Below are positions 1-64,000 of a stretch of DNA of 64,000 bases, piece after piece. Position numbers and translations under genes: made by a program. Under the pieces are notes generated by a model that saw nothing but the letters and a program-made list of their open reading frames with translations, did not search any database and had not been told where the DNA came from. Source of the DNA: Thermus sp. CCB_US3_UF1 (GTDB taxonomy: Bacteria; Deinococcota; Deinococci; Deinococcales; Thermaceae); contig NC_017278.1 in NCBI RefSeq assembly GCF_000236585.1, positions 1,302,001 to 1,366,000 of the forward strand. The letters are read 5' to 3'. Every line of letters begins with the position of its first letter. Position 1 is the stretch's first letter.

Positions 1-2
1 TG

Positions 3-878
3 GAGGTCACCGCCCGGGAAGGGCAGTCCGTCTACCTGCGGGCCTACGAGGACTGGTACCACCACTCCCTGAAGGTGACCGAGGCCAAGGAAGCGGGCCT
101 GGGGCATATCGCCTGGCGCACCGCTTCCCCCGAGGCCCTGGCGCGAAGGGTGAAGGCCCTGGAGGCCGCGGGCCTGGGGGAGGGATGGACGGAAGGGGAC
201 CTGGGGCACGGCCCCGCCTACCGCTTCCGCACCCCGGACGGGCACCGCATGGAACTTCTCTTTGAGGTGGAGTACTACCAGGCCCCTCCGGAGAAGCGGA
301 GCAAGCTGAAAAACCGCCCTTCCAAGCGCCCCTTGAGGGGGGTACCGGTGCGGCGGCTGGACCACGTGAACTGCCTCTGCGCCGAGGTGACCCCCAACCG
401 GCGCTTCTTTGAAGAGGTTTTGGGCTTCAGGCTTCGGGAACAAAAGGTGCGGGGAGAAGGCGAAGAGCTTGGGGCCTGGCTTTCCGTGAGCCCCTTGGTG
501 CACGAGATCGGCCTCATGCGGGACGCCACGGGCTCCAAAGGCCGCTTCCATCACATCGCCTTCTGGTACGGCTACCCCCAGCACCTGATGGACCTGGCCG
601 ACCTCTGCATGGACTACGAGGTCCGCATCGAGGCCGGTCCCGGCAAGCACGGCACCACCCAGGCCTACTTCATGTACGTCTTCGAGCCCGGGGGGACGCG
701 GGTGGAACTCTTCGGGGACACCGGCTACCTCATCTTCGACCCCACCTGGAAGACGGTGGTCTGGGACGTAACCAACGTGAACGACCTGGAGAAGAGCACC
801 ATCTGGTTCGGGGGGCAGCTCCCGGAAACCTTCTACACCTACGGGACCCCTCCCGTGCGGGAGAGGGCGGGGGTGTGA
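3..878 (+). CDS. Extradiol ring-cleavage dioxygenase (catechol/protocatechuate 2,3-dioxygenase type), 5' truncated by window edge
   Basis: The reading frame is open from the first bases of the window, so the true start lies upstream; the first in-frame GTG (75) is internal. The protein is a two-domain vicinal-oxygen-chelate (VOC) type I extradiol dioxygenase, which cleaves a catechol ring next to its two hydroxyls using Fe(II). The 2-His-1-Glu iron triad is visible as LDHVNC, FHHIAFW and RVELFGD. Downstream pobA and quiC both make protocatechuate, so a protocatechuate 2,3-dioxygenase is as plausible as a catechol enzyme; this is inference from context. The family is clear, the substrate is not. 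Confidence 0.85.
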
Positions 879-917
879 AGGTTCCCAGGAGGTCCCCGGG
901 GCTTTATAGTAGACAAA

Positions 918-951
918 ATTGTTGACAATCTCGGCGGCCATCAGGTACCCT
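918..951 (+). promoter_or_regulatory. Promoter with overlapping dyad upstream of the first liv operon
   Basis: A perfect TTGACA (922-927) is followed after 18 bp by TACCCT (946-951), a plausible -35/-10 pair. The -35 lies inside ATTGT-TG-ACAAT (918-929), an inverted repeat, and a GACAA half-site recurs 12 bp upstream (912-916). This would suit a repressor that blocks RNA polymerase. A strong Shine-Dalgarno (AAAGGAGG, 967-974) precedes the ATG at 984. Confidence 0.5.
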
Positions 952-983
952 AAGACCCAATAAACCCAAAGGAGGCATCAAGG

Positions 984-2174
984 ATGAGCAAGGTCAACCG
1001 CAGGCAGGTGGTCAAGGCTGGGCTAGGCATGCTGGGGCTGGCGGCTTCCTCCCGCTTTTCCTTTGGCTTGGCGCAACGGGATGAGCCCATCCGCATCGGG
1101 GTGGTCCTCTCCTACTCCGGCCCTTACGCCCGACTGGGGCAGGAGATCACCCGGGGAATGGAGCTCTACCTGGAGAAGGTAGGGTACCAGGCGGGCGGGC
1201 GGCGCATCCAGCTCCTGAAGGAGGACGAGGAGGCCGATCCCGCGGTGGCGGTACGCAAGGTGCGCAAGCTGGTGGAGCAGGACCGGGTCCATCTTCTTTC
1301 CGGCATCATCCTCTCCTCCTCCGCCTACGGCATCCGCGACTACGTCCACGAGCGGCAAATCCCCCTGGTGGTGGCCAACGCCGCCGCCAACGGCATCACC
1401 CGGGAGCGCCGGAGCCCCTACATCTTCCGCACCTCCATCAGCGCCTGGCAGCAGCACTACCCCATGGGGCCCTGGGTGGCCAGGAACGTGGGCAAAAAGG
1501 TTTTCCTCCTGGCCCTGGACTACGCCTTCGGCAAGGAAGCCACGGCGGCCTTCAAGGAAGGGTTCCTGGCCGCGGGGGGCGAGGTGGTGGCCGAGGTCTA
1601 CACCCCCTTGGGCAGCACCGACTACAGCGCGGTCATCTCCCGCATCGCCGCCGCCCGGCCCGAGGCGGTGCACGCCGTGCTCTCCGGCAGCGATGCGGTG
1701 ATCTTCATGCGCCAGTTCGTCCAGTTCGGCCTGAACCGCACGGTGCAGCTAGCGGTGAGCGGGGAGGTTACCGACGAAAACGTCCTGGAGGCCATCGGGG
1801 ATGCGGCCATCGGGGCTAAGAGCGGGGACCACTGGGTCTACACCCTGAACAACTCCGCCAACCGGGAGTTCATCCGGGCCTACCGGCAGAAGTACGGGGG
1901 GGTGCCCAACCACTTCGCCGTCCGGGGCTACGACGCCATGCAGTTCATCGTGGACGCCCTCAACGTGGCCCAAGGGGACGTGAGCAACAAGACCCGGCTC
2001 CTCAACGCCTTCAAGGGGGCCAAGATCATCAGCCCTCGAGGCTTTGTGGAAATAGACCCGGAAACCAACAACGCCACCCAGCACGTCTACGCCCGGGAGG
2101 TGGCCAGGATTGACGGGGTTCTCACCAACCGCCTGATCGCCGACCTGGGGATCATCCGCGACCCCGGCAAGTAG
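984..2174 (+). CDS. Liv-family ABC transporter substrate-binding protein
   Basis: This is a 396-residue periplasmic binding protein of the branched-chain amino acid (LivK/HAAT, Peripla_BP_6) family. It begins with a Tat-like signal (NRRQVVKAG) and a hydrophobic stretch ending near residue 30, followed by the family opening IRIGVVLSYSGPYARLG. It is the first gene of a five-domain ABC import operon (binding protein, two permeases, fused ATPases) and follows an extradiol dioxygenase. In catabolic clusters, Liv-type importers commonly carry aromatic or other carboxylic acids rather than amino acids, so an aromatic-acid ligand is inferred. An AAAGGAGG site supports the ATG start. Confidence 0.9.
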   Translation: MSKVNRRQVVKAGLGMLGLAASSRFSFGLAQRDEPIRIGVVLSYSGPYARLGQEITRGMELYLEKVGYQAGGRRIQLLKEDEEADPAVAVRKVRKLVEQDRVHLLSGIILSSSAYGIRDYVHERQIPLVVANAAANGITRERRSPYIFRTSISAWQQHYPMGPWVARNVGKKVFLLALDYAFGKEATAAFKEGFLAAGGEVVAEVYTPLGSTDYSAVISRIAAARPEAVHAVLSGSDAVIFMRQFVQFGLNRTVQLAVSGEVTDENVLEAIGDAAIGAKSGDHWVYTLNNSANREFIRAYRQKYGGVPNHFAVRGYDAMQFIVDALNVAQGDVSNKTRLLNAFKGAKIISPRGFVEIDPETNNATQHVYAREVARIDGVLTNRLIADLGIIRDPGK

Positions 2175-2178
2175 CGCC

Positions 2179-3042
2179 ATGGTCCTCCTCCTCCTGACCC
2201 AGCTTCTCAACAGCCTGGCCTTCGCCATGCTCCTCTTCCTCCTGGCCCTGGGGCTTTCCCTCATCTTCGGCGTGGCCCGGGTGGTGAACCTGGCCCACGG
2301 GGCCTTTTACATGCTGGGGGCCTACCTGGGGATGGCCCTGAGCGGGGCCTTGGGCAGCTTCTGGCTGGCCCTCCTCCTGGTGCCCCTGGGGGTGGGCCTC
2401 CTAGGGGTCTTGGTGGAGCGGTTTCTCCTCCGTGGCCTTCACGGCCGGGAGCTGGAGCAGGTGCTCCTCACCATCGGCCTGGGCTTCGTCATCGCCGACC
2501 TCCTGCGGGCCCTGTTCGGGGCGGCCATCCGCTCGGTACCCCCGCCCCCGGAGCTGGCGGGGCCCCTTTTCCTGGGCCCCCTGCTCTACCCCAAATACCC
2601 CCTTTTCGTCCTGGCCCTGGGCCTCCTGCTCTTCCTGGGGGTGCGGCTTATCCTGGCCAAAACCCCCTTTGGCATCCAGGTGCGGGCGGTGACCGCGGAC
2701 CCGGGGATGGCCAGCGCCCTGGCCATCCCCCCGGCCCGGGTAAGCCTCCTCACCTTCGGGGTGGGCACGGCCCTGGCCGGGCTTGGCGGGGTGGTGGGCG
2801 CCCCCCTGATCGCCCTGGCCCCGGGTCTGGACGCCCAAATGACCCTGTTCGCCCTCATTGTGGTGGTCATCGGGGGGCTAGGGAGGATTGAGGGGGCCTT
2901 TTGGGGTGCCCTCCTGGTGGGCCTGGTAGAGGGGTTTGGCCGCCTCTTCCTCCCCCAGGCGGCCATGTTCCTGATCTTCGGCCTTATGGCCCTGGTCCTG
3001 GCCCTGAAGCCCGAGGGCCTTCTGGGTAGGAGGGCGGCATGA
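2179..3042 (+). CDS. Liv-type ABC transporter permease, LivH family
   Basis: This is a 287-residue, highly hydrophobic inner-membrane permease of the LivH family. The family feature VNLAHGAFYMLGAYLG is near residue 40, and glycine-rich transmembrane segments run to the C-terminus. It starts 4 bp after the binding-protein gene and its last 4 bp overlap the next permease, so translation is probably coupled. It would pair with the following LivM-type subunit to form the channel. Confidence 0.92.
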   Translation: MVLLLLTQLLNSLAFAMLLFLLALGLSLIFGVARVVNLAHGAFYMLGAYLGMALSGALGSFWLALLLVPLGVGLLGVLVERFLLRGLHGRELEQVLLTIGLGFVIADLLRALFGAAIRSVPPPPELAGPLFLGPLLYPKYPLFVLALGLLLFLGVRLILAKTPFGIQVRAVTADPGMASALAIPPARVSLLTFGVGTALAGLGGVVGAPLIALAPGLDAQMTLFALIVVVIGGLGRIEGAFWGALLVGLVEGFGRLFLPQAAMFLIFGLMALVLALKPEGLLGRRAA

Positions 3043-3992
3043 TGGCCTGGCTTCCCAAAATTCACCTGCGCGAAGGAAGGGCCTGGGCTCCCTACCTCCT
3101 GCGGGCGGCTTTGCTGGGGGCGTTCTTTCTGCCCGCGCTCTTCCAGGGCTACGCCCTTTACCTGGCCACGGAGGCCGCCCTGCTGGGCCTGGCCGCCGTG
3201 GCCCTCAGCTTCCTCTTGGGCCACGGCGGCATCCCCTCCTTGGGCCAGGCGGCCTTCCTGGGCCTGGGGGCCTACGCCTTGGGCCTGGCCCTCAAGGCGG
3301 GCCTTCCCTTGGCCCTGGCCCTGGCCCTAGCCCCCTTGGTGGCCGCCGCCTTCGCCCTCCTCACGGGGCTTCTCCTCTTCCGCACCCACGGGATCTTCGT
3401 CCTGATGCTCACCCTAGCCTTTGGCCAGATGGTGTACTCCGTAGCCCATAAGTGGAACGCCCTTACCGGCGGGGACGATGGCCTAAGCCTCTCCGGGGTG
3501 GCCGTGAACCCCTTGGCCCTGCACCTGGGGGCCCTTCTGGCCCTTTTCCTGAGCGTGGCCGGGCTCCGCCACCTCCTCGTCACCCCTTACGGCAAGGCCC
3601 TCGAGGCCCTGCGACAAAACGAGGAAAAGGCCCGCTCCCTGGGCTTGGCCGCCTTTGCCTTCAAGCTCTGGGCCTACGTGCTGGCTGGGGCCCTCACGGG
3701 GCTGGCGGGGGCAGGGCTGGCCCTCCACCGCACCTTCGTCAGCCCCCACGACCTCTTCTGGCTCACCTCGGCCACCCTGATGGTCATGGTCCTCCTGGGG
3801 GGAAGCCGGGGCCTCTTTGGCGCCGCCTTTGGCGCCCTGCTCTACACCTTCGTCCAGGCCTGGGTGAGCTCCTTCACCGAGCTGTGGGGGCTTTTCGTGG
3901 GTACCCTTCTCATCTTGACCGTGCTCTTCGCCCGGGAAGGCCTCTGGCCCCTCCTGGAGCGCAAGCTGGGAGGCAAGCATGGAAGCCCTTAG
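3039..3992 (+). CDS. Liv-type ABC transporter permease, LivM family
   Basis: This is a 317-residue membrane permease of the LivM family, with the typical motif GGIPSLGQAAFLGLGAYALG (residues about 68-87). About eight hydrophobic segments are visible. It overlaps livH upstream by 4 bp and the fused ATPase gene downstream by 14 bp, so the operon is tightly coupled. It is the heterodimer partner of the LivH-type subunit. Confidence 0.92.
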   Translation: MMAWLPKIHLREGRAWAPYLLRAALLGAFFLPALFQGYALYLATEAALLGLAAVALSFLLGHGGIPSLGQAAFLGLGAYALGLALKAGLPLALALALAPLVAAAFALLTGLLLFRTHGIFVLMLTLAFGQMVYSVAHKWNALTGGDDGLSLSGVAVNPLALHLGALLALFLSVAGLRHLLVTPYGKALEALRQNEEKARSLGLAAFAFKLWAYVLAGALTGLAGAGLALHRTFVSPHDLFWLTSATLMVMVLLGGSRGLFGAAFGALLYTFVQAWVSSFTELWGLFVGTLLILTVLFAREGLWPLLERKLGGKHGSP

Positions 3993-5433
3993 GGTGGAAA
4001 AGGTCAGCAAGGCCTTCGGGGGCCTCCTGGCCCTGGCCGGCGTCCAGCTCAGCGTGGCCCAAGGGGAGAGGCGGGCGGTGATCGGACCCAACGGGGCGGG
4101 GAAAAGCACCCTCTTCAAGGTGATCGCCGGGGAGATCCGGCCCAGCCAGGGGGAGGTCTTCCTCCTGGGCCGCAAGGTCACGGGCCAACCCCTGGAGCAG
4201 GTGGCCCGCCTGGGCCTGGGGCGCACCTTCCAGCGCTCCAGCGTCTTCCCCGAGCTCAAGGTCTGGGAAAACGTGGCCTTGGCCCGCCAGGCCGCCCGGG
4301 GGCGAGGGGGGGATTTCCGCCAGGCCCTGCGCCGGGAAGGGGAGGTGAACGAGGTCCTGGAGCAGGTGGGCCTGGGCCTCCGGGCGGAAGACCCGGCAGG
4401 AAGCCTCTCCCACGGGGAAAAGCGCCAGCTGGAGATCGCCATGGCCCTGGCCCAAAAGCCCCAGGTCCTCCTCCTGGACGAACCCCTGGCGGGCCTGGCC
4501 GGGGCCGAGCGGGAGCGCATCGGCCAGCTCATCCAGGGGCTGGACCCCAGCATCACCGTTCTCCTGGTGGAGCACGACCTGGAATACGCCCTCCGCTTTG
4601 CCCACAAGGTTACGGTGCTCCACTACGGCCAGGTGGTGGCCGAAGGCACCCCGGAAGCCGTGCGGGAGGACCCCCAGGTGCAGGAGATCTACGTGGGCCG
4701 GGGCTGGGAAACCCTGCCCACCCCCCCGGATCCTGGCGGGGAGGCGGTGCTGGTGGCCCGGGGGCTATCCGCGGGCTATGGGGCCATGCGGGTGCTGAAC
4801 GGGGTGGGCCTCGAGGTCCGCCAGGGGGAGGTGGTGGCCTTGTTGGGGCGGAACGGCATGGGCAAGACCACCCTTCTCTCTGCCCTCATGGGCCTCCTGC
4901 CCCTTCAGGGAGGGGAGGTGCGCCTGGGGAAGGAGGCCATCGGGCACCTTCCCGCCCACCGCCGGGCGGAGCTTGGCCTGGCCCTGGTGCCCCAGGGCCG
5001 GCGCATGTTTGACGGGCTCAACGTGGAGGAGGAGCTCCGCCTGGCGGCCTGGGGAAGCCAGGGGAGCTGGACCGTGGAGCGGGTCCTGGAGGTCTTCCCC
5101 CGGTTGGCCGAGCGGCGCAAAAACCCCTCCCGGGCCCTCTCCGGGGGGGAGCAGCAGATGGTGGCCATCGCCCGCGCCCTCTTGCGCAACCCCCGCCTGG
5201 TCCTCATGGACGAGCCCACCGAGGGCCTTTCCCCCCTGATGGTGCGGCAGGTGGCGGAGGTGGTGCGTACCCTAAAAGCGGAAGGGGAAACCGTCCTTCT
5301 GGCCGAGCAGAACGTGCAGATGGCCCTCTCCGTGGCCGACCGGGTCTACATCCTGGAACACGGGGAGATCGTGTGGGAAGGCCGAGCCGCAGAAGTCAGC
5401 CCAGGGGTCCTCCACCGGTACCTGGGCGTGTAG
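3979..5433 (+). CDS. Fused LivG-LivF ABC transporter ATPase (two nucleotide-binding domains in one chain)
   Basis: This single 484-residue frame contains two complete ABC ATPase domains. The LivG-like half has Walker A GPNGAGKS (36-43), signature LSHGE (143-147) and Walker B VLLLDEP (163-169). The LivF-like half has Walker A GRNGMGKT (290-297), signature LSGGE (388-392) and Walker B LVLMDEP (407-413). In Liv systems these are normally two separate proteins, as they are in the second Liv operon here (46531-47957). A proline-rich linker (about 241-256) joins the halves, and no stop codon or frameshift lies between them. It powers the importer encoded just upstream. Confidence 0.93.
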   Translation: MEALRVEKVSKAFGGLLALAGVQLSVAQGERRAVIGPNGAGKSTLFKVIAGEIRPSQGEVFLLGRKVTGQPLEQVARLGLGRTFQRSSVFPELKVWENVALARQAARGRGGDFRQALRREGEVNEVLEQVGLGLRAEDPAGSLSHGEKRQLEIAMALAQKPQVLLLDEPLAGLAGAERERIGQLIQGLDPSITVLLVEHDLEYALRFAHKVTVLHYGQVVAEGTPEAVREDPQVQEIYVGRGWETLPTPPDPGGEAVLVARGLSAGYGAMRVLNGVGLEVRQGEVVALLGRNGMGKTTLLSALMGLLPLQGGEVRLGKEAIGHLPAHRRAELGLALVPQGRRMFDGLNVEEELRLAAWGSQGSWTVERVLEVFPRLAERRKNPSRALSGGEQQMVAIARALLRNPRLVLMDEPTEGLSPLMVRQVAEVVRTLKAEGETVLLAEQNVQMALSVADRVYILEHGEIVWEGRAAEVSPGVLHRYLGV

Positions 5434-5444
5434 GGGTGTGGACT

Positions 5445-6782
5445 ATGGCCAAGGGCAAGACAGCAACGGGAGCCAAAGAGGTGCCCCGGGCCCTCCAGGA
5501 GTTGGCCCAGGGCCTCGAGGAGGGACTGGTACCCGCAGGGATCCTCAACGATCCCGAGGTGTTTGCCTGGGAACAGGAGCGGATCTTCGCCCGGTCCTGG
5601 ATCTACCTGGGGCACGCCTCGGAGATCCCCAGCCCGGGGGATTACGTGCTCCGCTACATCCTCAACAACGCCTTCATCCTGGTGCGGGGCGAGGACGGGC
5701 GGGTGCGGGCCCTCCTGGACATGTGCCGCCACCGGGGGATGCGGGTCTGCCGGGCGGAGGCCGGCAACGCCAGCCACTTCCGCTGCCCCTTCCACGGCTG
5801 GACCTACCGCAACGACGGGACCCTGGTGGGGGTACCGGCGGAGCGGGAGGCCTTTGGGGAGGGGTTCCGTAAGGAAGAATGGGGTCTTCTGCCCATCCCC
5901 AGGCTGGAGGAGGTGGATGGCCTCCTCTTCGGCAACCTGGACCCGGAGGCCCCTTCCCTGGAGGAGTGGCTGGGAGGGGCCAAGTGGTACCTGGAGCTGG
6001 TCACCAAGCGGAGCCCGGAGGGCCTCGAGGTCCTGGGCCCCCCTCAGCGCTTCGTGGTGCCCACGGACTGGAAGCTGGCCCTGGAAACCTTCATCAGCGA
6101 CAGCTACCACACCCTCATGACCCACCGCTCCATGATCGAGCTGGGGATCGCCCCCCGGGACGCCAAGTACGCCATGTACGGGGAGCAGATCCACATCCCC
6201 GGCAAAGGCCACGGGGCTATGGTGGTGGGCGGCCCCCCAGGGGCCAAGCTGCCCCCCTTCTGGGGTTACCCCGCGGAGATGATGGAACGGGCCCAGGCCT
6301 CCTATCCCACCCGGGAGCAGTGGGAGGTGGCCAAGGAAACCCGCATCTTCCTCCTCACCCTCTTCCCCAACTTCTCCCTGCACAACCCCATCCGTAAGCC
6401 CGACCACCTCTACCCCACCCCGGTCCCCATGCTCACCTTCCGCGTCTGGCACCCCTTGGGCCCGGGGCGGATCGAGGTGATCTCCTGGGGCATGGTGGAA
6501 AAGGACGCCCCTGAGTGGTTCAAGGAGAAGGCCCGCCACTCCTACCTGCGCTTCTTCGGCTCCTCGGGCACCTTTGAGCAGGATGACACCGAGATCTGGA
6601 GCCACGTGGCGCAAAACGCCGGCAGCACCCTGGGAAGGCGGCTTCGCTTCAACTACCAGATGGGGCGGAACGTACCCCAGGACCCCAACTGGCCGGGGCC
6701 CGGGGTGGCCTACCCCATCAACTTCACCGACGAGAACCTGCGCAACTTCTACCGCCGCTATCTGGAGCTCATGTTGGGCTAG
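5445..6782 (+). CDS. Rieske non-heme iron aromatic ring-hydroxylating oxygenase, alpha subunit
   Basis: This is the 445-residue catalytic large subunit of a ring-hydroxylating oxygenase. The Rieske [2Fe-2S] ligands are C94-R-H96 and C114-P-F-H117-G-W. The mononuclear iron motif is D219-x2-H222-x4-H227 (DSYHTLMTH), with a later acidic stretch FEQDDTE that could supply the third ligand. I chose the ATG at 5445, just after the ATPase gene, because the in-frame extension upstream (from 5373) only repeats ATPase-gene sequence in another frame. The beta subunit follows; no ferredoxin or reductase is in the window, so electron supply is encoded elsewhere. The substrate is unknown, probably an aromatic acid given the transporters around it. 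Confidence 0.9.
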   Translation: MAKGKTATGAKEVPRALQELAQGLEEGLVPAGILNDPEVFAWEQERIFARSWIYLGHASEIPSPGDYVLRYILNNAFILVRGEDGRVRALLDMCRHRGMRVCRAEAGNASHFRCPFHGWTYRNDGTLVGVPAEREAFGEGFRKEEWGLLPIPRLEEVDGLLFGNLDPEAPSLEEWLGGAKWYLELVTKRSPEGLEVLGPPQRFVVPTDWKLALETFISDSYHTLMTHRSMIELGIAPRDAKYAMYGEQIHIPGKGHGAMVVGGPPGAKLPPFWGYPAEMMERAQASYPTREQWEVAKETRIFLLTLFPNFSLHNPIRKPDHLYPTPVPMLTFRVWHPLGPGRIEVISWGMVEKDAPEWFKEKARHSYLRFFGSSGTFEQDDTEIWSHVAQNAGSTLGRRLRFNYQMGRNVPQDPNWPGPGVAYPINFTDENLRNFYRRYLELMLG

Positions 6783-6791
6783 GGGGTGACT

Positions 6792-7304
6792 ATGGACCCA
6801 ACCCGGGAGATCCTGGAGGTTCTCTACCGCGAAGCGGAGCTCTTGGACGAAGGCCGTTACCGGGAATGGCTTGCCCTGACCACGGAGGACGTGGTCTACC
6901 AGGTGCCGGTGCGCCTGACCCGGGAGCGTCCCCCCGAAGGGGGATACGGGGGGGTAAGCCCCAGCATGTACCACCTGGACGAGGACCGCACCTCCTTGGA
7001 GATGCGGGTGGCCCGGCTGGAGACGGGCTTTGCCTGGGCCGAAGACCCCCCCTCCCGCCTGCGCCATTTCGTGAGCAACGTGCGGGTGGGCCTCCCCCAG
7101 GAAACCGCCCGGGGGACGGAGGTGGAGGTCCGCTCCAACCTCCTCCTCTTCCGCAGCCGTTGGGACCGGCCGGAGTTCACCCTCCTTTCCGCCGAGCGGC
7201 GGGACCTTTGGCGCCGGCAGGAGGACGGGTGGAGGCTGGCCCGCAGGCTGGTCATCCTGGACCACAGCACCCTGCCCACCCACAACCTGAGCTTTTTCCT
7301 CTAG
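6792..7304 (+). CDS. Ring-hydroxylating oxygenase beta subunit (NTF2/SnoaL-like fold)
   Basis: This is a 170-residue small subunit of the ring-hydroxylating dioxygenase family, recognised by LLDEGRYREWLALTTEDV near the N-terminus and LRHFVSNVRV in the middle. It supports the alpha subunit structurally rather than binding metal. An in-frame GTG lies at 6786; the ATG at 6792 has better spacing from AGGGGG and gives the natural start MDPTREIL. It lies 9 bp after the alpha-subunit gene. Confidence 0.88.
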   Translation: MDPTREILEVLYREAELLDEGRYREWLALTTEDVVYQVPVRLTRERPPEGGYGGVSPSMYHLDEDRTSLEMRVARLETGFAWAEDPPSRLRHFVSNVRVGLPQETARGTEVEVRSNLLLFRSRWDRPEFTLLSAERRDLWRRQEDGWRLARRLVILDHSTLPTHNLSFFL

Positions 7305-7312
7305 GAGGGACC

Positions 7313-7567
7313 GTGATCACCCTGAGCAACGAGTTCACCAGCGTAACCATAGAGAAGGTGCAGACGGGAAACGGGGAGCGCCTACGTATCTCCGCTCCGC
7401 GGCTCGGGTACAGCATTGATCTGGACCCCTTGGAGCTGGAGGCCCTTACCTGGCAGACCGTGGAAACCTTCTCCCGGCTCCTCCAGACCCCCTATGGCCC
7501 GGAGGAGGAAGGGGTGGAGGTGCGCCCCTTCTCCGACCTGGTCCTCTTTGGAGGGGAGGATGCGTAG
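7313..7567 (+). CDS. Small conserved protein of ring-hydroxylase clusters (role unproven)
   Basis: This 84-residue protein starts at a GTG preceded by AGGAGGGA and begins VITLSNEFTSVTIEK. Its core, LDPLELEALTWQTVETFSRL, resembles small proteins next to actinobacterial Rieske oxygenases that databases often call 'dihydrodiol dehydrogenase'. It is far too short to be a dehydrogenase and has no Rossmann motif, so that label is doubtful. It lies 8 bp after the beta subunit and overlaps pobA by 8 bp, so it is co-translated with the catabolic genes. An assembly or regulatory role is possible, but nothing in the sequence proves one. Confidence 0.7.
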   Translation: MITLSNEFTSVTIEKVQTGNGERLRISAPRLGYSIDLDPLELEALTWQTVETFSRLLQTPYGPEEEGVEVRPFSDLVLFGGEDA

Positions 7568-8744
7568 GGTACAGGTGGCCATCTTCGGCGCCGGGCCTGC
7601 CGGGCTCCTCCTCGCCCACCTCCTGCGCCAGGCGGGGGTGGAAACCGTGGTCCTCGAGGCCAAAAGCCGGGAGTACCTGGAAACCAGCCCCCACCGCATC
7701 CGGGCCGGGGTTCTGGAGTGGGGTACCAAGGAGATGGCTAAGCAAGCCGGGGTGGGGGAACGCATGCTCAGGGAAGGGCTGGAACACGGGGGCATCTACC
7801 TGGCCTTTGACGGAGGGCTGCTCCACCTGGACTTCCGCGCCCTGGCCGGACGGAGCATCTGGGTTTACGGACAGCAGTACCTGGTCCGGGACATAATCCA
7901 GCGCCACCTGGAGGCCGGGGGGGAGATCCTCTTTGAGCACGAGGTGGTGGGCCTGGAAAACCTGGGAGAGGCTCCGGTCCTGGTCTTCCGCACCCCTCAA
8001 GGAAAGGAAGAGAGGCTGGCCGCGGAGTTCGCCGTGGGGGCCGATGGCTCCCACAGCCTGGCCCGCAGGTACATCCCCGGGGCCCGGATCCACCAAAAAA
8101 CCTATCCCTTCGCCTGGCTAGGGATCCTGGCGGAAACCCGCCCCGCCGCCGAGGAGCTGATCTACGCCAGCTCGGAAAGGGGGTTCGCCCTCTATAGCAT
8201 GCGCTCCCCCAGCCTCTCCCGGAACTACCTGCAGGTGAGCCCCGAGGAGCGGCTCGAGGCCTGGCCGGAGGAGCGGATCTGGGAGGAGCTAAACCGGCGG
8301 CTGGAGGGGGTGGCCGAGGTAAGGCCGGGCCCCATTCTGGAAAAGAGCCTCACCCCCATGCGCTCCCTAGTGGTGGAGCCCATGCAGTACGGACGCTTCT
8401 TCCTGGTGGGAGACGCCGCCCACGTGGTGCCCCCCACGGGGGCCAAGGGGATGAACCTAGCCTTTTGCGACGTGGCCGTGCTCCACCGAGCCCTTCTGGC
8501 CTACTACCGGAACGGGGACACAGGACCCCTTACCCGCTACAGCCAAGAAGCCCTTCGCCACGTATGGCAGGCGGAACTCTTCTCCTACTGGATGACCACC
8601 CTGCTGCACACCCTGCCCGACCCCTTTGAGGAGGAGCTTCGCCGGGCCAAGCTCCGCCACCTGGGGGAAAGCCTCCCCCTGCAACGCTTCCTGGCGGAAA
8701 ACTACGTGGGCCTCCACACCACCGGGCGGTACGTGGAGGGCTAA
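7560..8744 (+). CDS. pobA: 4-hydroxybenzoate 3-monooxygenase (p-hydroxybenzoate hydroxylase)
   Basis: This 394-residue flavoprotein hydroxylates 4-hydroxybenzoate to protocatechuate using NAD(P)H and O2. Visible features are the N-terminal FAD-binding GAGPAG (10-15), the second flavin motif GDAAHVVPPTGAKGMNLA, and family-typical phrases such as ETSPHRIRAGVLEWG. The length matches the family (about 390). The ATG at 7560 overlaps the upstream small gene by 8 bp; a longer frame upstream (from 7416) is only overlap. PobA is distinguished from other flavin hydroxylases by overall pattern rather than by one residue, so a related hydroxybenzoate substrate cannot be excluded. Confidence 0.87.
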   Translation: MRRVQVAIFGAGPAGLLLAHLLRQAGVETVVLEAKSREYLETSPHRIRAGVLEWGTKEMAKQAGVGERMLREGLEHGGIYLAFDGGLLHLDFRALAGRSIWVYGQQYLVRDIIQRHLEAGGEILFEHEVVGLENLGEAPVLVFRTPQGKEERLAAEFAVGADGSHSLARRYIPGARIHQKTYPFAWLGILAETRPAAEELIYASSERGFALYSMRSPSLSRNYLQVSPEERLEAWPEERIWEELNRRLEGVAEVRPGPILEKSLTPMRSLVVEPMQYGRFFLVGDAAHVVPPTGAKGMNLAFCDVAVLHRALLAYYRNGDTGPLTRYSQEALRHVWQAELFSYWMTTLLHTLPDPFEEELRRAKLRHLGESLPLQRFLAENYVGLHTTGRYVEG

Positions 8745-8857
8745 TCCCTCTCCCAAGGGGGCAGGACAAGGCCCTTTCACCCTTTTTCAACACCCTGCTA
8801 GACAGCTGGGGAATAACGTGATAGCGTGGAACCACCTACAAGAAAGGAGGAAAAATT

Positions 8858-9832
8858 ATGCGCAAGGAAAGGCGGTATGTCATCCAGTGGCTAGGGACGA
8901 GCCTGGGAGCCGCCCTGCTTCCCTGGGGGAAAGCCCAGCGCTACCCCTCGAGGCCCATCACCCTCATCGTGCCCTGGTCGCCCGGCGGCAGCACCGACCT
9001 CACGGCCCGGGCCCTGGCCCCGGTCTTGGAGCGGATCCTCAAGGTACCCGTGCAGGTGGTCAACCGCACGGGGGGCGGCGGGGCCGTGGGGCATGGGGCG
9101 ATTGCCCAGGCCCGACCCGATGGCTACACCATCGGCATCATCACCTTGGAAGTGGTCCTCCCTCCCTGGGTAGCCCAGACCAAGATCAGCGCCGACATGT
9201 TCTCCCCCATCTCCCTCCTGGTCCTCAACCCGGTGGCGGTGGTGGTGCGGCAGGATGCCCCATGGAGGACCATCCAGGAACTCATCCAAGACATCCGGCA
9301 AAACCCAGGCAAGTACAAGGCTTCCGGAACCGCCAAGTGGGGCTCCTACGACTTCGCCCGCTTGGGCTTCCTGAAGGAGCTCGGCCTTAAGGACGAGGCC
9401 CTGCCCTGGGTCCCCACCCAAGGGGCGGCGGCAGCCCTGCAGGAGCTGGTGGCCGGGGGGGTCCAGGTGGCCTTCGTGGCCATCGGGGAAGCCGCCAACC
9501 TGGTCCGTTCCGGCCAAGCCCGCTACCTGGCCTTCATGACCGACAGCCGCTTCCCCGCCTTCCCCGAGATCCCCACCCTGAAAGAGCTGGGGGTGGACTG
9601 GACCTTCGCCTCCTTCCTCATGGCCGCAGGGCCCAAGTTCACCCTGCCCTCGGTGATCGACGTTCTGGACAAGGCCTTCGCCCAGGCGGTACAGGAAGCG
9701 GAGTTCGTGCGCTTCATGCAAAACGCCAACCTGGTGATCCGCCACCTGGACCGCAAAAACAGCCTGGCGTTCCTCCAGGAAAGAACCCAGGCCATGAACC
9801 GGATCGTACAGGAACTGGGCCTGAAGTTTTAG
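8858..9832 (+). CDS. Tripartite tricarboxylate transporter substrate-binding protein (TctC/Bug family)
   Basis: This is a 324-residue extracytoplasmic binding protein. An arginine-rich start (RKERRYVIQWLG) and short hydrophobic stretch suggest export, possibly by Tat. The family motifs PITLIVPWSPGGSTDLTAR and a DGYTIG stretch are clear. The 113 bp upstream contain no gene; an AGGAGG site precedes the ATG. tctB and tctA follow. Bug proteins bind diverse carboxylates, and the setting between pobA and quiC suggests an aromatic or hydroaromatic acid such as protocatechuate, shikimate or quinate (inference). Confidence 0.9.
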   Translation: MRKERRYVIQWLGTSLGAALLPWGKAQRYPSRPITLIVPWSPGGSTDLTARALAPVLERILKVPVQVVNRTGGGGAVGHGAIAQARPDGYTIGIITLEVVLPPWVAQTKISADMFSPISLLVLNPVAVVVRQDAPWRTIQELIQDIRQNPGKYKASGTAKWGSYDFARLGFLKELGLKDEALPWVPTQGAAAALQELVAGGVQVAFVAIGEAANLVRSGQARYLAFMTDSRFPAFPEIPTLKELGVDWTFASFLMAAGPKFTLPSVIDVLDKAFAQAVQEAEFVRFMQNANLVIRHLDRKNSLAFLQERTQAMNRIVQELGLKF

Positions 9833-9840
9833 AAAACGGC

Positions 9841-10245
9841 ATGGCCTGGGAACGCTGGGTAGGAGGGTTGGCCGCAGGGCTAGGGCTGCTGACCTGGAGC
9901 TTGAGCTTTAGCCTGCCCAAGGCGGAAGGACCCGGCCCCGAGCTCTTCCCCCGGGTGTTGGGTACGGTCCTGGTCCTGGGAGGCTTCTACATGGTCTGGG
10001 CAAGGCCCCAGGCCCACCCGCGGATCCCCAAGAGGGCCTGGCCTCGGGTGGCCCTTTTCCTCCTCCTCTTCGTCCTCGCTCCCCTTCTGCTTCCCCGCCT
10101 GGGCGTGGTATCCACCACCGCCTTGGTGGCAGGAACCGGGGCTTTTCTGGCCGGGGAGGGCTGGCTCAAGGCCCTGTTGGTGGCCCTGAGCCTGGGGCTT
10201 CTCACCCAGTGGGTTTTCGTCCGCCTTCTGGGGGTGCCGGCATGA
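9841..10245 (+). CDS. Tripartite tricarboxylate transporter small membrane subunit TctB
   Basis: This is a 134-residue membrane protein with about four hydrophobic segments and an early PELFPRVLG motif (GPELFPR is typical of TctB). It sits 8 bp after tctC and overlaps tctA by 4 bp (ATGA). TctB is the poorly conserved small subunit, so the identification leans on position, size and topology. Confidence 0.85.
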   Translation: MAWERWVGGLAAGLGLLTWSLSFSLPKAEGPGPELFPRVLGTVLVLGGFYMVWARPQAHPRIPKRAWPRVALFLLLFVLAPLLLPRLGVVSTTALVAGTGAFLAGEGWLKALLVALSLGLLTQWVFVRLLGVPA

Positions 10246-11732
10246 ACCTGCTTTCCCCGGAAATCCTACTAGCGATGTTCTTGGGGGGGCTGTACGGAGC
10301 CGTCTTCGGTGCCCTTCCAGGGCTTACCGCAACCTTGGCCCTGAGCCTCTTCATCCCCTTCGCCCTTTTTTTGCCCCCGGAGGTGGGCTTGGCCGCCATC
10401 GTGAGCCTGTGCGCCACGGCCATCTTCGCCGGGGATATCGGGGCGGTGATGGCCCGGATCCCCGGCACCCCCGCCTCGGCGGCCTACACGGAGGAAATCC
10501 ACGACCTTGCCCAGGAGCGGGGCCCCGCTTTGGCCCTAGGCCTTTCCGCCTTGGCCAGCGCCTTGGGCAGCCTGGTGGGTACCGGGCTTTTGGTGGTGGG
10601 CTCCTTGGGTATGGCCGCCATCGCCCGCCAGTTCTCCTCCTTTGAGTACTTTTGGCTGGTGCTCCTGGGGGTGACGAGCGGGGTTCTGGCCTCCCCCCAC
10701 ATCGTCAAGGGCCTGGTGGCCTTTGCCCTCGGCATGCTCCTGGCCACCGTGGGCTACGACCCTGCCCTGGGCAACCCCCGTTTCACCTTCGGCAACGTGA
10801 ACCTCCTGGGGGGCATCAACTTCATCGTGGCCTTGATCGGGCTCTTCGGCCTAAGCGAGGTCCTCTTCCAGCTCCTCAAGGGCAGCCCAGTCAAGGTCCA
10901 GGCTGCTCCTTTAGCCTTGGGGCGTTCCCTTTCCCTGTTTTTTCTACACCCTTTTCGCATAATCCTGCGCCAGGGCAGCCTTTTCGTGCGTTCCTCCCTC
11001 CTGGGAACCTTCATCGGCTTCCTCCCCGGGGCAGGCTCCGACTTCGCCGCCTGGATCGCCAGCAACTTCCAGCGCCTGACCAAAGGCTCCAAGGAAACGG
11101 TGGTCCTGGCGGGGACCTCGGCCAACAACGCCGCCGTGGCCGGCACCTGGATCCCCGCCCTCTCCCTAGGGCTTCCCGGGGACACCCTGACCGCCATCGT
11201 ATTGGGCCTCTTCCTCACGCTGGGCATCCGCCCCGGACCTGAACTTTTCCGCCAGAACCTTTCCCTGGTGGTGGAAATCTACCTGGTCTTCCTGGTGGCC
11301 AGCGTGGTCATCATGCCCCTGGTGGGGTATCTGGGGTCTTTCCTGGTGAGCTTGGCCACCCGTCTGCCTCGAGGGGTCCTGCTGGGAGGCATCGCCGGCC
11401 TCAGCCTTCTCGGGGCCTACGCCATCAACAACAACCCCTTTGACCTCTATGTGCTGGCCGCCCTGGGGGTTTTAGGCCTCCTGTTGCGCTTGGGGGATTT
11501 TCCCCTGGGCCAGGTGGTGCTGGGAATGGTCCTTGGGCCCCTTTTGGAACAGCACCTGATGGTGAGCATGATCAAGACCCATTGGGACCTCTTCAGCTTC
11601 TTTGAGCGCCCCGTGGCCGTGGCCCTGGCCTTGGTCAACCTAGCCTTTCTGCTGGGCATCTCTTGGTTTAGGCTCAAGCAGGCCCGCAGGCTACGGGCCC
11701 TGCAGGCCCTAGCCGCCAAGGAGGAGCCGTGA
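10242..11732 (+). CDS. Tripartite tricarboxylate transporter large permease TctA
   Basis: This is a 496-residue polytopic membrane protein, the large TctA subunit that moves the carboxylate using an ion gradient. Family features are GALPGLTATLALSLFIPF near residue 25 and RIPGTPASAA at about 75; the second repeat carries FLPGAGSDFAAWIASNFQ. The ATG at 10242 overlaps the tctB stop; an in-frame upstream extension (10209) belongs to tctB sequence. It overlaps the next dehydrogenase gene by 4 bp. Confidence 0.94.
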   Translation: MNLLSPEILLAMFLGGLYGAVFGALPGLTATLALSLFIPFALFLPPEVGLAAIVSLCATAIFAGDIGAVMARIPGTPASAAYTEEIHDLAQERGPALALGLSALASALGSLVGTGLLVVGSLGMAAIARQFSSFEYFWLVLLGVTSGVLASPHIVKGLVAFALGMLLATVGYDPALGNPRFTFGNVNLLGGINFIVALIGLFGLSEVLFQLLKGSPVKVQAAPLALGRSLSLFFLHPFRIILRQGSLFVRSSLLGTFIGFLPGAGSDFAAWIASNFQRLTKGSKETVVLAGTSANNAAVAGTWIPALSLGLPGDTLTAIVLGLFLTLGIRPGPELFRQNLSLVVEIYLVFLVASVVIMPLVGYLGSFLVSLATRLPRGVLLGGIAGLSLLGAYAINNNPFDLYVLAALGVLGLLLRLGDFPLGQVVLGMVLGPLLEQHLMVSMIKTHWDLFSFFERPVAVALALVNLAFLLGISWFRLKQARRLRALQALAAKEEP

Positions 11733-12700
11733 GGGCCTGGGTCCTGCGGGACTACGGCCACCTGGCCCTGGAGGAGCAGCCCCTTCCCCAGGGGGAAGGC
11801 CTTCTCCTCAAGGTGGCCGCGGTGGGCATCTGCGGCAGCGACCTCAGCGTCTACAAGGGTGCCCCCGCCATGCGGGCCCGTTGGCGCCCCCCCCTGGTCC
11901 TGGGCCACGAGGTGGCGGGGGTGGTGGAGGAGGGTCCGGAGGACCTCCTGGGCCGAGGGGTGGCCCTCTACCCGGCCCTGGTCTGCGGTACCTGCCCCCA
12001 CTGCCGAAGCGGCAAGCCCCACCTCTGCCCCCGGCGGGTCCACCTGGGCTTCCACCTCCCCGGTGGGCTTGCCGAGCGCATCCGGGTACCGGCCTCCCTG
12101 GCCTACCCCCTGCCCCCAGGCCTTCCCCCATGGAAAGGGGCCTTGGCCGAGCCTTTGGCCGTGGCCCTGCACGCAGTGCGCCGGGCCAGGCCCGCAACCG
12201 GGGAAACCGCCTTGGTGGTGGGGGGCGGGGCCATGGGGGCTTTGGCCGCCTGGCTCCTTGGGCAACAAGGGGTGGAGGTGCACCTGGTGGAACCCCGCAA
12301 GGAACGGGGGGAGCTCCTCCGCGCCCTGGGCTTGGTGGCGGCCACGGGAGAGACCCTAGAGGCCCTCCCCCCTACCCCCTACCCGCTGGCGCTGGAGACC
12401 GTGGGCCTCGAGGCCACCTTGGCCCAGACCCTCAAGGCGTTGGCCCCGGGCGGGCGGGCGGTGGTGGTGGGGCTTTCCGGGACGGCGGCAGGTCTAGACT
12501 TGCAAAGCTTGGTCTTGCAAGAAAAAACCCTCTTGGGCAGCTACCTTTTCACCCCCCAGGAGTTCCAAGAAACCCTCGCCCTCCTATCCCGCTTGCCCGA
12601 GCGGCTGGTGCGGCTCTGGCCCGCCCAGCAAGCCGACCAGGCCTTCCTCGCCTTGCTGGAGGGTAGGTTGGCCGAACCGAAGCTCGTCCTCGTTTGGTGA
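11729..12700 (+). CDS. Zinc-dependent alcohol dehydrogenase (MDR family), possible shikimate/quinate-type oxidoreductase
   Basis: This is a 323-residue medium-chain dehydrogenase. The catalytic zinc region GICGSD and GHEVAGVVEEG is present, as are the four structural zinc cysteines in CGTCPHCRSGKPHLC. The nucleotide-binding region ALVVGGGAMGALAAWLLG is near residue 160. It starts at GTG, overlaps tctA by 4 bp and is followed 3 bp later by quiC. Because QuiC consumes 3-dehydroshikimate, oxidation of shikimate or a related cyclitol is an attractive role, but the sequence alone fixes only the family. Confidence 0.85.
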   Translation: MRAWVLRDYGHLALEEQPLPQGEGLLLKVAAVGICGSDLSVYKGAPAMRARWRPPLVLGHEVAGVVEEGPEDLLGRGVALYPALVCGTCPHCRSGKPHLCPRRVHLGFHLPGGLAERIRVPASLAYPLPPGLPPWKGALAEPLAVALHAVRRARPATGETALVVGGGAMGALAAWLLGQQGVEVHLVEPRKERGELLRALGLVAATGETLEALPPTPYPLALETVGLEATLAQTLKALAPGGRAVVVGLSGTAAGLDLQSLVLQEKTLLGSYLFTPQEFQETLALLSRLPERLVRLWPAQQADQAFLALLEGRLAEPKLVLVW

Positions 12701-12703
12701 ACC

Positions 12704-14524
12704 ATGGAGTGGTCCATCGCCACCTGCGCCCTTGGAGGCACCCTGGAGGAAAAACTGCTGGCCATCGCCAAGGCGGGTTTCCAGGCGGTGGAGATCTTTG
12801 AAGAGGACCTGGCTGGCTTCCCGGGAAGCCCCAGGGAGCTCCGGGCCCTGACCGAAGACCTGGGGCTGAGGATCGTGGCCCTTCAGCCCCTCCGCGACTA
12901 CGAAGCCATGCCGGAACCCCATCGGACCCGCAACCGGGACCGTGCCCAGCGGTGGTTTGACCTGATGGCGGAGCTCAAGGTGGAGCTCACCTACGTCTGC
13001 TCCAACACCTCCCCCCTGGCCCTGGACGATCCCGAGCGGGCGGCGGCTGACCTGTACCAGCTGGCCGAGGAAGCGGGTAAGCGGGGTCTGCGGGTAGGGT
13101 ACGAGGCCCTGGCCTGGGGGCGGCACGTACGGGACTGGCCCCAGGCCTGGGACGTAGTGCGCCGGGCAGACCACCCCCGGCTGGGCCTAGTCCTGGATAG
13201 CTTTCACTGCCTGGTGCGGCAGAACCCCCTTGAACCCATCGCCCAGCTGCCTGGGGAGAAAATCTTTCTGGTCCAGCTCTCCGACGCCCCCAATCTCCTC
13301 ATGGACCCCCTGGCTCTAAGCCGTCACCACCGGGCCATGCCCGGCCAGGGGGACTGGCCTATGGAAGACTTCTTGCGCCAGGTACTGGCCACGGGCTACG
13401 GGGGGCCGGTATCCCTGGAGATCTTCAACGAGTGGTTCCGCACCGCCCCCCCAGAGGAGGTGGCCCAGGATGGAATGCGGGCCCTCAAATACCTCTTCGA
13501 CCGCTTGGGCCTCCTTCTGCCTCCCCTGCCGCCCGGGGCCAGGGTGCAAGGGGTGGGGTTCGTGGAGATGGCCGCAGAGGAGGAGGACCTGGAGGGCTTG
13601 CGGGACCTCCTTCACGCGCTGGGCTTCCGCCCGGAAGCCCGCCACCCGGACCTACCCCTGGAACTCCATGGGGCGGGCCCGGCCAAGGTCCTCCTCCTCA
13701 GTCCCCAGCCGGGGGAGGCCAACCCCAGGGAGCTTCCCGCCGTGCGCGGGGTAGGCCTCCAGGTGGCCCAGGCTGCCTCGGTGGCCGCCCGGGCCCGGGC
13801 GCTCGGCCTATCCCTTCTCCCCCGGCCCGCGGAAAAGCTTGGGTATCCCGCGCTCCAAGGGGTGGGCCACACGCGCATCTACCTGGCCGATACCCCCCTC
13901 CTGGAGGGGTACGGCCTTTCCCCGCTCCCAGGTGAAGAGGGTGTTTGTTTATTGGAAGTAGATCATTTTACCAATGTGGTACCGCGATGGGAACTCTACA
14001 GTTGGCTCTTGGTGTACAAGGCCCTCTTCGGGTTCCTGGTGGACCCCACCGTGGAGGTGTTTGACCCCTACGGGATGTTCTACAGCCGCTCTGTGCGGAG
14101 CCCAGACGGCCAGGTGCGCATTCCCCTCAACACCGCCGAGGGCCTAGGAACTGGGGTTTCCCGCTTCCTGCGCTCCTTGGGGCATGCGGGTATCCAGCAC
14201 GTGGCCTTCCGCACGGAGAACTTACTGCGCTTCGCCCAGGCCGCTAGGGCCCGGGGGCTTTCCCCCTTGCGCATCCCCACCGCCTACTACCGGGTGCTGG
14301 CGGCCCGGTACGGGCTTCGCCCGGAGGAAGCGGAAACCCTCGAGGCCCACCGCCTCCTCTACGAGCGTTCCCCTAACGGCGCCGAGTTCCTTCACCTCTA
14401 CACCCCCACCTTCCGGGGGCGGTTCTTCTTTGAGGTGGTGGAGCGTAGGGGGGGCTACGACGCCTACGGGGCCACCAACACGGGAGTCCGCCTTCAGGCC
14501 CAGGCTTACGCCCTGGAAGGCTAA
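12704..14524 (+). CDS. quiC: 3-dehydroshikimate dehydratase fused to a 4-hydroxyphenylpyruvate dioxygenase-like domain
   Basis: This 606-residue two-domain protein has an N-terminal TIM barrel (about 1-270) of the sugar-phosphate isomerase/epimerase fold with the metal ligands expected for bacterial 3-dehydroshikimate dehydratases: E133, D165, H168 and E239. That reaction makes protocatechuate. The C-terminal half (about 290-606) is an HPPD-like VOC domain that keeps a candidate iron triad in DHFTNVV, IQHVAFRT and FFFEVVER. Such fusions are known; the C-terminal activity is usually uncertain. It is the last gene of the tctCBA-dehydrogenase-quiC run and links hydroaromatic uptake to protocatechuate. 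Confidence 0.85.
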   Translation: MEWSIATCALGGTLEEKLLAIAKAGFQAVEIFEEDLAGFPGSPRELRALTEDLGLRIVALQPLRDYEAMPEPHRTRNRDRAQRWFDLMAELKVELTYVCSNTSPLALDDPERAAADLYQLAEEAGKRGLRVGYEALAWGRHVRDWPQAWDVVRRADHPRLGLVLDSFHCLVRQNPLEPIAQLPGEKIFLVQLSDAPNLLMDPLALSRHHRAMPGQGDWPMEDFLRQVLATGYGGPVSLEIFNEWFRTAPPEEVAQDGMRALKYLFDRLGLLLPPLPPGARVQGVGFVEMAAEEEDLEGLRDLLHALGFRPEARHPDLPLELHGAGPAKVLLLSPQPGEANPRELPAVRGVGLQVAQAASVAARARALGLSLLPRPAEKLGYPALQGVGHTRIYLADTPLLEGYGLSPLPGEEGVCLLEVDHFTNVVPRWELYSWLLVYKALFGFLVDPTVEVFDPYGMFYSRSVRSPDGQVRIPLNTAEGLGTGVSRFLRSLGHAGIQHVAFRTENLLRFAQAARARGLSPLRIPTAYYRVLAARYGLRPEEAETLEAHRLLYERSPNGAEFLHLYTPTFRGRFFFEVVERRGGYDAYGATNTGVRLQAQAYALEG

Positions 14525-14527
14525 GTT

Positions 14528-14571
14528 GGGGACAGTCCCCTCCATCGGCAAGCCCTAGCCCCAAACTAGGG
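14528..14571. repeat. Two short dyads before the DUF421 gene
   Basis: GGGGAC-A-GTCCCC (14528-14540) is a perfect dyad, too tight for an RNA hairpin and so more like a protein site. CCCTAG-N7-CTAGGG (14553-14571) can form a 6-bp hairpin and ends 4 nt before the ATG at 14576. Either may mark the end of the catabolic operon or control the next gene. Confidence 0.35.
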
Positions 14572-14575
14572 CAAC

Positions 14576-15100
14576 ATGGAGGGTATGCAAGCCTTGGGAA
14601 ACGTTCTGGGGGATCCCGCCGCCTGGCTCCTCACCCTGGTACGGGTGGGGGTTGTCTACCTGGTCCTGCTCCTGTTCCTGCGCTGGAGCGGCAAGAGGGT
14701 GCTGGGGCAGATGACCCCCTTGGACCTCCTCACCCTCCTCCTCCTAGCCAACGCGGTGCAGAACGCCATGGTCGGCCCTGACCAAAGCCTGGTGGGGGGC
14801 TTGCTGGGAGCGGGGCTTCTTCTCCTTCTTGACCGCCTTTTCTCCCAGCGCCCCTTGCGCAGGGCCTTCCTGGGGGAACCCACCCTCCTGGTCCACGAGG
14901 GAAAACCCCTCTGGGAGAACCTACGCCGGGAAGGGGTAGACCTGGACGAGCTGCAGGCAGCCCTACGGGAACACGGGGTAGCACGCCTGGAGGAGGTCCT
15001 CACGGCCGTTTTGGAGGTGGACGGCACCATCAGCGTGGTACCCAGGAACCACCAAACCCCCAAGCGGGTGCGCCACGTGCGCTCCAGCCGCAACCGCTAG
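14576..15100 (+). CDS. DUF421 (YetF-type) membrane protein
   Basis: This 174-residue protein has about three N-terminal transmembrane segments (to about residue 85), including FLRWSGKRVLGQMTPLDLL, the characteristic DUF421/YetF motif. A small soluble C-terminal domain follows with LLVHEGKPLWENLRREGVDLDEL-type sequence, also family-typical. Its biochemical function is not established. It is shorter than Bacillus YetF (over 200 residues). It ends against the convergent PIG-L gene, overlapping by 4 bp. Confidence 0.85.
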   Translation: MEGMQALGNVLGDPAAWLLTLVRVGVVYLVLLLFLRWSGKRVLGQMTPLDLLTLLLLANAVQNAMVGPDQSLVGGLLGAGLLLLLDRLFSQRPLRRAFLGEPTLLVHEGKPLWENLRREGVDLDELQAALREHGVARLEEVLTAVLEVDGTISVVPRNHQTPKRVRHVRSSRNR

Positions 15101-16050
15101 CGGTCCCCCCCTAGGCCCAGGGCAGGGGCAAAAAGCTCATTCTTGCGCACAAAGGCCTCCATGAAGCGGCCCAGAATCTCCATCTGGCTGCGGTGGGCCT
15201 CCAGGGCCTGGAGCTTGACCCGGGTTTCCTCAGGGGTGAGATCTAGGCGCTGCCAGGCCAGGTGGCGGCCGCGAGGTGGGGGCTCGAGGTAGAGCCCTGG
15301 GTGCAACCCCTTGGGCAGGGGCCACTCCAGCCCCCCATGCACCACGTAGAAGCGGAGACGGTCCAACCATCCCCGCTCCCCCAAGAGCCGCAGGGCCAGG
15401 TAGGCGGTGGCCCGATGGTCCACGTGGGCGTCCTCTGGGGCTGGAGCCAGGACCAGCCCGGGCTGTACCCGGTCCAGAACCCGCCCCAGGTCTTCCTCCC
15501 AAGCCCTGCCCGTGTAGGGAGCCCCAGGGGTGAGGGTCCCCGGGTAGGCCACCCGGTCCAAGCCGGTGGCCGGGGAGCGGTAGGGGGTGTAAAAGTTCTC
15601 CAGGAAGAGGTGCAAAAGCCCCCGGTCCGGATAGCCCAGGAAGTAAAGGTGGTCCTCCGGTACCCCCAGGGTGCGGGCCGCGGCCTTGGCCTCCTCCCGG
15701 CGGCGGATCGCCAGCCGCCGCAGATCTTCGGGCCTCGGCCGTAGGGTGCGGTCCAGCAGGGCCGCGTCCCACTGGAACCCATCCCCCAGGGTCATCCAGG
15801 CGATGTAGACCGCCCCGCCTGCCGCCAAAACCCGCTGGATGAGCCCGCCCGCCGCCAGCGCCTCATCGTCCGGATGAGGGGCCAGCACCAAAAGGCGCAC
15901 CTTCAGGGGACCCGGGTAGGCGGGCAACGACCCCACCTTCCCCCGGTAATACCAGGCGTAGGCGTGCTGGAAAAGCCCGGGGGCATTCAAAAGGATGGCC
16001 CCGGCACCAAGGAGCAGGAATACCCCCCAAAGGAGCCCTCGCCAAGCCAC
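15097..16050 (-). CDS. PIG-L/LmbE family N-deacetylase with N-terminal membrane anchor
   Basis: This 317-residue protein has one hydrophobic segment at the N-terminus (about 5-25) and then a PIG-L deacetylase domain. Metal-binding motifs are LAPHPDDEAL and DAHVDHRA. The family removes acetyl groups from N-acetylated sugars and related compounds; the substrate here is unknown. The GTG start at 16050 lies exactly 6 nt after TAGGAT, which suggests leaderless transcription. It is divergent from the dual ABC permease gene. Confidence 0.87.
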   Translation of the reverse strand: MAWRGLLWGVFLLLGAGAILLNAPGLFQHAYAWYYRGKVGSLPAYPGPLKVRLLVLAPHPDDEALAAGGLIQRVLAAGGAVYIAWMTLGDGFQWDAALLDRTLRPRPEDLRRLAIRRREEAKAAARTLGVPEDHLYFLGYPDRGLLHLFLENFYTPYRSPATGLDRVAYPGTLTPGAPYTGRAWEEDLGRVLDRVQPGLVLAPAPEDAHVDHRATAYLALRLLGERGWLDRLRFYVVHGGLEWPLPKGLHPGLYLEPPPRGRHLAWQRLDLTPEETRVKLQALEAHRSQMEILGRFMEAFVRKNELFAPALGLGGDR

Positions 16051-16056
16051 CTCTCC

Positions 16057-16062
16057 ATCCTA
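16057..16062 (-). promoter_or_regulatory. Leaderless -10 element of the PIG-L gene
   Basis: TAGGAT on the minus strand is separated by exactly 6 nt from the GTG start at 16050, so transcription should begin at or next to the start codon. The same spacing recurs for seven other genes in this window. Confidence 0.5.
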
Positions 16063-16078
16063 CGCCCCCGGCGGCACC

Positions 16079-16087
16079 TGGTAGAAT
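16079..16087 (+). promoter_or_regulatory. Extended -10 promoter of the dual-permease ABC operon
   Basis: TG-G-TAGAAT is an extended -10 with no clear -35. It lies 41 nt upstream of the ATG at 16129 and back to back with the PIG-L promoter. Confidence 0.45.
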
Positions 16088-16128
16088 GCGCCTGGGGCTT
16101 TGACAGCCTTCCCCAAGGGAAATCCTCT

Positions 16129-17796
16129 ATGACCTTCCCCCGGATGGCAGGGTTCAACCGCTACGACCTCCTGGCCTTGGTCTTGACCTTGGCCCTGCTG
16201 GCCCTGCTTCTCCGGGCCTCGGCGGAGGTGGCCGGGCCTTTTGCCCCTGCCGCCATCTCCCTAGACCCAGCCCAGCTGCCCGAGTACGCCCTGCGCACCG
16301 CCTTCCGCATGGGGCTGGCCCTCCTCCTCTCCTTGGCCTTTACCCTGGCCTACGCCCCCCTGGCGGCCAAGACCCGGCTGGAACCCTTTCTGGTATCCCT
16401 CCTGGACATCCTGCAGTCCGTCCCCATCCTGGGCTTTTTGGCGGCCACCGCGGGCGCTTTCGCCGGCCTTTTTCCCGGTCGGGCCCTGGGCTATGAGCTG
16501 GCCGCGGTCTTCGCCGTCTTCACCTCCCAGGCCTGGAACATGGCCTTTAGCTTCTACCAGTCCCTGAAGACCCTGCCCAAGGAGCTGGTGGAGGTGGCCG
16601 TCGCCTTCCGCCTTACCCCCTGGCAACGCTTTTTGCGCCTAGAACTCCCCTACGCCCTGCCCGGCCTGGTGTGGAACGCCATGATGTCCATGTCCGGGGG
16701 GTGGTTCTTTGTGGTGGCCGCGGAGGCCATCGCCGTGGGCAAGACCCAGGTGGCCCTCCCAGGCATCGGCTCCTACATGGCCGCGGCCATCGCCCAGGGG
16801 GACGGGCGAGCTCTCCTGTACGCCACCTTGAGCATGCTCCTGGTGATCCTCCTCTACGACCAGCTCCTCTTCCGTCCCCTGGTGGCCTGGAGCGAGCGCT
16901 TCAAGTACGAGGAGCGCCCAGGCCAGGAGGTGCCCCGGAGCCCTGTTCTAGACCTGCTGCGGCGGACCCGCTTCCTGAAAGGGGCCACCGAGCGCCTCTT
17001 TTCCCACCTCCTCGAGGCCCTCCTGCGCAGGGAACGCCGCCCCCAGAGGCCCCTCCGCCTTCCCCTTTGGCCGTTTCTCCTCCCCCTTTTCCTCCTTGGG
17101 GGTGCGGGCCTGGCCAGCCTCCTGGCCCAGGTGGCCGCCTTGGGCCTGGGGGAGGTGTTGCGGGTCTTCCTCCTTGGCCTATGGACCCTTTTGCGGGTCC
17201 TGGGGGTGCTGGCCCTGGCGGCCTTGGTCTGGGTGCCCGTGGGCATCCTCCTGGGCCTGAGGCCCAGGCTGGCCCAGCGGACCCAGGCCTTCCTCCAGTT
17301 CCTGGCCGCCTTTCCCGCCAACCTCCTCTACCCCTTCTTCGCCCTCCTCCTCCTCCGCCACCACCTCTCCCTGGAGGTCTTCGCCGCCTTCCTCATGGTC
17401 CTCGGCACCCAGTGGTACATCCTCTTCAACGCCATCGCCGGAAGCCTGGCCCTGCCCGAGGAGCTCAAGGAGGCGGCCCGCAGCCTCGGCCTGAGGGGCT
17501 GGGCCCTTTGGCGGCGCCTGCTTCTGCCCGGCACCTTCCCCTACCTGGTCACGGGGCTCGTCACCGCTAGCGGCGGGACGTGGAACGCTTCCATCGTGGC
17601 CGAGGTGGTCCAGTGGGGGTCCACCACCCTGGAGGCCACGGGCCTGGGGAGCTACATCGCCCGCTGGACCCTGGAGGAGGGAAGTGGGCCCCACCTCCTC
17701 CTGGGCCTTGCCGTCATGAGCCTCTACGTGGTGGCCATGAACCGCCTCCTCTGGCGGCGGCTCTACCGGCTGGCGGAAGGGCGGTTCCGGCTTTAG
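16129..17796 (+). CDS. ABC transporter permease with two tandem permease domains (nitrate/sulfonate/taurine class)
   Basis: This 555-residue membrane protein contains two BPD-type permease units in tandem. The first (about 50-250) has the EAA-type loop EVAVAFRLTPWQRFLRLELPYALPG; the second (about 340-550) has EAARSLGLRGWALWRRLLLPG. Single-domain homologues normally dimerise, so this chain probably forms the whole channel. The ATG at 16129 was chosen because the longer frame (from 15874) runs back through the PIG-L gene and its promoter. The ATPase gene follows, but no binding protein is nearby, so the substrate cannot be inferred. Confidence 0.88.
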   Translation: MTFPRMAGFNRYDLLALVLTLALLALLLRASAEVAGPFAPAAISLDPAQLPEYALRTAFRMGLALLLSLAFTLAYAPLAAKTRLEPFLVSLLDILQSVPILGFLAATAGAFAGLFPGRALGYELAAVFAVFTSQAWNMAFSFYQSLKTLPKELVEVAVAFRLTPWQRFLRLELPYALPGLVWNAMMSMSGGWFFVVAAEAIAVGKTQVALPGIGSYMAAAIAQGDGRALLYATLSMLLVILLYDQLLFRPLVAWSERFKYEERPGQEVPRSPVLDLLRRTRFLKGATERLFSHLLEALLRRERRPQRPLRLPLWPFLLPLFLLGGAGLASLLAQVAALGLGEVLRVFLLGLWTLLRVLGVLALAALVWVPVGILLGLRPRLAQRTQAFLQFLAAFPANLLYPFFALLLLRHHLSLEVFAAFLMVLGTQWYILFNAIAGSLALPEELKEAARSLGLRGWALWRRLLLPGTFPYLVTGLVTASGGTWNASIVAEVVQWGSTTLEATGLGSYIARWTLEEGSGPHLLLGLAVMSLYVVAMNRLLWRRLYRLAEGRFRL

Positions 17797-17805
17797 GGGG
17801 TGAGG

Positions 17806-19062
17806 ATGTTTCTGGAAGCCCAGGGCGTGGCCAAGGCCTACCGCGCAGGGGATAAGCCCTTTCCCGTCCTGGAGGGGGTGAACCTAGAGGTGCGGGAGGG
17901 GGAGATCGTGGCCCTCCTCGGCCGCTCGGGAGGGGGGAAGAGCACCCTTTTGCGCATCCTGGCCGGGCTCATCCCCCCGGACGCGGGGGAGGTGCGCTTC
18001 CGCGGGAAGCGGGTGGAGGGGCCGGCGGAGGGGATGGCCATGGTCTTCCAGACCTTTGCCCTTTTCCCCTGGCTCACGGTGTGGGAGAACGTGGCCCTGG
18101 GCCTCGAGGCCCGGGGGGTTCCCCTGGAAGAAAGGCGGCGCCGGGCCCGGGAGGCCATCGCCCTCATCGGGCTAAGGGGGTTTGAGGAAGCCCTGCCCAA
18201 GGAGCTCTCCGGGGGCATGAAGCAGCGGGTGGGCTTCGCCCGGGCCCTGGTGGTGGACCCCGAAATCCTCCTGCTGGACGAGGCCTTCTCCGCCCTGGAC
18301 CCCTTGACCGCCGAGGGGCTCAAGGGGGACCTCCTGGACCTCTGGCAGGGGGGCCAGCTCCGCACCCGGGCCATGGTCCTGGTGACCCACAACATGGAGG
18401 AGGCCGTGGCCCTGGCCGACCGGGCCCTGGTCCTCCAGGGAAGCCCCGCCCGCATCGGCCGGGAGATCCCCATCCCCTTGCCCCACCCCCGGGACCCGGG
18501 GGACCCTCGGTTCCGCGCCCTGGTGGACGAGCTCTACGAGGCCCTAACCCAAAGGGAGGAGGTGGAGCGGCGCCTGGAGGAGGACCTCCTCCGCCTGCCC
18601 CAGGCCTCCGTGGGCACCCTCCTCAGCCTGGCCGAAACCCTTGCCCGCCTGGGAGGGCGGGTGGACCTCCCCCTCCTGGCCGAAGAGGGGGGGCTGGAGG
18701 TGGACGACCTCTTCCCCCTCCTGGAAGCCTTGGAGCTTCTGGGCTTCGCCCGGGTGGAGCGGGGGGATGTGGAGCTGACCCCGGCCGGGCTGGCCTGGGC
18801 CCAGGCCAGCCCCGAGGAGCAGAAGGTGATGTTCGCCGAGCACCTCCTGCGCCAGGTTCCCCTTTTCGCCCGCCTACACCAGGCCCTCCTCCAGCAGGGC
18901 CGGCTCCCCGAGGAACGTATCCTCCTCCGGCTCCAGGACCACCTCCCCGAACCCGAGGCCCGCAGGGTCCTCCAGGTGGTCCGGGAATGGGGGCGGTACG
19001 CCGGGCTCTTGGTCTACGAAGAAGGCCCCAGGGCCTTCCGCCTGCCGGCAGGACCCGCCTAA
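17806..19062 (+). CDS. ABC transporter ATPase with C-terminal AAA-associated domain
   Basis: This is a 418-residue ATPase of the nitrate/sulfonate/taurine class. The N-terminal ABC domain (about 1-245) has Walker A GRSGGGKST, signature LSGGMKQR and Walker B ILLLDEAFSALDP. The C-terminal 150 residues look like the winged-helix AAA-associated domain (PF09821 type) found on ATPases paired with double permeases. Start: ATG 17806 after GGGGTGAGG; a GTG at 17800 is an in-frame alternative. It follows the permease gene by 9 bp and forms a two-gene transporter with it. Confidence 0.88.
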   Translation: MFLEAQGVAKAYRAGDKPFPVLEGVNLEVREGEIVALLGRSGGGKSTLLRILAGLIPPDAGEVRFRGKRVEGPAEGMAMVFQTFALFPWLTVWENVALGLEARGVPLEERRRRAREAIALIGLRGFEEALPKELSGGMKQRVGFARALVVDPEILLLDEAFSALDPLTAEGLKGDLLDLWQGGQLRTRAMVLVTHNMEEAVALADRALVLQGSPARIGREIPIPLPHPRDPGDPRFRALVDELYEALTQREEVERRLEEDLLRLPQASVGTLLSLAETLARLGGRVDLPLLAEEGGLEVDDLFPLLEALELLGFARVERGDVELTPAGLAWAQASPEEQKVMFAEHLLRQVPLFARLHQALLQQGRLPEERILLRLQDHLPEPEARRVLQVVREWGRYAGLLVYEEGPRAFRLPAGPA

Positions 19063-19082
19063 GGCCGCGCCCTCCCCTGGCG

Positions 19083-19088
19083 TATACT
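19083..19088 (+). promoter_or_regulatory. -10 element before the APC transporter leader
   Basis: TATACT is a good -10 hexamer 8 nt before a GTG that opens a 10-codon frame, and 37 nt before the transporter ATG. No convincing -35 is visible. Confidence 0.45.
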
Positions 19089-19096
19089 CTTTACCC

Positions 19097-19129
19097 GTGG
19101 TCCGCGGCCCCCACCTGGAGAACCCATGA
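19097..19129 (+). CDS. Possible 10-codon leader peptide overlapping the transporter start
   Basis: The short frame starts with GTG just after the TATACT promoter element and encodes MVRGPHLENP. Its TGA (19127-19129) overlaps the transporter ATG (19126-19128) as ATGA, the arrangement used for translational coupling. GGAG at 19117-19120 inside the frame is also the Shine-Dalgarno site of the transporter. With only ten codons this could be chance. Confidence 0.35.
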   Translation: MVRGPHLENP

Positions 19130-20982
19130 AACCCAACGCCCACCCTGAGGAAGGCCGCTACCCCTGGTGGCAGGTGCTCTGCCTCACCGGGGTGGACCTC
19201 TTCTCCTCCCTGGGCTACCAGCCGGGCATCGCCCTCCTGGCCGCCGGGGCCCTCTCCCCCCTGGCCAACCTGGCCCTGGTCCTCTTCGCCTTCTTGGGGG
19301 TCTACCCCGTCTACCGCCGGGTGGCCGAGGAGAGCCCCCACGGGGAAGGCTCCATCGGCCTCCTCACCCGCCTCATCCCCGGCTGGCGGGGAAAGCTTTT
19401 GGTCCTGGTGGTCCTGGGCTTCATGGCCACGGACTTCATGCTGACCATTACCCTCTCCGCCGCGGATGCCGCCGTGCACTTCCTGGGAAACCCCTTGGCC
19501 CCCATCTGGCTCCAAGGGCATCAGCTGGGCCTCACCCTCTTCCTGGTGGGGCTTTTGGGCTTCGTCTTCTACCTGGGCTTCCGCGAGGCCATCGGCCTGG
19601 CCGTGCCCATCACCTTAGGGTATCTGGGCCTCAACGCCCTGGTCCTCCTGGCCGCCCTGCCCCACGTGGAGGGGGAACACCTGGAGGGCTGGTGGCAAAG
19701 GCTTCTCGCCAGCCATCCCGACCCTTCCGCCCTAGTCCTGGCCACCCTCCTGGTCTTCCCCAAGCTGGCCCTAGGCCTTTCCGGCTACGAAACCGGGGTG
19801 GCGGTGATGCCCCTCATCCGGGGCAGGCAGGAAGACCCTCCGGAGAAGCCCTGGGGCCGCATTCGGAGAACCCACCGCCTCCTCCTGGCCGCCGCCCTCA
19901 TCATGGGCTTCTTCCTGGTGGGGGCCGGCCTGGCCACCGCCCTCCTCATCCCCCCGGAGCTTTGGGGCAGCGAGGAGGTTTCCGGAAGGGCCCTGAGCTT
20001 CCTGGCCCACCGCTACCTGGGGGAAGGGTTCGGCAGCCTCTACGACCTTTTCTCCATCGTCATCCTCTGGTTTGCCGGGGCCAGCGCCATGGCCGGTCTC
20101 CTCACCATCGTCCCCCGGTACCTGCCCCGCTTCGGCATGGCCCCGGAGTGGGCCCGGAGGCAGCGGCCCATGGTCCTCTTCTTCACCGGTGTGGCCCTGG
20201 CCCTTACCCTGCTCTTCCGCGCCGAGGTGGAGGCCCAGGCCGCCGCCTACGCCACCGGGGTACTGGTGGTCATGTCCTCCGCGGCCTTGGCGGCGGTCCT
20301 CCTGGAGGCCCAAGGGGAACGGAAGAAAGGCGCTTACTTCTGGGCCCTCCTCCCCCTTTTCCTCTACGTGCTGGTGGCCAACATCGTGGAACGCCCCGAT
20401 GGGGTGAGGATCGCCTCCTTCTTCATCGCCGCCACCCTCTTCCTCTCCCTGCTCTCCCGGGCCTTCCGCTCCTTTGAGCTGCGGGTGGAGCGCTTCCAGC
20501 TGGACGAGATGGCCGAAAGCTTCCTGGAGGAGATGAGGGCGCTGGAGGCCCCCATCCGCCTGGTGGCCCACCGGCCGGAGCGGGGAGGGCGCGGGGTGTA
20601 TTGGGAAAAGGAACGCCGCATCCGCGAGGCCACCCACATCCCCCCCGAGGACCCCATCTACTTCGTGGAGGTCTTCGTGCAGGACCCTTCGGAGTTCGCC
20701 GCCGAGGCCCGGGTCTGGGGGGTGGAACACCCCGACGCACGGATCTTCCGCATCCTGGGCACCGCCGCCCCCAACACCCTGGCCGCCTTCCTCCTCTACC
20801 TGCGGGACCGCCTGGGTCGCCGGCCCCACATCTACTTTGAGTGGTCGGAGGAAAGCCCCCTGCAGGCGGCCTTGGATTTCCTCCTTTTTGGAGAGGGGGA
20901 CGTGCCCACCCTCACCCACGAGGTCCTGAGGCGGGCGGAGCCTAACCCCCTCAGGCGCCCTTTGGTCCACGTGGGGGGGTAG
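19126..20982 (+). CDS. APC-superfamily transporter with C-terminal cytoplasmic domain
   Basis: This 618-residue protein has about twelve hydrophobic segments in residues 1-450 and the APC-like opening VLCLTGVDLFSSLGYQPGIA. A soluble stretch of about 150 residues follows (about 470-618), rich in charged residues. It resembles proteins annotated as amino acid transporters in Thermus; the substrate is not evident, and an inorganic-ion role as in KUP-like members cannot be excluded. Its stop is 11 bp from the end of the convergent cas6. Confidence 0.75.
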   Translation: MKPNAHPEEGRYPWWQVLCLTGVDLFSSLGYQPGIALLAAGALSPLANLALVLFAFLGVYPVYRRVAEESPHGEGSIGLLTRLIPGWRGKLLVLVVLGFMATDFMLTITLSAADAAVHFLGNPLAPIWLQGHQLGLTLFLVGLLGFVFYLGFREAIGLAVPITLGYLGLNALVLLAALPHVEGEHLEGWWQRLLASHPDPSALVLATLLVFPKLALGLSGYETGVAVMPLIRGRQEDPPEKPWGRIRRTHRLLLAAALIMGFFLVGAGLATALLIPPELWGSEEVSGRALSFLAHRYLGEGFGSLYDLFSIVILWFAGASAMAGLLTIVPRYLPRFGMAPEWARRQRPMVLFFTGVALALTLLFRAEVEAQAAAYATGVLVVMSSAALAAVLLEAQGERKKGAYFWALLPLFLYVLVANIVERPDGVRIASFFIAATLFLSLLSRAFRSFELRVERFQLDEMAESFLEEMRALEAPIRLVAHRPERGGRGVYWEKERRIREATHIPPEDPIYFVEVFVQDPSEFAAEARVWGVEHPDARIFRILGTAAPNTLAAFLLYLRDRLGRRPHIYFEWSEESPLQAALDFLLFGEGDVPTLTHEVLRRAEPNPLRRPLVHVGG

Positions 20983-20993
20983 TCGCCGCCCCC

Positions 20994-21707
20994 CTAGCCC
21001 ACCCTGGCCCGCCCATAGCCCAGGCCCGTCTTGGCCCCCACGCCGGAGTAGAAGGCGAAGCGCCCCAAGGCCTGCAGCCACCGGGCCTCCTCCTCGGTGG
21101 CCCTGGGCAGGTGGTAGACCACCTTGCCCACAAACCCCACCGCTTCCACCTCCGTTTCCGCCTTTAGGGTCTTCCCCTCAAACCAGCGCACGGTGGTCCG
21201 CTCCAAAAGGGCCTCCCGCACCCCTTCCGGGGCCTTCAGGGGACCGAAGGCCTCGAGGCGCCTCAGGAGGCTTTCCACCACCAGCCGGGGCTCGGGAAGG
21301 GGGTAGTGCACCCCCTTGCGGCGGAAGAAGGTGGGGCTGGCGAAGCGCAAGGGGAGGTCGGGCAGGGCTTCCCCTTGGAAAAGCCGGGCGTAGGTGGAAA
21401 CCCCAGCCCAAGGATGCCCCTCCTGCAGCACCCCCCGCACCCGGAAGGGCTTTCCCAGGCGCACCTCCTTCCCCTCCAGGGCAAAGAGCCTGGGGGCTAG
21501 CCGGGCATAAAGCCCCTCCTGGAGCAAGCTGAACCGGGCCCAGTAAGCCCCCTCTTTGCCGCCAAACCCCAAGGCGAAGGGGTTTTCCCCCTGGTCGTGC
21601 ACCTCGGGGGCCACTTCCTGGAGGAGCCCATAGAAAAACCCCCGCAACCCCCTGGGCTCCGGGGGCGCCTCCCCCTCCAGGGTCAGGACCAAGGCCGCCA
21701 GCACCAT
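20994..21707 (-). CDS. cas6: CRISPR pre-crRNA endoribonuclease Cas6
   Basis: This is a 237-residue RAMP-fold ribonuclease that cuts CRISPR transcripts within each repeat to give crRNAs with an 8-nt 5' handle. The diagnostic C-terminal glycine-rich loop [15 protein letters not shown] is present. The ATG at 21707 gives [12 protein letters not shown], a proper first beta strand; the longer upstream frame (to 22838) is antisense to cas10. It is divergent from cas10 across 78 bp. It should process the array at 29324-30116. Confidence 0.88.
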
Positions 21708-21767
21708 GCCTCCAGCATGGGGGAAGAAAGCCCGATGTGCAAACCGCACAAGGGGCCTCGAGGGGCG

Positions 21768-21776
21768 TGGTATAGT
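21768..21776 (+). promoter_or_regulatory. Extended -10 promoter of the cas10-csm operon
   Basis: TG-G-TATAGT ends 9 nt before the ATG at 21786 (3 nt before an in-frame GTG at 21780). Transcription would begin almost at the ATG, so the mRNA is leaderless or nearly so. Confidence 0.5.
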
Positions 21777-21785
21777 CTGGTGGAC

Positions 21786-24215
21786 ATGACAAGCGGGCTG
21801 CACGTTGCCTTGGCGGCCCTGGTCCACGATCTGGGCAAGCTCCTCTCCCGCGCCCGCTGGGGCGAGCGGGATGAAGGGGTACCCGACCGCACCCACACCG
21901 CCTACACCGCCTTCTTCGTGCGAAGCCACGCCGGGCTTTTCCGGAAAGCGGGCGTGGACCCCGCCTGGCTGGAGGAAACGGCAAGCCGCCACCACGAGGG
22001 TTGGCAGAAGCGACCCCAGTACCAGCCCCACACCCCCGAGGCCTGGTGCGTGGCCCTGGCGGACACCTACGCCTCCCAGGAGCGGGAAGAAGGGGAAGGC
22101 GGGGGTAGCCCCCCCGAGGTCCCCCTCCTGCCCGCCACCGCCCAGCTCCGCCTCATGGGCCAGGAAGGGAGGAAGGACCTGGGCCTGAGCCCGGTGCACG
22201 CCCTGGGGGAGGGGCTGGTGCCAGGGGGCCCCTACCCGGAAGCCCAGCCCAACGTGCGCAAGGAGGCCTACAGGCGGATCTGGGAGCGCCTCGAGGCCCG
22301 CCTGCAGACCCTTGACGCCCTCCCCCACCTGGACCCAGAGGCCCTCCTCCTTTCCCTGGCCGCCCTCTTCCAGGAAGGCCTCTCCCTGGTCCCGGCGGAC
22401 ACCCAGTCCGAGCCCGACGTTTCCCTTTACGACCACCTGCGCCTCACGGCGGCCATCGCCCACGCCCTGTGGCTTTACCACGGGCAAAGCCCCCGGGTGG
22501 AGGAGCTGCGCCAGGACGGGGAGAAGTTCCTCCTGGCGGTGGGGGACCTGGGGGGGATCCAGGGGCACATCTACCGCATCGCCGGGGCGGAAACCGGGGT
22601 GGGGGGGATCGCCAAGCGGCTGAGGGCCCGCAGCCTGGAGGTGAGCCTGGCCACCGAGGCCATGGCCTTGGGGATCCTGCGGAAGGTGGGCCTCACCCCC
22701 CTGAACCGGATCATGGGGGCGGGGGGGAAGTTCTACCTCCTCCTGCCCCACACCCAAGGGGCCTTGGAAGCCCTGGAAGGGGCCCGGGAGGCCTGGGGAA
22801 GGTGGGCCTTGGCGGACGGGGGGAGCCTGCTGCCCCATCTGGCCTACGTTCCCTTGCGGGGAGCCGACTTCCGGGACTTCGCCAAGGCCCTAAGTAGGGT
22901 GCACAGGGAACTGGCCCTGGCCAAGCTCCGGCCCTTTCCCTTCCTCGAGGAAAGCCAGGAAACCCTCCGCCAGGCCCTCCGCCCCTGCGCCGCCTGCGGC
23001 CTAAGGCCGGCCCGGGAGGATGCGCCCGGAAGCCTCTGCCCCGGGTGCGAGCGGGAGGCCGAGGTGGGCGGCCTCCTGCCCCGGCGGGACCAGGTGGGGT
23101 TTTTCCTGGAAGAGGCCCCTAGACCCTTCTTTGGCCTCCCTGGCCTAAGAGTGGCCCTGGGCCCTGCGCCAGGCCCCTGGGCGGCCTTCCACACCTACCG
23201 GGCCCGCCCGGACTTCACCCCGGACGGCACCCCCTTTGAGGTCAAGCCCCTCCTGGGCTACCTGCCCACGGTGGAGAAGGCCCTAAAGGCCACGGGCATG
23301 AACCTGGAGGCGTATCAGGCCTGGGTGCGGGAGGAGGGGCTTTGGGAGGAGGAAGGAGATGAGCACCGCCCCCTCACCTTCTCCGAGCTGGCCGCCCTGT
23401 CCGAGGGGGCCCCCTACCTGGGCGGGCTCATGCTGGACGCGGACCGCATGGGGGAAGCCTTCGCCACCGGGTTCCGGCGGGAAGAGAAGGGCAAAGACCT
23501 GGCAAGCCCTAGCCGCATGGCCGCCCTGTCCCGCAGCCTGGAGTGGTTCTTCAGCGTGGAGGTGCTGGAGCTCATCCAGCGACCTGGCACCTACGCCCAG
23601 AGGCTGGGCTGGGATGGGCTCGAGGCCCGCCGGAAGGGTCAACGCTACCCCCTCCTCTATAGCGTCTACTCCGGGGGGGATGACCTCTTCCTCCTCGGGC
23701 CCTGGGACGCCCTGCTGGACTTCGCCCTGGACCTGGAAAGGCTCTACCGCCTTTACACCCAGCACCCGGCCCTCACCCTCTCCGGGGCCTTCCTCCTTTT
23801 CGCCCCCAAGTCCCCTGTGCCCCAGATGGCCGAGGCCTTACGGGAAGGGGAGAAGCGGGCCAAGGAGGCAGGCCGGGGCCGGCTTTTCCTCTTCGGCCAG
23901 GCCGTGGCCTGGGATACCTTACGGGAACTCAGGGCCTGGCAGGAAGGGCTCAGGCTCCACCTCCAGAAGGAGCGGGTGAGCAAGGCCCAGGTCTACCGCT
24001 GGCTGGCCCTCTGGCGGCGGTTCTGGTCCGAGGGCCTAGACGAAGGGGAAAGGATGGGCTACAAGCCCCTGCTGGCCTACGCCCTGCGCCGGGTGCGGGA
24101 GAAGGACGAGGGAACCTGGAAGACCTACCTGAACCTCCTGGACCACCAGCAACCGGCCTGGCAGTACCTGCCGGTGTGGGTGCAGTGGGGGCTTTATGGG
24201 GAAAGGAGGGAGTAG
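21786..24215 (+). CDS. cas10: Type III-A CRISPR effector subunit Cas10/Csm1 (HD nuclease and cyclic oligoadenylate synthase)
   Basis: This 809-residue large subunit of the Csm complex has an N-terminal HD domain with HDLGK (14-18), a zinc ribbon with C401/C404 and C418/C421, and a cyclase palm with GGDD (630-633). An intact HD predicts target-activated ssDNA cleavage; an intact GGDD predicts synthesis of cyclic oligoadenylates that switch on the two CARF-HEPN proteins encoded nearby. The start is ATG 21786, close to the promoter; upstream in-frame codons overlap cas6. csm2 begins on the next base after the stop. Confidence 0.95.
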
Positions 24216-24620
24216 ATGGCCACGCTGGAATTCTACAAGGACAAGGAAAAGGGGCTTTTGGACCCAACCCTCTTTGAAAGGGCACGGGAGAAAGCCGAGG
24301 AGCTGAACCGGGAGGGCAAGCTTAAGTCCAGCCAGTTCCGCAACTACTTCGCCGAGCTCCGGGCCCTGGAAAATCGCTTCCAGAAAGAGCGCAAGGCGGA
24401 CGAGGCCCTGGCCTTCGCCCGGCTGGTGCCGGAGCTGGAACTCCTCAAGGCCAAGCTGGCCTACAACACCCGCTCCCAAGGCCCCCTAAGGGAGGCCAAG
24501 GCCTTTGTGGGCTTCCTCAACGAGGCCCTGGACGCGGGCAAGCGGAGCCCCAAAGACTTTGAAGCCATGATGAAGTACGTGGAAGCGGTGCTGGCCTATT
24601 TCTACGCTTTGGGCAAGTGA
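24216..24620 (+). CDS. csm2: CRISPR Csm complex small subunit Csm2
   Basis: This 134-residue, helix-rich, charged protein has the typical Csm2 pattern: SSQFRNYFAELR near residue 38 and a C-terminal YVEAVLAYFYALGK. Csm2 lines the belly of the Csm complex along the crRNA-target duplex and has no catalytic role. It abuts cas10 without a gap and lies 11 bp before csm3. Confidence 0.92.
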   Translation: MATLEFYKDKEKGLLDPTLFERAREKAEELNREGKLKSSQFRNYFAELRALENRFQKERKADEALAFARLVPELELLKAKLAYNTRSQGPLREAKAFVGFLNEALDAGKRSPKDFEAMMKYVEAVLAYFYALGK

Positions 24621-24631
24621 GGTGAGTGAGG

Positions 24632-25372
24632 ATGCAACTGAGAAAGGTCATGCGCATCCGGGCGGTCCTCCTGGCCAAGACCGGGATACGGATCGGCATG
24701 AGCCGGGACCAGATGGCCATCGGCGACCTGGATAACCCCGTGATCCGCAACCCCCTCACCGACGAGCCCTACATCCCGGGCTCCAGCCTGAAGGGGAAGC
24801 TCCGCTACCTCCTGGAGTGGAGCCTGGGCGGGGACTACATCCTAAAGGCCAAGGAGAAGCACGTCTACGCCTCCCCCGACCCCAACGACCCCGTGGCCCG
24901 CATCTTCGGCCTGGCCCCGGAAAACGACGAAAAAGGCCTCGAGGCCGCCCGGAAACGGGGCCCCACCCGCCTCCTGGTCCGGGACGCCTACCTGACCCCC
25001 GACTCCAAGGAGGAGCTGGAGCGGACCATCGCCCGCGGGGGGTACCTCACAGAGATCAAGCAGGAGGTCTTCATCCCCCGCCTGGGGGGGAACGCCAACC
25101 CCCGCACCACGGAGCGGGTGCCTGCCGGGGCCCGCTTCGGGGTGGAGATGGTCTACCGGGTACTGGACGAGAAAGACGAGGAAAACTTCCACAAGCACGT
25201 CCTCAAGGCCCTGGAGCTCCTGGAGCTGGACGGCCTTGGCGGGCACATCAGCCGGGGGTACGGGCAGGTGTACTTCCTGCACCCAGAAAAACCCCTGGAG
25301 GCGCAAGAAGGCCTCCCCCTAAGGGAAAGGCTCCTGATCCAAGAGGTCCCAGCGGGCCACCATGCGGGCTAG
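24632..25372 (+). CDS. csm3: CRISPR Csm complex backbone RNase Csm3 (RAMP)
   Basis: This is the 246-residue repeated backbone subunit, which cuts target RNA at 6-nt steps. The motif GDLDNPVIRNPLTDEPYIPG includes D34, which matches the catalytic aspartate of characterised Csm3 proteins; GSSLKGKLR follows. The C-terminal glycine-rich loop GLGGHISRGYGQV is present. ATG 24632 is preferred over the in-frame GTG at 24626 because of the GAGGTGAG site upstream. It overlaps csm4 by 11 bp. Confidence 0.94.
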   Translation: MQLRKVMRIRAVLLAKTGIRIGMSRDQMAIGDLDNPVIRNPLTDEPYIPGSSLKGKLRYLLEWSLGGDYILKAKEKHVYASPDPNDPVARIFGLAPENDEKGLEAARKRGPTRLLVRDAYLTPDSKEELERTIARGGYLTEIKQEVFIPRLGGNANPRTTERVPAGARFGVEMVYRVLDEKDEENFHKHVLKALELLELDGLGGHISRGYGQVYFLHPEKPLEAQEGLPLRERLLIQEVPAGHHAG

Positions 25373-26228
25373 CGCCTACTACCTGCGGTTCACCGCCCCC
25401 GTAAGGGCCCTTCCCCGGGCCTCCACCCTCCTGGGCCACCTCTTCTGGTGGTACCGCTACACCCATGGCAAGGAGGCCCTGGAGGAGCTCCTGCAAAGGC
25501 TCCCCAGCCTGGACTTCCGCCTCTCCAGCGCCTACCCCGAGGGCTGGCTGCCCCGGCCCAAGCTCCCTCCCCTGCAGGTGGAGGACACCACGCTCCGCAA
25601 GCGGCTCAAGGGGCTCGCCCTCCTCTCCTTTGAGACCTTCCAAAACGTCGCCCAAAAAGGGGAAGGGGCCCTCCTCGAGGCCCCCGAGGTCACGAAGAAC
25701 CACGCTCCCCCCACCCCCCGGCGCCTGCGCCGCACCCGGGTGGGGATAGACCGGGCCACGGGCGGGGCCAGAAAAGGGGTGCTCTTCACCCAGGACCTCC
25801 TTTTCCCCACGGGGCGGTATGCGGTCTACGCCCTAGGAGAGCCCCCCTTGGACCTCCTGGAAGGCTTGCGCTTCGTGGGGAGCATGGGGTACGGCGGCCT
25901 GGCCAGCGTGGGGGCCGGGGTCTTCCAGGTGGAAGGCCCCGAAGCGGTGGACCTCCCCGAGGCCCGGGAGGCCAACGCTTGGGCCACCCTGGCCCCCAGT
26001 CCCCTGGAGGGCGCCCTCTACTACGAGCCCGAGCCCTACTGGGGCCGGCTGGGCGGGGGGTACGTGGGGGCAAGGCCCTTCAAAAAGCCCTACCTGCGGG
26101 CCAAGGAGGGAAGCGTGTACCGGGACAAAAACGCCCTCCGCCTCCTAGACGTTACCCCCAGCGAACCCCCGGAGGGGGCCCGGGTGGTGGAGGTGCTGCA
26201 GGTCTTTCCCCTGGGGGTGAAGGTATGA
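25362..26228 (+). CDS. csm4: CRISPR Csm complex subunit Csm4 (RAMP)
   Basis: This is the 288-residue Cas5-like subunit that binds the 5' handle of the crRNA and caps the complex next to Cas10. Recognisable features are FWWYRYTHG in the first 30 residues, the repeat-binding region GIDRATGGARKGVLF, and the glycine-rich GSMGYGGLASVGAGVF. It overlaps csm3 and its stop overlaps the csm5 start as ATGA. Confidence 0.92.
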   Translation: MRASAYYLRFTAPVRALPRASTLLGHLFWWYRYTHGKEALEELLQRLPSLDFRLSSAYPEGWLPRPKLPPLQVEDTTLRKRLKGLALLSFETFQNVAQKGEGALLEAPEVTKNHAPPTPRRLRRTRVGIDRATGGARKGVLFTQDLLFPTGRYAVYALGEPPLDLLEGLRFVGSMGYGGLASVGAGVFQVEGPEAVDLPEAREANAWATLAPSPLEGALYYEPEPYWGRLGGGYVGARPFKKPYLRAKEGSVYRDKNALRLLDVTPSEPPEGARVVEVLQVFPLGVKV

Positions 26229-27352
26229 GCTTCCTGGAAGCCTACACCCTAGAGCTGGAACTCCTCTCCCCCGTGCATGTGGGCACCGGGGAAGCCTACC
26301 CCGCCTATGCCTACGTGCCCGACTTTGAAAGGAAGCAGGTCCACCTCCTAGACCCTTCGGCCCTCCTCCTGGCCCTTAGCCCAGAGCGCCAAAAGGCCTT
26401 CCTGCGCAAGGTGGCCGAGGGCCCCAAGGGAGCCCAGGACATCCTGCGCCATCTCTACCGGGAGGGACAGATCCCCCAAGAGGCCATCCGGCGCACCCTA
26501 CCCGCAAGCCAAGCCTTCCTCAGCACCATCCAGGAGGCCACGGAGGAAGCCACCCTGGAGTACCGCCCCCTCCCCTACTCCCCCTTGGGGCCGTACCTGC
26601 CCGGCTCCAGCGTCAAGGGGGCCCTGCGCACCGCCTGGCTCTACTGGAAGCTGGTGCAGGGGGGTAAGGTGTTGGAGCTCCAGGGAAAAATCTGGCGCTT
26701 CCGCCCCAAAGGCCCCCAAGACGGGCAAACCTTCATCTCCCTAAGCCCCAAGGCTAGGGTGGGGCTCCAGGAGAACCAGGCCTTCGAGGGGGAGGTATTA
26801 GGGTATGGCCGCAACCTCTACCGGGACCCCTTCCGGGCGGTGCGTCTCACGGACTCGGAGCCCGCCGAGGGTTTCCTGAACCGCATCGGCATCTTCCACC
26901 CCCGGGGGAAGATGGATGGCACCCTCCTCCTGGCGGAAACCTTCCGCATAGGAAGCCGTTTCCGCTTCCTGTTCCGCTACCAAGGAGGGCTGGCTGCCAA
27001 TAAGGGGGTGGCAGGAGCTGTGCCGCCCGGGGAGCTGGTCCAGGCTTTGCGGGAATACTACGGGTACGTGGCCGAGTGGGAGGAGGACTATGCTAGGAAT
27101 AGGGAGCCCAAGCTGGAGAAGGCCCTAAAGGTCTACGAACAGCTAAGGGAGAAAACCCAAGACCCCCAGACCTTCCCCATCCGCATCGGTTTCGGCTCGG
27201 GAAGGTTGGCCCTGCGCCTGGCCCTCATCCTGCCCCAGGATCATCCCGAGGCGCAAGATCCCACCACCCGCAAGACCGCCGGGGCCCGGAAGCCCAAGGA
27301 CGGCTACCCCCTGGGCTGGGCTGTGGGGCGGCTGGTACCCCGTAAGGGATAG
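26225..27352 (+). CDS. csm5: CRISPR Csm complex subunit Csm5 (RAMP)
   Basis: This 375-residue protein opens with YTLELELLSPVHVGTG, the usual Csm5 N-terminal strand, and has PYLPGSSVKGALRTAWLYW at about residue 120, the RAMP motif of this family. Csm5 caps the crRNA 3' end and is needed for crRNA maturation. The ATG at 26225 overlaps the csm4 stop; the upstream extension is out-of-frame csm4 sequence. The next gene starts 2 bp after its stop. Confidence 0.92.
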   Translation: MSFLEAYTLELELLSPVHVGTGEAYPAYAYVPDFERKQVHLLDPSALLLALSPERQKAFLRKVAEGPKGAQDILRHLYREGQIPQEAIRRTLPASQAFLSTIQEATEEATLEYRPLPYSPLGPYLPGSSVKGALRTAWLYWKLVQGGKVLELQGKIWRFRPKGPQDGQTFISLSPKARVGLQENQAFEGEVLGYGRNLYRDPFRAVRLTDSEPAEGFLNRIGIFHPRGKMDGTLLLAETFRIGSRFRFLFRYQGGLAANKGVAGAVPPGELVQALREYYGYVAEWEEDYARNREPKLEKALKVYEQLREKTQDPQTFPIRIGFGSGRLALRLALILPQDHPEAQDPTTRKTAGARKPKDGYPLGWAVGRLVPRKG

Positions 27353-27354
27353 GT

Positions 27355-28503
27355 ATGCCAAAGGTTTTGCTCTCTTTCTTGGGAACGGGAGAATACAAGG
27401 AAATCCCCTACGCCTTGGACGGCCAGGAATACCTCACCCCCTACACCCAAGAAGCCCTGGCCCGGCACTACCCGGAGCACACCCTCAAGGTCCTCCTTAC
27501 CGATGCGGCCCAGAAAAAACACGGGGAGGCCCTGCGCAACCGGGTGGCCTACGAGGGCGTTTCCATCCCCGATGGCCGCACCGAGGAGGAGCTTTGGCAG
27601 ATCTTCAACGCCATCGTGGAGGCGGTGCCGGAAGGGGCCAGCCTGGTGGTGGACATCTCCCACGGCTTCCGCTCCCAACCCGTGCTGGCCCTGGCCGTGG
27701 TCCACTTCCTGAACGTGGCCAAGGGGGTGCAGGTGGAGCGCATCCTTTACGGAGCCTTGCGGGAGCAGGAAGGCCGGGGGGAGTTTCTTGACCTTACCGC
27801 CTTTCTGGAGCTCTTGGCCTGGACCCAGGCCGCCCGGGACCTGGCCCAATACGGCTTCGGCAAGCCCCTGGGGAGCCTACTGCAAAACCTCCACCGCCAA
27901 AGCTGGCTTTCGGGAGGAACAGGCCCGCACCGCCTGGGCCCCTTGGGAAAGACCCTGGAAAACCTCAGCCTTTCCCTGGAGGTGCTCCGGGTGCAGGAGG
28001 CAAGCCAGCACGCCATCGGCCTTCTCAAGGCCTTAGAGGAGGTGGAAAAGGACCTGGAGCGCGCCCCCCGCTCCCGCCCCCTGGGGCTTCTCCTGCGCTT
28101 CCTGGAGGAGCGCTACGCACCCCTGGCCGTGGGAGACCCCTTGAGCCCTGGGGAGCTTCCCGCCCAGGCGGCCATGGTGGAACTCCTTTTGAACACCGGA
28201 AGCCTGGCCCAGGCCGCCGCCCTCATGCGGGAGCTGATGGTAACCTGGCTCTGCCTGCAAAGGGGCTTTGACCCCGTGGACGAACGGGAAGGGGCCGAAG
28301 GCCTACTGAATAGCTGGGCCAGGAGGGCAAAGCAAAAGGCAACGGATGAAAAGGCCCAAATCGGCCAGCTCTGGAATGACTTGGCCAACCTCCGCAACGA
28401 TATCGCCCACGCCGGCATGCGCAAAGACCCCACCCCTGCCCAGACCCTGGCGGCCAACCTGAAGGACCTCTGGCAAAGGGTACGGCAGGTAATGGCGCCC
28501 TAG
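27355..28503 (+). CDS. CRISPR-associated TM1812/Csx2-family CARF-HEPN ribonuclease
   Basis: This is a 382-residue accessory effector. The N-terminal CARF domain starts KVLLSFLGTGEYKEIPYAL, the signature opening of the TM1812 (Csx2) family, with VVDISHGFRSQP as a ligand-loop region. The C-terminal HEPN domain carries R347-N-x3-H352 (RNDIAH), the catalytic R-x4-6-H. It should be a cyclic-oligoadenylate-activated RNase fed by Cas10. It is last in the cas10-csm operon and its stop overlaps that of convergent cas2 by 4 bp. Confidence 0.88.
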   Translation: MPKVLLSFLGTGEYKEIPYALDGQEYLTPYTQEALARHYPEHTLKVLLTDAAQKKHGEALRNRVAYEGVSIPDGRTEEELWQIFNAIVEAVPEGASLVVDISHGFRSQPVLALAVVHFLNVAKGVQVERILYGALREQEGRGEFLDLTAFLELLAWTQAARDLAQYGFGKPLGSLLQNLHRQSWLSGGTGPHRLGPLGKTLENLSLSLEVLRVQEASQHAIGLLKALEEVEKDLERAPRSRPLGLLLRFLEERYAPLAVGDPLSPGELPAQAAMVELLLNTGSLAQAAALMRELMVTWLCLQRGFDPVDEREGAEGLLNSWARRAKQKATDEKAQIGQLWNDLANLRNDIAHAGMRKDPTPAQTLAANLKDLWQRVRQVMAP

Positions 28504-28769
28504 GCCACCACAAAAGCTTCCTCGCGCACCAGAGGCCCCACGCCCAGCACCTGCACCTCGCCCTGTATGGGGTAGATGCGCAGGGCATCCTGGCTTAGGT
28601 CCAAAAGCTTGCGGGCCCGGGCCCGGAGATCTTCTAGAAGCCTTTCGTCCAGGTAGCACTCAAACACGGAAAGCTGCACCCGCTCCCCGTAGCCTTTCAA
28701 AAGGTTGGCCAGCTTCACCCGGCGGGTATCGTCGGGGATATCGTAAGCGATGGCATAAAGGCGCTTCAT
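28500..28769 (-). CDS. cas2: CRISPR adaptation protein Cas2
   Basis: This 89-residue ferredoxin-fold protein has the canonical opening MKRLYAIAYDIPDDTRR and VQLSVFECYLD, with the conserved first-strand aspartate. Cas2 bridges two Cas1 dimers during spacer integration. Unusually, cas1 is not adjacent: it lies 1.7 kb away on the same strand, beyond an unknown ORF, the array and the leader. The ATG lies exactly 6 nt after TAGCCT, so cas2 probably has its own leaderless promoter. Confidence 0.94.
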   Translation of the reverse strand: MKRLYAIAYDIPDDTRRVKLANLLKGYGERVQLSVFECYLDERLLEDLRARARKLLDLSQDALRIYPIQGEVQVLGVGPLVREEAFVVA

Positions 28770-28775
28770 GCCCCA

Positions 28776-28781
28776 AGGCTA
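28776..28781 (-). promoter_or_regulatory. Leaderless -10 element of cas2
   Basis: TAGCCT (minus strand) is 6 nt before the cas2 ATG at 28769, the same spacing as other leaderless starts here. Confidence 0.45.
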
Positions 28782-28802
28782 GCGCCCCCTACCGGGGGGT
28801 GC
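28782..28802 (-). terminator. GC-rich hairpin between the unknown ORF and cas2
   Basis: CCCCC-N5-GGGGG with flanking GC pairs forms a strong hairpin immediately upstream of the cas2 -10 element. There is no U tract, so termination is only a possibility. Confidence 0.3.
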
Positions 28803-28833
28803 AATCCTTTGGCGCCCATTTTTACCCCAATGT

Positions 28834-28854
28834 GGCCCTCTTATTTTGAGGGCC
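28834..28854 (-). terminator. Hairpin enclosing the stop codon of the unknown ORF
   Basis: GGCCCTC-N7-GAGGGCC is a perfect 7-bp stem whose loop contains the TAA stop of the 28841-29278 gene. No U tract follows. It may protect the mRNA end or terminate weakly. Confidence 0.35.
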
Positions 28855-29278
28855 CCAACCCCCGCTTGCGGGGAGGAACCCAAAGCCCAAGCCACCCCCC
28901 TGGCCTCGTTTCCTCTACCTTCAGGACAAGCCTTCCCCAGTTGGGGTAAGGGGAAAGCTCCCACACGAGGGTGAGGGTATCCCCCACACGAAGGGGCTCA
29001 GGTGGTAGCCCTAGCTCCCGAAGCCCCTCCTCCAGCTCCCGGCGGCTGGCGGGGGTGGGGGGATACAGGAAAAGTTCTCCCACCACCATTCCCCAGATAA
29101 GGGGCCTGCCCATCCCCAAACGGTAGAGGGTAAGGCCTTGCAGGACAGGCAGGGCCAGCCACCACCCTTTATCCTCGTCTCGGTACACCCCCATGGGAAG
29201 CCGCTCCCGCACCACCACCCGCCAGGGGGTGGGTAAATCTGGGGGCAGAGGTAGCGGAACTAGGGAAACCTTCCTCAT
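28841..29278 (-). CDS. Protein of unknown function between cas2 and the CRISPR array
   Basis: I do not recognise this 145-residue protein. It starts MRKVSLVPLPLPPDLPTPW (ATG 29278; an in-frame TTG lies at 29284), is rich in Trp, Pro, Leu and Gly, and has no signal peptide or membrane segment. Phrases such as GWWLALPVLQGLTLYRLG and the basic tail KRGLGPSK may help homology searches. It lies on the cas1-array-cas2 strand, 45 bp past the last degenerate repeat, so it may be read from leader-driven transcripts. Codon use looks normal for the window. It could be an accessory adaptation factor or an unrelated Thermus gene. Confidence 0.6.
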   Translation of the reverse strand: MRKVSLVPLPLPPDLPTPWRVVVRERLPMGVYRDEDKGWWLALPVLQGLTLYRLGMGRPLIWGMVVGELFLYPPTPASRRELEEGLRELGLPPEPLRVGDTLTLVWELSPYPNWGRLVLKVEETRPGGWLGLWVPPRKRGLGPSK

Positions 29279-29323
29279 TCGCAACTTTCTGCGGGACCTT
29301 GCCCCAAAAGGCCAGCTTCTAGG

Positions 29324-30116
29324 ATGGAGTTTCTTTTACAGGGAAGCCACTTGTGTCGCGGCAAAACCAAGACTAAGTATATCAAAAACCCAGCAGGATT
29401 GCAATCCCCTTACGGGGAAGCCACTTTTGCAACTGGCTACTAGGAAGCGGGGGCAGGCTCAATCTGTTCCGCCTGAGTCGCAATCCCCTTACGGGGAAGC
29501 CACTTTTGCAACCGTTGTAACTCTGCAGCTTAGAAGTTTACGGGACGAGTCGCAATCCCCTTACGGGGAAGCCACTTTTGCAACGTAGGCGCTAGCCCGC
29601 TACGCGCCCCCGGGGATATCCCCGTCGCAATCCCCTTACGGGGAAGCCACTTTTGCAACTCATAGCCTTAGCTAGGTACGAGTTCATCAGGTTGCGCCTG
29701 TCGCAATCCCCTTACGGGGAAGCCACTTTTGCAACAAATTGTATATGTCATGATTTCCATGCCGGGGTATGATATATGTCGCAATCCCCTTACGAGGAAG
29801 CCACTTTTGCAACTACGAGACCCGCCAGGTCCCCAAGGTGGCCGGGTTCAGGTGGTTGCAATCCCCTTACGGGGAAGCCACTTTTGCAACCCATGCGTGA
29901 AAAAATCCAGTTTGGGGTCAACGCCCAGCCGTCGCAATCCCCTTACGGGGAAGCCACTTTTGCAACACGCCCTCTTCAGTGAGGAGGGGGAGCCCCTCGA
30001 GGAGTTGTCGCAATCCCCTTACGGGGAAGCCACTTTTGCAACTTTACGAAAGGGTCCTCCGGGCTGTTTCGGAGGAGCTTGTCGCAATCCCCTTACGGGG
30101 AAGCCACTTTTGCAAC
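29324..30116 (-). CRISPR. Type III CRISPR array: 10 repeats of 36 bp plus one degenerate terminal repeat
   Basis: Ten repeats start at 29398, 29477, 29549, 29624, 29700, 29778, 29855, 29931, 30007 and 30081, separated by spacers of 36-43 bp; a decayed copy occupies 29324-29359. On the minus strand the repeat runs GTTGCAAAAGTGGCTTCC to the end GGGGATTGCGAC, so crRNAs would carry the 5' handle ATTGCGAC. The handle and the decayed repeat at the left end show that transcription runs right to left with the leader at 30117 and above. Variants: 29398 begins ATT and 29855 begins GTT instead of GTC; 29778 has one G-to-A change in the hairpin. Confidence 0.98.
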
Positions 30117-30474
30117 GGTACCCCTCTCATAATCCCGTCCAGGACGGGGTTCTTAGAGGGGGGGTTTGTGAGAAAGATGAAGCTTGGAATATACACACGC
30201 CGTATAACGGGGGTTTTGCGGGGTTTAGGTTGTTGGCAAGCCGCAGGAGAAAGGGCCGATAAGAACTCTAAAGCGCATATTGCCCTTGGGTAAGGCAAAA
30301 ACTGCTTGTCAAGATGCCCGCCTGGGCTTCCAGGCACCCCTATTCTACCACCTTACTGGAACGGTATACCGGGTACAAGTTTGCCCCTTCAGCCCCCTTT
30401 GGGACATCGCTTCGCTTTGGTAAAGCGAGAAAAAGGCCTAATCCGTCGGTCAAGGCGGAAAAGTATAGTTGGTT
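30117..30474 (-). other. CRISPR leader region (no gene)
   Basis: The 358 bp between the newest repeat and cas1 hold no credible gene and are visibly richer in A+T than the surroundings. Repeat polarity makes this the leader, where Cas1-Cas2 insert new spacers. A small perfect hairpin CGCTTT-GGT-AAAGCG lies at 30413-30427. Confidence 0.8.
30342..30350 (-). promoter_or_regulatory. Candidate extended -10 promoter for the CRISPR precursor RNA
   Basis: TG-G-TAGAAT on the minus strand is identical to the extended -10 at 16079-16087. It would start a transcript about 220 nt before the first repeat. No -35 is evident, and other A+T-rich hexamers nearer the array (for example TATATT at 30188-30193) are alternatives. 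Confidence 0.35.
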
Positions 30475-31422
30475 TCAACCCTTCAAGTAAAAGGGGCTGT
30501 ACGCCTCCCTGCCCAGAAGGGCCCCCAGAAGGCGGCTTGCTTGCACTTCCAAAAGCTCCCCCAAAGGCTTGCGGAAACCCAAGGGGTGGGTAGCCTCCTG
30601 CAGGAAACGCTCTTCCAACAGGCCAATCAGAACCCGCCTGCCCTCCTCGTTCAGGTACACGCCCCCATCCCGCCGCTCGGCGTGGGCCAAGGCAAGTTGA
30701 CCCCGGCGAAAGGCCGATACCACCACCGCATCCACCACCGGAACCCGGAACTCCTCCATGAGGTCCAAGGCCAGGGCGGGGCTCCGGCGCCCCTCGGCGT
30801 GCAGAAAGCCCACTTCCGGATGCAGCCCTGCCAGGCGCACGGAAAGCAGCGCCCGCCCCAGGAGGAGGGCGTACCCGTAGGAGAGGGCCGCGTTCACTGG
30901 GTCCTGGGGGGGCCTGCGGTTGCGCCCCTCAAAGCCAAAGGGGGAAAGAAGGCGCGCTAGCCCGGCAAAGTAGGCCCGGCTCCCTTGGCCCTCGGCCCCC
31001 CGAAGCCGGTCCAGGTCCGGGGCTGCCTCCGCCTGGGCCAAGGCCTGGGCGCAGGCCGGGGCTTCCGGCAGCTCATAGCGCTGCAAAAAGGCCAGGGCCG
31101 AGCGGAGCTTGCCCAGGACAAAGGCCCGGGCTAGGGGCAGGGGTTGGGCAGAAAACTGGGCCCGCAGGTGCTGGGGGTGGGGGTCAGGGAAAGCTCCCGC
31201 CACCCCGTGGAGGAAACCCTCCAGGGAAAGGAAAAGCACCGGGCTACCCTGGCGCAGGAGAAAAACCCAAGCTGGTGTGGAAAGGCGCACGTTTCCCCAG
31301 ACCGCCACCCGGCGCACCTGCCGCGCGGGCAGGCTGAGCCAGATGGTCCCCTCTTGCTCCAAAAGGAGCCTGCCCTGCTTCAGGCGCAAAGTGGCCCCTT
31401 GACGGGTCAGGTGCAGGGTCAT
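30475..31422 (-). CDS. cas1: CRISPR adaptation integrase Cas1
   Basis: This is a 315-residue Cas1 with the metal-binding catalytic residues E144 (RGAEGQGSRAYF), H208 (VGFLHAEGRRS) and D220 (ALALDLMEEFR). The N-terminal beta domain includes VWGNVRLSTPAWVFLLRQG. It integrates new spacers at the leader, which begins directly after its stop codon. Its ATG overlaps the stop of the upstream CARF-HEPN gene by 1 nt (TGATG), so the two are one operon. cas2 is not adjacent. Confidence 0.95.
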   Translation of the reverse strand: MTLHLTRQGATLRLKQGRLLLEQEGTIWLSLPARQVRRVAVWGNVRLSTPAWVFLLRQGSPVLFLSLEGFLHGVAGAFPDPHPQHLRAQFSAQPLPLARAFVLGKLRSALAFLQRYELPEAPACAQALAQAEAAPDLDRLRGAEGQGSRAYFAGLARLLSPFGFEGRNRRPPQDPVNAALSYGYALLLGRALLSVRLAGLHPEVGFLHAEGRRSPALALDLMEEFRVPVVDAVVVSAFRRGQLALAHAERRDGGVYLNEEGRRVLIGLLEERFLQEATHPLGFRKPLGELLEVQASRLLGALLGREAYSPFYLKG

Positions 31423-32627
31423 CAGAACTTGGGCCAGGGGGGAAGGGGCCTTAGGCGCTCGTCCAGATCTTGGAGAAAGTCCCGCAGGCGCAGGTAGTCC
31501 GCCTCCTCCACGGGCCGGGTACCATGGGCGAGGATGCTCTCGTGCCTGCGGGAAAGAAGAGCCTGCAGGCGGTTCTTCTCCCCGTAAAGGCGTTGGGCCA
31601 GGGTGCCCCGCTGGCCAAAGGCCAGATCCAGGTCAAAGGCCGCCTCCAGGAGCTCCATAAGCCCCCTGGGCCTCAGGATGCGCTCCCGCAGGGACTCGGG
31701 GAAGCCTTCTGGCCAGGTCTTGGGGTCCTTGAGGACGAAGCCCAGGCGTTCCAGGATGTCGGCCTCCACCACCAGCTCCAGGGTGCGGTAAAGGCGGGCC
31801 AGGGCGTCGTCGTAACGGCCCACCTCGGCCCGGCGCTGGGCGTTGGCCAGGAGGTCTTGCACGAGGGCGAAGGTGGGCCTACCCTGGGCGGCCACGATGG
31901 CCTCGAGGGCGGGAAGCCCCTCCTCCAGCCCCCGCAGGACCCGCACCTTGGCCCCGTGCCCCCAGGCCTCGGCCACGGCCAGGGCCACGGGGAGGTGGGG
32001 CTTGAGGAGCTCCAAGGCCCGGGGGTGGCGGAAGCGGTCCCACTCCAAAAGCCCCTCCACCACCCCGCGCATGGCCCGGTAGAAGCGCTCCTCCGAGGGG
32101 GAGAGGGGCTTTTGCAGGAGGGCCTCCAGCTCGGTCAGGGCCATGCCCAGGTTGAGGGCGTTCCAGGCCCGGGTGAAGCCTGCCCACTCCCGCAAGCCGA
32201 AGCGCACGGTGGGGTCCTCCAGGAGCCTGAGCCGCTCCGCCCCCGGGAGCACCCGGCCCGTCTCCGGGTCCCGCCGCTCCCCGCCCACGTAGCTGAAGAC
32301 CACCCCCCGGCCCGTGAGGGCCAGGACCAGGCCGGCGGCCATGGGCTTGGTGCCCCCGGTGAGGTCGGCGATGAGGGCGGTGGCCTCCCATTCCAGGGCC
32401 TTGCGCAAGGCCTTGAGGGCGGCCTGGTAGCTCTCCAGGAGGCTTTCCGGGTCCTCCAGGAGAAGGGTGTGGTGGCGGAAGGAATTCCCGTAGTCCCTCT
32501 GCAGCTCGGCGGCCACAGGAAAACTCTGCTGGCTGGCCAGGAAGACCACCCCTTCCGGGGTGTGCTGGGCCAGGGCCTCCTCGAGGGGGGCGCGGGTGGT
32601 GCCCACGGTGAGGATCAGGACCTTCAT
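31422..32627 (-). CDS. CRISPR-associated CARF-HEPN protein, TIGR02710/Csm6-like
   Basis: This is a 401-residue accessory effector. The N-terminal CARF domain begins MKVLILTVGTTRAPLEEAL and contains ADLTGGTKPMAAG, similar to the DLTSGTKAMSAG loop I recall in T. thermophilus Csm6 (TTHB152). The C-terminal HEPN motif is R361-x6-H368 (RHESILAHG), which aligns with the Csm6 active site. It is expected to be a cyclic-oligoadenylate-activated RNase. ATG 32627 sits 6 nt after CATAAT (leaderless); the longer upstream frame crosses the divergent promoter. It is co-transcribed with cas1. Confidence 0.85.
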   Translation of the reverse strand: MKVLILTVGTTRAPLEEALAQHTPEGVVFLASQQSFPVAAELQRDYGNSFRHHTLLLEDPESLLESYQAALKALRKALEWEATALIADLTGGTKPMAAGLVLALTGRGVVFSYVGGERRDPETGRVLPGAERLRLLEDPTVRFGLREWAGFTRAWNALNLGMALTELEALLQKPLSPSEERFYRAMRGVVEGLLEWDRFRHPRALELLKPHLPVALAVAEAWGHGAKVRVLRGLEEGLPALEAIVAAQGRPTFALVQDLLANAQRRAEVGRYDDALARLYRTLELVVEADILERLGFVLKDPKTWPEGFPESLRERILRPRGLMELLEAAFDLDLAFGQRGTLAQRLYGEKNRLQALLSRRHESILAHGTRPVEEADYLRLRDFLQDLDERLRPLPPWPKF

Positions 32628-32633
32628 GGGGGC

Positions 32634-32639
32634 ATTATG
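32634..32639 (-). promoter_or_regulatory. Leaderless -10 element of the Csm6-like/cas1 operon
   Basis: CATAAT (minus strand) lies 6 nt before the ATG at 32627. A weak -35, TTGGCC, is placed 18 bp further upstream (32658-32663). Confidence 0.5.
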
Positions 32640-32684
32640 GGCCCTCACCTTAGCCTGGGCCAAGGTCCTGCGGACGGGGGTTCT

Positions 32685-32690
32685 TAGAAT
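32685..32690 (+). promoter_or_regulatory. -10 element overlapping an upstream ATG of the aminotransferase gene
   Basis: TAGAAT includes the first two bases of the ATG at 32689, so a transcript starting about 7 nt downstream cannot contain that ATG. It would start at or next to the in-frame GTG at 32698. Confidence 0.4.
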
Positions 32691-32697
32691 GGAAAGA

Positions 32698-33696
32698 GTG
32701 ATTGACGACATCCTGCGGCCCATCCATGGAGGACCCGACGGGGGCCCGGAACCCCTTTACGATTTCTCCACCAACGCCAACGCCCTGGGGCCCAACCCGG
32801 TGATCCTGGAGTACCTGCGGCAGGCTGACCCCAGCCGCTACCCTGACCCCCTTTACCGAAGGCTCCGCCGCGCCCTGGCCGAGGCCCACGGGGTGGCTCC
32901 GGAACAGGTGGCCGTGGGCACGGGCACCAGCGAGCTCATCCACCGCCTGGCCCGCTGGAGCTACCTCCGGGGCCCCATCCTCCTCCTCCCCCCCACCTTC
33001 AGCGAGTACGCCCGGGCCGCCCGGGCCCTGGACCTGCCCCTTTGGGAGGCCCGGGGGCCTGAGGAGTTCTTGGCCCTGCTGCCCAAAAGCGCCCTGGCCT
33101 TCCTCTGCGTGCCCAACAACCCCACGGGGGAGGTCTACCCCTTCCTGGAGGAGGCGGCCCAGCGGGCGGGAGGGGCCTTGGTCCTGGACCTGGCCTACCA
33201 CGACCTCCTGGAAACCCCGCCTTCCCTGCCCCCGGGGGCCTGGCGGCTCTACAGCCCCAACAAGGCCCACGGCCTCACGGGGGTGCGGTCGGGGTACCTG
33301 GTGGCCCCCCTGGAGCTGGAACATTTCCAGAACCTGGCCCCTTCCTGGCCGGTCTCCGTCTACGGGGAGGCCCTCCTCCTGGGCCACCTGGACCCCGAAG
33401 CCCGGGCCTGGCTGGAGGGAAGCCGGCGGGAGCTGCACCGCCTGCGCCGCCTGCTGGCCCAGGGGCTGAGGGGGTTGGGCCTCGAGGTGCGGGAAAGCCC
33501 GGCCAACTTCCTCCTGGTGCGGGTGGGCCAGGCCACCCCCGTGGCCCGGGCCTTACGGGAAAGGGGCATCCGGGTGCGGGACGCCACCAGCTTCGGCCTT
33601 CCCGAGTGGCTCAGGCTTTCCGCGCAGGGGGAGGAGGCGCAAAAGGCCCTCCTTGAGGCCCTGGAGGAGGTTTTGGTGGGCAAAGGGGCGGCCTAG
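32698..33696 (+). CDS. PLP-dependent aminotransferase, CobD/HisC-like
   Basis: This protein of about 332 residues has aminotransferase class I/II fold type I. The opening HGGPDGGPEPLYDFSTNANALGPNP-type region resembles threonine-phosphate decarboxylases (CobD/CobC) as much as histidinol-phosphate aminotransferases. The PLP-binding lysine lies in SPNKAHGLTGVRSGYL and the conserved asparagine region is FLCVPNNPTGEVYP. Neither a cobalamin nor a histidine operon is in the window, so the reaction is open. Annotation tools may choose ATG 32689, three codons upstream; the promoter position argues for GTG 32698. Confidence 0.75.
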   Translation: MIDDILRPIHGGPDGGPEPLYDFSTNANALGPNPVILEYLRQADPSRYPDPLYRRLRRALAEAHGVAPEQVAVGTGTSELIHRLARWSYLRGPILLLPPTFSEYARAARALDLPLWEARGPEEFLALLPKSALAFLCVPNNPTGEVYPFLEEAAQRAGGALVLDLAYHDLLETPPSLPPGAWRLYSPNKAHGLTGVRSGYLVAPLELEHFQNLAPSWPVSVYGEALLLGHLDPEARAWLEGSRRELHRLRRLLAQGLRGLGLEVRESPANFLLVRVGQATPVARALRERGIRVRDATSFGLPEWLRLSAQGEEAQKALLEALEEVLVGKGAA

Positions 33697-33706
33697 GGGC
33701 CGCCCC
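33685..33706 (+). terminator. Hairpin spanning the aminotransferase stop codon
   Basis: GGGGCGGCC-TAGG-GGCCGCCCC is a perfect 9-bp stem with a 4-nt loop; the TAG stop begins in the loop. No U tract follows on either strand. It could act for both this gene and the convergent phosphatase. Confidence 0.45.
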
Positions 33707-33730
33707 GGGGAAGGAGGAGCCTAAGGGGCC

Positions 33731-35236
33731 CTAGGCCCAGACGTCCTCAGGGTGGCGCATGCCCTGGGGACGGGCCTTGAGGATCTCCAGGGCCTCTTCC
33801 TCGCTCATCACCGGGTTCTGGTAGCGGATCCCCAAGGCCTCGCCCATAAGGCGGAAGACGTGGGTGTTGTCCACCAGGCCCAGGTTGAGGAAGCGGAGGC
33901 CCTGGCCGTAGAGGGCCAGCATCACGGGGCTTGCGGTGTGCTGGCCCGAGCTCCAGCCGATGTTGGGCCTTTCGGGCTTGTTGGCGTTCTTCTGTAGGAG
34001 GGCCCAGGACATGGTGTTGTCGGGCTGGATGCCGTAGCGGACCCCATCGGGGCGGTAGACCCGCTTGGTGATGGCCTCTACCACCATCTGGGCCTCCTCG
34101 TCGCTGAGGGTAGCCCCCTTCATGGCCCGGTAGGCCTCCTTCACCTGGTTGGCGTCGGGGTTGGCCCCAAGGACTCGGCGCATGTGCTCAAAGCTGGCCT
34201 TCTGGGGCTCCAGGAGGTCAATGCCCGCGGAGCTTTCCAGGTAGCTCCGCCCCGCCCCATAGAGGGCCCCCACCCCGGTGGCGTGGTCGGAGGTGAGGAT
34301 GAGGAGGGTGTCCGGGTTGCGGTCCACGAAGGCGGTGAGGACCTCGAGGGCCTCGTCCGCCGCCAGCACGTCCCACAGGGTGGCCGCGGGGTCGTTGAGG
34401 TGGTTGGAGTGGTCAATCCGCCCCGCCTCCACCTGGAGGACGAAGCCATTCCGGTAGGAGGCCAGCCGGGGGAGGGCGGCCTGGACCATCTCCTTGAGGC
34501 TCGGCACCCTCACCCCCTGGAAGCGGCGGTCCACCTCGTAGGGGACGTGGCTATCGGAGAAGATCCCCAGGAGCTTGCTGGCCGTGGCCCGGGCGAGCTC
34601 CTCCGGGGTCTTGGCCACCCCGTAGCCGGCCTTGGCGAACTCGGCGTACATGTCCTTCTTGTCCTGGCGCTTCTCGGGGTTGAAGAACCGGTCCCCCCCG
34701 CCCAGGTAGACCTCGGCCCCGAAGGCCAGGTACTGCTCGGCGATCTGGGCCTCGGCGTTGCGGTCGGGGTTGGAGACCACGAAGCTGGCCGGGGTGGCGT
34801 GGGTGATGGTGGTGGTGGTCACCAGGCCCACCGCCTTCCCCACCTCCTTGGCCGCGGCGAAGAAGGGCTTGAGCCGGGTGCCGTCCGCGTGGATGGCCAG
34901 GCCCCCGTTCACCGTCTTGACCCCGCAGGAGAAGGCGTTCCCGGCGGCGCTGGACTCGGTGACGTAGCTGGTGAGGCTAAAGGTGTTCATGAGGCCGTTG
35001 GGGTAGCGGGCCAGGAGCCGCTCCAGGGCCAAAACCCGGCCCAGGCGCCGCCGGGCGTAGGCCTGGGCGATGGCGTAGTCCTCCCAGGAGAAGCCGTCGT
35101 AGACGAAGACGATCAGGTTGCGGTAGCGCCTTCCCAGGCTGGGTTGGTTCTGGGGGGCACCCTGAGCCCCGCCCTTGGGCAAGAGGGCCAGGGCCCCAGC
35201 TGCTAGGCCGCCTTTGAGGATATCCCTACGCTTCAT
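33731..35236 (-). CDS. Alkaline phosphatase (PhoA family), Tat-exported
   Basis: This 501-residue phosphomonoesterase has a twin-arginine-type N-terminus MKRRDILKGGLAAGALALLP ending with GAQGAP. Catalytic features are the nucleophile serine region ESSAAGNAFSCGVKTVNG and metal-binding motifs EAGRIDHSNH and LTSDHATG, with WSSGQHTASPV near the C-terminus. The length matches thermostable alkaline phosphatases described from Thermus. The ATG at 35236 follows CGGGAGGGAAAGC, a good ribosome site; an ORF extension to 35257 is unnecessary. It probably acts in the periplasm to release phosphate. Confidence 0.93.
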   Translation of the reverse strand: MKRRDILKGGLAAGALALLPKGGAQGAPQNQPSLGRRYRNLIVFVYDGFSWEDYAIAQAYARRRLGRVLALERLLARYPNGLMNTFSLTSYVTESSAAGNAFSCGVKTVNGGLAIHADGTRLKPFFAAAKEVGKAVGLVTTTTITHATPASFVVSNPDRNAEAQIAEQYLAFGAEVYLGGGDRFFNPEKRQDKKDMYAEFAKAGYGVAKTPEELARATASKLLGIFSDSHVPYEVDRRFQGVRVPSLKEMVQAALPRLASYRNGFVLQVEAGRIDHSNHLNDPAATLWDVLAADEALEVLTAFVDRNPDTLLILTSDHATGVGALYGAGRSYLESSAGIDLLEPQKASFEHMRRVLGANPDANQVKEAYRAMKGATLSDEEAQMVVEAITKRVYRPDGVRYGIQPDNTMSWALLQKNANKPERPNIGWSSGQHTASPVMLALYGQGLRFLNLGLVDNTHVFRLMGEALGIRYQNPVMSEEEALEILKARPQGMRHPEDVWA

Positions 35237-35283
35237 GCTTTCCCTCCCGGGCCCCATCTTGCCCCCCCTTTTTCAGAGGAAGG

Positions 35284-36072
35284 TCAAGGGCTGGCGAAGT
35301 GGTTGAGGGGCCCGTGCCCCTGGCCTAAGGGGGGGGCGGTTTCTAGGGCCCGGGTGAGGTAGGCCTTGGCCTGGGCCACCGCCTCCTCCAGGGGCTTCCC
35401 CTGGGCCAGGAGGGCGGTGATGGCCGCAGAGAGGGTGCAGCCCGTGCCGTGGGTGTTTCGGGTCCGCACCCGGGGGGCGGAAAAGGCCCGGACCCCCTCC
35501 CGGGTGGCCAGGAGGTCCACCGCCTCCTCCCCCTCCAGATGCCCCCCCTTGAGGAGGACCGCCCGGGGGCCCAGTTCCAGGAGGGCCATGGCCGCGGCCT
35601 TGGCCTCCTCCAGGGTGCGGATGGGGCTTCCCAGGAGGGCTTCGGCCTCGAGGCTGTTGGGGGTGATGAGGTCCGCCAAGGGGAAAAGCCCCTCCTTGAG
35701 GGCGGAAACCGCCTCGGGGGCCAGCAGGGGGTCCCCGCCCTTGGCCACCATGACCGGGTCCACCACCAGGGGGGCGATGCCGAAGCGGCGCACCCCTTCG
35801 GCCACCGCCTGGACGATCCCCGCATCCCCCAGGGCCCCGGTCTTGGCCGCGTGGAGGGGGAGGTCCTGGGCCACGCTCCGGATCTGGGCGTAGACCAGCT
35901 CCGGGGGAAGCAGATGGAGGGCCTCCACCCCCAGGGTGTTCTGGGCGGTGACCAGGGTGAGGGCGCTCGCCCCGTACACCCCGAAGCGGAAGAAGGTCTT
36001 GAGGTCAGCCTGGACCCCGGCCCCGCCCCCGGAGTCCGAGCCGGCGATGGTGAGGGCCACCCGCACGGCCAC
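35284..36072 (-). CDS. thiD: Hydroxymethylpyrimidine/phosphomethylpyrimidine kinase ThiD
   Basis: This 262-residue ribokinase-fold enzyme phosphorylates HMP and HMP-P for thiamin synthesis. The N-terminal [20 protein letters not shown] and the C-terminal anion-hole motif [13 protein letters not shown] are diagnostic. It is the last gene of the riboswitch-controlled thi operon, 4 bp after thiC. Confidence 0.96.
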
Positions 36073-36076
36073 CCCC

Positions 36077-37381
36077 CTAGGCCAGGGGAAGCCCCTGGCC
36101 CTGCCCCCGGAGAACCGCCTCCACCAGGTTCATGGGGCAGAAGGGCCCGCACATGCTGCAGGCCTTGGTCCTGGAGCCCCTCTCCTCCCTGAGCCGCCTG
36201 GCCTCCTCCGGGTAAAGGCAGAGGGCAAACTGCCCCTCCCAGTCCAGGCGGTAGCGGGCCTCGGACATCTTCCGGTTGCGCTCCAGGGCCCTCGGGTTCC
36301 CCCGGGCCACGTCGGCGGCGTGGGCGGCGATCTTGAAGGCGATGACCCCCTCCTTCACGTGCTCGGCGGTGGGCAGGCCCAGGTGCTCCGCCGGGGTCAG
36401 GTAGCAGAGCATGTCCGCTCCCCACCAGCCGGCCAGGGCCCCGCCGATGGCCCCGGCGATGTGGTCAAAGCCCGCGGCGGTGTCCACGGGGAGCATGCCC
36501 AGGATGTAGAAGGGGGCGTGGCCCGTGAGCTTTTTCTGGATCTGCACGTTGGCCGCCACCTCGCTGAGGGGGATATGCCCCGGCCCCTCCACCATGGCCT
36601 GGACCCCGGCCCGCCGGGCCCTTTCCACCAGCTCCCCGATGGTGAGGAGCTCGGCGATCTGGGCCCGGTCGGTGCTGTCGGCCAGGGAGCCCGGGCGGAG
36701 GCCGTCCCCCAAGGAAAGGGTCAGGTCGTAGGTGCGGGCGATGTCCAGGAGGTCGTCAAAGCGGGCGTAGAGGGGGTTTTCCTCCCCGCGGTGGAGCATC
36801 CAGGCGGCCATGAGTCCCCCACCCCGGCTCACGATCCCCGTGGTGCGGCGGGCCTGGCGGTAGACCTCCAGGTTCCTCAGGGTCACCCCCGCGTGGACGG
36901 TGATGTAGTCCACCCCCTCCCGCCCGTGCTCCTCTATGACCTGGAGGAGCTCGTCCGCGGACATGTCAAAGAAGTTCTTGCGCTTGGCGGCCCGGAACTC
37001 GGCCTCATAGATGGGCACGGTGCCCAAGGGAACGGTGGCCACCTCCAGGATCCGCCGCCTTATGGCCTTCAGATCCCCCCCGGTGGAGAGGTCCATGAGG
37101 GTGTCCGCCCCGTAGCGGATGGCCACCCGGGCCTTTTCCACCTCGGCCTCGAGGTCCACGTAATCGTAGGAGGTGCCCAGGTTGGCGTTCACCTTCACGG
37201 AGAGCCCCTCGCCGATGCCCTTGAAGTCCCTCAGGGTCTTGTGGTTGGGGTTCCTGGGGATCACGATCCGCCCCGCCGCCACCCCCTGGCGCACCCACTC
37301 CGGGGAAACCCCTTCCTGCTCGGCCACGTAGGCCATTTCCTCGGTGATGCGTCCCTTCTTTGCCGCCTCCAGCTGCGTCAT
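36077..37381 (-). CDS. thiC: Phosphomethylpyrimidine synthase ThiC (radical SAM)
   Basis: This 434-residue enzyme converts aminoimidazole ribotide to HMP-P. The unusual C-terminal cluster motif [10 protein letters not shown] supplies the [4Fe-4S] ligands; the core includes [10 protein letters not shown] and VEGPGHIPL. The length fits the short bacterial form without the N-terminal extension. It overlaps thiO by 4 bp. Confidence 0.97.
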
Positions 37382-38307
37382 CCTTCCACCCCCAAAAGCC
37401 CCAAAAGCCGCCTAGCCGTCCACGGGGCCAGGAGGACCCCGTTTCGCCCATGCCCCACCGCCGCCCAAACGTTTCCCTCCACCTGGCCCACGAAAACCTC
37501 CCCCAAGGGGCGGTAGCCGTAGACCACCCCCCGGAAGGGAGCCCCTTCCAGAAGGGGGAAGCGCTCGTGGGCGTAGTCCGCCAGGAAGCGCAGGCCCCAA
37601 AGGTCCACCCCGCCGCCAAACCCCTCCCGCTGGGTGGCCCCCACGTAGACCCCGCCCTCCCGGGGAAGGAGGTACCCCTCCCCGGCGAAGAGGGGCAGGG
37701 GCGGGGCCGGCCCTTCCAGGAGGAGGGCCTCCCCCTTGAGGGGCCGCACCGGCAGGCCAAACCGCCCCCCCCAGGCCCCCACGGCGAGGAGGATGGCCCG
37801 GGCCCTGGCCTCCCCTTCCCGCCAGAAGACCCGGCCCTCCGCTACCCTCTCCACCTCGGCCCAAAGGAGAGTGACCCCCATGGCCTTTAGGGCCTCCAGG
37901 AGGGCTTCCCGCAGGGCCCTAGGGTGGACGTACCCCCCAGGGAAGGCCCGGTAGCCCTGGCCTCCCCGCACGGGGTAGGGCGGGGCCCCTTCCGCCCCCC
38001 AGGCCTCCCTTTCCGCCCCGGAGAGGGCCACCACCCCCACCCCGGAGAAGCCGGCCTCCACCCGGAAGCCCCGGGCCAAAAGCTCCTCCAGGAGGGCGGG
38101 GTAATACTCCAGGGCCCAAAGCCCCGCCTGCAAAAGCTCCCCGGAAAGCCCCTCCGGGTGGGGGGCCAGCATCCCCGCGCTGGCCAGGGTGGCGGCCCCC
38201 TCCTTCCCCGCGTCCAGGAGGAGGACCTCGAGGCCCCGCTTCCTCAGCTCGTAGGCGGCCAGGGCCCCGATGATCCCCGCCCCCACCACGGCCACCTCGG
38301 CCCTCAC
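37378..38307 (-). CDS. thiO: Glycine oxidase ThiO
   Basis: This 309-residue FAD-dependent amine oxidase opens with [21 protein letters not shown] (dinucleotide-binding fold) and closes with a [18 protein letters not shown] flavin motif. In thiamin biosynthesis it oxidises glycine to dehydroglycine for ThiG. Its position between thiG and thiC supports this role over other amino acid oxidases. It overlaps both neighbours by 4 bp. Confidence 0.9.
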
Positions 38308-39086
38308 CCTTCCCTCCCCAAGGGGACGCCGGCGGTGGGGCTCGAGGGGCTCGCCCCTTCCCTAGGCCGCATGGGCCCGGCCAGGAAGGCCTTCCGCCCC
38401 GCCTCCACCGCCAGGCGGAAGGCCTCGGCCATGGCCGGGGGGTCTTTCGCCTCGGCGATGGCCGTGTTGACCAAGACCGCGTCCAGCCCCATCTCCAGAA
38501 CCTCCGCCGCATGGGAGGGAAGGCCGAGGCCCGCGTCCACCACCACCGGGGGCAGGCCCGCCCGCTCCCGGGCGAAGAGCTCCAGAAGGGCCCGGGTTCG
38601 CACCCCCCAGCCCGAGCCGATGGGGGCGGCCAGGGGCATCACCGTGGCCGTGCCCAGGGCGGCAAGCCGCCGGGCCAGGACCAGGTCCGGGCCCATGTAG
38701 GGGAGGACGGTAAAGCCCTTCTCCAGAAGCCTTTCCGCCGCCTTCAGGGTCTCCAGGGGGTCGGGGAGGAGGTAGGCGGGGTCGGGGATCACCTCCAGCT
38801 TCACCCAACCCTCCCCGGTCAGGGCCCGGCCCAGCCGGGCCAGGCGCACCGCCTCCTCGGCGGTGCGGGCCCCGGCGGTGTTGGGCAGGAGGCGCACGCC
38901 CTCCAGGGCCTCCAGAAGCCCCACGTGCCCCGGGGCCCCCACCTCCACCCGCCTTACGGAAACCGTCACCACCTCCGCCCCCGCGGCCTTAATGGCCTCC
39001 CGCATCACCCCGAAGTCCCGGAACTTCCCCGAGCCCAGGATGAGGCGGCTTCGCAGGGTTATCCCTCCCACCTGCCAGGTGTCCAT
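38304..39086 (-). CDS. thiG: Thiazole synthase ThiG
   Basis: This 260-residue TIM-barrel enzyme forms the thiazole ring from ThiS thiocarboxylate, DXP and dehydroglycine. Characteristic sequences are [10 protein letters not shown] near the N-terminus, [17 protein letters not shown], and PIGSGWGVR plus [17 protein letters not shown] near the C-terminus. The expected Schiff-base lysine lies in VKLEVIPD. It follows thiS directly and overlaps thiO by 4 bp. Confidence 0.96.
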
Positions 39087-39281
39087 CTAGCCTCCTTGCA
39101 TCAGGGCCACCACCTCCACCACATCCCCCTCGCGGAGGACATGGGGGGGCAAATCCCGTCCGGGATAGGCCTCCTCGTTGAGGAGGACCGCCACCCGCCC
39201 AAGGTCCACGCCCATCTCGGCCAGGACCTCCCTCAGCTCCCTTCCCTCTAGGGGTTTGGCCTCGCCGTTAAGCCACACCAT
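39087..39281 (-). CDS. thiS: Sulfur carrier protein ThiS
   Basis: This 64-residue ubiquitin-like sulfur carrier starts [13 protein letters not shown] and ends with the required Gly-Gly that becomes the thiocarboxylate. The ATG at 39281 lies inside the end of thiE (14-bp overlap); longer in-frame starts would run far into thiE and are rejected. Confidence 0.93.
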   Translation of the reverse strand: MVWLNGEAKPLEGRELREVLAEMGVDLGRVAVLLNEEAYPGRDLPPHVLREGDVVEVVALMQGG

Positions 39282-39888
39282 AAAGCCGCTCCCGGAAGGC
39301 CCGGGCCGCCCCTTCGGGGTCCTCGGCGTCCAGGATGGCCCGGACCACCACCACCCGCCTGGCCCCAGTCGCCAGGACCTGGTCCAGGTTGCCAAGGTCT
39401 ATCCCCCCGATGGCGAACCAGGGCTTCTCCCCCAGGTGGGCCGCCGCCCAGCGCACGTACCCCAGGCCCGCCGCCGGGCGGCCCGGCTTGGTGGGGGTCT
39501 CCCACACCGGGCCCACGGAAAGGTAGTCCGCCCCCTCCTCCAGGGCCTTTAGGGCCTGCTCGGGGGCGTGGGTGGAGCGGCCCACCAGCCCCCCAAAAAA
39601 GCGCCGGGCCTCCTCCGGCCTCAGGTCCCCCTGGCCCAGGTGCACCCCGTCCGCCCCCAGGAGGGCGGCCAGGTCCGGGCGGTCGTTGAGGAAGAAGGGG
39701 ACCCCGTAGCGCCGGGCCAGAAGGCCCATCCGCTCCCCCAGCTCCAGGATGGGCCGGGCCTCCCAGTCCTTGGCCCTGAGCTGCAGGACCTCCACGCCCC
39801 CCGCCAGGGCCCGCTCCGTGCGGTCCAGAACCTCCTCCCAGGTCCAGCCGGGCCTGGGGGTCACCACCAGATAGAGCCGTCCCTGCAA
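39268..39888 (-). CDS. thiE: Thiamine-phosphate synthase ThiE
   Basis: This 206-residue TIM-barrel enzyme joins HMP-PP and thiazole phosphate. Motifs [30 protein letters not shown] and [11 protein letters not shown] are typical. It starts with TTG at 39888, 9 nt after AAGGGGG. That ribosome site can pair with an upstream CCCCC, so initiation is probably the step controlled by the riboswitch. It is the first gene of the thi operon. Confidence 0.94.
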
Positions 39889-39895
39889 GCCACCA

Positions 39896-39916
39896 CCCCC
39901 TTAGGCCGGCAGGGGG
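39896..39916 (-). promoter_or_regulatory. Possible Shine-Dalgarno-sequestering helix of the TPP riboswitch
   Basis: On the minus strand CCCCC (39916-39912) can pair with the GGGGG (39900-39896) that forms the thiE ribosome site, with an 11-nt loop. This would be the expression platform acting on translation. Confidence 0.45.
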
Positions 39917-39969
39917 CCCCGCGCGGCCCTGGGGATGGGGTTTGGGTTGTGGGGGTTAGGGCGCTTCGC

Positions 39970-40062
39970 ATAGGCTTCCCTCCGCCGGCATTACCCGGAT
40001 CAGGTTCCAAGGGTTGCTGGGAAGCACCCAGCTCTCAGCCCCTCCCTTGGGGCACCCCTAGC
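39970..40062 (-). promoter_or_regulatory. TPP riboswitch (THI element)
   Basis: The minus strand carries the conserved THI-box elements in order: AGGGGTGCCC, GGGCTGAGA, ACCCTTGGAACCTGATC, CGGGTAATGCCGGCG and GAGGGAAGCCT. These form the thiamin pyrophosphate aptamer. It lies about 80 nt upstream of thiE and should repress the six-gene thi operon when TPP is abundant. Confidence 0.97.
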
Positions 40063-40072
40063 CTGTAAGGCC

Positions 40073-40081
40073 ACTATAGCA
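40073..40081 (-). promoter_or_regulatory. Extended -10 promoter of the thi operon
   Basis: TG-C-TATAGT on the minus strand lies just upstream of the riboswitch, so transcription would begin at about 40066 and include the whole aptamer. Confidence 0.55.
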
Positions 40082-40127
40082 CGCCCATCCGGGAAAAAGG
40101 GTGGAGGGGCACAAAGACCATATACCC

Positions 40128-40157
40128 TTTACTTTCATGGGCTCAATGGTATACCAT
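40128..40157 (+). promoter_or_regulatory. Promoter with overlapping 12-bp palindrome upstream of the sulfate-reduction operon
   Basis: TTTACT (40128-40133) and TATACC (40150-40155) are spaced 16 bp apart. The -10 lies inside the perfect palindrome ATGGTATACCAT (40146-40157), and a related CCATATACC half-site occurs nearby at 40118-40126. A repressor or sulfur-responsive regulator could act here. AGAAGGAGAG precedes the ATG at 40195. Confidence 0.5.
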
Positions 40158-40194
40158 ACCGGCCAATCCCCGGAGGGGGGAGAAGGAGAGGGCT

Positions 40195-41925
40195 ATGGCA
40201 GGGCTTCCTGAGGTGGTGGAAGCGGAGATCCGGTACCTGGAGGCCATGATCGCCCGCCTCGAGGCGGGAGAGGCCGATCCAGAGGACTTCCGGGTCTACC
40301 GCCTGAAAAACGGCATCTACGGCATCCGGGGCCGCCCCGAGCACCACATGATCCGCATCAAGCTCCCCGTGGGGCGCATCACCCCCGAGGGGCTCAGGGT
40401 CCTGGCCGAGGTGGCGGAGCGGTACGCGGAAAACCGCCTGGCCCACGTGACCACTCGGCAGGCGGTGCAGCTCCACCACGTGCACCGCCGGGATGTGCCC
40501 CAGGTTCTGCGGATGGTGAACGCCGTGGGCCTCACCACCCGCGAGGCCTGCGGCCACTCCATCCGGGCCATCACCTGCTGCCCCTACGCGGGCGTCTCCC
40601 CGGAGGAGGCCTTTGACGTGACCCCTTACGCGGAGCAGGCCTACCGTTACTTCCTCCGCCACCCCGTGGGGCAGAACCTGCCCCGGAAGTTCAAGATTGC
40701 CTTTGAGGGGTGCGCCTCGGACCACGCCCGCACCCCCATCCACGACATCGGCGTGGTGGCCGCCCGGGAAGGAGGAAAACGGGGCTTCCGCATCTACGTG
40801 GGCGGGGGCCTGGGGGCTGCCCCCATGGGCGCGGAGCTCCTGGAGCCCTTTACCCCCGAGGAGGACCTCCTCCCCACCCTGCTGGCCATCATCCGCCTCT
40901 TTGACCGCTACGGGAACCGCAAGGTCCTCACCCAGGCCCGGCTCAAGTTCCTGGTGAAGAAATGGGGCATCGCCGCCTTCCGGGAGGCGGTGCGGGAGGA
41001 AAGGCGCGTGGTGAGGCTCACGGCGAGCGGGGCGGACCTCGAGGCCTGGACCCCGCCCCAAGACCCTCCCCCGCCCCGCCTGCCCAACCCCCCGCGGAAA
41101 CCCTTTTCCTTTGCCCCTGGGTTTGATGCCTGGCGGCGCACCAACCTCTTCCGGCAGAAACAAGAAGGCTTTTACACCGTCACCGTCCGCCTGCCCCTGG
41201 GGGACATCACCCCTGAGGGGCTCAGGGCCCTGGCCGACCTGGCCGAAACCTACGCCGGGGAGGTGCGGAGCGCCATCAGCCAAAACCTCCTCCTGCGCCA
41301 CGTTCCGGAGGAGGCCCTGGGCGGGCTTTACGAGGCCCTTTTGCAAGCGGGGCTTGCCCATGCGGACGCCCACACCCTCCTGGACATCACCCGCTGCCCC
41401 GGGGCCGACACCTGCAACCTGGCCCTCACCCGCTCCCGGGGCCTGGCCCAGGCCCTAGAGGAAAGGCTAAGGGCCCTTCCCCTGGCCCAGGACCCGGGGA
41501 TAAAGGCGGTGAGCCTCAAGATCTCCGGCTGTCCCAACTCTTGCGGACAACACCACATCGCGGACATCGGCTTCTACGGCTCCAGCCGCAAGGTGGGGGA
41601 AAGGGAGGTGCCCCACTACGTCCTCCTCCTGGGGGGGCGCACCCGCGAGGGAGAAGCCCGTTTTGGCCAGGTGGTGGGCCGCATCCCCGCCCGCCGGGTC
41701 CCCGAGGCCGTGGAAAGGATCCTGCGGCGTTACCTGGAGGAGCGGGAAAACGGAGAAGGCTTCCAGGCCTACCTGGACCGGGTGAGGGTGGCCTCCTTCA
41801 AGGCTATATTGGAAGAGTTTCAGGAAGTTCCCCCTTACGAGGAGGCGCCCGAGTTCTACCAGGACCTCGGAGGGGAAGGGGAGGCCTTCAGCGTGCGGCT
41901 TGGGCGCGGGGAGTGCGCGGTATAG
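40195..41925 (+). CDS. Siroheme-dependent sulfite (nitrite/sulfite) reductase, ferredoxin type
   Basis: This 576-residue duplicated-fold reductase carries the siroheme/[4Fe-4S] ligands C401-x5-C407 (CPGADTC) and C446-x3-C450 (CPNSC). It performs the six-electron reduction of sulfite to sulfide (or nitrite to ammonia). Sulfite is the likely substrate because sat, cysH and the siroheme genes are in the same operon and no nitrate genes are present. It is the first gene of the operon. Confidence 0.9.
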   Translation: MAGLPEVVEAEIRYLEAMIARLEAGEADPEDFRVYRLKNGIYGIRGRPEHHMIRIKLPVGRITPEGLRVLAEVAERYAENRLAHVTTRQAVQLHHVHRRDVPQVLRMVNAVGLTTREACGHSIRAITCCPYAGVSPEEAFDVTPYAEQAYRYFLRHPVGQNLPRKFKIAFEGCASDHARTPIHDIGVVAAREGGKRGFRIYVGGGLGAAPMGAELLEPFTPEEDLLPTLLAIIRLFDRYGNRKVLTQARLKFLVKKWGIAAFREAVREERRVVRLTASGADLEAWTPPQDPPPPRLPNPPRKPFSFAPGFDAWRRTNLFRQKQEGFYTVTVRLPLGDITPEGLRALADLAETYAGEVRSAISQNLLLRHVPEEALGGLYEALLQAGLAHADAHTLLDITRCPGADTCNLALTRSRGLAQALEERLRALPLAQDPGIKAVSLKISGCPNSCGQHHIADIGFYGSSRKVGEREVPHYVLLLGGRTREGEARFGQVVGRIPARRVPEAVERILRRYLEERENGEGFQAYLDRVRVASFKAILEEFQEVPPYEEAPEFYQDLGGEGEAFSVRLGRGECAV

Positions 41926-41934
41926 GGGGTGGGG

Positions 41935-42708
41935 ATGCGCATCGCCTACGCCGGCTTGAGGCGGCAGGAGGAGTTTAAGGCCTTAGCCCAGAAGCTCGGC
42001 TTCACGCCCCTTCTCTTCCCCACCCAGGCCACGGAAAAGGTCCCCGTGCCCGAGTGGGAAGACCACCTCCTGGAACTCGGCAGGGGGGTGGACCTCTTCC
42101 TGGCCACCACCGGGGTGGGGGTGCGGGACCTCCTCCAGGGGGCGAAGACCCTGGGCCTGGACCTTAGGGGGCCCTTGGCCGAGGCCCACCGCCTGGCCCG
42201 GGGAGCCAAGGCGGCCCGGGTCCTGCGGGAGGAGGGCTTACCCCCCCAGGCCACCGGGGACGGGACGAGCCCAAGCCTCATCCCCCTCCTCCCCCAGGGG
42301 GCGGGCAAGGCAGCCCTGCAGCTTTACGGCAAACCCTTGCCCCTCCTGGAAACGGCCCTGAGGGAAAGAGGGTACCAGGTCCTTCCCCTCATGCCCTACC
42401 GCCACCTGCCAAACCCAGAGGGCATCCGGGCCCTGGAAGAGGGCATCCTCGAGGGCGCGGTGGAGGCCGTGGCCTTCGTGGCCGCCATCCAGGTGGAGTT
42501 TCTCTTTGAAGGGGCCGAAAACCCCAAGGCCCTCCAGGAGGCCCTGAACACCCGGGTGAAGGCCGTGGCCGTGGGCCGGGTCACCGCCGACGCCCTGAGG
42601 GAATGGGGGGTGAGGCCCTTCTACGTGGACGAGAAGGAACGGATGGGCAGCATGCTGCAAGGCTTCAGGAAGGCCTTGGAGGAGGAGCCATGGGCTACTT
42701 CCCCCTGA
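41935..42708 (+). CDS. hemD: Uroporphyrinogen-III synthase HemD
   Basis: This 257-residue two-domain enzyme cyclises hydroxymethylbilane to uroporphyrinogen III. The family is weakly conserved; the opening RIAYAGLRRQEEFKALAQKLG, the LFLATTGVGVRDLL stretch and C-terminal VAVGRVTADALREWGVRP fit HemD. A GTG at 41929 is an alternative; ATG 41935 is better spaced from GGGGTGGGG. Its place between sulfite reductase and siroheme synthase genes supports a role in the siroheme branch. Confidence 0.87.
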   Translation: MRIAYAGLRRQEEFKALAQKLGFTPLLFPTQATEKVPVPEWEDHLLELGRGVDLFLATTGVGVRDLLQGAKTLGLDLRGPLAEAHRLARGAKAARVLREEGLPPQATGDGTSPSLIPLLPQGAGKAALQLYGKPLPLLETALRERGYQVLPLMPYRHLPNPEGIRALEEGILEGAVEAVAFVAAIQVEFLFEGAENPKALQEALNTRVKAVAVGRVTADALREWGVRPFYVDEKERMGSMLQGFRKALEEEPWATSP

Positions 42709-43334
42709 TGCTGGACCTCCGCGGCAAGCCCGTCCTCCTCGTCGGCGGCGGGCCCGAGACGCCGCAAAAGCTCAGGGCCTTGCTGGAAGCCGGGGCCGAG
42801 GTCACCGTCCTGGCCCAGGAGGACCCGGGGGACCTCGAGGCCCTGGCCCAGGAGGGCCGCATCCGGTGGGTGCGGCGGGGCTACCGAAGGGGGGACCTGG
42901 AGGGCTTTTTCCTGGTGGTAAGCCACCCCAAGGACAAGGCCATCCACCCCGAGGTGCGGCGGGAAGCAGAGGAAAGGCGCATCTTCCTGGTGGCGGTGGA
43001 CGACCCGGAAAACGCCAGCGCCATCCTCCCCGCGGTGCTGCGCCGGGGGGAGCTGGTGGTGGCCCTTTCCACCTCGGGGGCCGCCCCCGCCCTGGCGGTG
43101 CGCCTCAAGGAGCGGTTTGCCGCCCTTTTGCCCCTGGCTTACGGGGAACTCGTGGCCTACCTCCGCACCCTAAGGCCCAGGATCGCGCAAATCCCGGACT
43201 TTGAGGCGAGGAAACGGCTTTGGTACCGCATCGTGGACCAAGCCCTGGAAGCATTGGACCTAGACCCTAAGGAAGGCCTGCCCAAGGCCATGGCCAAGGC
43301 TGAAGCCGCCCTGGAGGAGGTATGGACAAGGTAA
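42690..43334 (+). CDS. Precorrin-2 dehydrogenase/sirohydrochlorin ferrochelatase (CysG N-terminal or Met8-like)
   Basis: This 214-residue protein corresponds to the N-terminal part of CysG. The dinucleotide-binding GKPVLLVGGGPETPQKLRALL, FLVAVDDPENASAILPA and STSGAAPALAVRLKERF are typical. It oxidises precorrin-2 and inserts iron to finish siroheme. ATG 42690 follows GGAGGAGG and overlaps the hemD end by 19 bp. Confidence 0.9.
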   Translation: MGYFPLMLDLRGKPVLLVGGGPETPQKLRALLEAGAEVTVLAQEDPGDLEALAQEGRIRWVRRGYRRGDLEGFFLVVSHPKDKAIHPEVRREAEERRIFLVAVDDPENASAILPAVLRRGELVVALSTSGAAPALAVRLKERFAALLPLAYGELVAYLRTLRPRIAQIPDFEARKRLWYRIVDQALEALDLDPKEGLPKAMAKAEAALEEVWTR

Positions 43335-43990
43335 AGGCCGTCAAGACCCTGGTAGGGGAAGCCCTGGCCCAAAGCCAGAACCCCTGCTTCACCTGCAGCT
43401 TCCAGGCCGAGGACGTGGCGGTGCTCCACCTGCTTCTGGAGCTCAGGCCCGACATCCCCGTCCTTTTCCTGGACACCGGCTACCACTTCCCCGAGGTCTA
43501 CGCCTACCGGGACGAGATGCAAAGGCGTCTGGGCTTCTGCCTGGTGAACCTCACTCCCGCCCTTTCCCGGGAGGAGCAAGAGCGCCGCTACGGCAACCTC
43601 TACCAGAGCGACCCCCACCGTTGCTGCCAAATCCGCAAGGTGGAGCCCCTTTTCCAGGCCCTGGAGGCCTACGACACCTGGTTCACGGGGCTGAGGCGGG
43701 AGCAATCCCCCACCCGGGCCCACCTCCAACCCCTGGAGGAGGCCCTTCTCCCCTCGGGCCACCGCCTCAAGAAGGTGAACCCCCTTTACGACTGGAGCCT
43801 TAAGGAGGTCTTCGCCTACCTGGCAGTGCAAGGCCTCCCCTACCTGCCCCTTTACGACCAGGGCTACCTCTCCATCGGCTGCGCCCCCTGCACGGCCAAG
43901 CCCCTGGACCCCAATGACCCCCGCTCGGGGCGTTGGGCAGGGAAGGGCAAGCTGGAGTGCGGCATCCACCTGCACGGGAAGGAGGGATAG
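43322..43990 (+). CDS. cysH: Adenylylsulfate (APS) reductase, CysH family with Fe-S cluster
   Basis: This 222-residue thioredoxin-dependent reductase has the cluster ligands C101-C102 and C187-x2-C190 (CC...CxxC), which mark APS rather than PAPS reductases, and the catalytic C213 in ECGIHL. It reduces APS to sulfite and AMP. No APS kinase gene is in the operon, which agrees with direct use of APS. It overlaps the upstream gene by 13 bp. Confidence 0.93.
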   Translation: MDKVKAVKTLVGEALAQSQNPCFTCSFQAEDVAVLHLLLELRPDIPVLFLDTGYHFPEVYAYRDEMQRRLGFCLVNLTPALSREEQERRYGNLYQSDPHRCCQIRKVEPLFQALEAYDTWFTGLRREQSPTRAHLQPLEEALLPSGHRLKKVNPLYDWSLKEVFAYLAVQGLPYLPLYDQGYLSIGCAPCTAKPLDPNDPRSGRWAGKGKLECGIHLHGKEG

Positions 43991-44731
43991 ATGGCCTTTC
44001 TTCTGGGCTTTCTCATCGCCTTCGCCATCGGGGTCACGGGGGTAGGGGCAGGCACCATCACCGCCCCCCTCCTCATCCTTCTCCTGGGGCTTCCCCCGGA
44101 GGTGGCTGTGGGCACGGCCCTCCTCTTCGGCTTCCTGGTGAAGGTACCCGCGGGTGGGGTTTACCTCCTGCGGCGACAGGTGGACGCCCAGGCCCTTTTC
44201 CGCCTCCTCCTCGGGGGGGTGCCGGGGGTGCTTTTGGGAAGCGTCCTCCTCACGGGCCTCAAGGGGGCCAAGGACCTCATCCTCCTGCTGGTGGGGCTCA
44301 CCGTGGCGGTCTCGGCGGGGCTCGGGCTTTGGCGCAGCCTCAAGGGCAACCCCAGGGGTCAGGAAAGGCCCGGGCTACTGCCCCCTGGGGCCTTTGGCAT
44401 CGGCCTCGAGGTGGGCTTCTCCTCTGCCGGGGCAGGGGCTTTGGGCACCCTTCTCCTCCTTTACGCCACCCGCCTTTCCCCCCAGAAGGTGGTGGGCACG
44501 GATCTCCTCTTCGGCCTGGTCCTGGCCCTGCTGGGCGGGGGGGTGCACCTCCTCCTGGGCCAGGTGGACCCCGGCCTCCTCCTCGGCCTGAGCGCGGGCG
44601 GGGTCCTGGGGGCGGGCGCGGGGGCCCTTTTCGCCACCTGGCTCCCCCGGGAACCCTTGCGGCTGGTCCTCCTCCTCTGGCTCCTTTTCATCGGCGGGCA
44701 GCTGGTCTACCGGGGGGTGGCCCATGGGTAG
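43991..44731 (+). CDS. TSUP (TauE/SafE) family membrane transporter
   Basis: This 246-residue protein has about seven or eight hydrophobic segments and family-typical GVGAGTITAPLLILLLGLPPEVAVGTAL near the N-terminus, repeated in degenerate form in the second half. TSUP proteins move sulfur oxyanions or organosulfonates. Within this operon it could import sulfate or export sulfite; direction and substrate are not shown. Its ATG immediately follows the cysH stop, and its end overlaps the next gene by 8 bp. Confidence 0.88.
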   Translation: MAFLLGFLIAFAIGVTGVGAGTITAPLLILLLGLPPEVAVGTALLFGFLVKVPAGGVYLLRRQVDAQALFRLLLGGVPGVLLGSVLLTGLKGAKDLILLLVGLTVAVSAGLGLWRSLKGNPRGQERPGLLPPGAFGIGLEVGFSSAGAGALGTLLLLYATRLSPQKVVGTDLLFGLVLALLGGGVHLLLGQVDPGLLLGLSAGGVLGAGAGALFATWLPREPLRLVLLLWLLFIGGQLVYRGVAHG

Positions 44732-45449
44732 GGTCTACCTGGTGGGGGCCGGCCCTGGGGACCCGGAGCTCCTCACCCTCAAGGCCCTCCGCCTCCTCCG
44801 GGAAGCCCCGGTGGTCCTCCACGACCGCCTGGTGGACCCCCGCATCCTGGCCCTGGCCCGGGGGGAAAGGATCTACGTGGGCAAAGAGGAGGGGGAAAGC
44901 GAAAAACAGGAGGCCATCCACCGCCTCCTCCTGCGCTACGCCCGCACCCATCCCCTGGTGGTGCGGCTTAAGGGAGGAGACCCCCTGGTCTTTGGCCGGG
45001 GGGGAGAGGAGATCCTCTTCCTCCTGCGGCACGGGATCCCCGTGGAGGTGGTCCCCGGGGTGACCAGCCTCCTTGCCCCCTGCCTCCCCCTCACCCACCG
45101 GGGGATCGCCCACGGCTTCGCCGCCGTCTCTGGGGTCCTGGAAGGCGGGGGCTACCCCGACCTCAGGCCCTTCGCCCACGTCCCCACCCTGGTGGTCCTC
45201 ATGGGGGTGAAGCGTCGAGCCTGGATCGCCCGGGAGCTCATCCGGCTGGGGCGCGACCCTAAGGAGCCCACCCTCTTCGTGGAGAAGGCCTCCACCCCCG
45301 AGGAGCGCCGGGTCCAGGCCGCCTTGGAGGAGGTGGCCCAAGACGGGGTGGAGGTGCGCTCCCCTGCCCTCTGGATCCTGGGGGAGGTGGCGCGGATCTT
45401 CGCCCAGGCCCCTGGGCCCCTGGTGGACCTGGAACAGGTTTTGGCCTAA
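44724..45449 (+). CDS. cobA: Uroporphyrinogen-III C-methyltransferase (SUMT)
   Basis: This 241-residue SAM-dependent enzyme methylates uroporphyrinogen III at C2 and C7 to precorrin-2. The motif [22 protein letters not shown] at the N-terminus and [18 protein letters not shown] are diagnostic. With the Met8-like protein it provides siroheme for the sulfite reductase. Tools may also call it cysG(A) or sumT. Confidence 0.93.
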
Positions 45450-45460
45450 AGGAGGCGGCC

Positions 45461-46510
45461 ATGCGGGAAACCCTCTTGACCCTTACCATCGGCGAGGACG
45501 AGCGGCTGGACCTGGAGAACCTGGCAAGCGGGGCCTTCCACCCGGTGCGGGGCTTCATGACCCGGGAAGAGGCCCTCTCTGTGGCCTACGAGATGCGCCT
45601 GCCCACGGGGGAGGTCTGGAGCCTCCCCATCCTCCTGCAGAGCCGGGAAAAACCCAGGGTAGGCCCGGGGGACACCCTAGGCCTGGTCCACGGGAAGGAG
45701 GTGGTGGCCCTTGTCCACGTGGCCGAGGCCTACGCCCTGGACCTGGAGGCCCTGGCGCGGGAGGTGTTCGGCACAGAGAGCCCGGCCCACCCGGGGGTGG
45801 CCCGGTTTTATGCCAAGGGGCCCTACGCCCTAGGGGGGCAGGTGGAGGTGCTCAGGCCCCGGGAAAGGGGCCCCCTGGAAAAGACCCCGGAGGAGGTGCG
45901 GGCCTTCTTCCGGGAACGGGGCTGGGGGAAGGTGGTGGCCTTCCAGACCCGCAACGCCCCCCACCGGGCCCACGAGTACCTGATCCGCCTGGGTCTGGAG
46001 CTGGCCGACGGGGTCCTGGTCCACCCCATCCTGGGGGCCAAAAAGGCGGACGATTTCCCCACGGGAGTGATCCTCGAGGCCTACCAGGCCCTCTTGGAGG
46101 GCTTCCTTCCCCAGGAGCGGGTGGCCCTTTTCGGCCTGGCCACCCCCATGCGCTACGCCGGGCCCAAGGAGGCGGTCTTTCACGCCCTGGTGCGCAAGAA
46201 CTTCGGGGCCACCCACTTCCTGGTAGGCCGGGACCACGCCGGGGTAGGGGACTTCTACGACCCCTACGCCGCCCACCGCATCTTTGACCGGCTCCCCCCC
46301 TTGGGCATAGAGATCCTGCGGGTGGGGGCCGTCTTCCACTGCCCCCTCTGCGGCGGCATCGCCTCGGAAAGGACCTGCCCCGAGGGGCACCGGGAGAAGC
46401 GGCTTTCCATCAGCATGACCCGGGTCCGCGCCCTCCTCCGGGCAGGCCAGGCCCCGCCCCCTGAGCTGGTGCGGCCCGAGCTTATTCCCATCCTGCAAAG
46501 AGGCCTTTAG
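45461..46510 (+). CDS. sat: Sulfate adenylyltransferase (ATP sulfurylase)
   Basis: This 349-residue homomeric ATP sulfurylase activates sulfate to APS. The active-site motifs [14 protein letters not shown] and [12 protein letters not shown] are clear, and a zinc-binding stretch [17 protein letters not shown] lies near the C-terminus. An AAGGAGG site precedes ATG 45461. It ends the sulfate operon and faces the second Liv operon. Confidence 0.95.
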
Positions 46511-46530
46511 GCCCGGGGCGGTGCCCCCAT

Positions 46531-47235
46531 CTAGAGGCTCAGGTAGGCCTCCCGCACCCTTGGGTCCTGCAGGAGATTGGTGGCGCTCCCCTTCAGGACG
46601 ATGCGCCCGTGCTCCATCACGTAAGCCCTACCCGCCACCTCCAGGCTCAGGGCCACGTTCTGCTCCACCAGGAGGACCCCCACCCCCTCCTCGGCCACCC
46701 GGCGCAGGGCCAAAAGCACCTCCTCGGCCAGCCGGGGCGAAAGGCCCAAGGAGGGTTCATCCACCAGAAGGATGCGGGGGAAGCCCATGAGGGCCCGGGC
46801 GATGGCCAGCATCTGCTGCTCCCCCCCGGAAAGGGTGCCGGCCAGCTGCCGCCTACGCTCGGCGAGGCGGGGAAAGAGGGCGTAGGCCCGGGCAAAGCCC
46901 TCCCCCTCCCGCCCTGGGGCCAGGAAGGCCGCCCCCAGGCGCAGGTTTTCCTCCACGCTCATGAGGGGGAAAAGCTGCCGCCCCTCGGGGACGTGGCCCA
47001 AGCCCAGCCGGGCCCGCCGGGCCGGGGAAAGGCCCTGGAGGTCCCTGCCATCCAGCTCCACCCTGCCCTTCCAGGGCTTAAGGAGCCCGGAGATGGTCCG
47101 GAGCAGGGTGGTCTTGCCCGCCCCATTGGCCCCCAGGAGGGCCACCAGCTCCCCCTCCTCCACCTCGAGGTCCACCCCGAAGAGGACCTGGGCCTTGGCG
47201 TAGCCCGACTCCAACCCTTCCACCCGCAGCCTCAT
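46531..47235 (-). CDS. Liv-type ABC transporter ATPase, LivF family
   Basis: This 234-residue ATPase has Walker [10 protein letters not shown], signature LSGGEQQM and Walker [14 protein letters not shown], with the LivF-typical [16 protein letters not shown]. It starts at ATG 47235, overlapping livG by 4 bp; a long upstream frame is overlap only. It is the last gene of the 55.3-46.5 kb operon. Confidence 0.93.
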
Positions 47236-47957
47236 GCCCGCCTCCCCAGGTAGGCCTCCCGCACCCGCTCCGCCTGGGCCACCGCCTCGTAAGGCCCCTC
47301 GGCGATCACCTCGCCGTAGTCCAGGACCACCACGCGGTCGGCCAGGGCCTTGACCACCGGCATCAGGTGCTCGATGAAGAGGATGGCCACCCCGCTTTCG
47401 CGGATGCGCCGCACCAGGGCGATGGCCTCCTCCGCCTCCTTGGGCCGCAGACCGGCCATGACCTCGTCCAGGAGGAGCACCTTGGGCCGGGTGGCCAGGG
47501 CCCGGGCCAGCTCCAGGCGCTTGTCCTCCAAAAGGGTCAGCTCCCCTGCCAGGGCCTCGGCCCGGGGGGCCAGGCCGGTCAGCTCCAGCACCCTTTCCAC
47601 CCAGGCCTCCCCTTCCCGCCTCGAGGCGCCCGGCTTGCCAAAAAGGGCCCCCACCAGGAGGTTCTCCCGCACCGTGAGCTCCGGCAGGGGCTGGACGATC
47701 TGGAAGGCCCGGCCCAGGCCGCGGTGGGTGCGGGCCTCCGGGGGCAGGTGGGTGACCTCCTCCCCCTGGAGGAAAACCCCTCCCCCATCGGGCCTGAGGA
47801 GGCCAGAGATCACGTTCAAAAGGGTGCTCTTTCCCGCCCCGTTGGGGCCGATGACCGCCAGGATCTCCCCCTCCTCGAGGTGCAGGTGCACCGCCTTCAA
47901 GGCCCAAAGGCCCAGGAAGCGCTTGCTAACCCCCTTGACCTCCAGCAGCCTAGCCAC
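47232..47957 (-). CDS. Liv-type ABC transporter ATPase, LivG family
   Basis: This 241-residue ATPase has Walker A GPNGAGKST and a LivG-like C-terminus GEVIAEGPYEAVAQAERVREAYLG. The signature motif reads LTLLEDKRLELARALA, so LSGGQ is replaced by LTLLE as in other LivG proteins. I prefer GTG 47957 (after GGGGAGGGCGGC) to an upstream ATG at 47987 that lies within livM. It overlaps livM by 8 bp. Confidence 0.92.
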   Translation of the reverse strand: MARLLEVKGVSKRFLGLWALKAVHLHLEEGEILAVIGPNGAGKSTLLNVISGLLRPDGGGVFLQGEEVTHLPPEARTHRGLGRAFQIVQPLPELTVRENLLVGALFGKPGASRREGEAWVERVLELTGLAPRAEALAGELTLLEDKRLELARALATRPKVLLLDEVMAGLRPKEAEEAIALVRRIRESGVAILFIEHLMPVVKALADRVVVLDYGEVIAEGPYEAVAQAERVREAYLGRRA

Positions 47958-48867
47958 GCCGCCCTCCCCAAAGGCCCAAGAGCCCACGGGGCAGGAAGAG
48001 GATGACCAGGACCAGGATGGCCCCGTAGACCACCAGGTACCCCTCCTTGATCCACAGGCGCAGGGCCTGCTCCAGCCCCACCAGGACCACCCCGCCCAGC
48101 AGGGGCCCTAAGGTGCTGTAAAGCCCCCCGAAGATGGGGATGACCAAGGCCTCCACCGCCCGGCCCAGGCTGAAGGCGTCGTAGGGGGAAAGGAAAAGGG
48201 CCTTCATGCCGTACACCCCCCCGGCCAGCCCCGCCACCAGGCTCCCCAGGAGGAGGGAAAGGAGCTTCACCCGCACCACCCGCACCCCCAGGACCCGGGC
48301 CACGGCCTCCGACTGGCGGGTGGCGGCCTGGGCCAGGCGGAAGGGGCTCCCCTCGGCCCAAAGGCTGAGGGCCACCGCCAGGAGGAAGGCCCCAAAGCCC
48401 AGGTAATAGGCGGCCAGGGGCCAAGCACCCCCAAAGGGCGGGGGCACGGGCAGGCCGATGGGCCCCCCGGTGAAGGCCAGGCGCAGGGTGAGGGTGCGCA
48501 GGACCTCGCTGAAGGCCAGGCTGGCGATGGCGAAGTAGAGGCCGTGGAGCCTTAAGGTAACGGCCCCCAGCACAAGGGCCCCGGCCCCGGCCAGCAAGGC
48601 CCCCAGGAGGAGGGCGGGGAGGGTCCCCAGCCCGGGGGCCAAAAGCCCGGCCCCATAGGCCCCAAGGCCGAAAAAGGCCCCGTGGGCCAAGGAAAGCTGC
48701 CCGGTGCGGGCCACCAGGTCCCAGGAGAGGGCCAAGGCGGTGAAGATGAGGACGAAGAAGCCCACGTCCAGGAGGAAGGCCCGCCACACCCCCAGGGGCA
48801 GGAAGGGCAGAAGGCCAAAGGCCAGGAGGAACCCTCCCACCGCCCAGCGCCGCGCCGATCCCCTCAT
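47950..48867 (-). CDS. Liv-type ABC transporter permease, LivM family
   Basis: This is a 305-residue membrane permease with the LivM motif GQLSLAHGAFFGLGAYGAG and a C-terminal IFGGLYSTLGPLLGGVVLVGLE. Start ATG 48867; the longer frame to 48933 is a poor low-complexity extension. It overlaps livH by 4 bp. Confidence 0.93.
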   Translation of the reverse strand: MRGSARRWAVGGFLLAFGLLPFLPLGVWRAFLLDVGFFVLIFTALALSWDLVARTGQLSLAHGAFFGLGAYGAGLLAPGLGTLPALLLGALLAGAGALVLGAVTLRLHGLYFAIASLAFSEVLRTLTLRLAFTGGPIGLPVPPPFGGAWPLAAYYLGFGAFLLAVALSLWAEGSPFRLAQAATRQSEAVARVLGVRVVRVKLLSLLLGSLVAGLAGGVYGMKALFLSPYDAFSLGRAVEALVIPIFGGLYSTLGPLLGGVVLVGLEQALRLWIKEGYLVVYGAILVLVILFLPRGLLGLWGGRRG

Positions 48868-49721
48868 ACCCCCCTCCAGGCCCGGCCCACCAGGGCCAGG
48901 AAGAGCACCAGGAAAAAGACCGCCTCCACCCACCCTCCCCCGCCCGGGACATAGGTGCTCACCAGGGCCTCCGCCACGGCCAAGACCATGGCCGCCGGCA
49001 CCACCCCCTTGAGGTTGCCTAGGCCCGCCAGGGCCACGATGGCGAAGGACTTCAGGGTGAAGAGGAAGCCCACGGAGGGGCTGGCGTAGAGCATCACCGA
49101 GAGCATCACCCCCGCCACCCCCGCCAAGGCGGCGGAAAGGCCAAAGGCCAGAAGGTAGACCCCATCGGCCTCAATCCCCAAAAGCCCCGGGGCCAGGCGG
49201 TTTTGCGCCACCGCCCGCACCGCCAGGCCCAGGCGGCTCCGGGTGAGGAAGAGCTGCAAGACCAGGAGCAAGGCCCCCGAGAGCAGGAAGGCCCCCAGGG
49301 GTACCGCCCCCAGGAAGAAGGGCCCCAGGGTCAGGGTGGTGGCCTGGTAGGGCGGGGCCACCACCCGGGTATCCGCGCCGAAGAGGAGGAGGGCCAGGTT
49401 CTGCAACAGGACGGAAAGGCCAAAGGTGAGGAGCATCTGGTTGAGCTCTGGGGCCCTGAGGACGGGGCGGATCAGGCCCCGATAGACCAGGGCCCCCACC
49501 AGGAAGGCGGCCAGGAAGGCCAGGCCCAGGGAGAGAAGGGGGTCCATCCCCTGGAAGGCGAAGAGCAGGTAGGAGAGGAAGGCCCCCAGCATGAGGAACT
49601 CCCCGTGGGCGAAGTTGACGATGCCCACCACCCCCAAGGAAAGGGCCAGGCCGGTGGCCACCAGGGCGTAGACCCCCGCCATGAGGAGGCCGTTGAGAAG
49701 GGTCTGGAAGAGGAGCTCCAT
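48864..49721 (-). CDS. Liv-type ABC transporter permease, LivH family
   Basis: This is a 285-residue polytopic permease with the LivH hallmark GVVGIVNFAHGEFLMLGAFLSY near residue 35. It follows the binding-protein gene by 19 bp and pairs with the LivM subunit. Confidence 0.93.
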   Translation of the reverse strand: MELLFQTLLNGLLMAGVYALVATGLALSLGVVGIVNFAHGEFLMLGAFLSYLLFAFQGMDPLLSLGLAFLAAFLVGALVYRGLIRPVLRAPELNQMLLTFGLSVLLQNLALLLFGADTRVVAPPYQATTLTLGPFFLGAVPLGAFLLSGALLLVLQLFLTRSRLGLAVRAVAQNRLAPGLLGIEADGVYLLAFGLSAALAGVAGVMLSVMLYASPSVGFLFTLKSFAIVALAGLGNLKGVVPAAMVLAVAEALVSTYVPGGGGWVEAVFFLVLFLALVGRAWRGV

Positions 49722-49740
49722 GGTCTAGGGGGCCTCGGCC

Positions 49741-50916
49741 TCAGCGCAGGTAGTACTCCCCAGGGTAGCGAAGGGGCCGGGCGGCCTTTTCCTTGGGGAA
49801 GACCGGGCGGCGGGAGCCCTCGAGGTACTGGAACTGGAACCAGATCTCCGGTCCAAACCCCTGGTACTTGGTCCGGCCGGTGTCCGAGGGCTTAAAGGCC
49901 AGGGGGCCAAAGGGGGTATTCATGCGCAAGCCCGCCAGGGCCTGGGCGATCTGGTTCTTGTCCGTGCTCCCGGCTCGTTCCACCGCCAGGGCCAGGCTCT
50001 TGACGATGGTGTACCCCATGGGGGCCATGTACTCCTCCGTGACCTCCCCGTACTTCTTGCGGTAGGCCTCCACAAAGCGCCGGGACTCGGCGTTGGGCAC
50101 GGTGGGCAGCCAGGCGGTCATGCCGGCCACGTCGTTGGAAAGGGGGTTTTTCTCAAAGCCGATGGGCCAGGAGGGCGGGGCCCCGTAGATGAGCTTAGGC
50201 CTGAGGCCCACCTGCCGGGCCTGGGTGGCGATGGGCAGGGCGTCCACGTCGTAGCCGATCCAGTAGAGGATATCGGGGGCGAAGGCGCGGAAGCGGGTGA
50301 GGATGGGGGTGAACTGCCCGCTGCCCGCCTTGTAGGGTTCCGCCTGGACCTGGTAGCCGAGCCGCTCCAGCTGCTGCTTGTACACCGCGATCCCTGCCGA
50401 GCCAAAGGGGCCGTCCTCGTAGAGGATGGCCACCTTCTTGGCCCCATGGTCCTTGGCCAGGGACTGGAAGAACTGCAAGGCGGCGGTCACGTTGTGGTAG
50501 TCCCAGGGGTGGTAGTGGAAGAAGAGGGGGTAGCCCTCAAAGGCCTGCTCCACCACGGAGCTGGCAGCCCCGATGCACAGGAAAAGGGGCCCGTACTGCT
50601 TCACCGGCCCGGAAAGGGCAAAGGTGACCCCGCTGGCCAGACCCCCGATCACCACGTCCACCTTGTCCACGGTCATCAGCTTGGTGAAGGCGGGGACCGC
50701 CTTGGCCGCGTCCGTGCCGTCGTCGGCCACCACCAGCTCCAGCCTCACCTTGCCCTGGGCGTTCACCTCGTCGGCGGCCAGCTGGATGCCGTTGAGGGCC
50801 GCCTTGCCCGACACCGCCGAGACCCCGGAGAGGGGGAGGATCACCCCCACCTTCAGGGAGGTTTGCGCCAGGGCCAGCCCCATGGCGAGGACCAAGAACC
50901 CGATTGCCTTTCGCAT
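49741..50916 (-). CDS. Liv-family ABC transporter substrate-binding protein
   Basis: This 391-residue binding protein has a Sec signal peptide MRKAIGFLVLAMGLALAQ and the family start LKVGVILPLSGVSAVSGKAAL. It belongs to the Peripla_BP_6 group. A good AAAGGAGG site precedes the ATG. Its ligand is unknown; the upstream acyl-CoA ligase and hydratase genes suggest a carboxylic acid that is activated to a CoA ester. Confidence 0.92.
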   Translation of the reverse strand: MRKAIGFLVLAMGLALAQTSLKVGVILPLSGVSAVSGKAALNGIQLAADEVNAQGKVRLELVVADDGTDAAKAVPAFTKLMTVDKVDVVIGGLASGVTFALSGPVKQYGPLFLCIGAASSVVEQAFEGYPLFFHYHPWDYHNVTAALQFFQSLAKDHGAKKVAILYEDGPFGSAGIAVYKQQLERLGYQVQAEPYKAGSGQFTPILTRFRAFAPDILYWIGYDVDALPIATQARQVGLRPKLIYGAPPSWPIGFEKNPLSNDVAGMTAWLPTVPNAESRRFVEAYRKKYGEVTEEYMAPMGYTIVKSLALAVERAGSTDKNQIAQALAGLRMNTPFGPLAFKPSDTGRTKYQGFGPEIWFQFQYLEGSRRPVFPKEKAARPLRYPGEYYLR

Positions 50917-50935
50917 CTTCCGCCTCCTTTATTCC

Positions 50936-51370
50936 CTAGGGCCTTCCGCCCTCAGGTTCCTCTTCCGCCTCGTACAGCACCACCGCCTCCCCCTCGAGGA
51001 CCCTCTCCCCCCGCTGGTTCTCGCAGAAGGTGTCCAAGGTGAGGACCACCCCTCCCTTTTCCCGCTCCCGCACCGCCTTGACCACCGCGGTGGCGGTGAC
51101 GGTGTCCCCCAGGCGGGTGGGCTTGAGGAAGCGCAGGGTCTGGGAAAGGTAGATGGCCCCCCGGCCCGGGAGCTTGGTGCCGATGACCGTGGAGATCAGG
51201 CCCGCCACCAGGATCCCTTGGGCGATGCGGCCGCCAAAGCGGCTCCTTTGGGCGTAGACCTCGTCCACGTGCAGGGGGTTGGTGTCCCCCACCGCCCCCA
51301 CGAAGAGGGCCACATGGGCCTCGGAGAGGGTCTGGGTATAGCTGGCCTTATCCCCCACCTGGAACCTCAT
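50936..51370 (-). CDS. MaoC-like (R)-specific enoyl-CoA hydratase
   Basis: This 144-residue hot-dog-fold protein has the hydratase motif GDTNPLHVDEVYAQ, in which the Asp and His form the catalytic pair, and FGGRIAQGILVAGLIS. It hydrates trans-2-enoyl-CoA to (R)-3-hydroxyacyl-CoA. Its ATG overlaps the stop of the upstream hydrolase gene by 4 bp. Confidence 0.88.
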   Translation of the reverse strand: MRFQVGDKASYTQTLSEAHVALFVGAVGDTNPLHVDEVYAQRSRFGGRIAQGILVAGLISTVIGTKLPGRGAIYLSQTLRFLKPTRLGDTVTATAVVKAVREREKGGVVLTLDTFCENQRGERVLEGEAVVLYEAEEEPEGGRP

Positions 51371-52098
51371 GCCGCCACCTCCTTGAGGAACTCCCCCAGG
51401 ATCTCCCGGAAAAGGCCAGGATTTTCCAGGTTCACCGAGTGGCCCACCCCTTCCAGCACCCGAAGCCTCCCCCGGGGAAAGAAGGCCGCCGTGGCCTCGG
51501 CCATGCCCCGGGTGACCAGGGGGTCCAGGGCGCCGTAGACCACCAGGACCGGTCCCGGATAGGGCCTCCCCAGGCGCCAGGCCGCCAGGGCCCGGGCGTT
51601 GCCCTGGAAGTGGGCGGGGTGCATCCCCTGGGCCTTGGCCACCAGCTCGGGGAACCAGGGGGGCCTCCGGGTGGGGGCCATGGCCGCCAGGGCCTGGGAA
51701 AGGGCCTCGCGGTTCTCCCGGTAGCTCTCCAGGATGGGGTAGTAGGCCTCCGGGGTCTCTAGGCCCGAGGGCGGGGCCGGGTTGACCAGGAGGAGGCCCC
51801 GGGTCCCTTCCGTGGCCGCCTCCATGACCACCGCCCCGCCCAGGGAATGGCCCACCAGGATGGCCCCTTCCGCCCCTTTTTCCCGCAGGAAGGCCCGCAG
51901 GGCCTCGGCATAGGCGGGGATGGAGGGGGAAAAGCCTTCAGGGGCCGGGCTCTCCCCAAAGCCGGGAAGGTCGGGGGCCAGGAGCCAGGCTCCTTCCGGG
52001 GGGTCTTCCAGAAGCTCCCGCCACCACTCCTTGCAGGCGAAGTTGCCGTGCACCAGGACCACCGGGACACCCTTTCCGCTTTCCAGATGGCTAAGCAT
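51367..52098 (-). CDS. Alpha/beta-fold hydrolase
   Basis: This 243-residue hydrolase has the catalytic serine in GHSLGGAVV, the acid probably in YGALDPLVT, the histidine in VEGVGHSVNL and the oxyanion region LVHGNFACKEWW. It may be an esterase, a thioesterase or a ring-fission C-C hydrolase. Its GHSLGG elbow differs from the GLSNGG of the next hydrolase, so the two are not recent duplicates. It overlaps the flanking genes by 4 and 8 bp. Confidence 0.85.
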   Translation of the reverse strand: MLSHLESGKGVPVVLVHGNFACKEWWRELLEDPPEGAWLLAPDLPGFGESPAPEGFSPSIPAYAEALRAFLREKGAEGAILVGHSLGGAVVMEAATEGTRGLLLVNPAPPSGLETPEAYYPILESYRENREALSQALAAMAPTRRPPWFPELVAKAQGMHPAHFQGNARALAAWRLGRPYPGPVLVVYGALDPLVTRGMAEATAAFFPRGRLRVLEGVGHSVNLENPGLFREILGEFLKEVAA

Positions 52099-52864
52099 AC
52101 ACCTCCTCCAGAAACTGCCGTACCGCCTGGGCGAAGGCCAGGGGCGCCTCGAGGGGGGCGGCGTGCCCCGCGGGCAGGGCCTCCAACCGCGCCCCCAGGG
52201 CCTGGGCCAGGGCCGCCGCGTACTCCCCGGGAAAAAGCAGGTCCTCCTCCCCGTAGAGCACCCGGGCGGGAAGGGCGAGGGAGGCCAGCCGTGGCCGCAG
52301 GTCCCCCAAGGAGAGAAAGCCCAGAAGGAGCCTTTCCTGGGCGGCCTCCGTGGGGGCCTGGGCCAGGAGGGGGGCTAGGCCCTCGGGGGTGAGGAGCTCG
52401 GGGTGGGCGTTGAGGAACCCCTTGCCGAAGACCCAGGGCAGGGCCACGCGGAGGCGCAAGGGGGTACCCCCCGCCCGCAGGGCCCAAAGCCAGCTTTCCG
52501 CCTTGGCCCGCAGGGCCGCATCCAGGTAGGGGGTGGTGCAGCATAGGACCAGGCCGCGGAAGCGGCCCGGGGCCTGGAGGGCCGCGGTGAGGGCCACCAC
52601 CCCGCCGTTGGAAAGCCCCACCAGGACGGGGTTCTCCAGGCCAAGCCCCTCCAAGAGCTGGAGGAGGTCCTCGGCGTGCACCCCAGGGGTGTAGGGGCCA
52701 TGGGGGGCCTCGCTCTCCCCCTGGCCCCGCATGTCGTAGCGGAGGAGGGTGTAGCCGGAAAGGTGGGGAACCACCGGGTCCCAGCTCTCCAGCCGCTGGA
52801 AGAGGCCGTTGAGGAGGACCACCCCCGGCCCCTCCCCTTCCAAGCGGTACCTAAGCCTGGCCAT
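52091..52864 (-). CDS. Alpha/beta-fold hydrolase
   Basis: This 257-residue hydrolase has the nucleophile serine in VGLSNGGVVAL, the acid in YGEEDLLFP and the histidine in LPAGHAAPLE. The overall layout resembles 3-oxoadipate enol-lactonase and related esterases, but substrate assignment is not possible. It overlaps the acyl-CoA ligase end by 14 bp. Confidence 0.85.
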   Translation of the reverse strand: MARLRYRLEGEGPGVVLLNGLFQRLESWDPVVPHLSGYTLLRYDMRGQGESEAPHGPYTPGVHAEDLLQLLEGLGLENPVLVGLSNGGVVALTAALQAPGRFRGLVLCCTTPYLDAALRAKAESWLWALRAGGTPLRLRVALPWVFGKGFLNAHPELLTPEGLAPLLAQAPTEAAQERLLLGFLSLGDLRPRLASLALPARVLYGEEDLLFPGEYAAALAQALGARLEALPAGHAAPLEAPLAFAQAVRQFLEEVYA

Positions 52865-54330
52865 GCCCCTCCTCCCAAAGCCGCTTTAGGGCCTCCTTCT
52901 GCACCTTGCCGGGGCCGGTCTTGGGCAGGTCCTCCAGGATGACGAAGTGCTTGGGCACCTTGTAGGCGGCCAGCCGCTCCCGCAGGAAGGCCCGCAGGGC
53001 CTCGAGGTCCAAAGGGGCCCGCAGGGCCAAAAACGCCACCCCCACCTCCCCCCAGCGGGGGTCGGGCACCCCCACCACCGCCGCCTCCCGCACCGCCGGG
53101 TGGTCGTAGAGGACCCGTTCCACCTCCACCGGGTAGACGTTTTCCCCCCCGGAGATGAACATCTCCTTCCTGCGGCCCACGATGTAGAACCGCCCCCCCT
53201 CATCCCGGTAGGCCAGGTCCCCGGTCCTAAGCCAAAGCCGCTCCCCGTCGTAGACGAAGACCTTGGCGTTTTCTTCCGGGCGGCGGAAGTAGCCCTGCAT
53301 GACCACCCCTCCCGAAAGCCAAAGCTCCCCCGCCTCCCCCAACCCGGCCTCCCCCCCCCTCTTCCCGCACCAGGCGGGCCCGGAGGTGGGGCATGGGCCG
53401 GCCCACGCTCTCGGGGTAGGCCTCGGCCTCCTCCAGCTCCAAGGTGAAGCAGTTGACGCCGCACTCCGTGAGGCCGTAGCCCTGCTTGAAGCGCACCCCC
53501 TTCCTGCGGAAGGCCTCCCGCACCGGGGCCGGGCAGGGGGCCCCCCCAGAGATGGCGAAGCGCACAAAGGAGAGGTCGGCCTCCCAGAAGCCTGGGGTTT
53601 CCAGGAGCATCTGGAACATGGTGGGCACCAGGAAGAGGAGGGTGGGCCGGTGGGCCCGGACCAGCTCCAGGTACTCCTCGGGGCGGAAGCGCTCCTGCAG
53701 GACCACGCTCCCCCCCAGGTAGAGAAGGGGGGTGGCCAGGGCGTTGAGGGCGGCGTGGAACATGGGGGTGGCCAGGATGTAGCGGTCCTCCCGGGAAAGC
53801 CCCCAGGCGAAGGCCGTCTGGATGGCGTTCAGAAGGAGCTGGCGGTAGGGCAGGAGGGCCCCCTTGGGCAGCCCAGTGGTCCCCCCGGTGAAGAGGAGGA
53901 GGGCGGGGTCCTCCAGGCCCACCCGGGTGGCCTCCGGGGCCTCCTCCCCCTCCAGGAGGGCCTCGAGGGGAAGGGCCTTGGGGTCCAGGGCCAAAGCGGC
54001 CTCCGCAAACCCTTCCCCATAGAAGAGCACCCGGGGCTCGGCGTAGGCGTGGAGGGCCTTGAGCTCGGGCAGGCTCAGGCGGTGGTTGAAGGGGGTGAGG
54101 ATGTGGCCCAAAAGGGGCCCGGCGAAGAGGAGGTCCAGGTAAGCGGGGTGGTTCCAGGCGATGAGGCCCACCCGGTCCCCTTTCCCCACCCCAAGCCGCG
54201 CCAAAGCCCCAGCGGCCCGCCGCGCCCGCCCGTAGACCTCCCCGTAGGCGAGCCACCTTCCCCGGAACCAGACCGCGGGCCTTTCCGGATGGTAGCGGGC
54301 CAGCTGCCCCAGCCAGTTGGCCTCAAGCAT
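52851..54330 (-). pseudogene. AMP-dependent acyl-CoA ligase interrupted by a +1 frameshift at a G9 tract
   Basis: The N-terminal part (54330 to about 53360) reads as an acyl-CoA synthetase with LLFTGGTTGLPKGALL and GYGLTECGVN. Its frame then turns to low-complexity sequence, while the C-terminal part continues in another frame (to 52851) with LRTGDLAYRDEGGRFYIVGR and the catalytic lysine region LPKTGPGKVQKEALK. The switch coincides with nine G on the minus strand (53359-53351); eight G would restore one open frame of about 492 residues. This may be a sequencing error, a true mutation or a slippage site. If functional, it activates the imported acid with CoA and ATP. Confidence 0.82.
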
Positions 54331-55330
54331 AAAGCCCTCCTTCCAGGCGGAGGACGGCCGCCCCGTAGAAGTACCCCACCCCCGCCGCCGCCAGGGCCAC
54401 CAGGCTCCCCTCCCGCAGCCGTCCCGCCTCCCAGGCCAGCTTGAGGGAGAGGATGGGGTCCAGCTGCCCCAGGTGGCCGAAACGCTCCAGGTACAGGCTC
54501 TGCTCCGGTCCCAGGCCCAGGCCCTCCAGGACCGCCCGGTGGGCGGAGCGCTTCATGTGGAGGAGGGCCAGGTAGTCCAGGTCGGCCTCGGCGTACCCCG
54601 CCTCGGCCAAGGCCTCCCGCACCACCTCCAGGAAAGTGGGGATGGAGGTGGCGTCCAGACGGGCCTTCATGAAGGCCGGATCCTCCACCCGCAGGCGGAA
54701 CTCCCCTAGGGTTTCCGGCGTGAGGGGGGCGCGGGTACCCCCCACGGGCACCTTGACGGAGAGGGCCAGGCTGGGGTCCATGCGGTGGGCCAGGCCCAAC
54801 ACCCTAAGCCCCGGCCCCTCCCGGGTGAGGAGGATGGCCCCACCCCCCGCGGCCAGGTCGTAGAGGAAGCGGGTCTGGGGGTCCTGGTAGTCCACCAGGT
54901 CCCCGTTGCGGTACCCGCCGGCCACCAGCACCGCCCCCACCCCCTCCCGGGTGGCGAAAAGCCCCCGGGCCACCTCCAGGGCCCCCATGAGGGAGGCGCA
55001 CTTCTGGTTGAGGTCCAGCCCCCTGGCCCCCATGGCCCCCACCTGAAGGGCCAGGTAGGGCGCCGTGGCCCAGACCGGGTAGTCCTTGTACTCCTCCACC
55101 ATGGAAAGCACCCAGTCCACCCGCTCCCCCGGGAAGCCCGCGGCCTCCAGGGCGGCCTTGGCCGCCCAAGCCGCCATGGCCGCGGGGTGGTCCGAGGGGC
55201 CGGGCACGGGCTTTTGCACGATCCCCAGCTTCTCCACCACCACCTCCCGCGGCAGGCCGGAGCGCCGGGCGATCTCCTCCGCGTCCATGCGCCCTTCGGG
55301 CAGGTAAACCCCCAGGCTTCGCACGTACAT
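54323..55330 (-). CDS. 3-oxoacyl-ACP synthase III-like thiolase-superfamily condensing enzyme
   Basis: This 335-residue protein has a KAS III-type fold. The nucleophile cysteine is C111 in LNQKCASLMGALEVA, the conserved histidine probably lies in LLHMKRSAH or FGHLGQLDP, and GAILLTREG and GVGYFYGAAVLRL are typical. FabH proper is usually in a fatty acid cluster with acpP and fabD; here the neighbours are an acyl-CoA ligase, hydrolases and an importer, so a catabolic or acyl-transfer role is more likely. It is the first gene of the operon, and its ATG lies 8 nt after a TAGGGT element. Confidence 0.8.
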   Translation of the reverse strand: MYVRSLGVYLPEGRMDAEEIARRSGLPREVVVEKLGIVQKPVPGPSDHPAAMAAWAAKAALEAAGFPGERVDWVLSMVEEYKDYPVWATAPYLALQVGAMGARGLDLNQKCASLMGALEVARGLFATREGVGAVLVAGGYRNGDLVDYQDPQTRFLYDLAAGGGAILLTREGPGLRVLGLAHRMDPSLALSVKVPVGGTRAPLTPETLGEFRLRVEDPAFMKARLDATSIPTFLEVVREALAEAGYAEADLDYLALLHMKRSAHRAVLEGLGLGPEQSLYLERFGHLGQLDPILSLKLAWEAGRLREGSLVALAAAGVGYFYGAAVLRLEGGLYA

Positions 55331-55338
55331 CTGCCCTT

Positions 55339-55381
55339 ACCCTAGCCCCCGGGCGTTACCCGGACGTTACACCCCCGTTCC
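55339..55381 (-). promoter_or_regulatory. SARP-type operator and -10 element of the KAS III-ligase-liv operon
   Basis: Read on the minus strand, three heptamers GGAACGG, GTAACGT and GTAACGC lie 4 bp apart (11-bp pitch). Exactly 8 bp after the last is TAGGGT, a -10 hexamer, then 8 nt and the ATG at 55330. Direct heptamers at 11-bp pitch placed 8 bp from the -10 are the known layout of SARP-activated promoters, and the divergent gene encodes a SARP-like domain. Confidence 0.65.
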
Positions 55382-55395
55382 CGCCCGCCCTGGGG

Positions 55396-55401
55396 CAGAA
55401 T
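55396..55401 (+). promoter_or_regulatory. Leaderless -10 element of the activator gene
   Basis: CAGAAT lies 6 nt before the GTG start at 55408; GGAGG in the gap could alternatively be a ribosome site. Confidence 0.4.
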
Positions 55402-55407
55402 GGAGGC

Positions 55408-57984
55408 GTGCCCTACCCGGTGCCGCCCTCGAGGCTCCTCCCCCCGCGCACGGCCAAGGAGGTACGGCGTTCGCGCCCCTTGCGCCTCTTGGAAGAGGCC
55501 CTAAGCCATAGCCCTGGGGCCGTCCTGGCCGCCGGGGCCGGCTTTGGCAAGACCACCCTGGCCACCGAGGTGCCAGGGGTCTACCTCTCCCTGGCGGAGG
55601 AGGCCCAGGACCCCGCCGTCTTCCTCTGGCACCTCCTGGCCGCCTACCGCTCCCGGGCCCCGCTGGCCCAGGTGGAGGAACTCCTGGAGGCCGGGGCCTG
55701 GCCCAGGGCCCTGGAGGCCCTCCTCCAAGGGCTCAAGCCCCTCGGTCCCCACTTCCTGGTCCTGGACGAGGCCCACCGGGCGGAAAGCCCGGGAACCCTC
55801 AAGGTCCTCACCGGCCTCCTCCGCCTCCCCCACCTCCGCCTCCTCGTTCTCTCCCGCCGCACCACCCCCTTCGCCTTCCTCACGGTCCTGGGGGAACGGG
55901 AGCTGGCCTTCGACCCCGAGGAGGCCTGCCAGCTGGCCAAGGCCCTGGCCCCCGAGCTGCCCGCCTTTGAGGTGGAGCGGGCCCTTTCCCTGGTGAAGGG
56001 CTGGCCCTTGGGCCTGCGGGTGGTCCTCCTGGCCATGCGCCGGGGGCTCAAGCCCGAGCTGGCCCTGGAAAGCGGCGAGGGCCTCCTGGCCTACCTGGCC
56101 CACAGCCTGCCCCTAGAGGTGCTGGAGGTGGCCTCGAGGCTGGCCCTCCTGGGCGAGGTGGCCGAGGACCAAGGGGAGGCCCTCCTCCCCTACGCGGAGG
56201 ACCTCCTCCTGGAGCGCCGGGAGGGGCGGCTGGTCTTCCACCCCTTGGTGCGCAGCGCCCTCAAGGGGCGGCTAGCCGCTTCCGAGGCCCGGGTGCTCCT
56301 CACCCAGGCCGCCGAGGAGGCCCTGGCCCGGGGCGAGGGGGTGCGGGCGGCGGAGTACCTCCTGGAGGCGGGGCGGGTGGGGCATGCCGCCGACCTCCTC
56401 CTGCGGCAAGGAAGGGCCTGGCTGGAACGCGGGCTCACCTACACCGTCTTGCGCCTTCTCGGCCACCTGCCGGAGGAGGTGCGCCGGGGCCGGCGGGGCC
56501 TCCTCCTCCTCGAGGCCGAGGCCCTGCGCCAGGCGGGCCGCTACGGGGAGGCGGAAGCCGCCTACCGCAAGGCCCTGGAGGCCGGGGAGGAACGGGCTTA
56601 CCTGGGGCTGGTGCGGCTTTTCCTGGACACGGTGGAGCCCGCCCGGGCCAAGCCCTACCTGGAGGAGGCCCTAAAGCGCTTCCCCCAGGAGGGGAAGCCC
56701 CTCCTGGCGGAAAACCTCCTCAACGAGGGCCGCGCCGCCGAGGCCGCGGCCTTGGGCCTGGAGGGCCCCCGGCTCCTCCTCCGCCAGGGACGGCCCCAGG
56801 AGGCCTTGGCCCTCCTCCGGGAGGCCAAGGACCCGGGCCTCCACCGCCCCCCCCAGAACCACCGGGAGGGAAGCCTGCTCCGGGCCCTTCTGGAGTGCGT
56901 GGCGGGGGATGCGGAGGAAGGGCTGCGCTGGGCGGAACGGGGACGCTTGGAAGCCGAAGCCCTGGGAAGCCCCTTCGGCGTGAGCCTGGCCGAGGCCCGG
57001 CGGGGGCACGCCCTTTTAGCCCTCGGGCGATGGAAGGAGGCAGAGGAAGCCTATCGTGGGGCCCTGGCCTTGGCCGAGGGCGGGCCCGCCCGGCTCCAGG
57101 TGGAGGCCTTAGGGGGGCTGGCCGCCTTGGGGGCCCCCGGCGCCTTCGCGGAGATGGTGCGGCTAGCCCGGACCGCAGGGGACCTCTGGGTAGAGGGGTT
57201 TCTCACCCTCATGGTGGCCACGGCCCGCCTGCGGCAGGGGGAGGGCTTTCCCCTGCCCGCCCTCCCCCCCTTGGACCCCTTCCTCCAGGCCTTGGCGGAG
57301 GCCTATCCCTTCGGCGACGGCTGGGAGGGGCTTTTGCAGCGCTACCCCTTCCTGGAGGGGCGCACCCTTTTCGCCCCTCCCCTACCCCGGGTGCGCCGGG
57401 CCCTTTGGCGGCTGGGCCGGCTTTCCCTCCCCTACCATCCCGGGGTGCGGGTGGAGGTAAGGGCCCTGGGGGGCTTCGCCGTCTGGGTGGAGGGCCGGCC
57501 CGTGCGCTTCCGCCGGGAAAAGGCCCGGCTCCTTTTGGCCCTCCTCTCCGCCCGGGACTGGGAAAAGGAGGACCTCCTGGAGGCCCTGGATGTCTCCCCA
57601 GGGGAGTTCCGGGTGCTCTGGTGGGAGGTGCTCAACGCCCTGGAGCCGGGCAGGCCCCGGGGGGCGGAAGCCTACTTCCTCCGGGTGCGGCCCTACGGCC
57701 TCCGCCTCGAGGCCCCAGAGCTCTACCTGGACCTCCTGGACCCCCAAGCCCCCTTCGCCCCCCCCTACCGCGGCCTGGACCACCCTGCCCTGGACGAACG
57801 GGCCCAGGCCTACACCGAAGCCCGCCGGCACGCCCTCCTGCAAAGCCCCCGCCCCCAGGACTGGCTGGAGGCCTTGCGCCTGGACCCCCTGGAGGAGGAG
57901 GCCTGGGCCCGCCTGCAGGGCACCCCCTGGGCCGAGGAGGCCTCGCGCCTGCGGCAGGCCGCCCTGAGGGAGTTGGGGCTCTGA
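55408..57984 (+). CDS. STAND-ATPase transcriptional activator with C-terminal SARP/BTAD-like DNA-binding domain
   Basis: This 858-residue regulator has an N-terminal P-loop (AAGAGFGKTT, about 41-50) with Walker B FLVLDEAH near 118, as in MalT-type STAND proteins. A TPR-like helical region follows (about 300-640). The last 180 residues begin VRALGGFAVWVEGRPVRFR (about 682), the hallmark of the SARP winged helix, followed by a BTAD-like segment. MalT itself ends in a LuxR helix-turn-helix, so the domain order here differs. It is divergent from the operon starting at 55330, whose promoter has SARP-type repeats, and probably activates it in response to an unknown inducer. Confidence 0.82.
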   Translation: MPYPVPPSRLLPPRTAKEVRRSRPLRLLEEALSHSPGAVLAAGAGFGKTTLATEVPGVYLSLAEEAQDPAVFLWHLLAAYRSRAPLAQVEELLEAGAWPRALEALLQGLKPLGPHFLVLDEAHRAESPGTLKVLTGLLRLPHLRLLVLSRRTTPFAFLTVLGERELAFDPEEACQLAKALAPELPAFEVERALSLVKGWPLGLRVVLLAMRRGLKPELALESGEGLLAYLAHSLPLEVLEVASRLALLGEVAEDQGEALLPYAEDLLLERREGRLVFHPLVRSALKGRLAASEARVLLTQAAEEALARGEGVRAAEYLLEAGRVGHAADLLLRQGRAWLERGLTYTVLRLLGHLPEEVRRGRRGLLLLEAEALRQAGRYGEAEAAYRKALEAGEERAYLGLVRLFLDTVEPARAKPYLEEALKRFPQEGKPLLAENLLNEGRAAEAAALGLEGPRLLLRQGRPQEALALLREAKDPGLHRPPQNHREGSLLRALLECVAGDAEEGLRWAERGRLEAEALGSPFGVSLAEARRGHALLALGRWKEAEEAYRGALALAEGGPARLQVEALGGLAALGAPGAFAEMVRLARTAGDLWVEGFLTLMVATARLRQGEGFPLPALPPLDPFLQALAEAYPFGDGWEGLLQRYPFLEGRTLFAPPLPRVRRALWRLGRLSLPYHPGVRVEVRALGGFAVWVEGRPVRFRREKARLLLALLSARDWEKEDLLEALDVSPGEFRVLWWEVLNALEPGRPRGAEAYFLRVRPYGLRLEAPELYLDLLDPQAPFAPPYRGLDHPALDERAQAYTEARRHALLQSPRPQDWLEALRLDPLEEEAWARLQGTPWAEEASRLRQAALRELGL

Positions 57985-58036
57985 GGCTTGGCCTTGGCCC
58001 AGGAGGCCCTAGGCAGCCGGCCCGGTCTTTGGGGGT

Positions 58037-58072
58037 AAAAAGGGCCCCGCCCGCGGAAGTAAGGGCGGGCGG
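58037..58072 (-). terminator. Intrinsic terminator of the tRNA operon
   Basis: Minus strand CCGCCCGC-N10-GCGGGCGG forms a perfect 8-bp stem; GGCCC and then TTTTT follow within a few bases. It lies 10 bp after tRNA-Arg. Confidence 0.75.
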
Positions 58073-58081
58073 TCCTGGAGC

Positions 58082-58157
58082 TGGCGGGCCCGGAGGGATT
58101 CGAACCCCCGACCTACCGCTTAGAAGGCGGCTGCTCTGTCCCCTGAGCTACGGGCCC
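58082..58157 (-). tRNA. tRNA-Arg (anticodon TCT)
   Basis: A 76-nt cloverleaf with acceptor GGGCCCG/CGGGCCC, anticodon loop CTTCTAA (TCT, reading AGA/AGG), T-arm GGTTCGAATCC and encoded GCCA. It is the last tRNA of the three-gene cluster. Confidence 0.96.
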
Positions 58158-58195
58158 ATGGACGAAGCCGGGGTGGGCTTCCACCCCGGCCCTCT

Positions 58196-58271
58196 TGGAG
58201 CGGGAGACGGGACTCGAACCCGCGACCCTCGGCTTGGAAGGCCGATGCTCTACCAACTGAGCTACTCCCGC
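58196..58271 (-). tRNA. tRNA-Gly (anticodon TCC)
   Basis: A 76-nt cloverleaf with acceptor GCGGGAG/CTCCCGC, anticodon loop CTTCCAA (TCC), T-arm GGTTCGAGTCC and encoded TCCA. Its 5' end is only 1 nt from the CCA end of tRNA-Pro. Confidence 0.96.
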
Positions 58272-58272
58272 G

Positions 58273-58349
58273 TGGTCGGGGCGGCCCGATTTGAACGGGC
58301 GACCCCCTGCTCCCAAAGCAGGTGCGCTACCGGCCTGCGCTACGCCCCG
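58273..58349 (-). tRNA. tRNA-Pro (anticodon TGG)
   Basis: A 77-nt cloverleaf with acceptor CGGGGCG/CGCCCCG, anticodon stem CCTGC/GCAGG and loop TTTGGGA (TGG), T-loop TTCAAAT and encoded ACCA. It is first in the transcript order Pro-Gly-Arg. Confidence 0.96.
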
Positions 58350-58406
58350 GGGCCAACGGCCACCCCAGAGGCCACGATAACACCTGCTTTCCAGAGGGTC
58401 AAGGCG

Positions 58407-58415
58407 TGCTATAAT
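58407..58415 (+). promoter_or_regulatory. Extended -10 leaderless promoter of tatA
   Basis: TG-C-TATAAT is a consensus extended -10, exactly 6 nt before the tatA ATG at 58422. Confidence 0.65.
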
Positions 58416-58421
58416 GGTCCT

Positions 58422-58586
58422 ATGCATTTAGGTCCCGTGGAAATCCTCCTCATCCTCCTGATCATCCTGCTCCTCTTTGGGGCCAAAAAACTCCCCGAGC
58501 TGGCCCGGGGCATCGGCCAGTCGGCGCGGGAGTTTAAGAAGGGGCTCCAGGAAGGCGAGGAGAAAAGGGAAGAGCCTAAGGCCTAG
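58422..58586 (+). CDS. tatA: Sec-independent translocase subunit TatA
   Basis: This 54-residue protein has one N-terminal membrane helix (EILLILLIILLLFG, about 7-20), the conserved FGxKKLPEL hinge (FGAKKLPELARG) and an amphipathic helix with a charged tail. TatA forms the pore for folded Tat substrates, which here would include the alkaline phosphatase. No tatC is in the window. It overlaps the convergent fdhD end by 11 bp. Confidence 0.93.
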   Translation: MHLGPVEILLILLIILLLFGAKKLPELARGIGQSAREFKKGLQEGEEKREEPKA

Positions 58587-59313
58587 GAACCTGGCCGGCC
58601 ACGGGCATCCCCCCGGGGGCGTACAGGCGGTAGCCCGTGGGGCGCACGTAGGTGGCAAGGGCCAGTCCGTAGCGGCAGGCCAAGGCCACCGCAGGAAGGG
58701 TAGCCCCGGTACGGCTGGCCAGGAGGACCGCCCCCATGCCGATGGCCTTGGCGGCCATTTCCTGGCTTACCCGGCCGGTGGTGGCCACCAGGACCGGGGG
58801 CATAATCCCCTCCAGGAGCATGAAACCGGCCAGGCGGTCCACGGCGTTGTGGCGGCCAATATCCTCGTTCAGGTAGAGGAGGTGGCCGGAGAGGTCAAAA
58901 AGGGCAGCCCCGTGGATGCCCCGGGTCCGGGCGTAGCGGGCGGTGCCCTGGCGGAGCCGGGCCAGGAGGACTAGGGGAAGCTCGGGGTCCAGGGGCACCT
59001 GGGGCAGGGGGGCCAGCCGGGGCTCCCCGTAGCGGAGGCCGGCGGCGCAGCCGCTATCCCGCACCCCTAGGCCCCGCTGGGGGGCCTCGGGTAGGTCCAC
59101 CAGGACCATCCCCTCCCCCACCCGCAGCCGCACCCCCTGGGGATGGGAAAGCGCCCCGCTCAGGAAAAGGTGGCCCACGGCCAGGTAAGCCTCGTCCCCC
59201 GGGGTGTAGCTGAAGGCCGACCAGGGCTCCCCATTGACCACCAGGACCAGGCGCCCCTCCTCGGGCAAGGGGAAGTCCTCGGGGTAAAAACCTCCCCCCT
59301 GGTAGCGCCACAT
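58576..59313 (-). CDS. fdhD: Formate dehydrogenase accessory sulfurtransferase FdhD
   Basis: This 245-residue protein delivers sulfur to the molybdenum cofactor of formate dehydrogenase-type enzymes. Conserved blocks TRGIHGAALFDLSG, NEDIGRHNAVDRLAG and TTGRVSQEMAAKA are present. The active-site loop reads DSGCAAG with a single cysteine rather than the CxxC of E. coli FdhD, a variant seen in many bacteria. No formate dehydrogenase is in the window. ATG 59313 lies 6 nt after TATGGT (leaderless). Confidence 0.93.
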   Translation of the reverse strand: MWRYQGGGFYPEDFPLPEEGRLVLVVNGEPWSAFSYTPGDEAYLAVGHLFLSGALSHPQGVRLRVGEGMVLVDLPEAPQRGLGVRDSGCAAGLRYGEPRLAPLPQVPLDPELPLVLLARLRQGTARYARTRGIHGAALFDLSGHLLYLNEDIGRHNAVDRLAGFMLLEGIMPPVLVATTGRVSQEMAAKAIGMGAVLLASRTGATLPAVALACRYGLALATYVRPTGYRLYAPGGMPVAGQVPRP

Positions 59314-59319
59314 GCCCCC

Positions 59320-59325
59320 ACCATA
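59320..59325 (-). promoter_or_regulatory. Leaderless -10 element of fdhD
   Basis: TATGGT (minus strand) is exactly 6 nt before the fdhD ATG. Confidence 0.5.
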
Positions 59326-59393
59326 GCCCTCCGCCGGAGCAGAGGAAAGCCCCAGGGGCACAAACCCCTGGGGCAAGGGGGCCTTTTTGCGGT

Positions 59394-60458
59394 CTAGAGC
59401 CGGCGCAGGACCTCCTCCGCCTCCTTATAGCCCGGCCTGAGCTTCAGGGCCTCCTGGCACTGGTAGCGGGCCCCTTCCTTGTCCCCCAGCTTCTCGTTGG
59501 CCAGGCAAAGGTGGTAGCGGTACTCGGCCCTCTTGGGCTCGAGGCGCACCGCCACCGTGAGGCGGCTCTTGGCCTTTTGGAAATCCCCCAGGGCCAGATA
59601 GACCTGGCCCAGGTAGCCGTAGGCGGCGGGGAAGCGCAAGGGGGCCAGGGCCACGGCGTTCTCCAGGGCCACCCCCGCCTCCTTGACCCGGTTCAGGAGG
59701 AGGTAAGCCTGCCCCAGGGTGTACCAGCCCTCGGCCTCGAGGGGCTTCCGCTTATGCCCCTCCTCCAAGACCTTGGCCGCCTCCTCGGCCCGGCCCTTGA
59801 GGAGGAGGGCCGAGGCGTAGCGCACCCGTAGGTCCGCATCCGTGGGGGCAAGCTGCAGGGCCCGGGCGTACTGCTCCAAGGCCTCGTCCAGCCGCCCCGC
59901 GGCCAGGTAGAGCTCGGCCAAGGCGGCGCGCACCTCCGGGGTGTCCTGCAGGCCCAAGGCCTTCTTAAAGGCCTCCTCCGCCCTGTCCATCTGCCCCAGG
60001 AAGGCGTAGACCATGCCCCGCTGGGCGAAGAGGGGGGCGTACCTGGGGTTCACCCGCTCCGCATCCCGCAGGACGGTAAGGGCCTGCTCCAGGAAGGCCC
60101 TTCCCTTTTCCCGGTCCTCCGCCGCCCGGTAAAGGGCCACGTAAGCCTCGGAGAGGACCATGTAGCCCCCGATGTACCGGGGGTTGCGGGCCACCAGGCC
60201 CTTGGCGTTCTCCAGGGCCGGGTTGAGAAGGCCCACCTTGAGCTGGGCCCGGGCCAGCCAGTACAGGGCGTCCGGGTCCTGGGGCCTCTCCTTGACGGTG
60301 CGTTCAAAGAGCTCCAAGGCCGCCTCGTAGCGGCCTAGGGCGTACAGCTGCACCCCCAGCTTCAGGGTGTCCTGGGCCGTGGGGGCCGAAGGGGGGGGTG
60401 GGGTCTGGGCCAGGGTGGGAACCGCCAGCAAGCTCAAGGCCAAGAGAAACCAGCGCAT
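59394..60458 (-). CDS. Secreted or periplasmic TPR-repeat protein
   Basis: This 354-residue protein has a signal peptide MRWFLLALSLLAVPTLAQ, a short proline-rich linker, then about eight tetratricopeptide repeats, for example AALELFERTVKERPQDPDALYWLARAQ-type units to the C-terminus. TPR arrays mediate protein-protein contacts; the partner is unknown. It starts at ATG 60458 after AGGAGGAAGG, 10 bp downstream of hslU, and is probably in the hslVU transcript. Confidence 0.85.
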   Translation of the reverse strand: MRWFLLALSLLAVPTLAQTPPPPSAPTAQDTLKLGVQLYALGRYEAALELFERTVKERPQDPDALYWLARAQLKVGLLNPALENAKGLVARNPRYIGGYMVLSEAYVALYRAAEDREKGRAFLEQALTVLRDAERVNPRYAPLFAQRGMVYAFLGQMDRAEEAFKKALGLQDTPEVRAALAELYLAAGRLDEALEQYARALQLAPTDADLRVRYASALLLKGRAEEAAKVLEEGHKRKPLEAEGWYTLGQAYLLLNRVKEAGVALENAVALAPLRFPAAYGYLGQVYLALGDFQKAKSRLTVAVRLEPKRAEYRYHLCLANEKLGDKEGARYQCQEALKLRPGYKEAEEVLRRL

Positions 60459-60468
60459 ATCCTTCCTC

Positions 60469-61719
60469 CTACAGCACGAACCGCGTGAGATCCGGCGAGG
60501 CGAAGACCGAAGCCAACCGCTGCTCCACATAGGCCCGGGTAATCTCCACCCGGCCCAGGTCCGTCTGGAAGCTCACCTCCTCCAGCACCCTTTCCAGCAC
60601 CGTGGCCAGCCTCCGCGCCCCGATGTCCTCTAGCTCCTGGTTGGCCCTGTGGGCCGCCTCGGCGATGGCCCAAAGGGCGTCCTCATGGAAGAAAAGCTCG
60701 GTGCCGTCGGCCCTAAGGAGTTCGGTGTACTGGCGGATGAGGGAGTTCTCGGGCTCTTTGAGGATGCGGAAAAACTCCCCTGGGCCCAAGGGGGAGAGCT
60801 CCACCCGGATGGGAAAGCGGCCCTGGAGCTCGGGGATCAGGTCCGAAGGCTTGGCCACGTGGAAGGCCCCGGCGGCGATGAAGAGAACGTGCTCCGTGGA
60901 GATGGGACCGATGCGGGTGGAGACCACCGTGCCCTCCACGATGGGCAGGAGGTCCCGTTGCACCCCCTCCCCGGAGACGTCGGGACCCACGGTGCCTTCC
61001 CGGCGGGCCACCTTGTCGATCTCGTCAATAAAGACGATCCCCTCCTCCTGGGCGCGGCGCCGGGCCTCTTCCTTCAGCTCCTCCTTGTCAATGAGGCGCT
61101 CGGCGTGCTGGTTCTTCAGCACCTCCCGGGCCTCCTTCACCGTCATCCGCTTGCGCACGGGGCGCTTGGGGAGGAGGCCCTTGAGCATCTCCCCCATGCC
61201 GCCCATGCCCTCGCCGCCCAGAACCCCCATGAAGGGCAAGGAGAGCTCCTCCTCCACCTGCACCTCCACCGAGAGGCTATCCAGGCGGCCCGAGCGCACC
61301 TCGGCCAGGGAGGCCCGGAGGAGGGTGGCCAGCTCCTCCTCGGCCAAGGCCAAGGCCCTGGCCTCCACCTGCTTCTTCATCTCCTCCAGCACCAGCTGGT
61401 AGCTGGCCTCGGCCAGGTCGCGCACGATGCTGTCCACGTCCCGGCCCACATAGCCCACCTCGGTGAACTTGGTGGCCTCCACCTTCACGAAGGGGGCCCC
61501 CGCCAGACGGGCCAGGCGGCGGGCGATCTCCGTCTTGCCCACCCCCGTGGGGCCGATCATGAGGATGTTCTTGGGGGTAACCTCCCGGGCCACCTCTGGG
61601 GGGAGTTTTCTGCGGCGGTAGCGGTTCCTCAGGGCCACCGCCACCGCCTTCTTGGCCTCTTCCTGGCCCACGATGTGCTTGGAAAGCTCGCGGACGATCT
61701 CTGCCGGCGTGAGGTTCAT
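60469..61719 (-). CDS. hslU: HslUV protease ATPase subunit HslU (ClpY)
   Basis: This 416-residue AAA+ unfoldase has Walker [16 protein letters not shown] (about 53-67), Walker [13 protein letters not shown] and a C-terminus ending [11 protein letters not shown], the tail that docks into HslV. The inserted I-domain lies between the Walker motifs and appears shorter than in E. coli (443 residues). It overlaps hslV by 4 bp. Confidence 0.95.
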
Positions 61720-62258
61720 GCTTCTCCCAGGGTGAGGACGGTGATCTGGCCCGAGGTGTACAGGTCCACCTCGGCGGCGATGCGCAGGGCCTCCTCGGCG
61801 ATGGCCTTGGCGGAAAGGCCGGAGTGGCGGTAGAGGGCCTTGGCCGCCGCCAGGGCATAAGGCCCCCCAGAGCCCACCGCCAGGAGGGGTTCCTCGGGGG
61901 TGATGACCTCCCCGCTTCCCGAAAGCAGGACCAGGCTGTCCCGGTCAGCGGCGAGGATCATGGCCTGCAGGTGGCGCAACACCCGGTCGGTGCGCCAAAG
62001 CTTGGCGGTCTCCACCGCCCCCTTGAGCAGGTTGCCCTTGGCCTCCTTGAGCTTCTCCTCAAAGCGCTCCAAAAGGGCCAGGGCATCGGCCACGCCACCG
62101 GCGAAGCCCACCAGGACCCCCTCCCCCACCTCCAGCTTGCGCACCTTCACCGCCCCCCGCTTGAGGACGGTCTGGCCGAAGGTGACCTGGCCATCCCCCG
62201 CCAAGGCGGTCACGCCGTCCTTGCGCACGGCCAGGATGGTGGTTCCATGGATCTCCAC
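61716..62258 (-). CDS. hslV: HslUV protease proteolytic subunit HslV (ClpQ)
   Basis: This 180-residue proteasome-like threonine protease has a catalytic Thr in [14 protein letters not shown], exposed after removal of a short propeptide, and GDGQVTFG follows. I chose GTG 62258 because it gives a 5-residue propeptide, a family-typical length, and lies exactly 6 nt after TATCTT; the longer alternative ATG 62282 would add 8 residues. It is divergent from the MoxR-type gene. Confidence 0.92.
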
Positions 62259-62264
62259 GCCGCC

Positions 62265-62270
62265 AAGATA
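62265..62270 (-). promoter_or_regulatory. Leaderless -10 element of hslVU
   Basis: TATCTT (minus strand) is exactly 6 nt before GTG 62258. It lies within the extra codons of the alternative ATG 62282 start and therefore argues against that start. Confidence 0.45.
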
Positions 62271-62337
62271 CCGCCTAGGCATGAGAACGGCGTTAGCCTA
62301 AGAGGGGCCGCGCACACTCCTAGGGTGCAGGCTCCCC

Positions 62338-62343
62338 TAGACT
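62338..62343 (+). promoter_or_regulatory. Leaderless -10 element of the MoxR-type ATPase gene
   Basis: TAGACT is exactly 6 nt before the GTG at 62350. Confidence 0.5.
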
Positions 62344-62349
62344 GAAAGG

Positions 62350-63744
62350 GTGAAGGCCAAGACCCTAGGCGAGCTGCGCCGTACCTACCCCCTGGAAAGG
62401 CTACGGCGCACGGTGAAGGAGGAGGCCCGGGAGAACCTCCGGGAGAAGCTCCGCCGGGGGGAGCGGCTTTTCCCCGGCATCCACGGTTACGAGGACACGG
62501 TGATCCCCGCCTTGGTCCAGGCCATCCTGGCCAAGCAGAACTTCATCCTCCTGGGTACCCGGGGCCAGGCCAAAAGCCGGATCCTGCGCAGCCTGGTCAG
62601 CCTCCTGGACGAAGCCATCCCCGCCCTGCCCACGGAGCTGCGCGACAACCCCCTTTCCCCCATCTCCCCTGAGGGGAAGCGGCTTTTGGAGGAGGCAGGG
62701 GACGAGGCCCCCATCGTCTGGGTGGAGCGGGAGGAGCGGTACGTGGAGAAGCTGGCCACCCCCGACACCACCGTGGCCGACCTCCTGGGGGACATGGACC
62801 CCATCAAGGCGGCCCGGCGGGGCACGGGCATGGCGGACCTGGAGAGCATCCACTTTGGCCTCCTGCCGCGGGCCAACCGGGGGATCTTCGCCGTGAACGA
62901 GCTGGCCGACCTGGCCCCCAAGGTCCAGGTGGCCCTGTTCAACATCCTCGAGGAAGGCGATGTCCAGATCCGCGGCTACCCCATCAGGCTGCCCCTGGAC
63001 GTCTGGCTGGTCTTCACCGCCAACCCCCAGGACTACACCGCCCGGGGCCGGATCGTGACCCCCCTGAAGGACCGCATCGGCAGCGAGATCCGCACCCACT
63101 ACCCGAGGAGCCTGGAAGAGGGCTTGCGCATCAGCGCCCAGGAGGCCTACGTGCCCCAAGGGGTCCTGGTGCCCGAGTGGGTGCGGCTTTCCGTGGAGGC
63201 GGTGGCCTTCGCCGCCCGGGAGGACCGCCGGGTGGACCAGACCGCCGGGGTTTCCCAGCGCCTGGCCATCAGCCTCCTGGAGCTGGTGGCGGCCTCGGCG
63301 GAAAGGCGGGCCCTTCTCCAGGGCCTCCGCCCCGTGGCCCGGCCCCTGGACCTCTACGCCGGCCTCCCCGCCATCACCGGCAAGCTGGAGCTGGAGTACG
63401 AGGGGGAGCTGCAGGGGGCGGAGCGGGTGGCCAAGGAGGTGGTGCAACGGGCCTTCGGCCTGGTCCTCCCCCGCTACCGCCTGAGGACCGAGCCCATCGT
63501 GGCCCACTTTGAGGCGGGCAACCTCCTCACCCTGCCCGAGGCGGGCCCCCAAGAAGCCCTGGAGGCCATGGCCGAGGTGCCGGGGCTCCTGGAGGCCGCC
63601 CGCACCCTGGCGGGGAGCGAGGAGGCCGAGCTCCTCCTTTCGGCGGGGGAGTTCATCCTGGAAGGCCTGGTGGGGCGGCGCAAACTCTCCCGGGGGGAGG
63701 CCAGCTACCAGGCCGCGGACCGGAGCCGGAGCTACGGCAACTAG
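62350..63744 (+). CDS. MoxR/magnesium-chelatase-like AAA+ ATPase
   Basis: This 464-residue AAA+ protein has a P-loop variant [13 protein letters not shown] (about 69-81), Walker [14 protein letters not shown] and sensor [26 protein letters not shown]. It resembles the ChlI-related group that pairs with VWA-domain proteins to remodel or insert metal into targets. The gene that begins 9 bp downstream may be the VWA partner. It starts with GTG 62350 from a leaderless promoter. Confidence 0.85.
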
Positions 63745-63753
63745 GAGGGAGGC

Positions 63754-64000
63754 GTGAAGGCCATCCGCTACGCCCGCTACGAAGGAGGCCTGGAGGAGCT
63801 CAGCCCCGAGGAGATCCTCTCCCTCCTGGAGGACTTCCTCCTGGACTCGGGCTTCTCCGACCCCTTCCAGCGCTACGATCCCGACCCCGAGCGCCAGCCA
63901 ACCCTGGAAGACCTCTATGACGCCCTCCTCCAGGCCCTGTTGCGCAACGAGCTGGTACCCGAGGACTGGCTACGGGAGGCCCGCTTCGCCGAGCGCAAGG
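63754..64000 (+). CDS. N-terminal fragment of a gene partnered with the MoxR-type ATPase (possible VWA-domain protein), cut by window end
   Basis: The frame opens at GTG 63754 after AGGAGGGAGGC and stays open to the window end (82 codons). The visible part, starting VKAIRYARYEGG and continuing with acidic ELSPEEILSLLEDFLLDSG, is a helical N-terminal region like those of VWA proteins found after this type of ATPase. The VWA domain itself is outside the window, so the name is inferred from position. Confidence 0.65.
   Translation, partial: MKAIRYARYEGGLEELSPEEILSLLEDFLLDSGFSDPFQRYDPDPERQPTLEDLYDALLQALLRNELVPEDWLREARFAERK

Follow-up and report, generated by a model that had tools for sequence, protein, structure and literature searches.

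The window analysed here, a stretch of 64,000 nucleotides from Thermus sp. CCB_US3_UF1, contains direct repeats between two divergent genes, and the question is which protein reads these repeats and which gene they serve. We propose that two of them form the operator of an activator of the SARP type (Streptomyces antibiotic regulatory protein), encoded by the divergent gene at 55408-57984, which would switch on a single operon consisting of a KASIII-like gene (KAS), an acyl-CoA ligase gene, hydrolase genes and a Liv-type transporter. The probability of this reading is put at roughly 0.78.

The bases and spacings in the original prediction agree completely with the window sequence. The minus strand reads GGAACGG (55381-55375), N4, GTAACGT (55370-55364), N4, GTAACGC (55359-55353), N8, TAGGGT (55344-55339), N8 and ATG (55330). 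The elements of the KAS promoter are as follows.

55375-55381, minus strand: GGAACGG, originally taken as a third repeat; probably a chance resemblance.
55365-55372, minus strand: upstream conserved repeat, GTGTAACG.
55354-55361, minus strand: downstream conserved repeat, GGGTAACG, at 11-bp pitch to the former.
55339-55344, minus strand: −10 element TAGGGT (TAnnnT) of the KAS operon, of the leaderless type, 8 nt from the ATG.

The −10 element of leaderless genes in Deinococcus-Thermus is TANNNT (PMC12340547). If the −10 element is placed at −12 to −7, the upstream repeat spans about −40 to −33 and the downstream repeat about −29 to −22. Base composition predicts about 0.003 occurrences of GTAACG-N5-GTAACG in 64 kb, so that two such cores at 11-bp pitch are more than chance. 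The repeat pair together with the −10 element is expected 0.0002 times per genome and was observed once.

The regulator and the KAS gene were searched in 61 related genomes, and the intergenic regions were then read out. The 26 promoters that were aligned come from all 25 Thermaceae genomes of this set with a KAS gene and from one genome of a neighbouring family (G039). The pattern KGTAACR-N4-KGTAACR-N9-TAnnnT, with its 11-bp pitch, is present in all 26. The GTAAC core of both repeats and the T, A and last T of the −10 element are invariant, while the four spacer bases show no constraint except for a favoured G ahead of the second repeat. Judging from this alignment, the natural repeat unit is (G)KGTAACR-NNN, with eight conserved and three free bases, rather than the heptamer GTAACGN. 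The original prediction of three direct repeats thus stands for the two promoter-proximal ones, whereas GGAACGG, whose columns carry at most 0.47 bit in the 26 promoters, was rejected as a third. In the 26 promoters the repeats keep a fixed distance to the −10 element but lie anywhere from 23 to 48 nt from the start codon, indicating that the element belongs to the promoter and not to an mRNA leader, and acts in transcription. A −35 hexamer above chance was found in none of the 26 promoters at spacings of 15-19 bp.

The element is likewise present in eleven further genomes searched later. Loss of the repeats where the gene pair is kept, one of the outcomes named beforehand as speaking against the prediction, was not seen; the repeats are found in every KAS promoter examined, that is, in those of Thermaceae and of two genomes of a neighbouring family. 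A genome scan, as had been proposed, was made with the full pattern and a tolerance of one mismatch. Of 27 Thermus genomes, the 16 with KAS contain exactly one match each and the 11 without KAS contain none; a reversed-pattern control gave zero matches in the same genomes. In the loci that were inspected, matches to the strict pattern outside KAS resembled background or other systems. The site is also absent in four of four inspected KAS homologues (about 52% identity) of another family, where the regulator is lacking. Two genomes of 5.6-6 Mb from another family in the order (G102 and G106) each contain two to three TGTAACR-pair sites that are accompanied by a −10 element, twice upstream of a flippase-like gene; the regulator is absent there.

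The genes of the predicted target operon are listed below.

54323-55330, minus strand: KASIII-like gene (NCBIfam NF005308; 443 bits against a cut-off of 315), first gene of the target operon.
52851-54330, minus strand: AMP-forming acyl-CoA ligase gene, assigned by orthologue family, split here into two frames by a single additional G in a nine-G run (53351-53359).
52091-52864, minus strand: alpha/beta hydrolase 1 (Pfam PF00561).
51367-52098, minus strand: alpha/beta hydrolase 2 (Pfam PF12697).
49741-50916, minus strand: Liv-type ABC transporter substrate-binding protein (Pfam PF13458).
46531-49721, minus strand: Liv-type ABC transporter permeases and ATPases (livH, livM, livG, livF), seen as ORFs in the same order in related genomes.

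The order KAS, ligase, hydrolases and Liv transporter is conserved in related genomes; in the operons examined from Meiothermus and Calidithermus, alpha/beta hydrolase 2 was not found. The extra G, recognised against two orthologues, may be a sequencing error, a recent inactivation or a site of slippage. As a guess, the pathway could serve the uptake and activation of an organic acid freed from an ester or lactone.

Among 50 Thermaceae genomes, the regulator and KAS are both present in 36 and both absent in 13; the regulator occurs alone in one and KAS alone in none. For the distribution as a whole, and for two of the 13 genomes with both absent, neither relatedness nor gaps in the assemblies (G025 has a completeness of 65%) are taken into account. 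Fisher's test on the first 37 genomes gives p of about 1e-8, again with relatedness ignored, and the co-occurrence is partly inherited along the tree. In a held-out test, ten genomes were retrieved by the regulator alone; KAS is present in every one of them, immediately preceded by the site. The orphan regulator gene, that of Thermus scotoductus DSM 8553 (G011), is missing its first codons and has deletions that none of the others shows, as would be expected once its target had been lost. Where the regulator and KAS genes lie apart, the site remains before KAS and none stands before the regulator, suggesting that the divergent KAS operon, rather than the regulator gene itself, is the target; a mainly autoregulatory role was rejected on this ground.

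Some arrangements around the locus should be noted. In G010 (C1 near 246230) and G014 (L099:7472-10492), a gene of about 1000 amino acids for an N-terminal SARP lies between the KAS operon and the regulator, adjoining the KAS promoter and divergent from KAS. The regulator of G021 (G021:C1:1321353-1322405; L027, L029) is without residues ~300 to 785, with KAS and site intact. A Meiothermus genome has a second, broken regulator copy (G078:C1:1432478-1433586; about 53% identity to the query) near the full one. Three tRNA genes (Arg, Gly and Pro; 58082-58349, minus strand) lie downstream of the regulator in the window.

In six Meiothermus genomes, a second promoter contains GGTAACA-N4-TGTAACA at the same distance to a −10 element (L131:2194-3320, L132, L133, L141, L142 and L143). 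The gene behind it encodes an alpha/beta hydrolase of 354 amino acids and is led by a Shine-Dalgarno sequence; in G034 the promoter was read with the start of the hydrolase gene visible in part only. Hydrolases thus recur in the predicted regulon.

The divergent ORF is present as stated. Its features are as follows.

55396-55401, plus strand: possible −10 element (CAGAAT) of the regulator gene, 6 nt from the GTG; similar hexamers stand beside the start codon in several orthologues.
55408-57984, plus strand: regulator of 858 amino acids with a MalT-like NTPase (Walker A GAGFGKTT), a TPR region and a C-terminal SARP-like domain.
57412-57984, plus strand: the C-terminal SARP-like domain (OmpR-type winged helix and BTAD-like helices).

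Residues 7-213 match the MalT model with an E value of 4.8e-14, far below that model's full-length cut-off, and the P-loop NTPase with its Walker A motif is followed by TPR, as in STAND/MalT-like proteins. The proposed SARP/BTAD-like character of the C-terminus is supported by a predicted structure: the last 190 residues were modelled by AF2 (mean pLDDT 93.3) as a winged helix followed by helices, corresponding to a full SARP domain. The best matches to this model are AfsR (8K60, Z 10.7; 8HVR, Z 10.5) and EmbR (2FF4, Z 10.6; 2FEZ, Z 10.0), the sole structures covering both halves, whereas OmpR/PhoB-type domains match only the first half (Z up to 8.9). With an rmsd of 4.2-4.5 Å over 170-176 residues, the resemblance to AfsR and EmbR is one of fold and is not close. 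None of 23 members of the regulator family matches Pfam PF03704 (BTAD) or PF00486 (Trans_reg_C), and a sequence search of solved structures with the regulator gave no SARP match. On the model, therefore, the domain belongs to the SARP family (OmpR-type DNA-binding domain, then BTAD) by fold and not by sequence. It is C-terminal, after NTPase and TPR, and not N-terminal as in Streptomyces members. A candidate covariation between the Trp/Ser after GEFRVLW and base 7 of the upstream repeat was dropped; Thermus and Meiothermus agree with it, but in the MAG behind L115 (G068/G093) a Ser goes with a G-type site.

The main rival is that the repeats are bound by another winged-helix regulator, either a response regulator of the OmpR/PhoB type or another SARP of the genome. 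PhoB-like proteins likewise bind direct repeats at 11-bp pitch. Candidates are at hand: Thermus genomes have 5-12 Trans_reg_C matches each, besides other BTAD proteins, and this genome has three other BTAD regions and seven matches to OmpR-type regulators. The N-terminal SARP gene that adjoins KAS in G010 and G014 fits such a protein, and the G021 regulator, lacking much of its middle where site and KAS are kept, counts against the preferred reading. Because OmpR-type regulators occur in every Thermus genome searched, co-occurrence alone is no argument against them. However, winged-helix regulators of these kinds also occur in genomes without the site, and further sites would be expected for a regulator that had other tasks, whereas this site is unique in each Thermus genome that has it. 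For other SARPs, T. composti (G015) is informative: site and regulator are present, yet no BTAD protein is recognised by Pfam. We consider this rival unlikely.

A repressor role of the same regulator, which would cover the promoter until a ligand frees it, appears less probable still. The site does overlap the RNA polymerase footprint, and the divergent layout of regulator and target is common for repressors too. On the other hand, the promoters lack the −35 hexamer that unaided transcription would require, the element stands in the same register as the site of the activator AfsR, and STAND regulators such as MalT are activators. That the repeats are a conserved promoter part without a dedicated protein, or mere inheritance, is very improbable: relatedness accounts for some of the conservation between close genomes, but the GTAAC cores are invariant across genera and in a second family where neighbouring bases are free to vary, and the same element precedes an unrelated gene in the six Meiothermus genomes.

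SARP-type activation of the KAS operon by the divergent regulator is thus preferred, and activator-dependent transcription is the parsimonious reading. The geometry on which the original prediction relied, 11-bp pitch with the last repeat 8 bp from the −10 element, is the published one (PMC10936776). SARP-type operators have direct repeats at 11 or 22 bp, with the 3′ repeat 8 bp from the −10 element and over the −35 position, and the element here has this form. For AfsR, the two 11-bp repeats occupy −40 to −19 and are bound by a pair of adjacent SARP protomers, which contact the first 8 of the 11 bp in each repeat and hold sigma region 4, replacing a poor −35 (PMC10936776). The present element coincides with that box, provided that TAnnnT is placed at −12 to −7. 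Conservation, the fixed register with the −10 element, uniqueness in Thermus, co-occurrence and the modelled fold are what the analysis shows in support of the predicted regulator-operator pair; binding of the repeats, activation rather than repression, and a signal are inferred. A signal, presumably a ligand together with ATP, would act through the NTPase and TPR parts of the regulator. Two C-terminal SARP domains would then bind next to each other along the same face of the DNA, between about −40 and −19, stand in for the missing −35 and hold sigma region 4 and RNA polymerase. The leaderless KAS-ligase-hydrolase-Liv operon would thereby be switched on.

This yields a concrete prediction of regulator, site and target in thermophiles, where few regulators have known sites, and it rests on dozens of genomes and the held-out test. 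It also hints at the signal for the operon: the expected inducer would be a compound that the pathway consumes or makes. If the prediction is true, the SARP promoter design is at work with another domain order, another DNA word and a catabolic-looking target, and heat-stable proteins would be available for work on a STAND regulator in combination with RNA polymerase. We lean slightly towards a broader interpretation, in which SARP-type activation, with monomers side by side at −40 to −19 replacing the −35, also exists beyond Actinobacteria, where a STAND protein of reversed domain order uses it to switch one operon in response to a metabolite. On this view, the promoter geometry would come with the SARP fold itself and would either predate antibiotic regulation or be independent of it.

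Known systems share different parts of this arrangement. MalT resembles the regulator in its N-terminal NTPase and in having its DNA-binding domain at the C-terminus. The C-terminal part of MalT is, however, a LuxR-type helix-turn-helix, and its binding sites are different. The winged helix and BTAD fold, matched in both domains, is found in EmbR of Mycobacterium tuberculosis (2FEZ, 2FF4), which has an FHA domain where the Thermus regulator has NTPase-TPR. DnrS of Thermus thermophilus, the only protein of this type in Thermus found in the literature, is an activator whose C-terminal BTAD is a precedent for the position seen here; it differs in its GAF sensor and its control of nitrate respiration, and the parts of its description available to us give no operator of the 11-bp repeat kind (PMC5748679). 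PimR and other SARP-LAL regulators share heptamer repeats with 4-bp spacers, the need for two monomers and few or single targets, whereas the main operator of PimR consists of three CGGCAAG repeats not overlapping the −35, and its SARP domain is N-terminal (PMC5930380). AfsR of Streptomyces coelicolor, a large SARP, differs in several respects. The order here, NTPase-TPR-SARP, is the reverse of that in AfsR and the Streptomyces large SARPs; the repeat word here is (G)KGTAACR; the SARP part has about 190 residues against about 250 in AfsR and is without a Pfam match to SARP/BTAD; and the target is an acid-metabolism operon instead of an antibiotic regulator gene. AfsR nevertheless combines STAND NTPase, TPR and SARP domain in one protein, and its afs box, at about −40 to −19, likewise consists of two 11-bp direct repeats that replace the −35, with the 3′ repeat 8 bp from the −10 element (PMC10936776).
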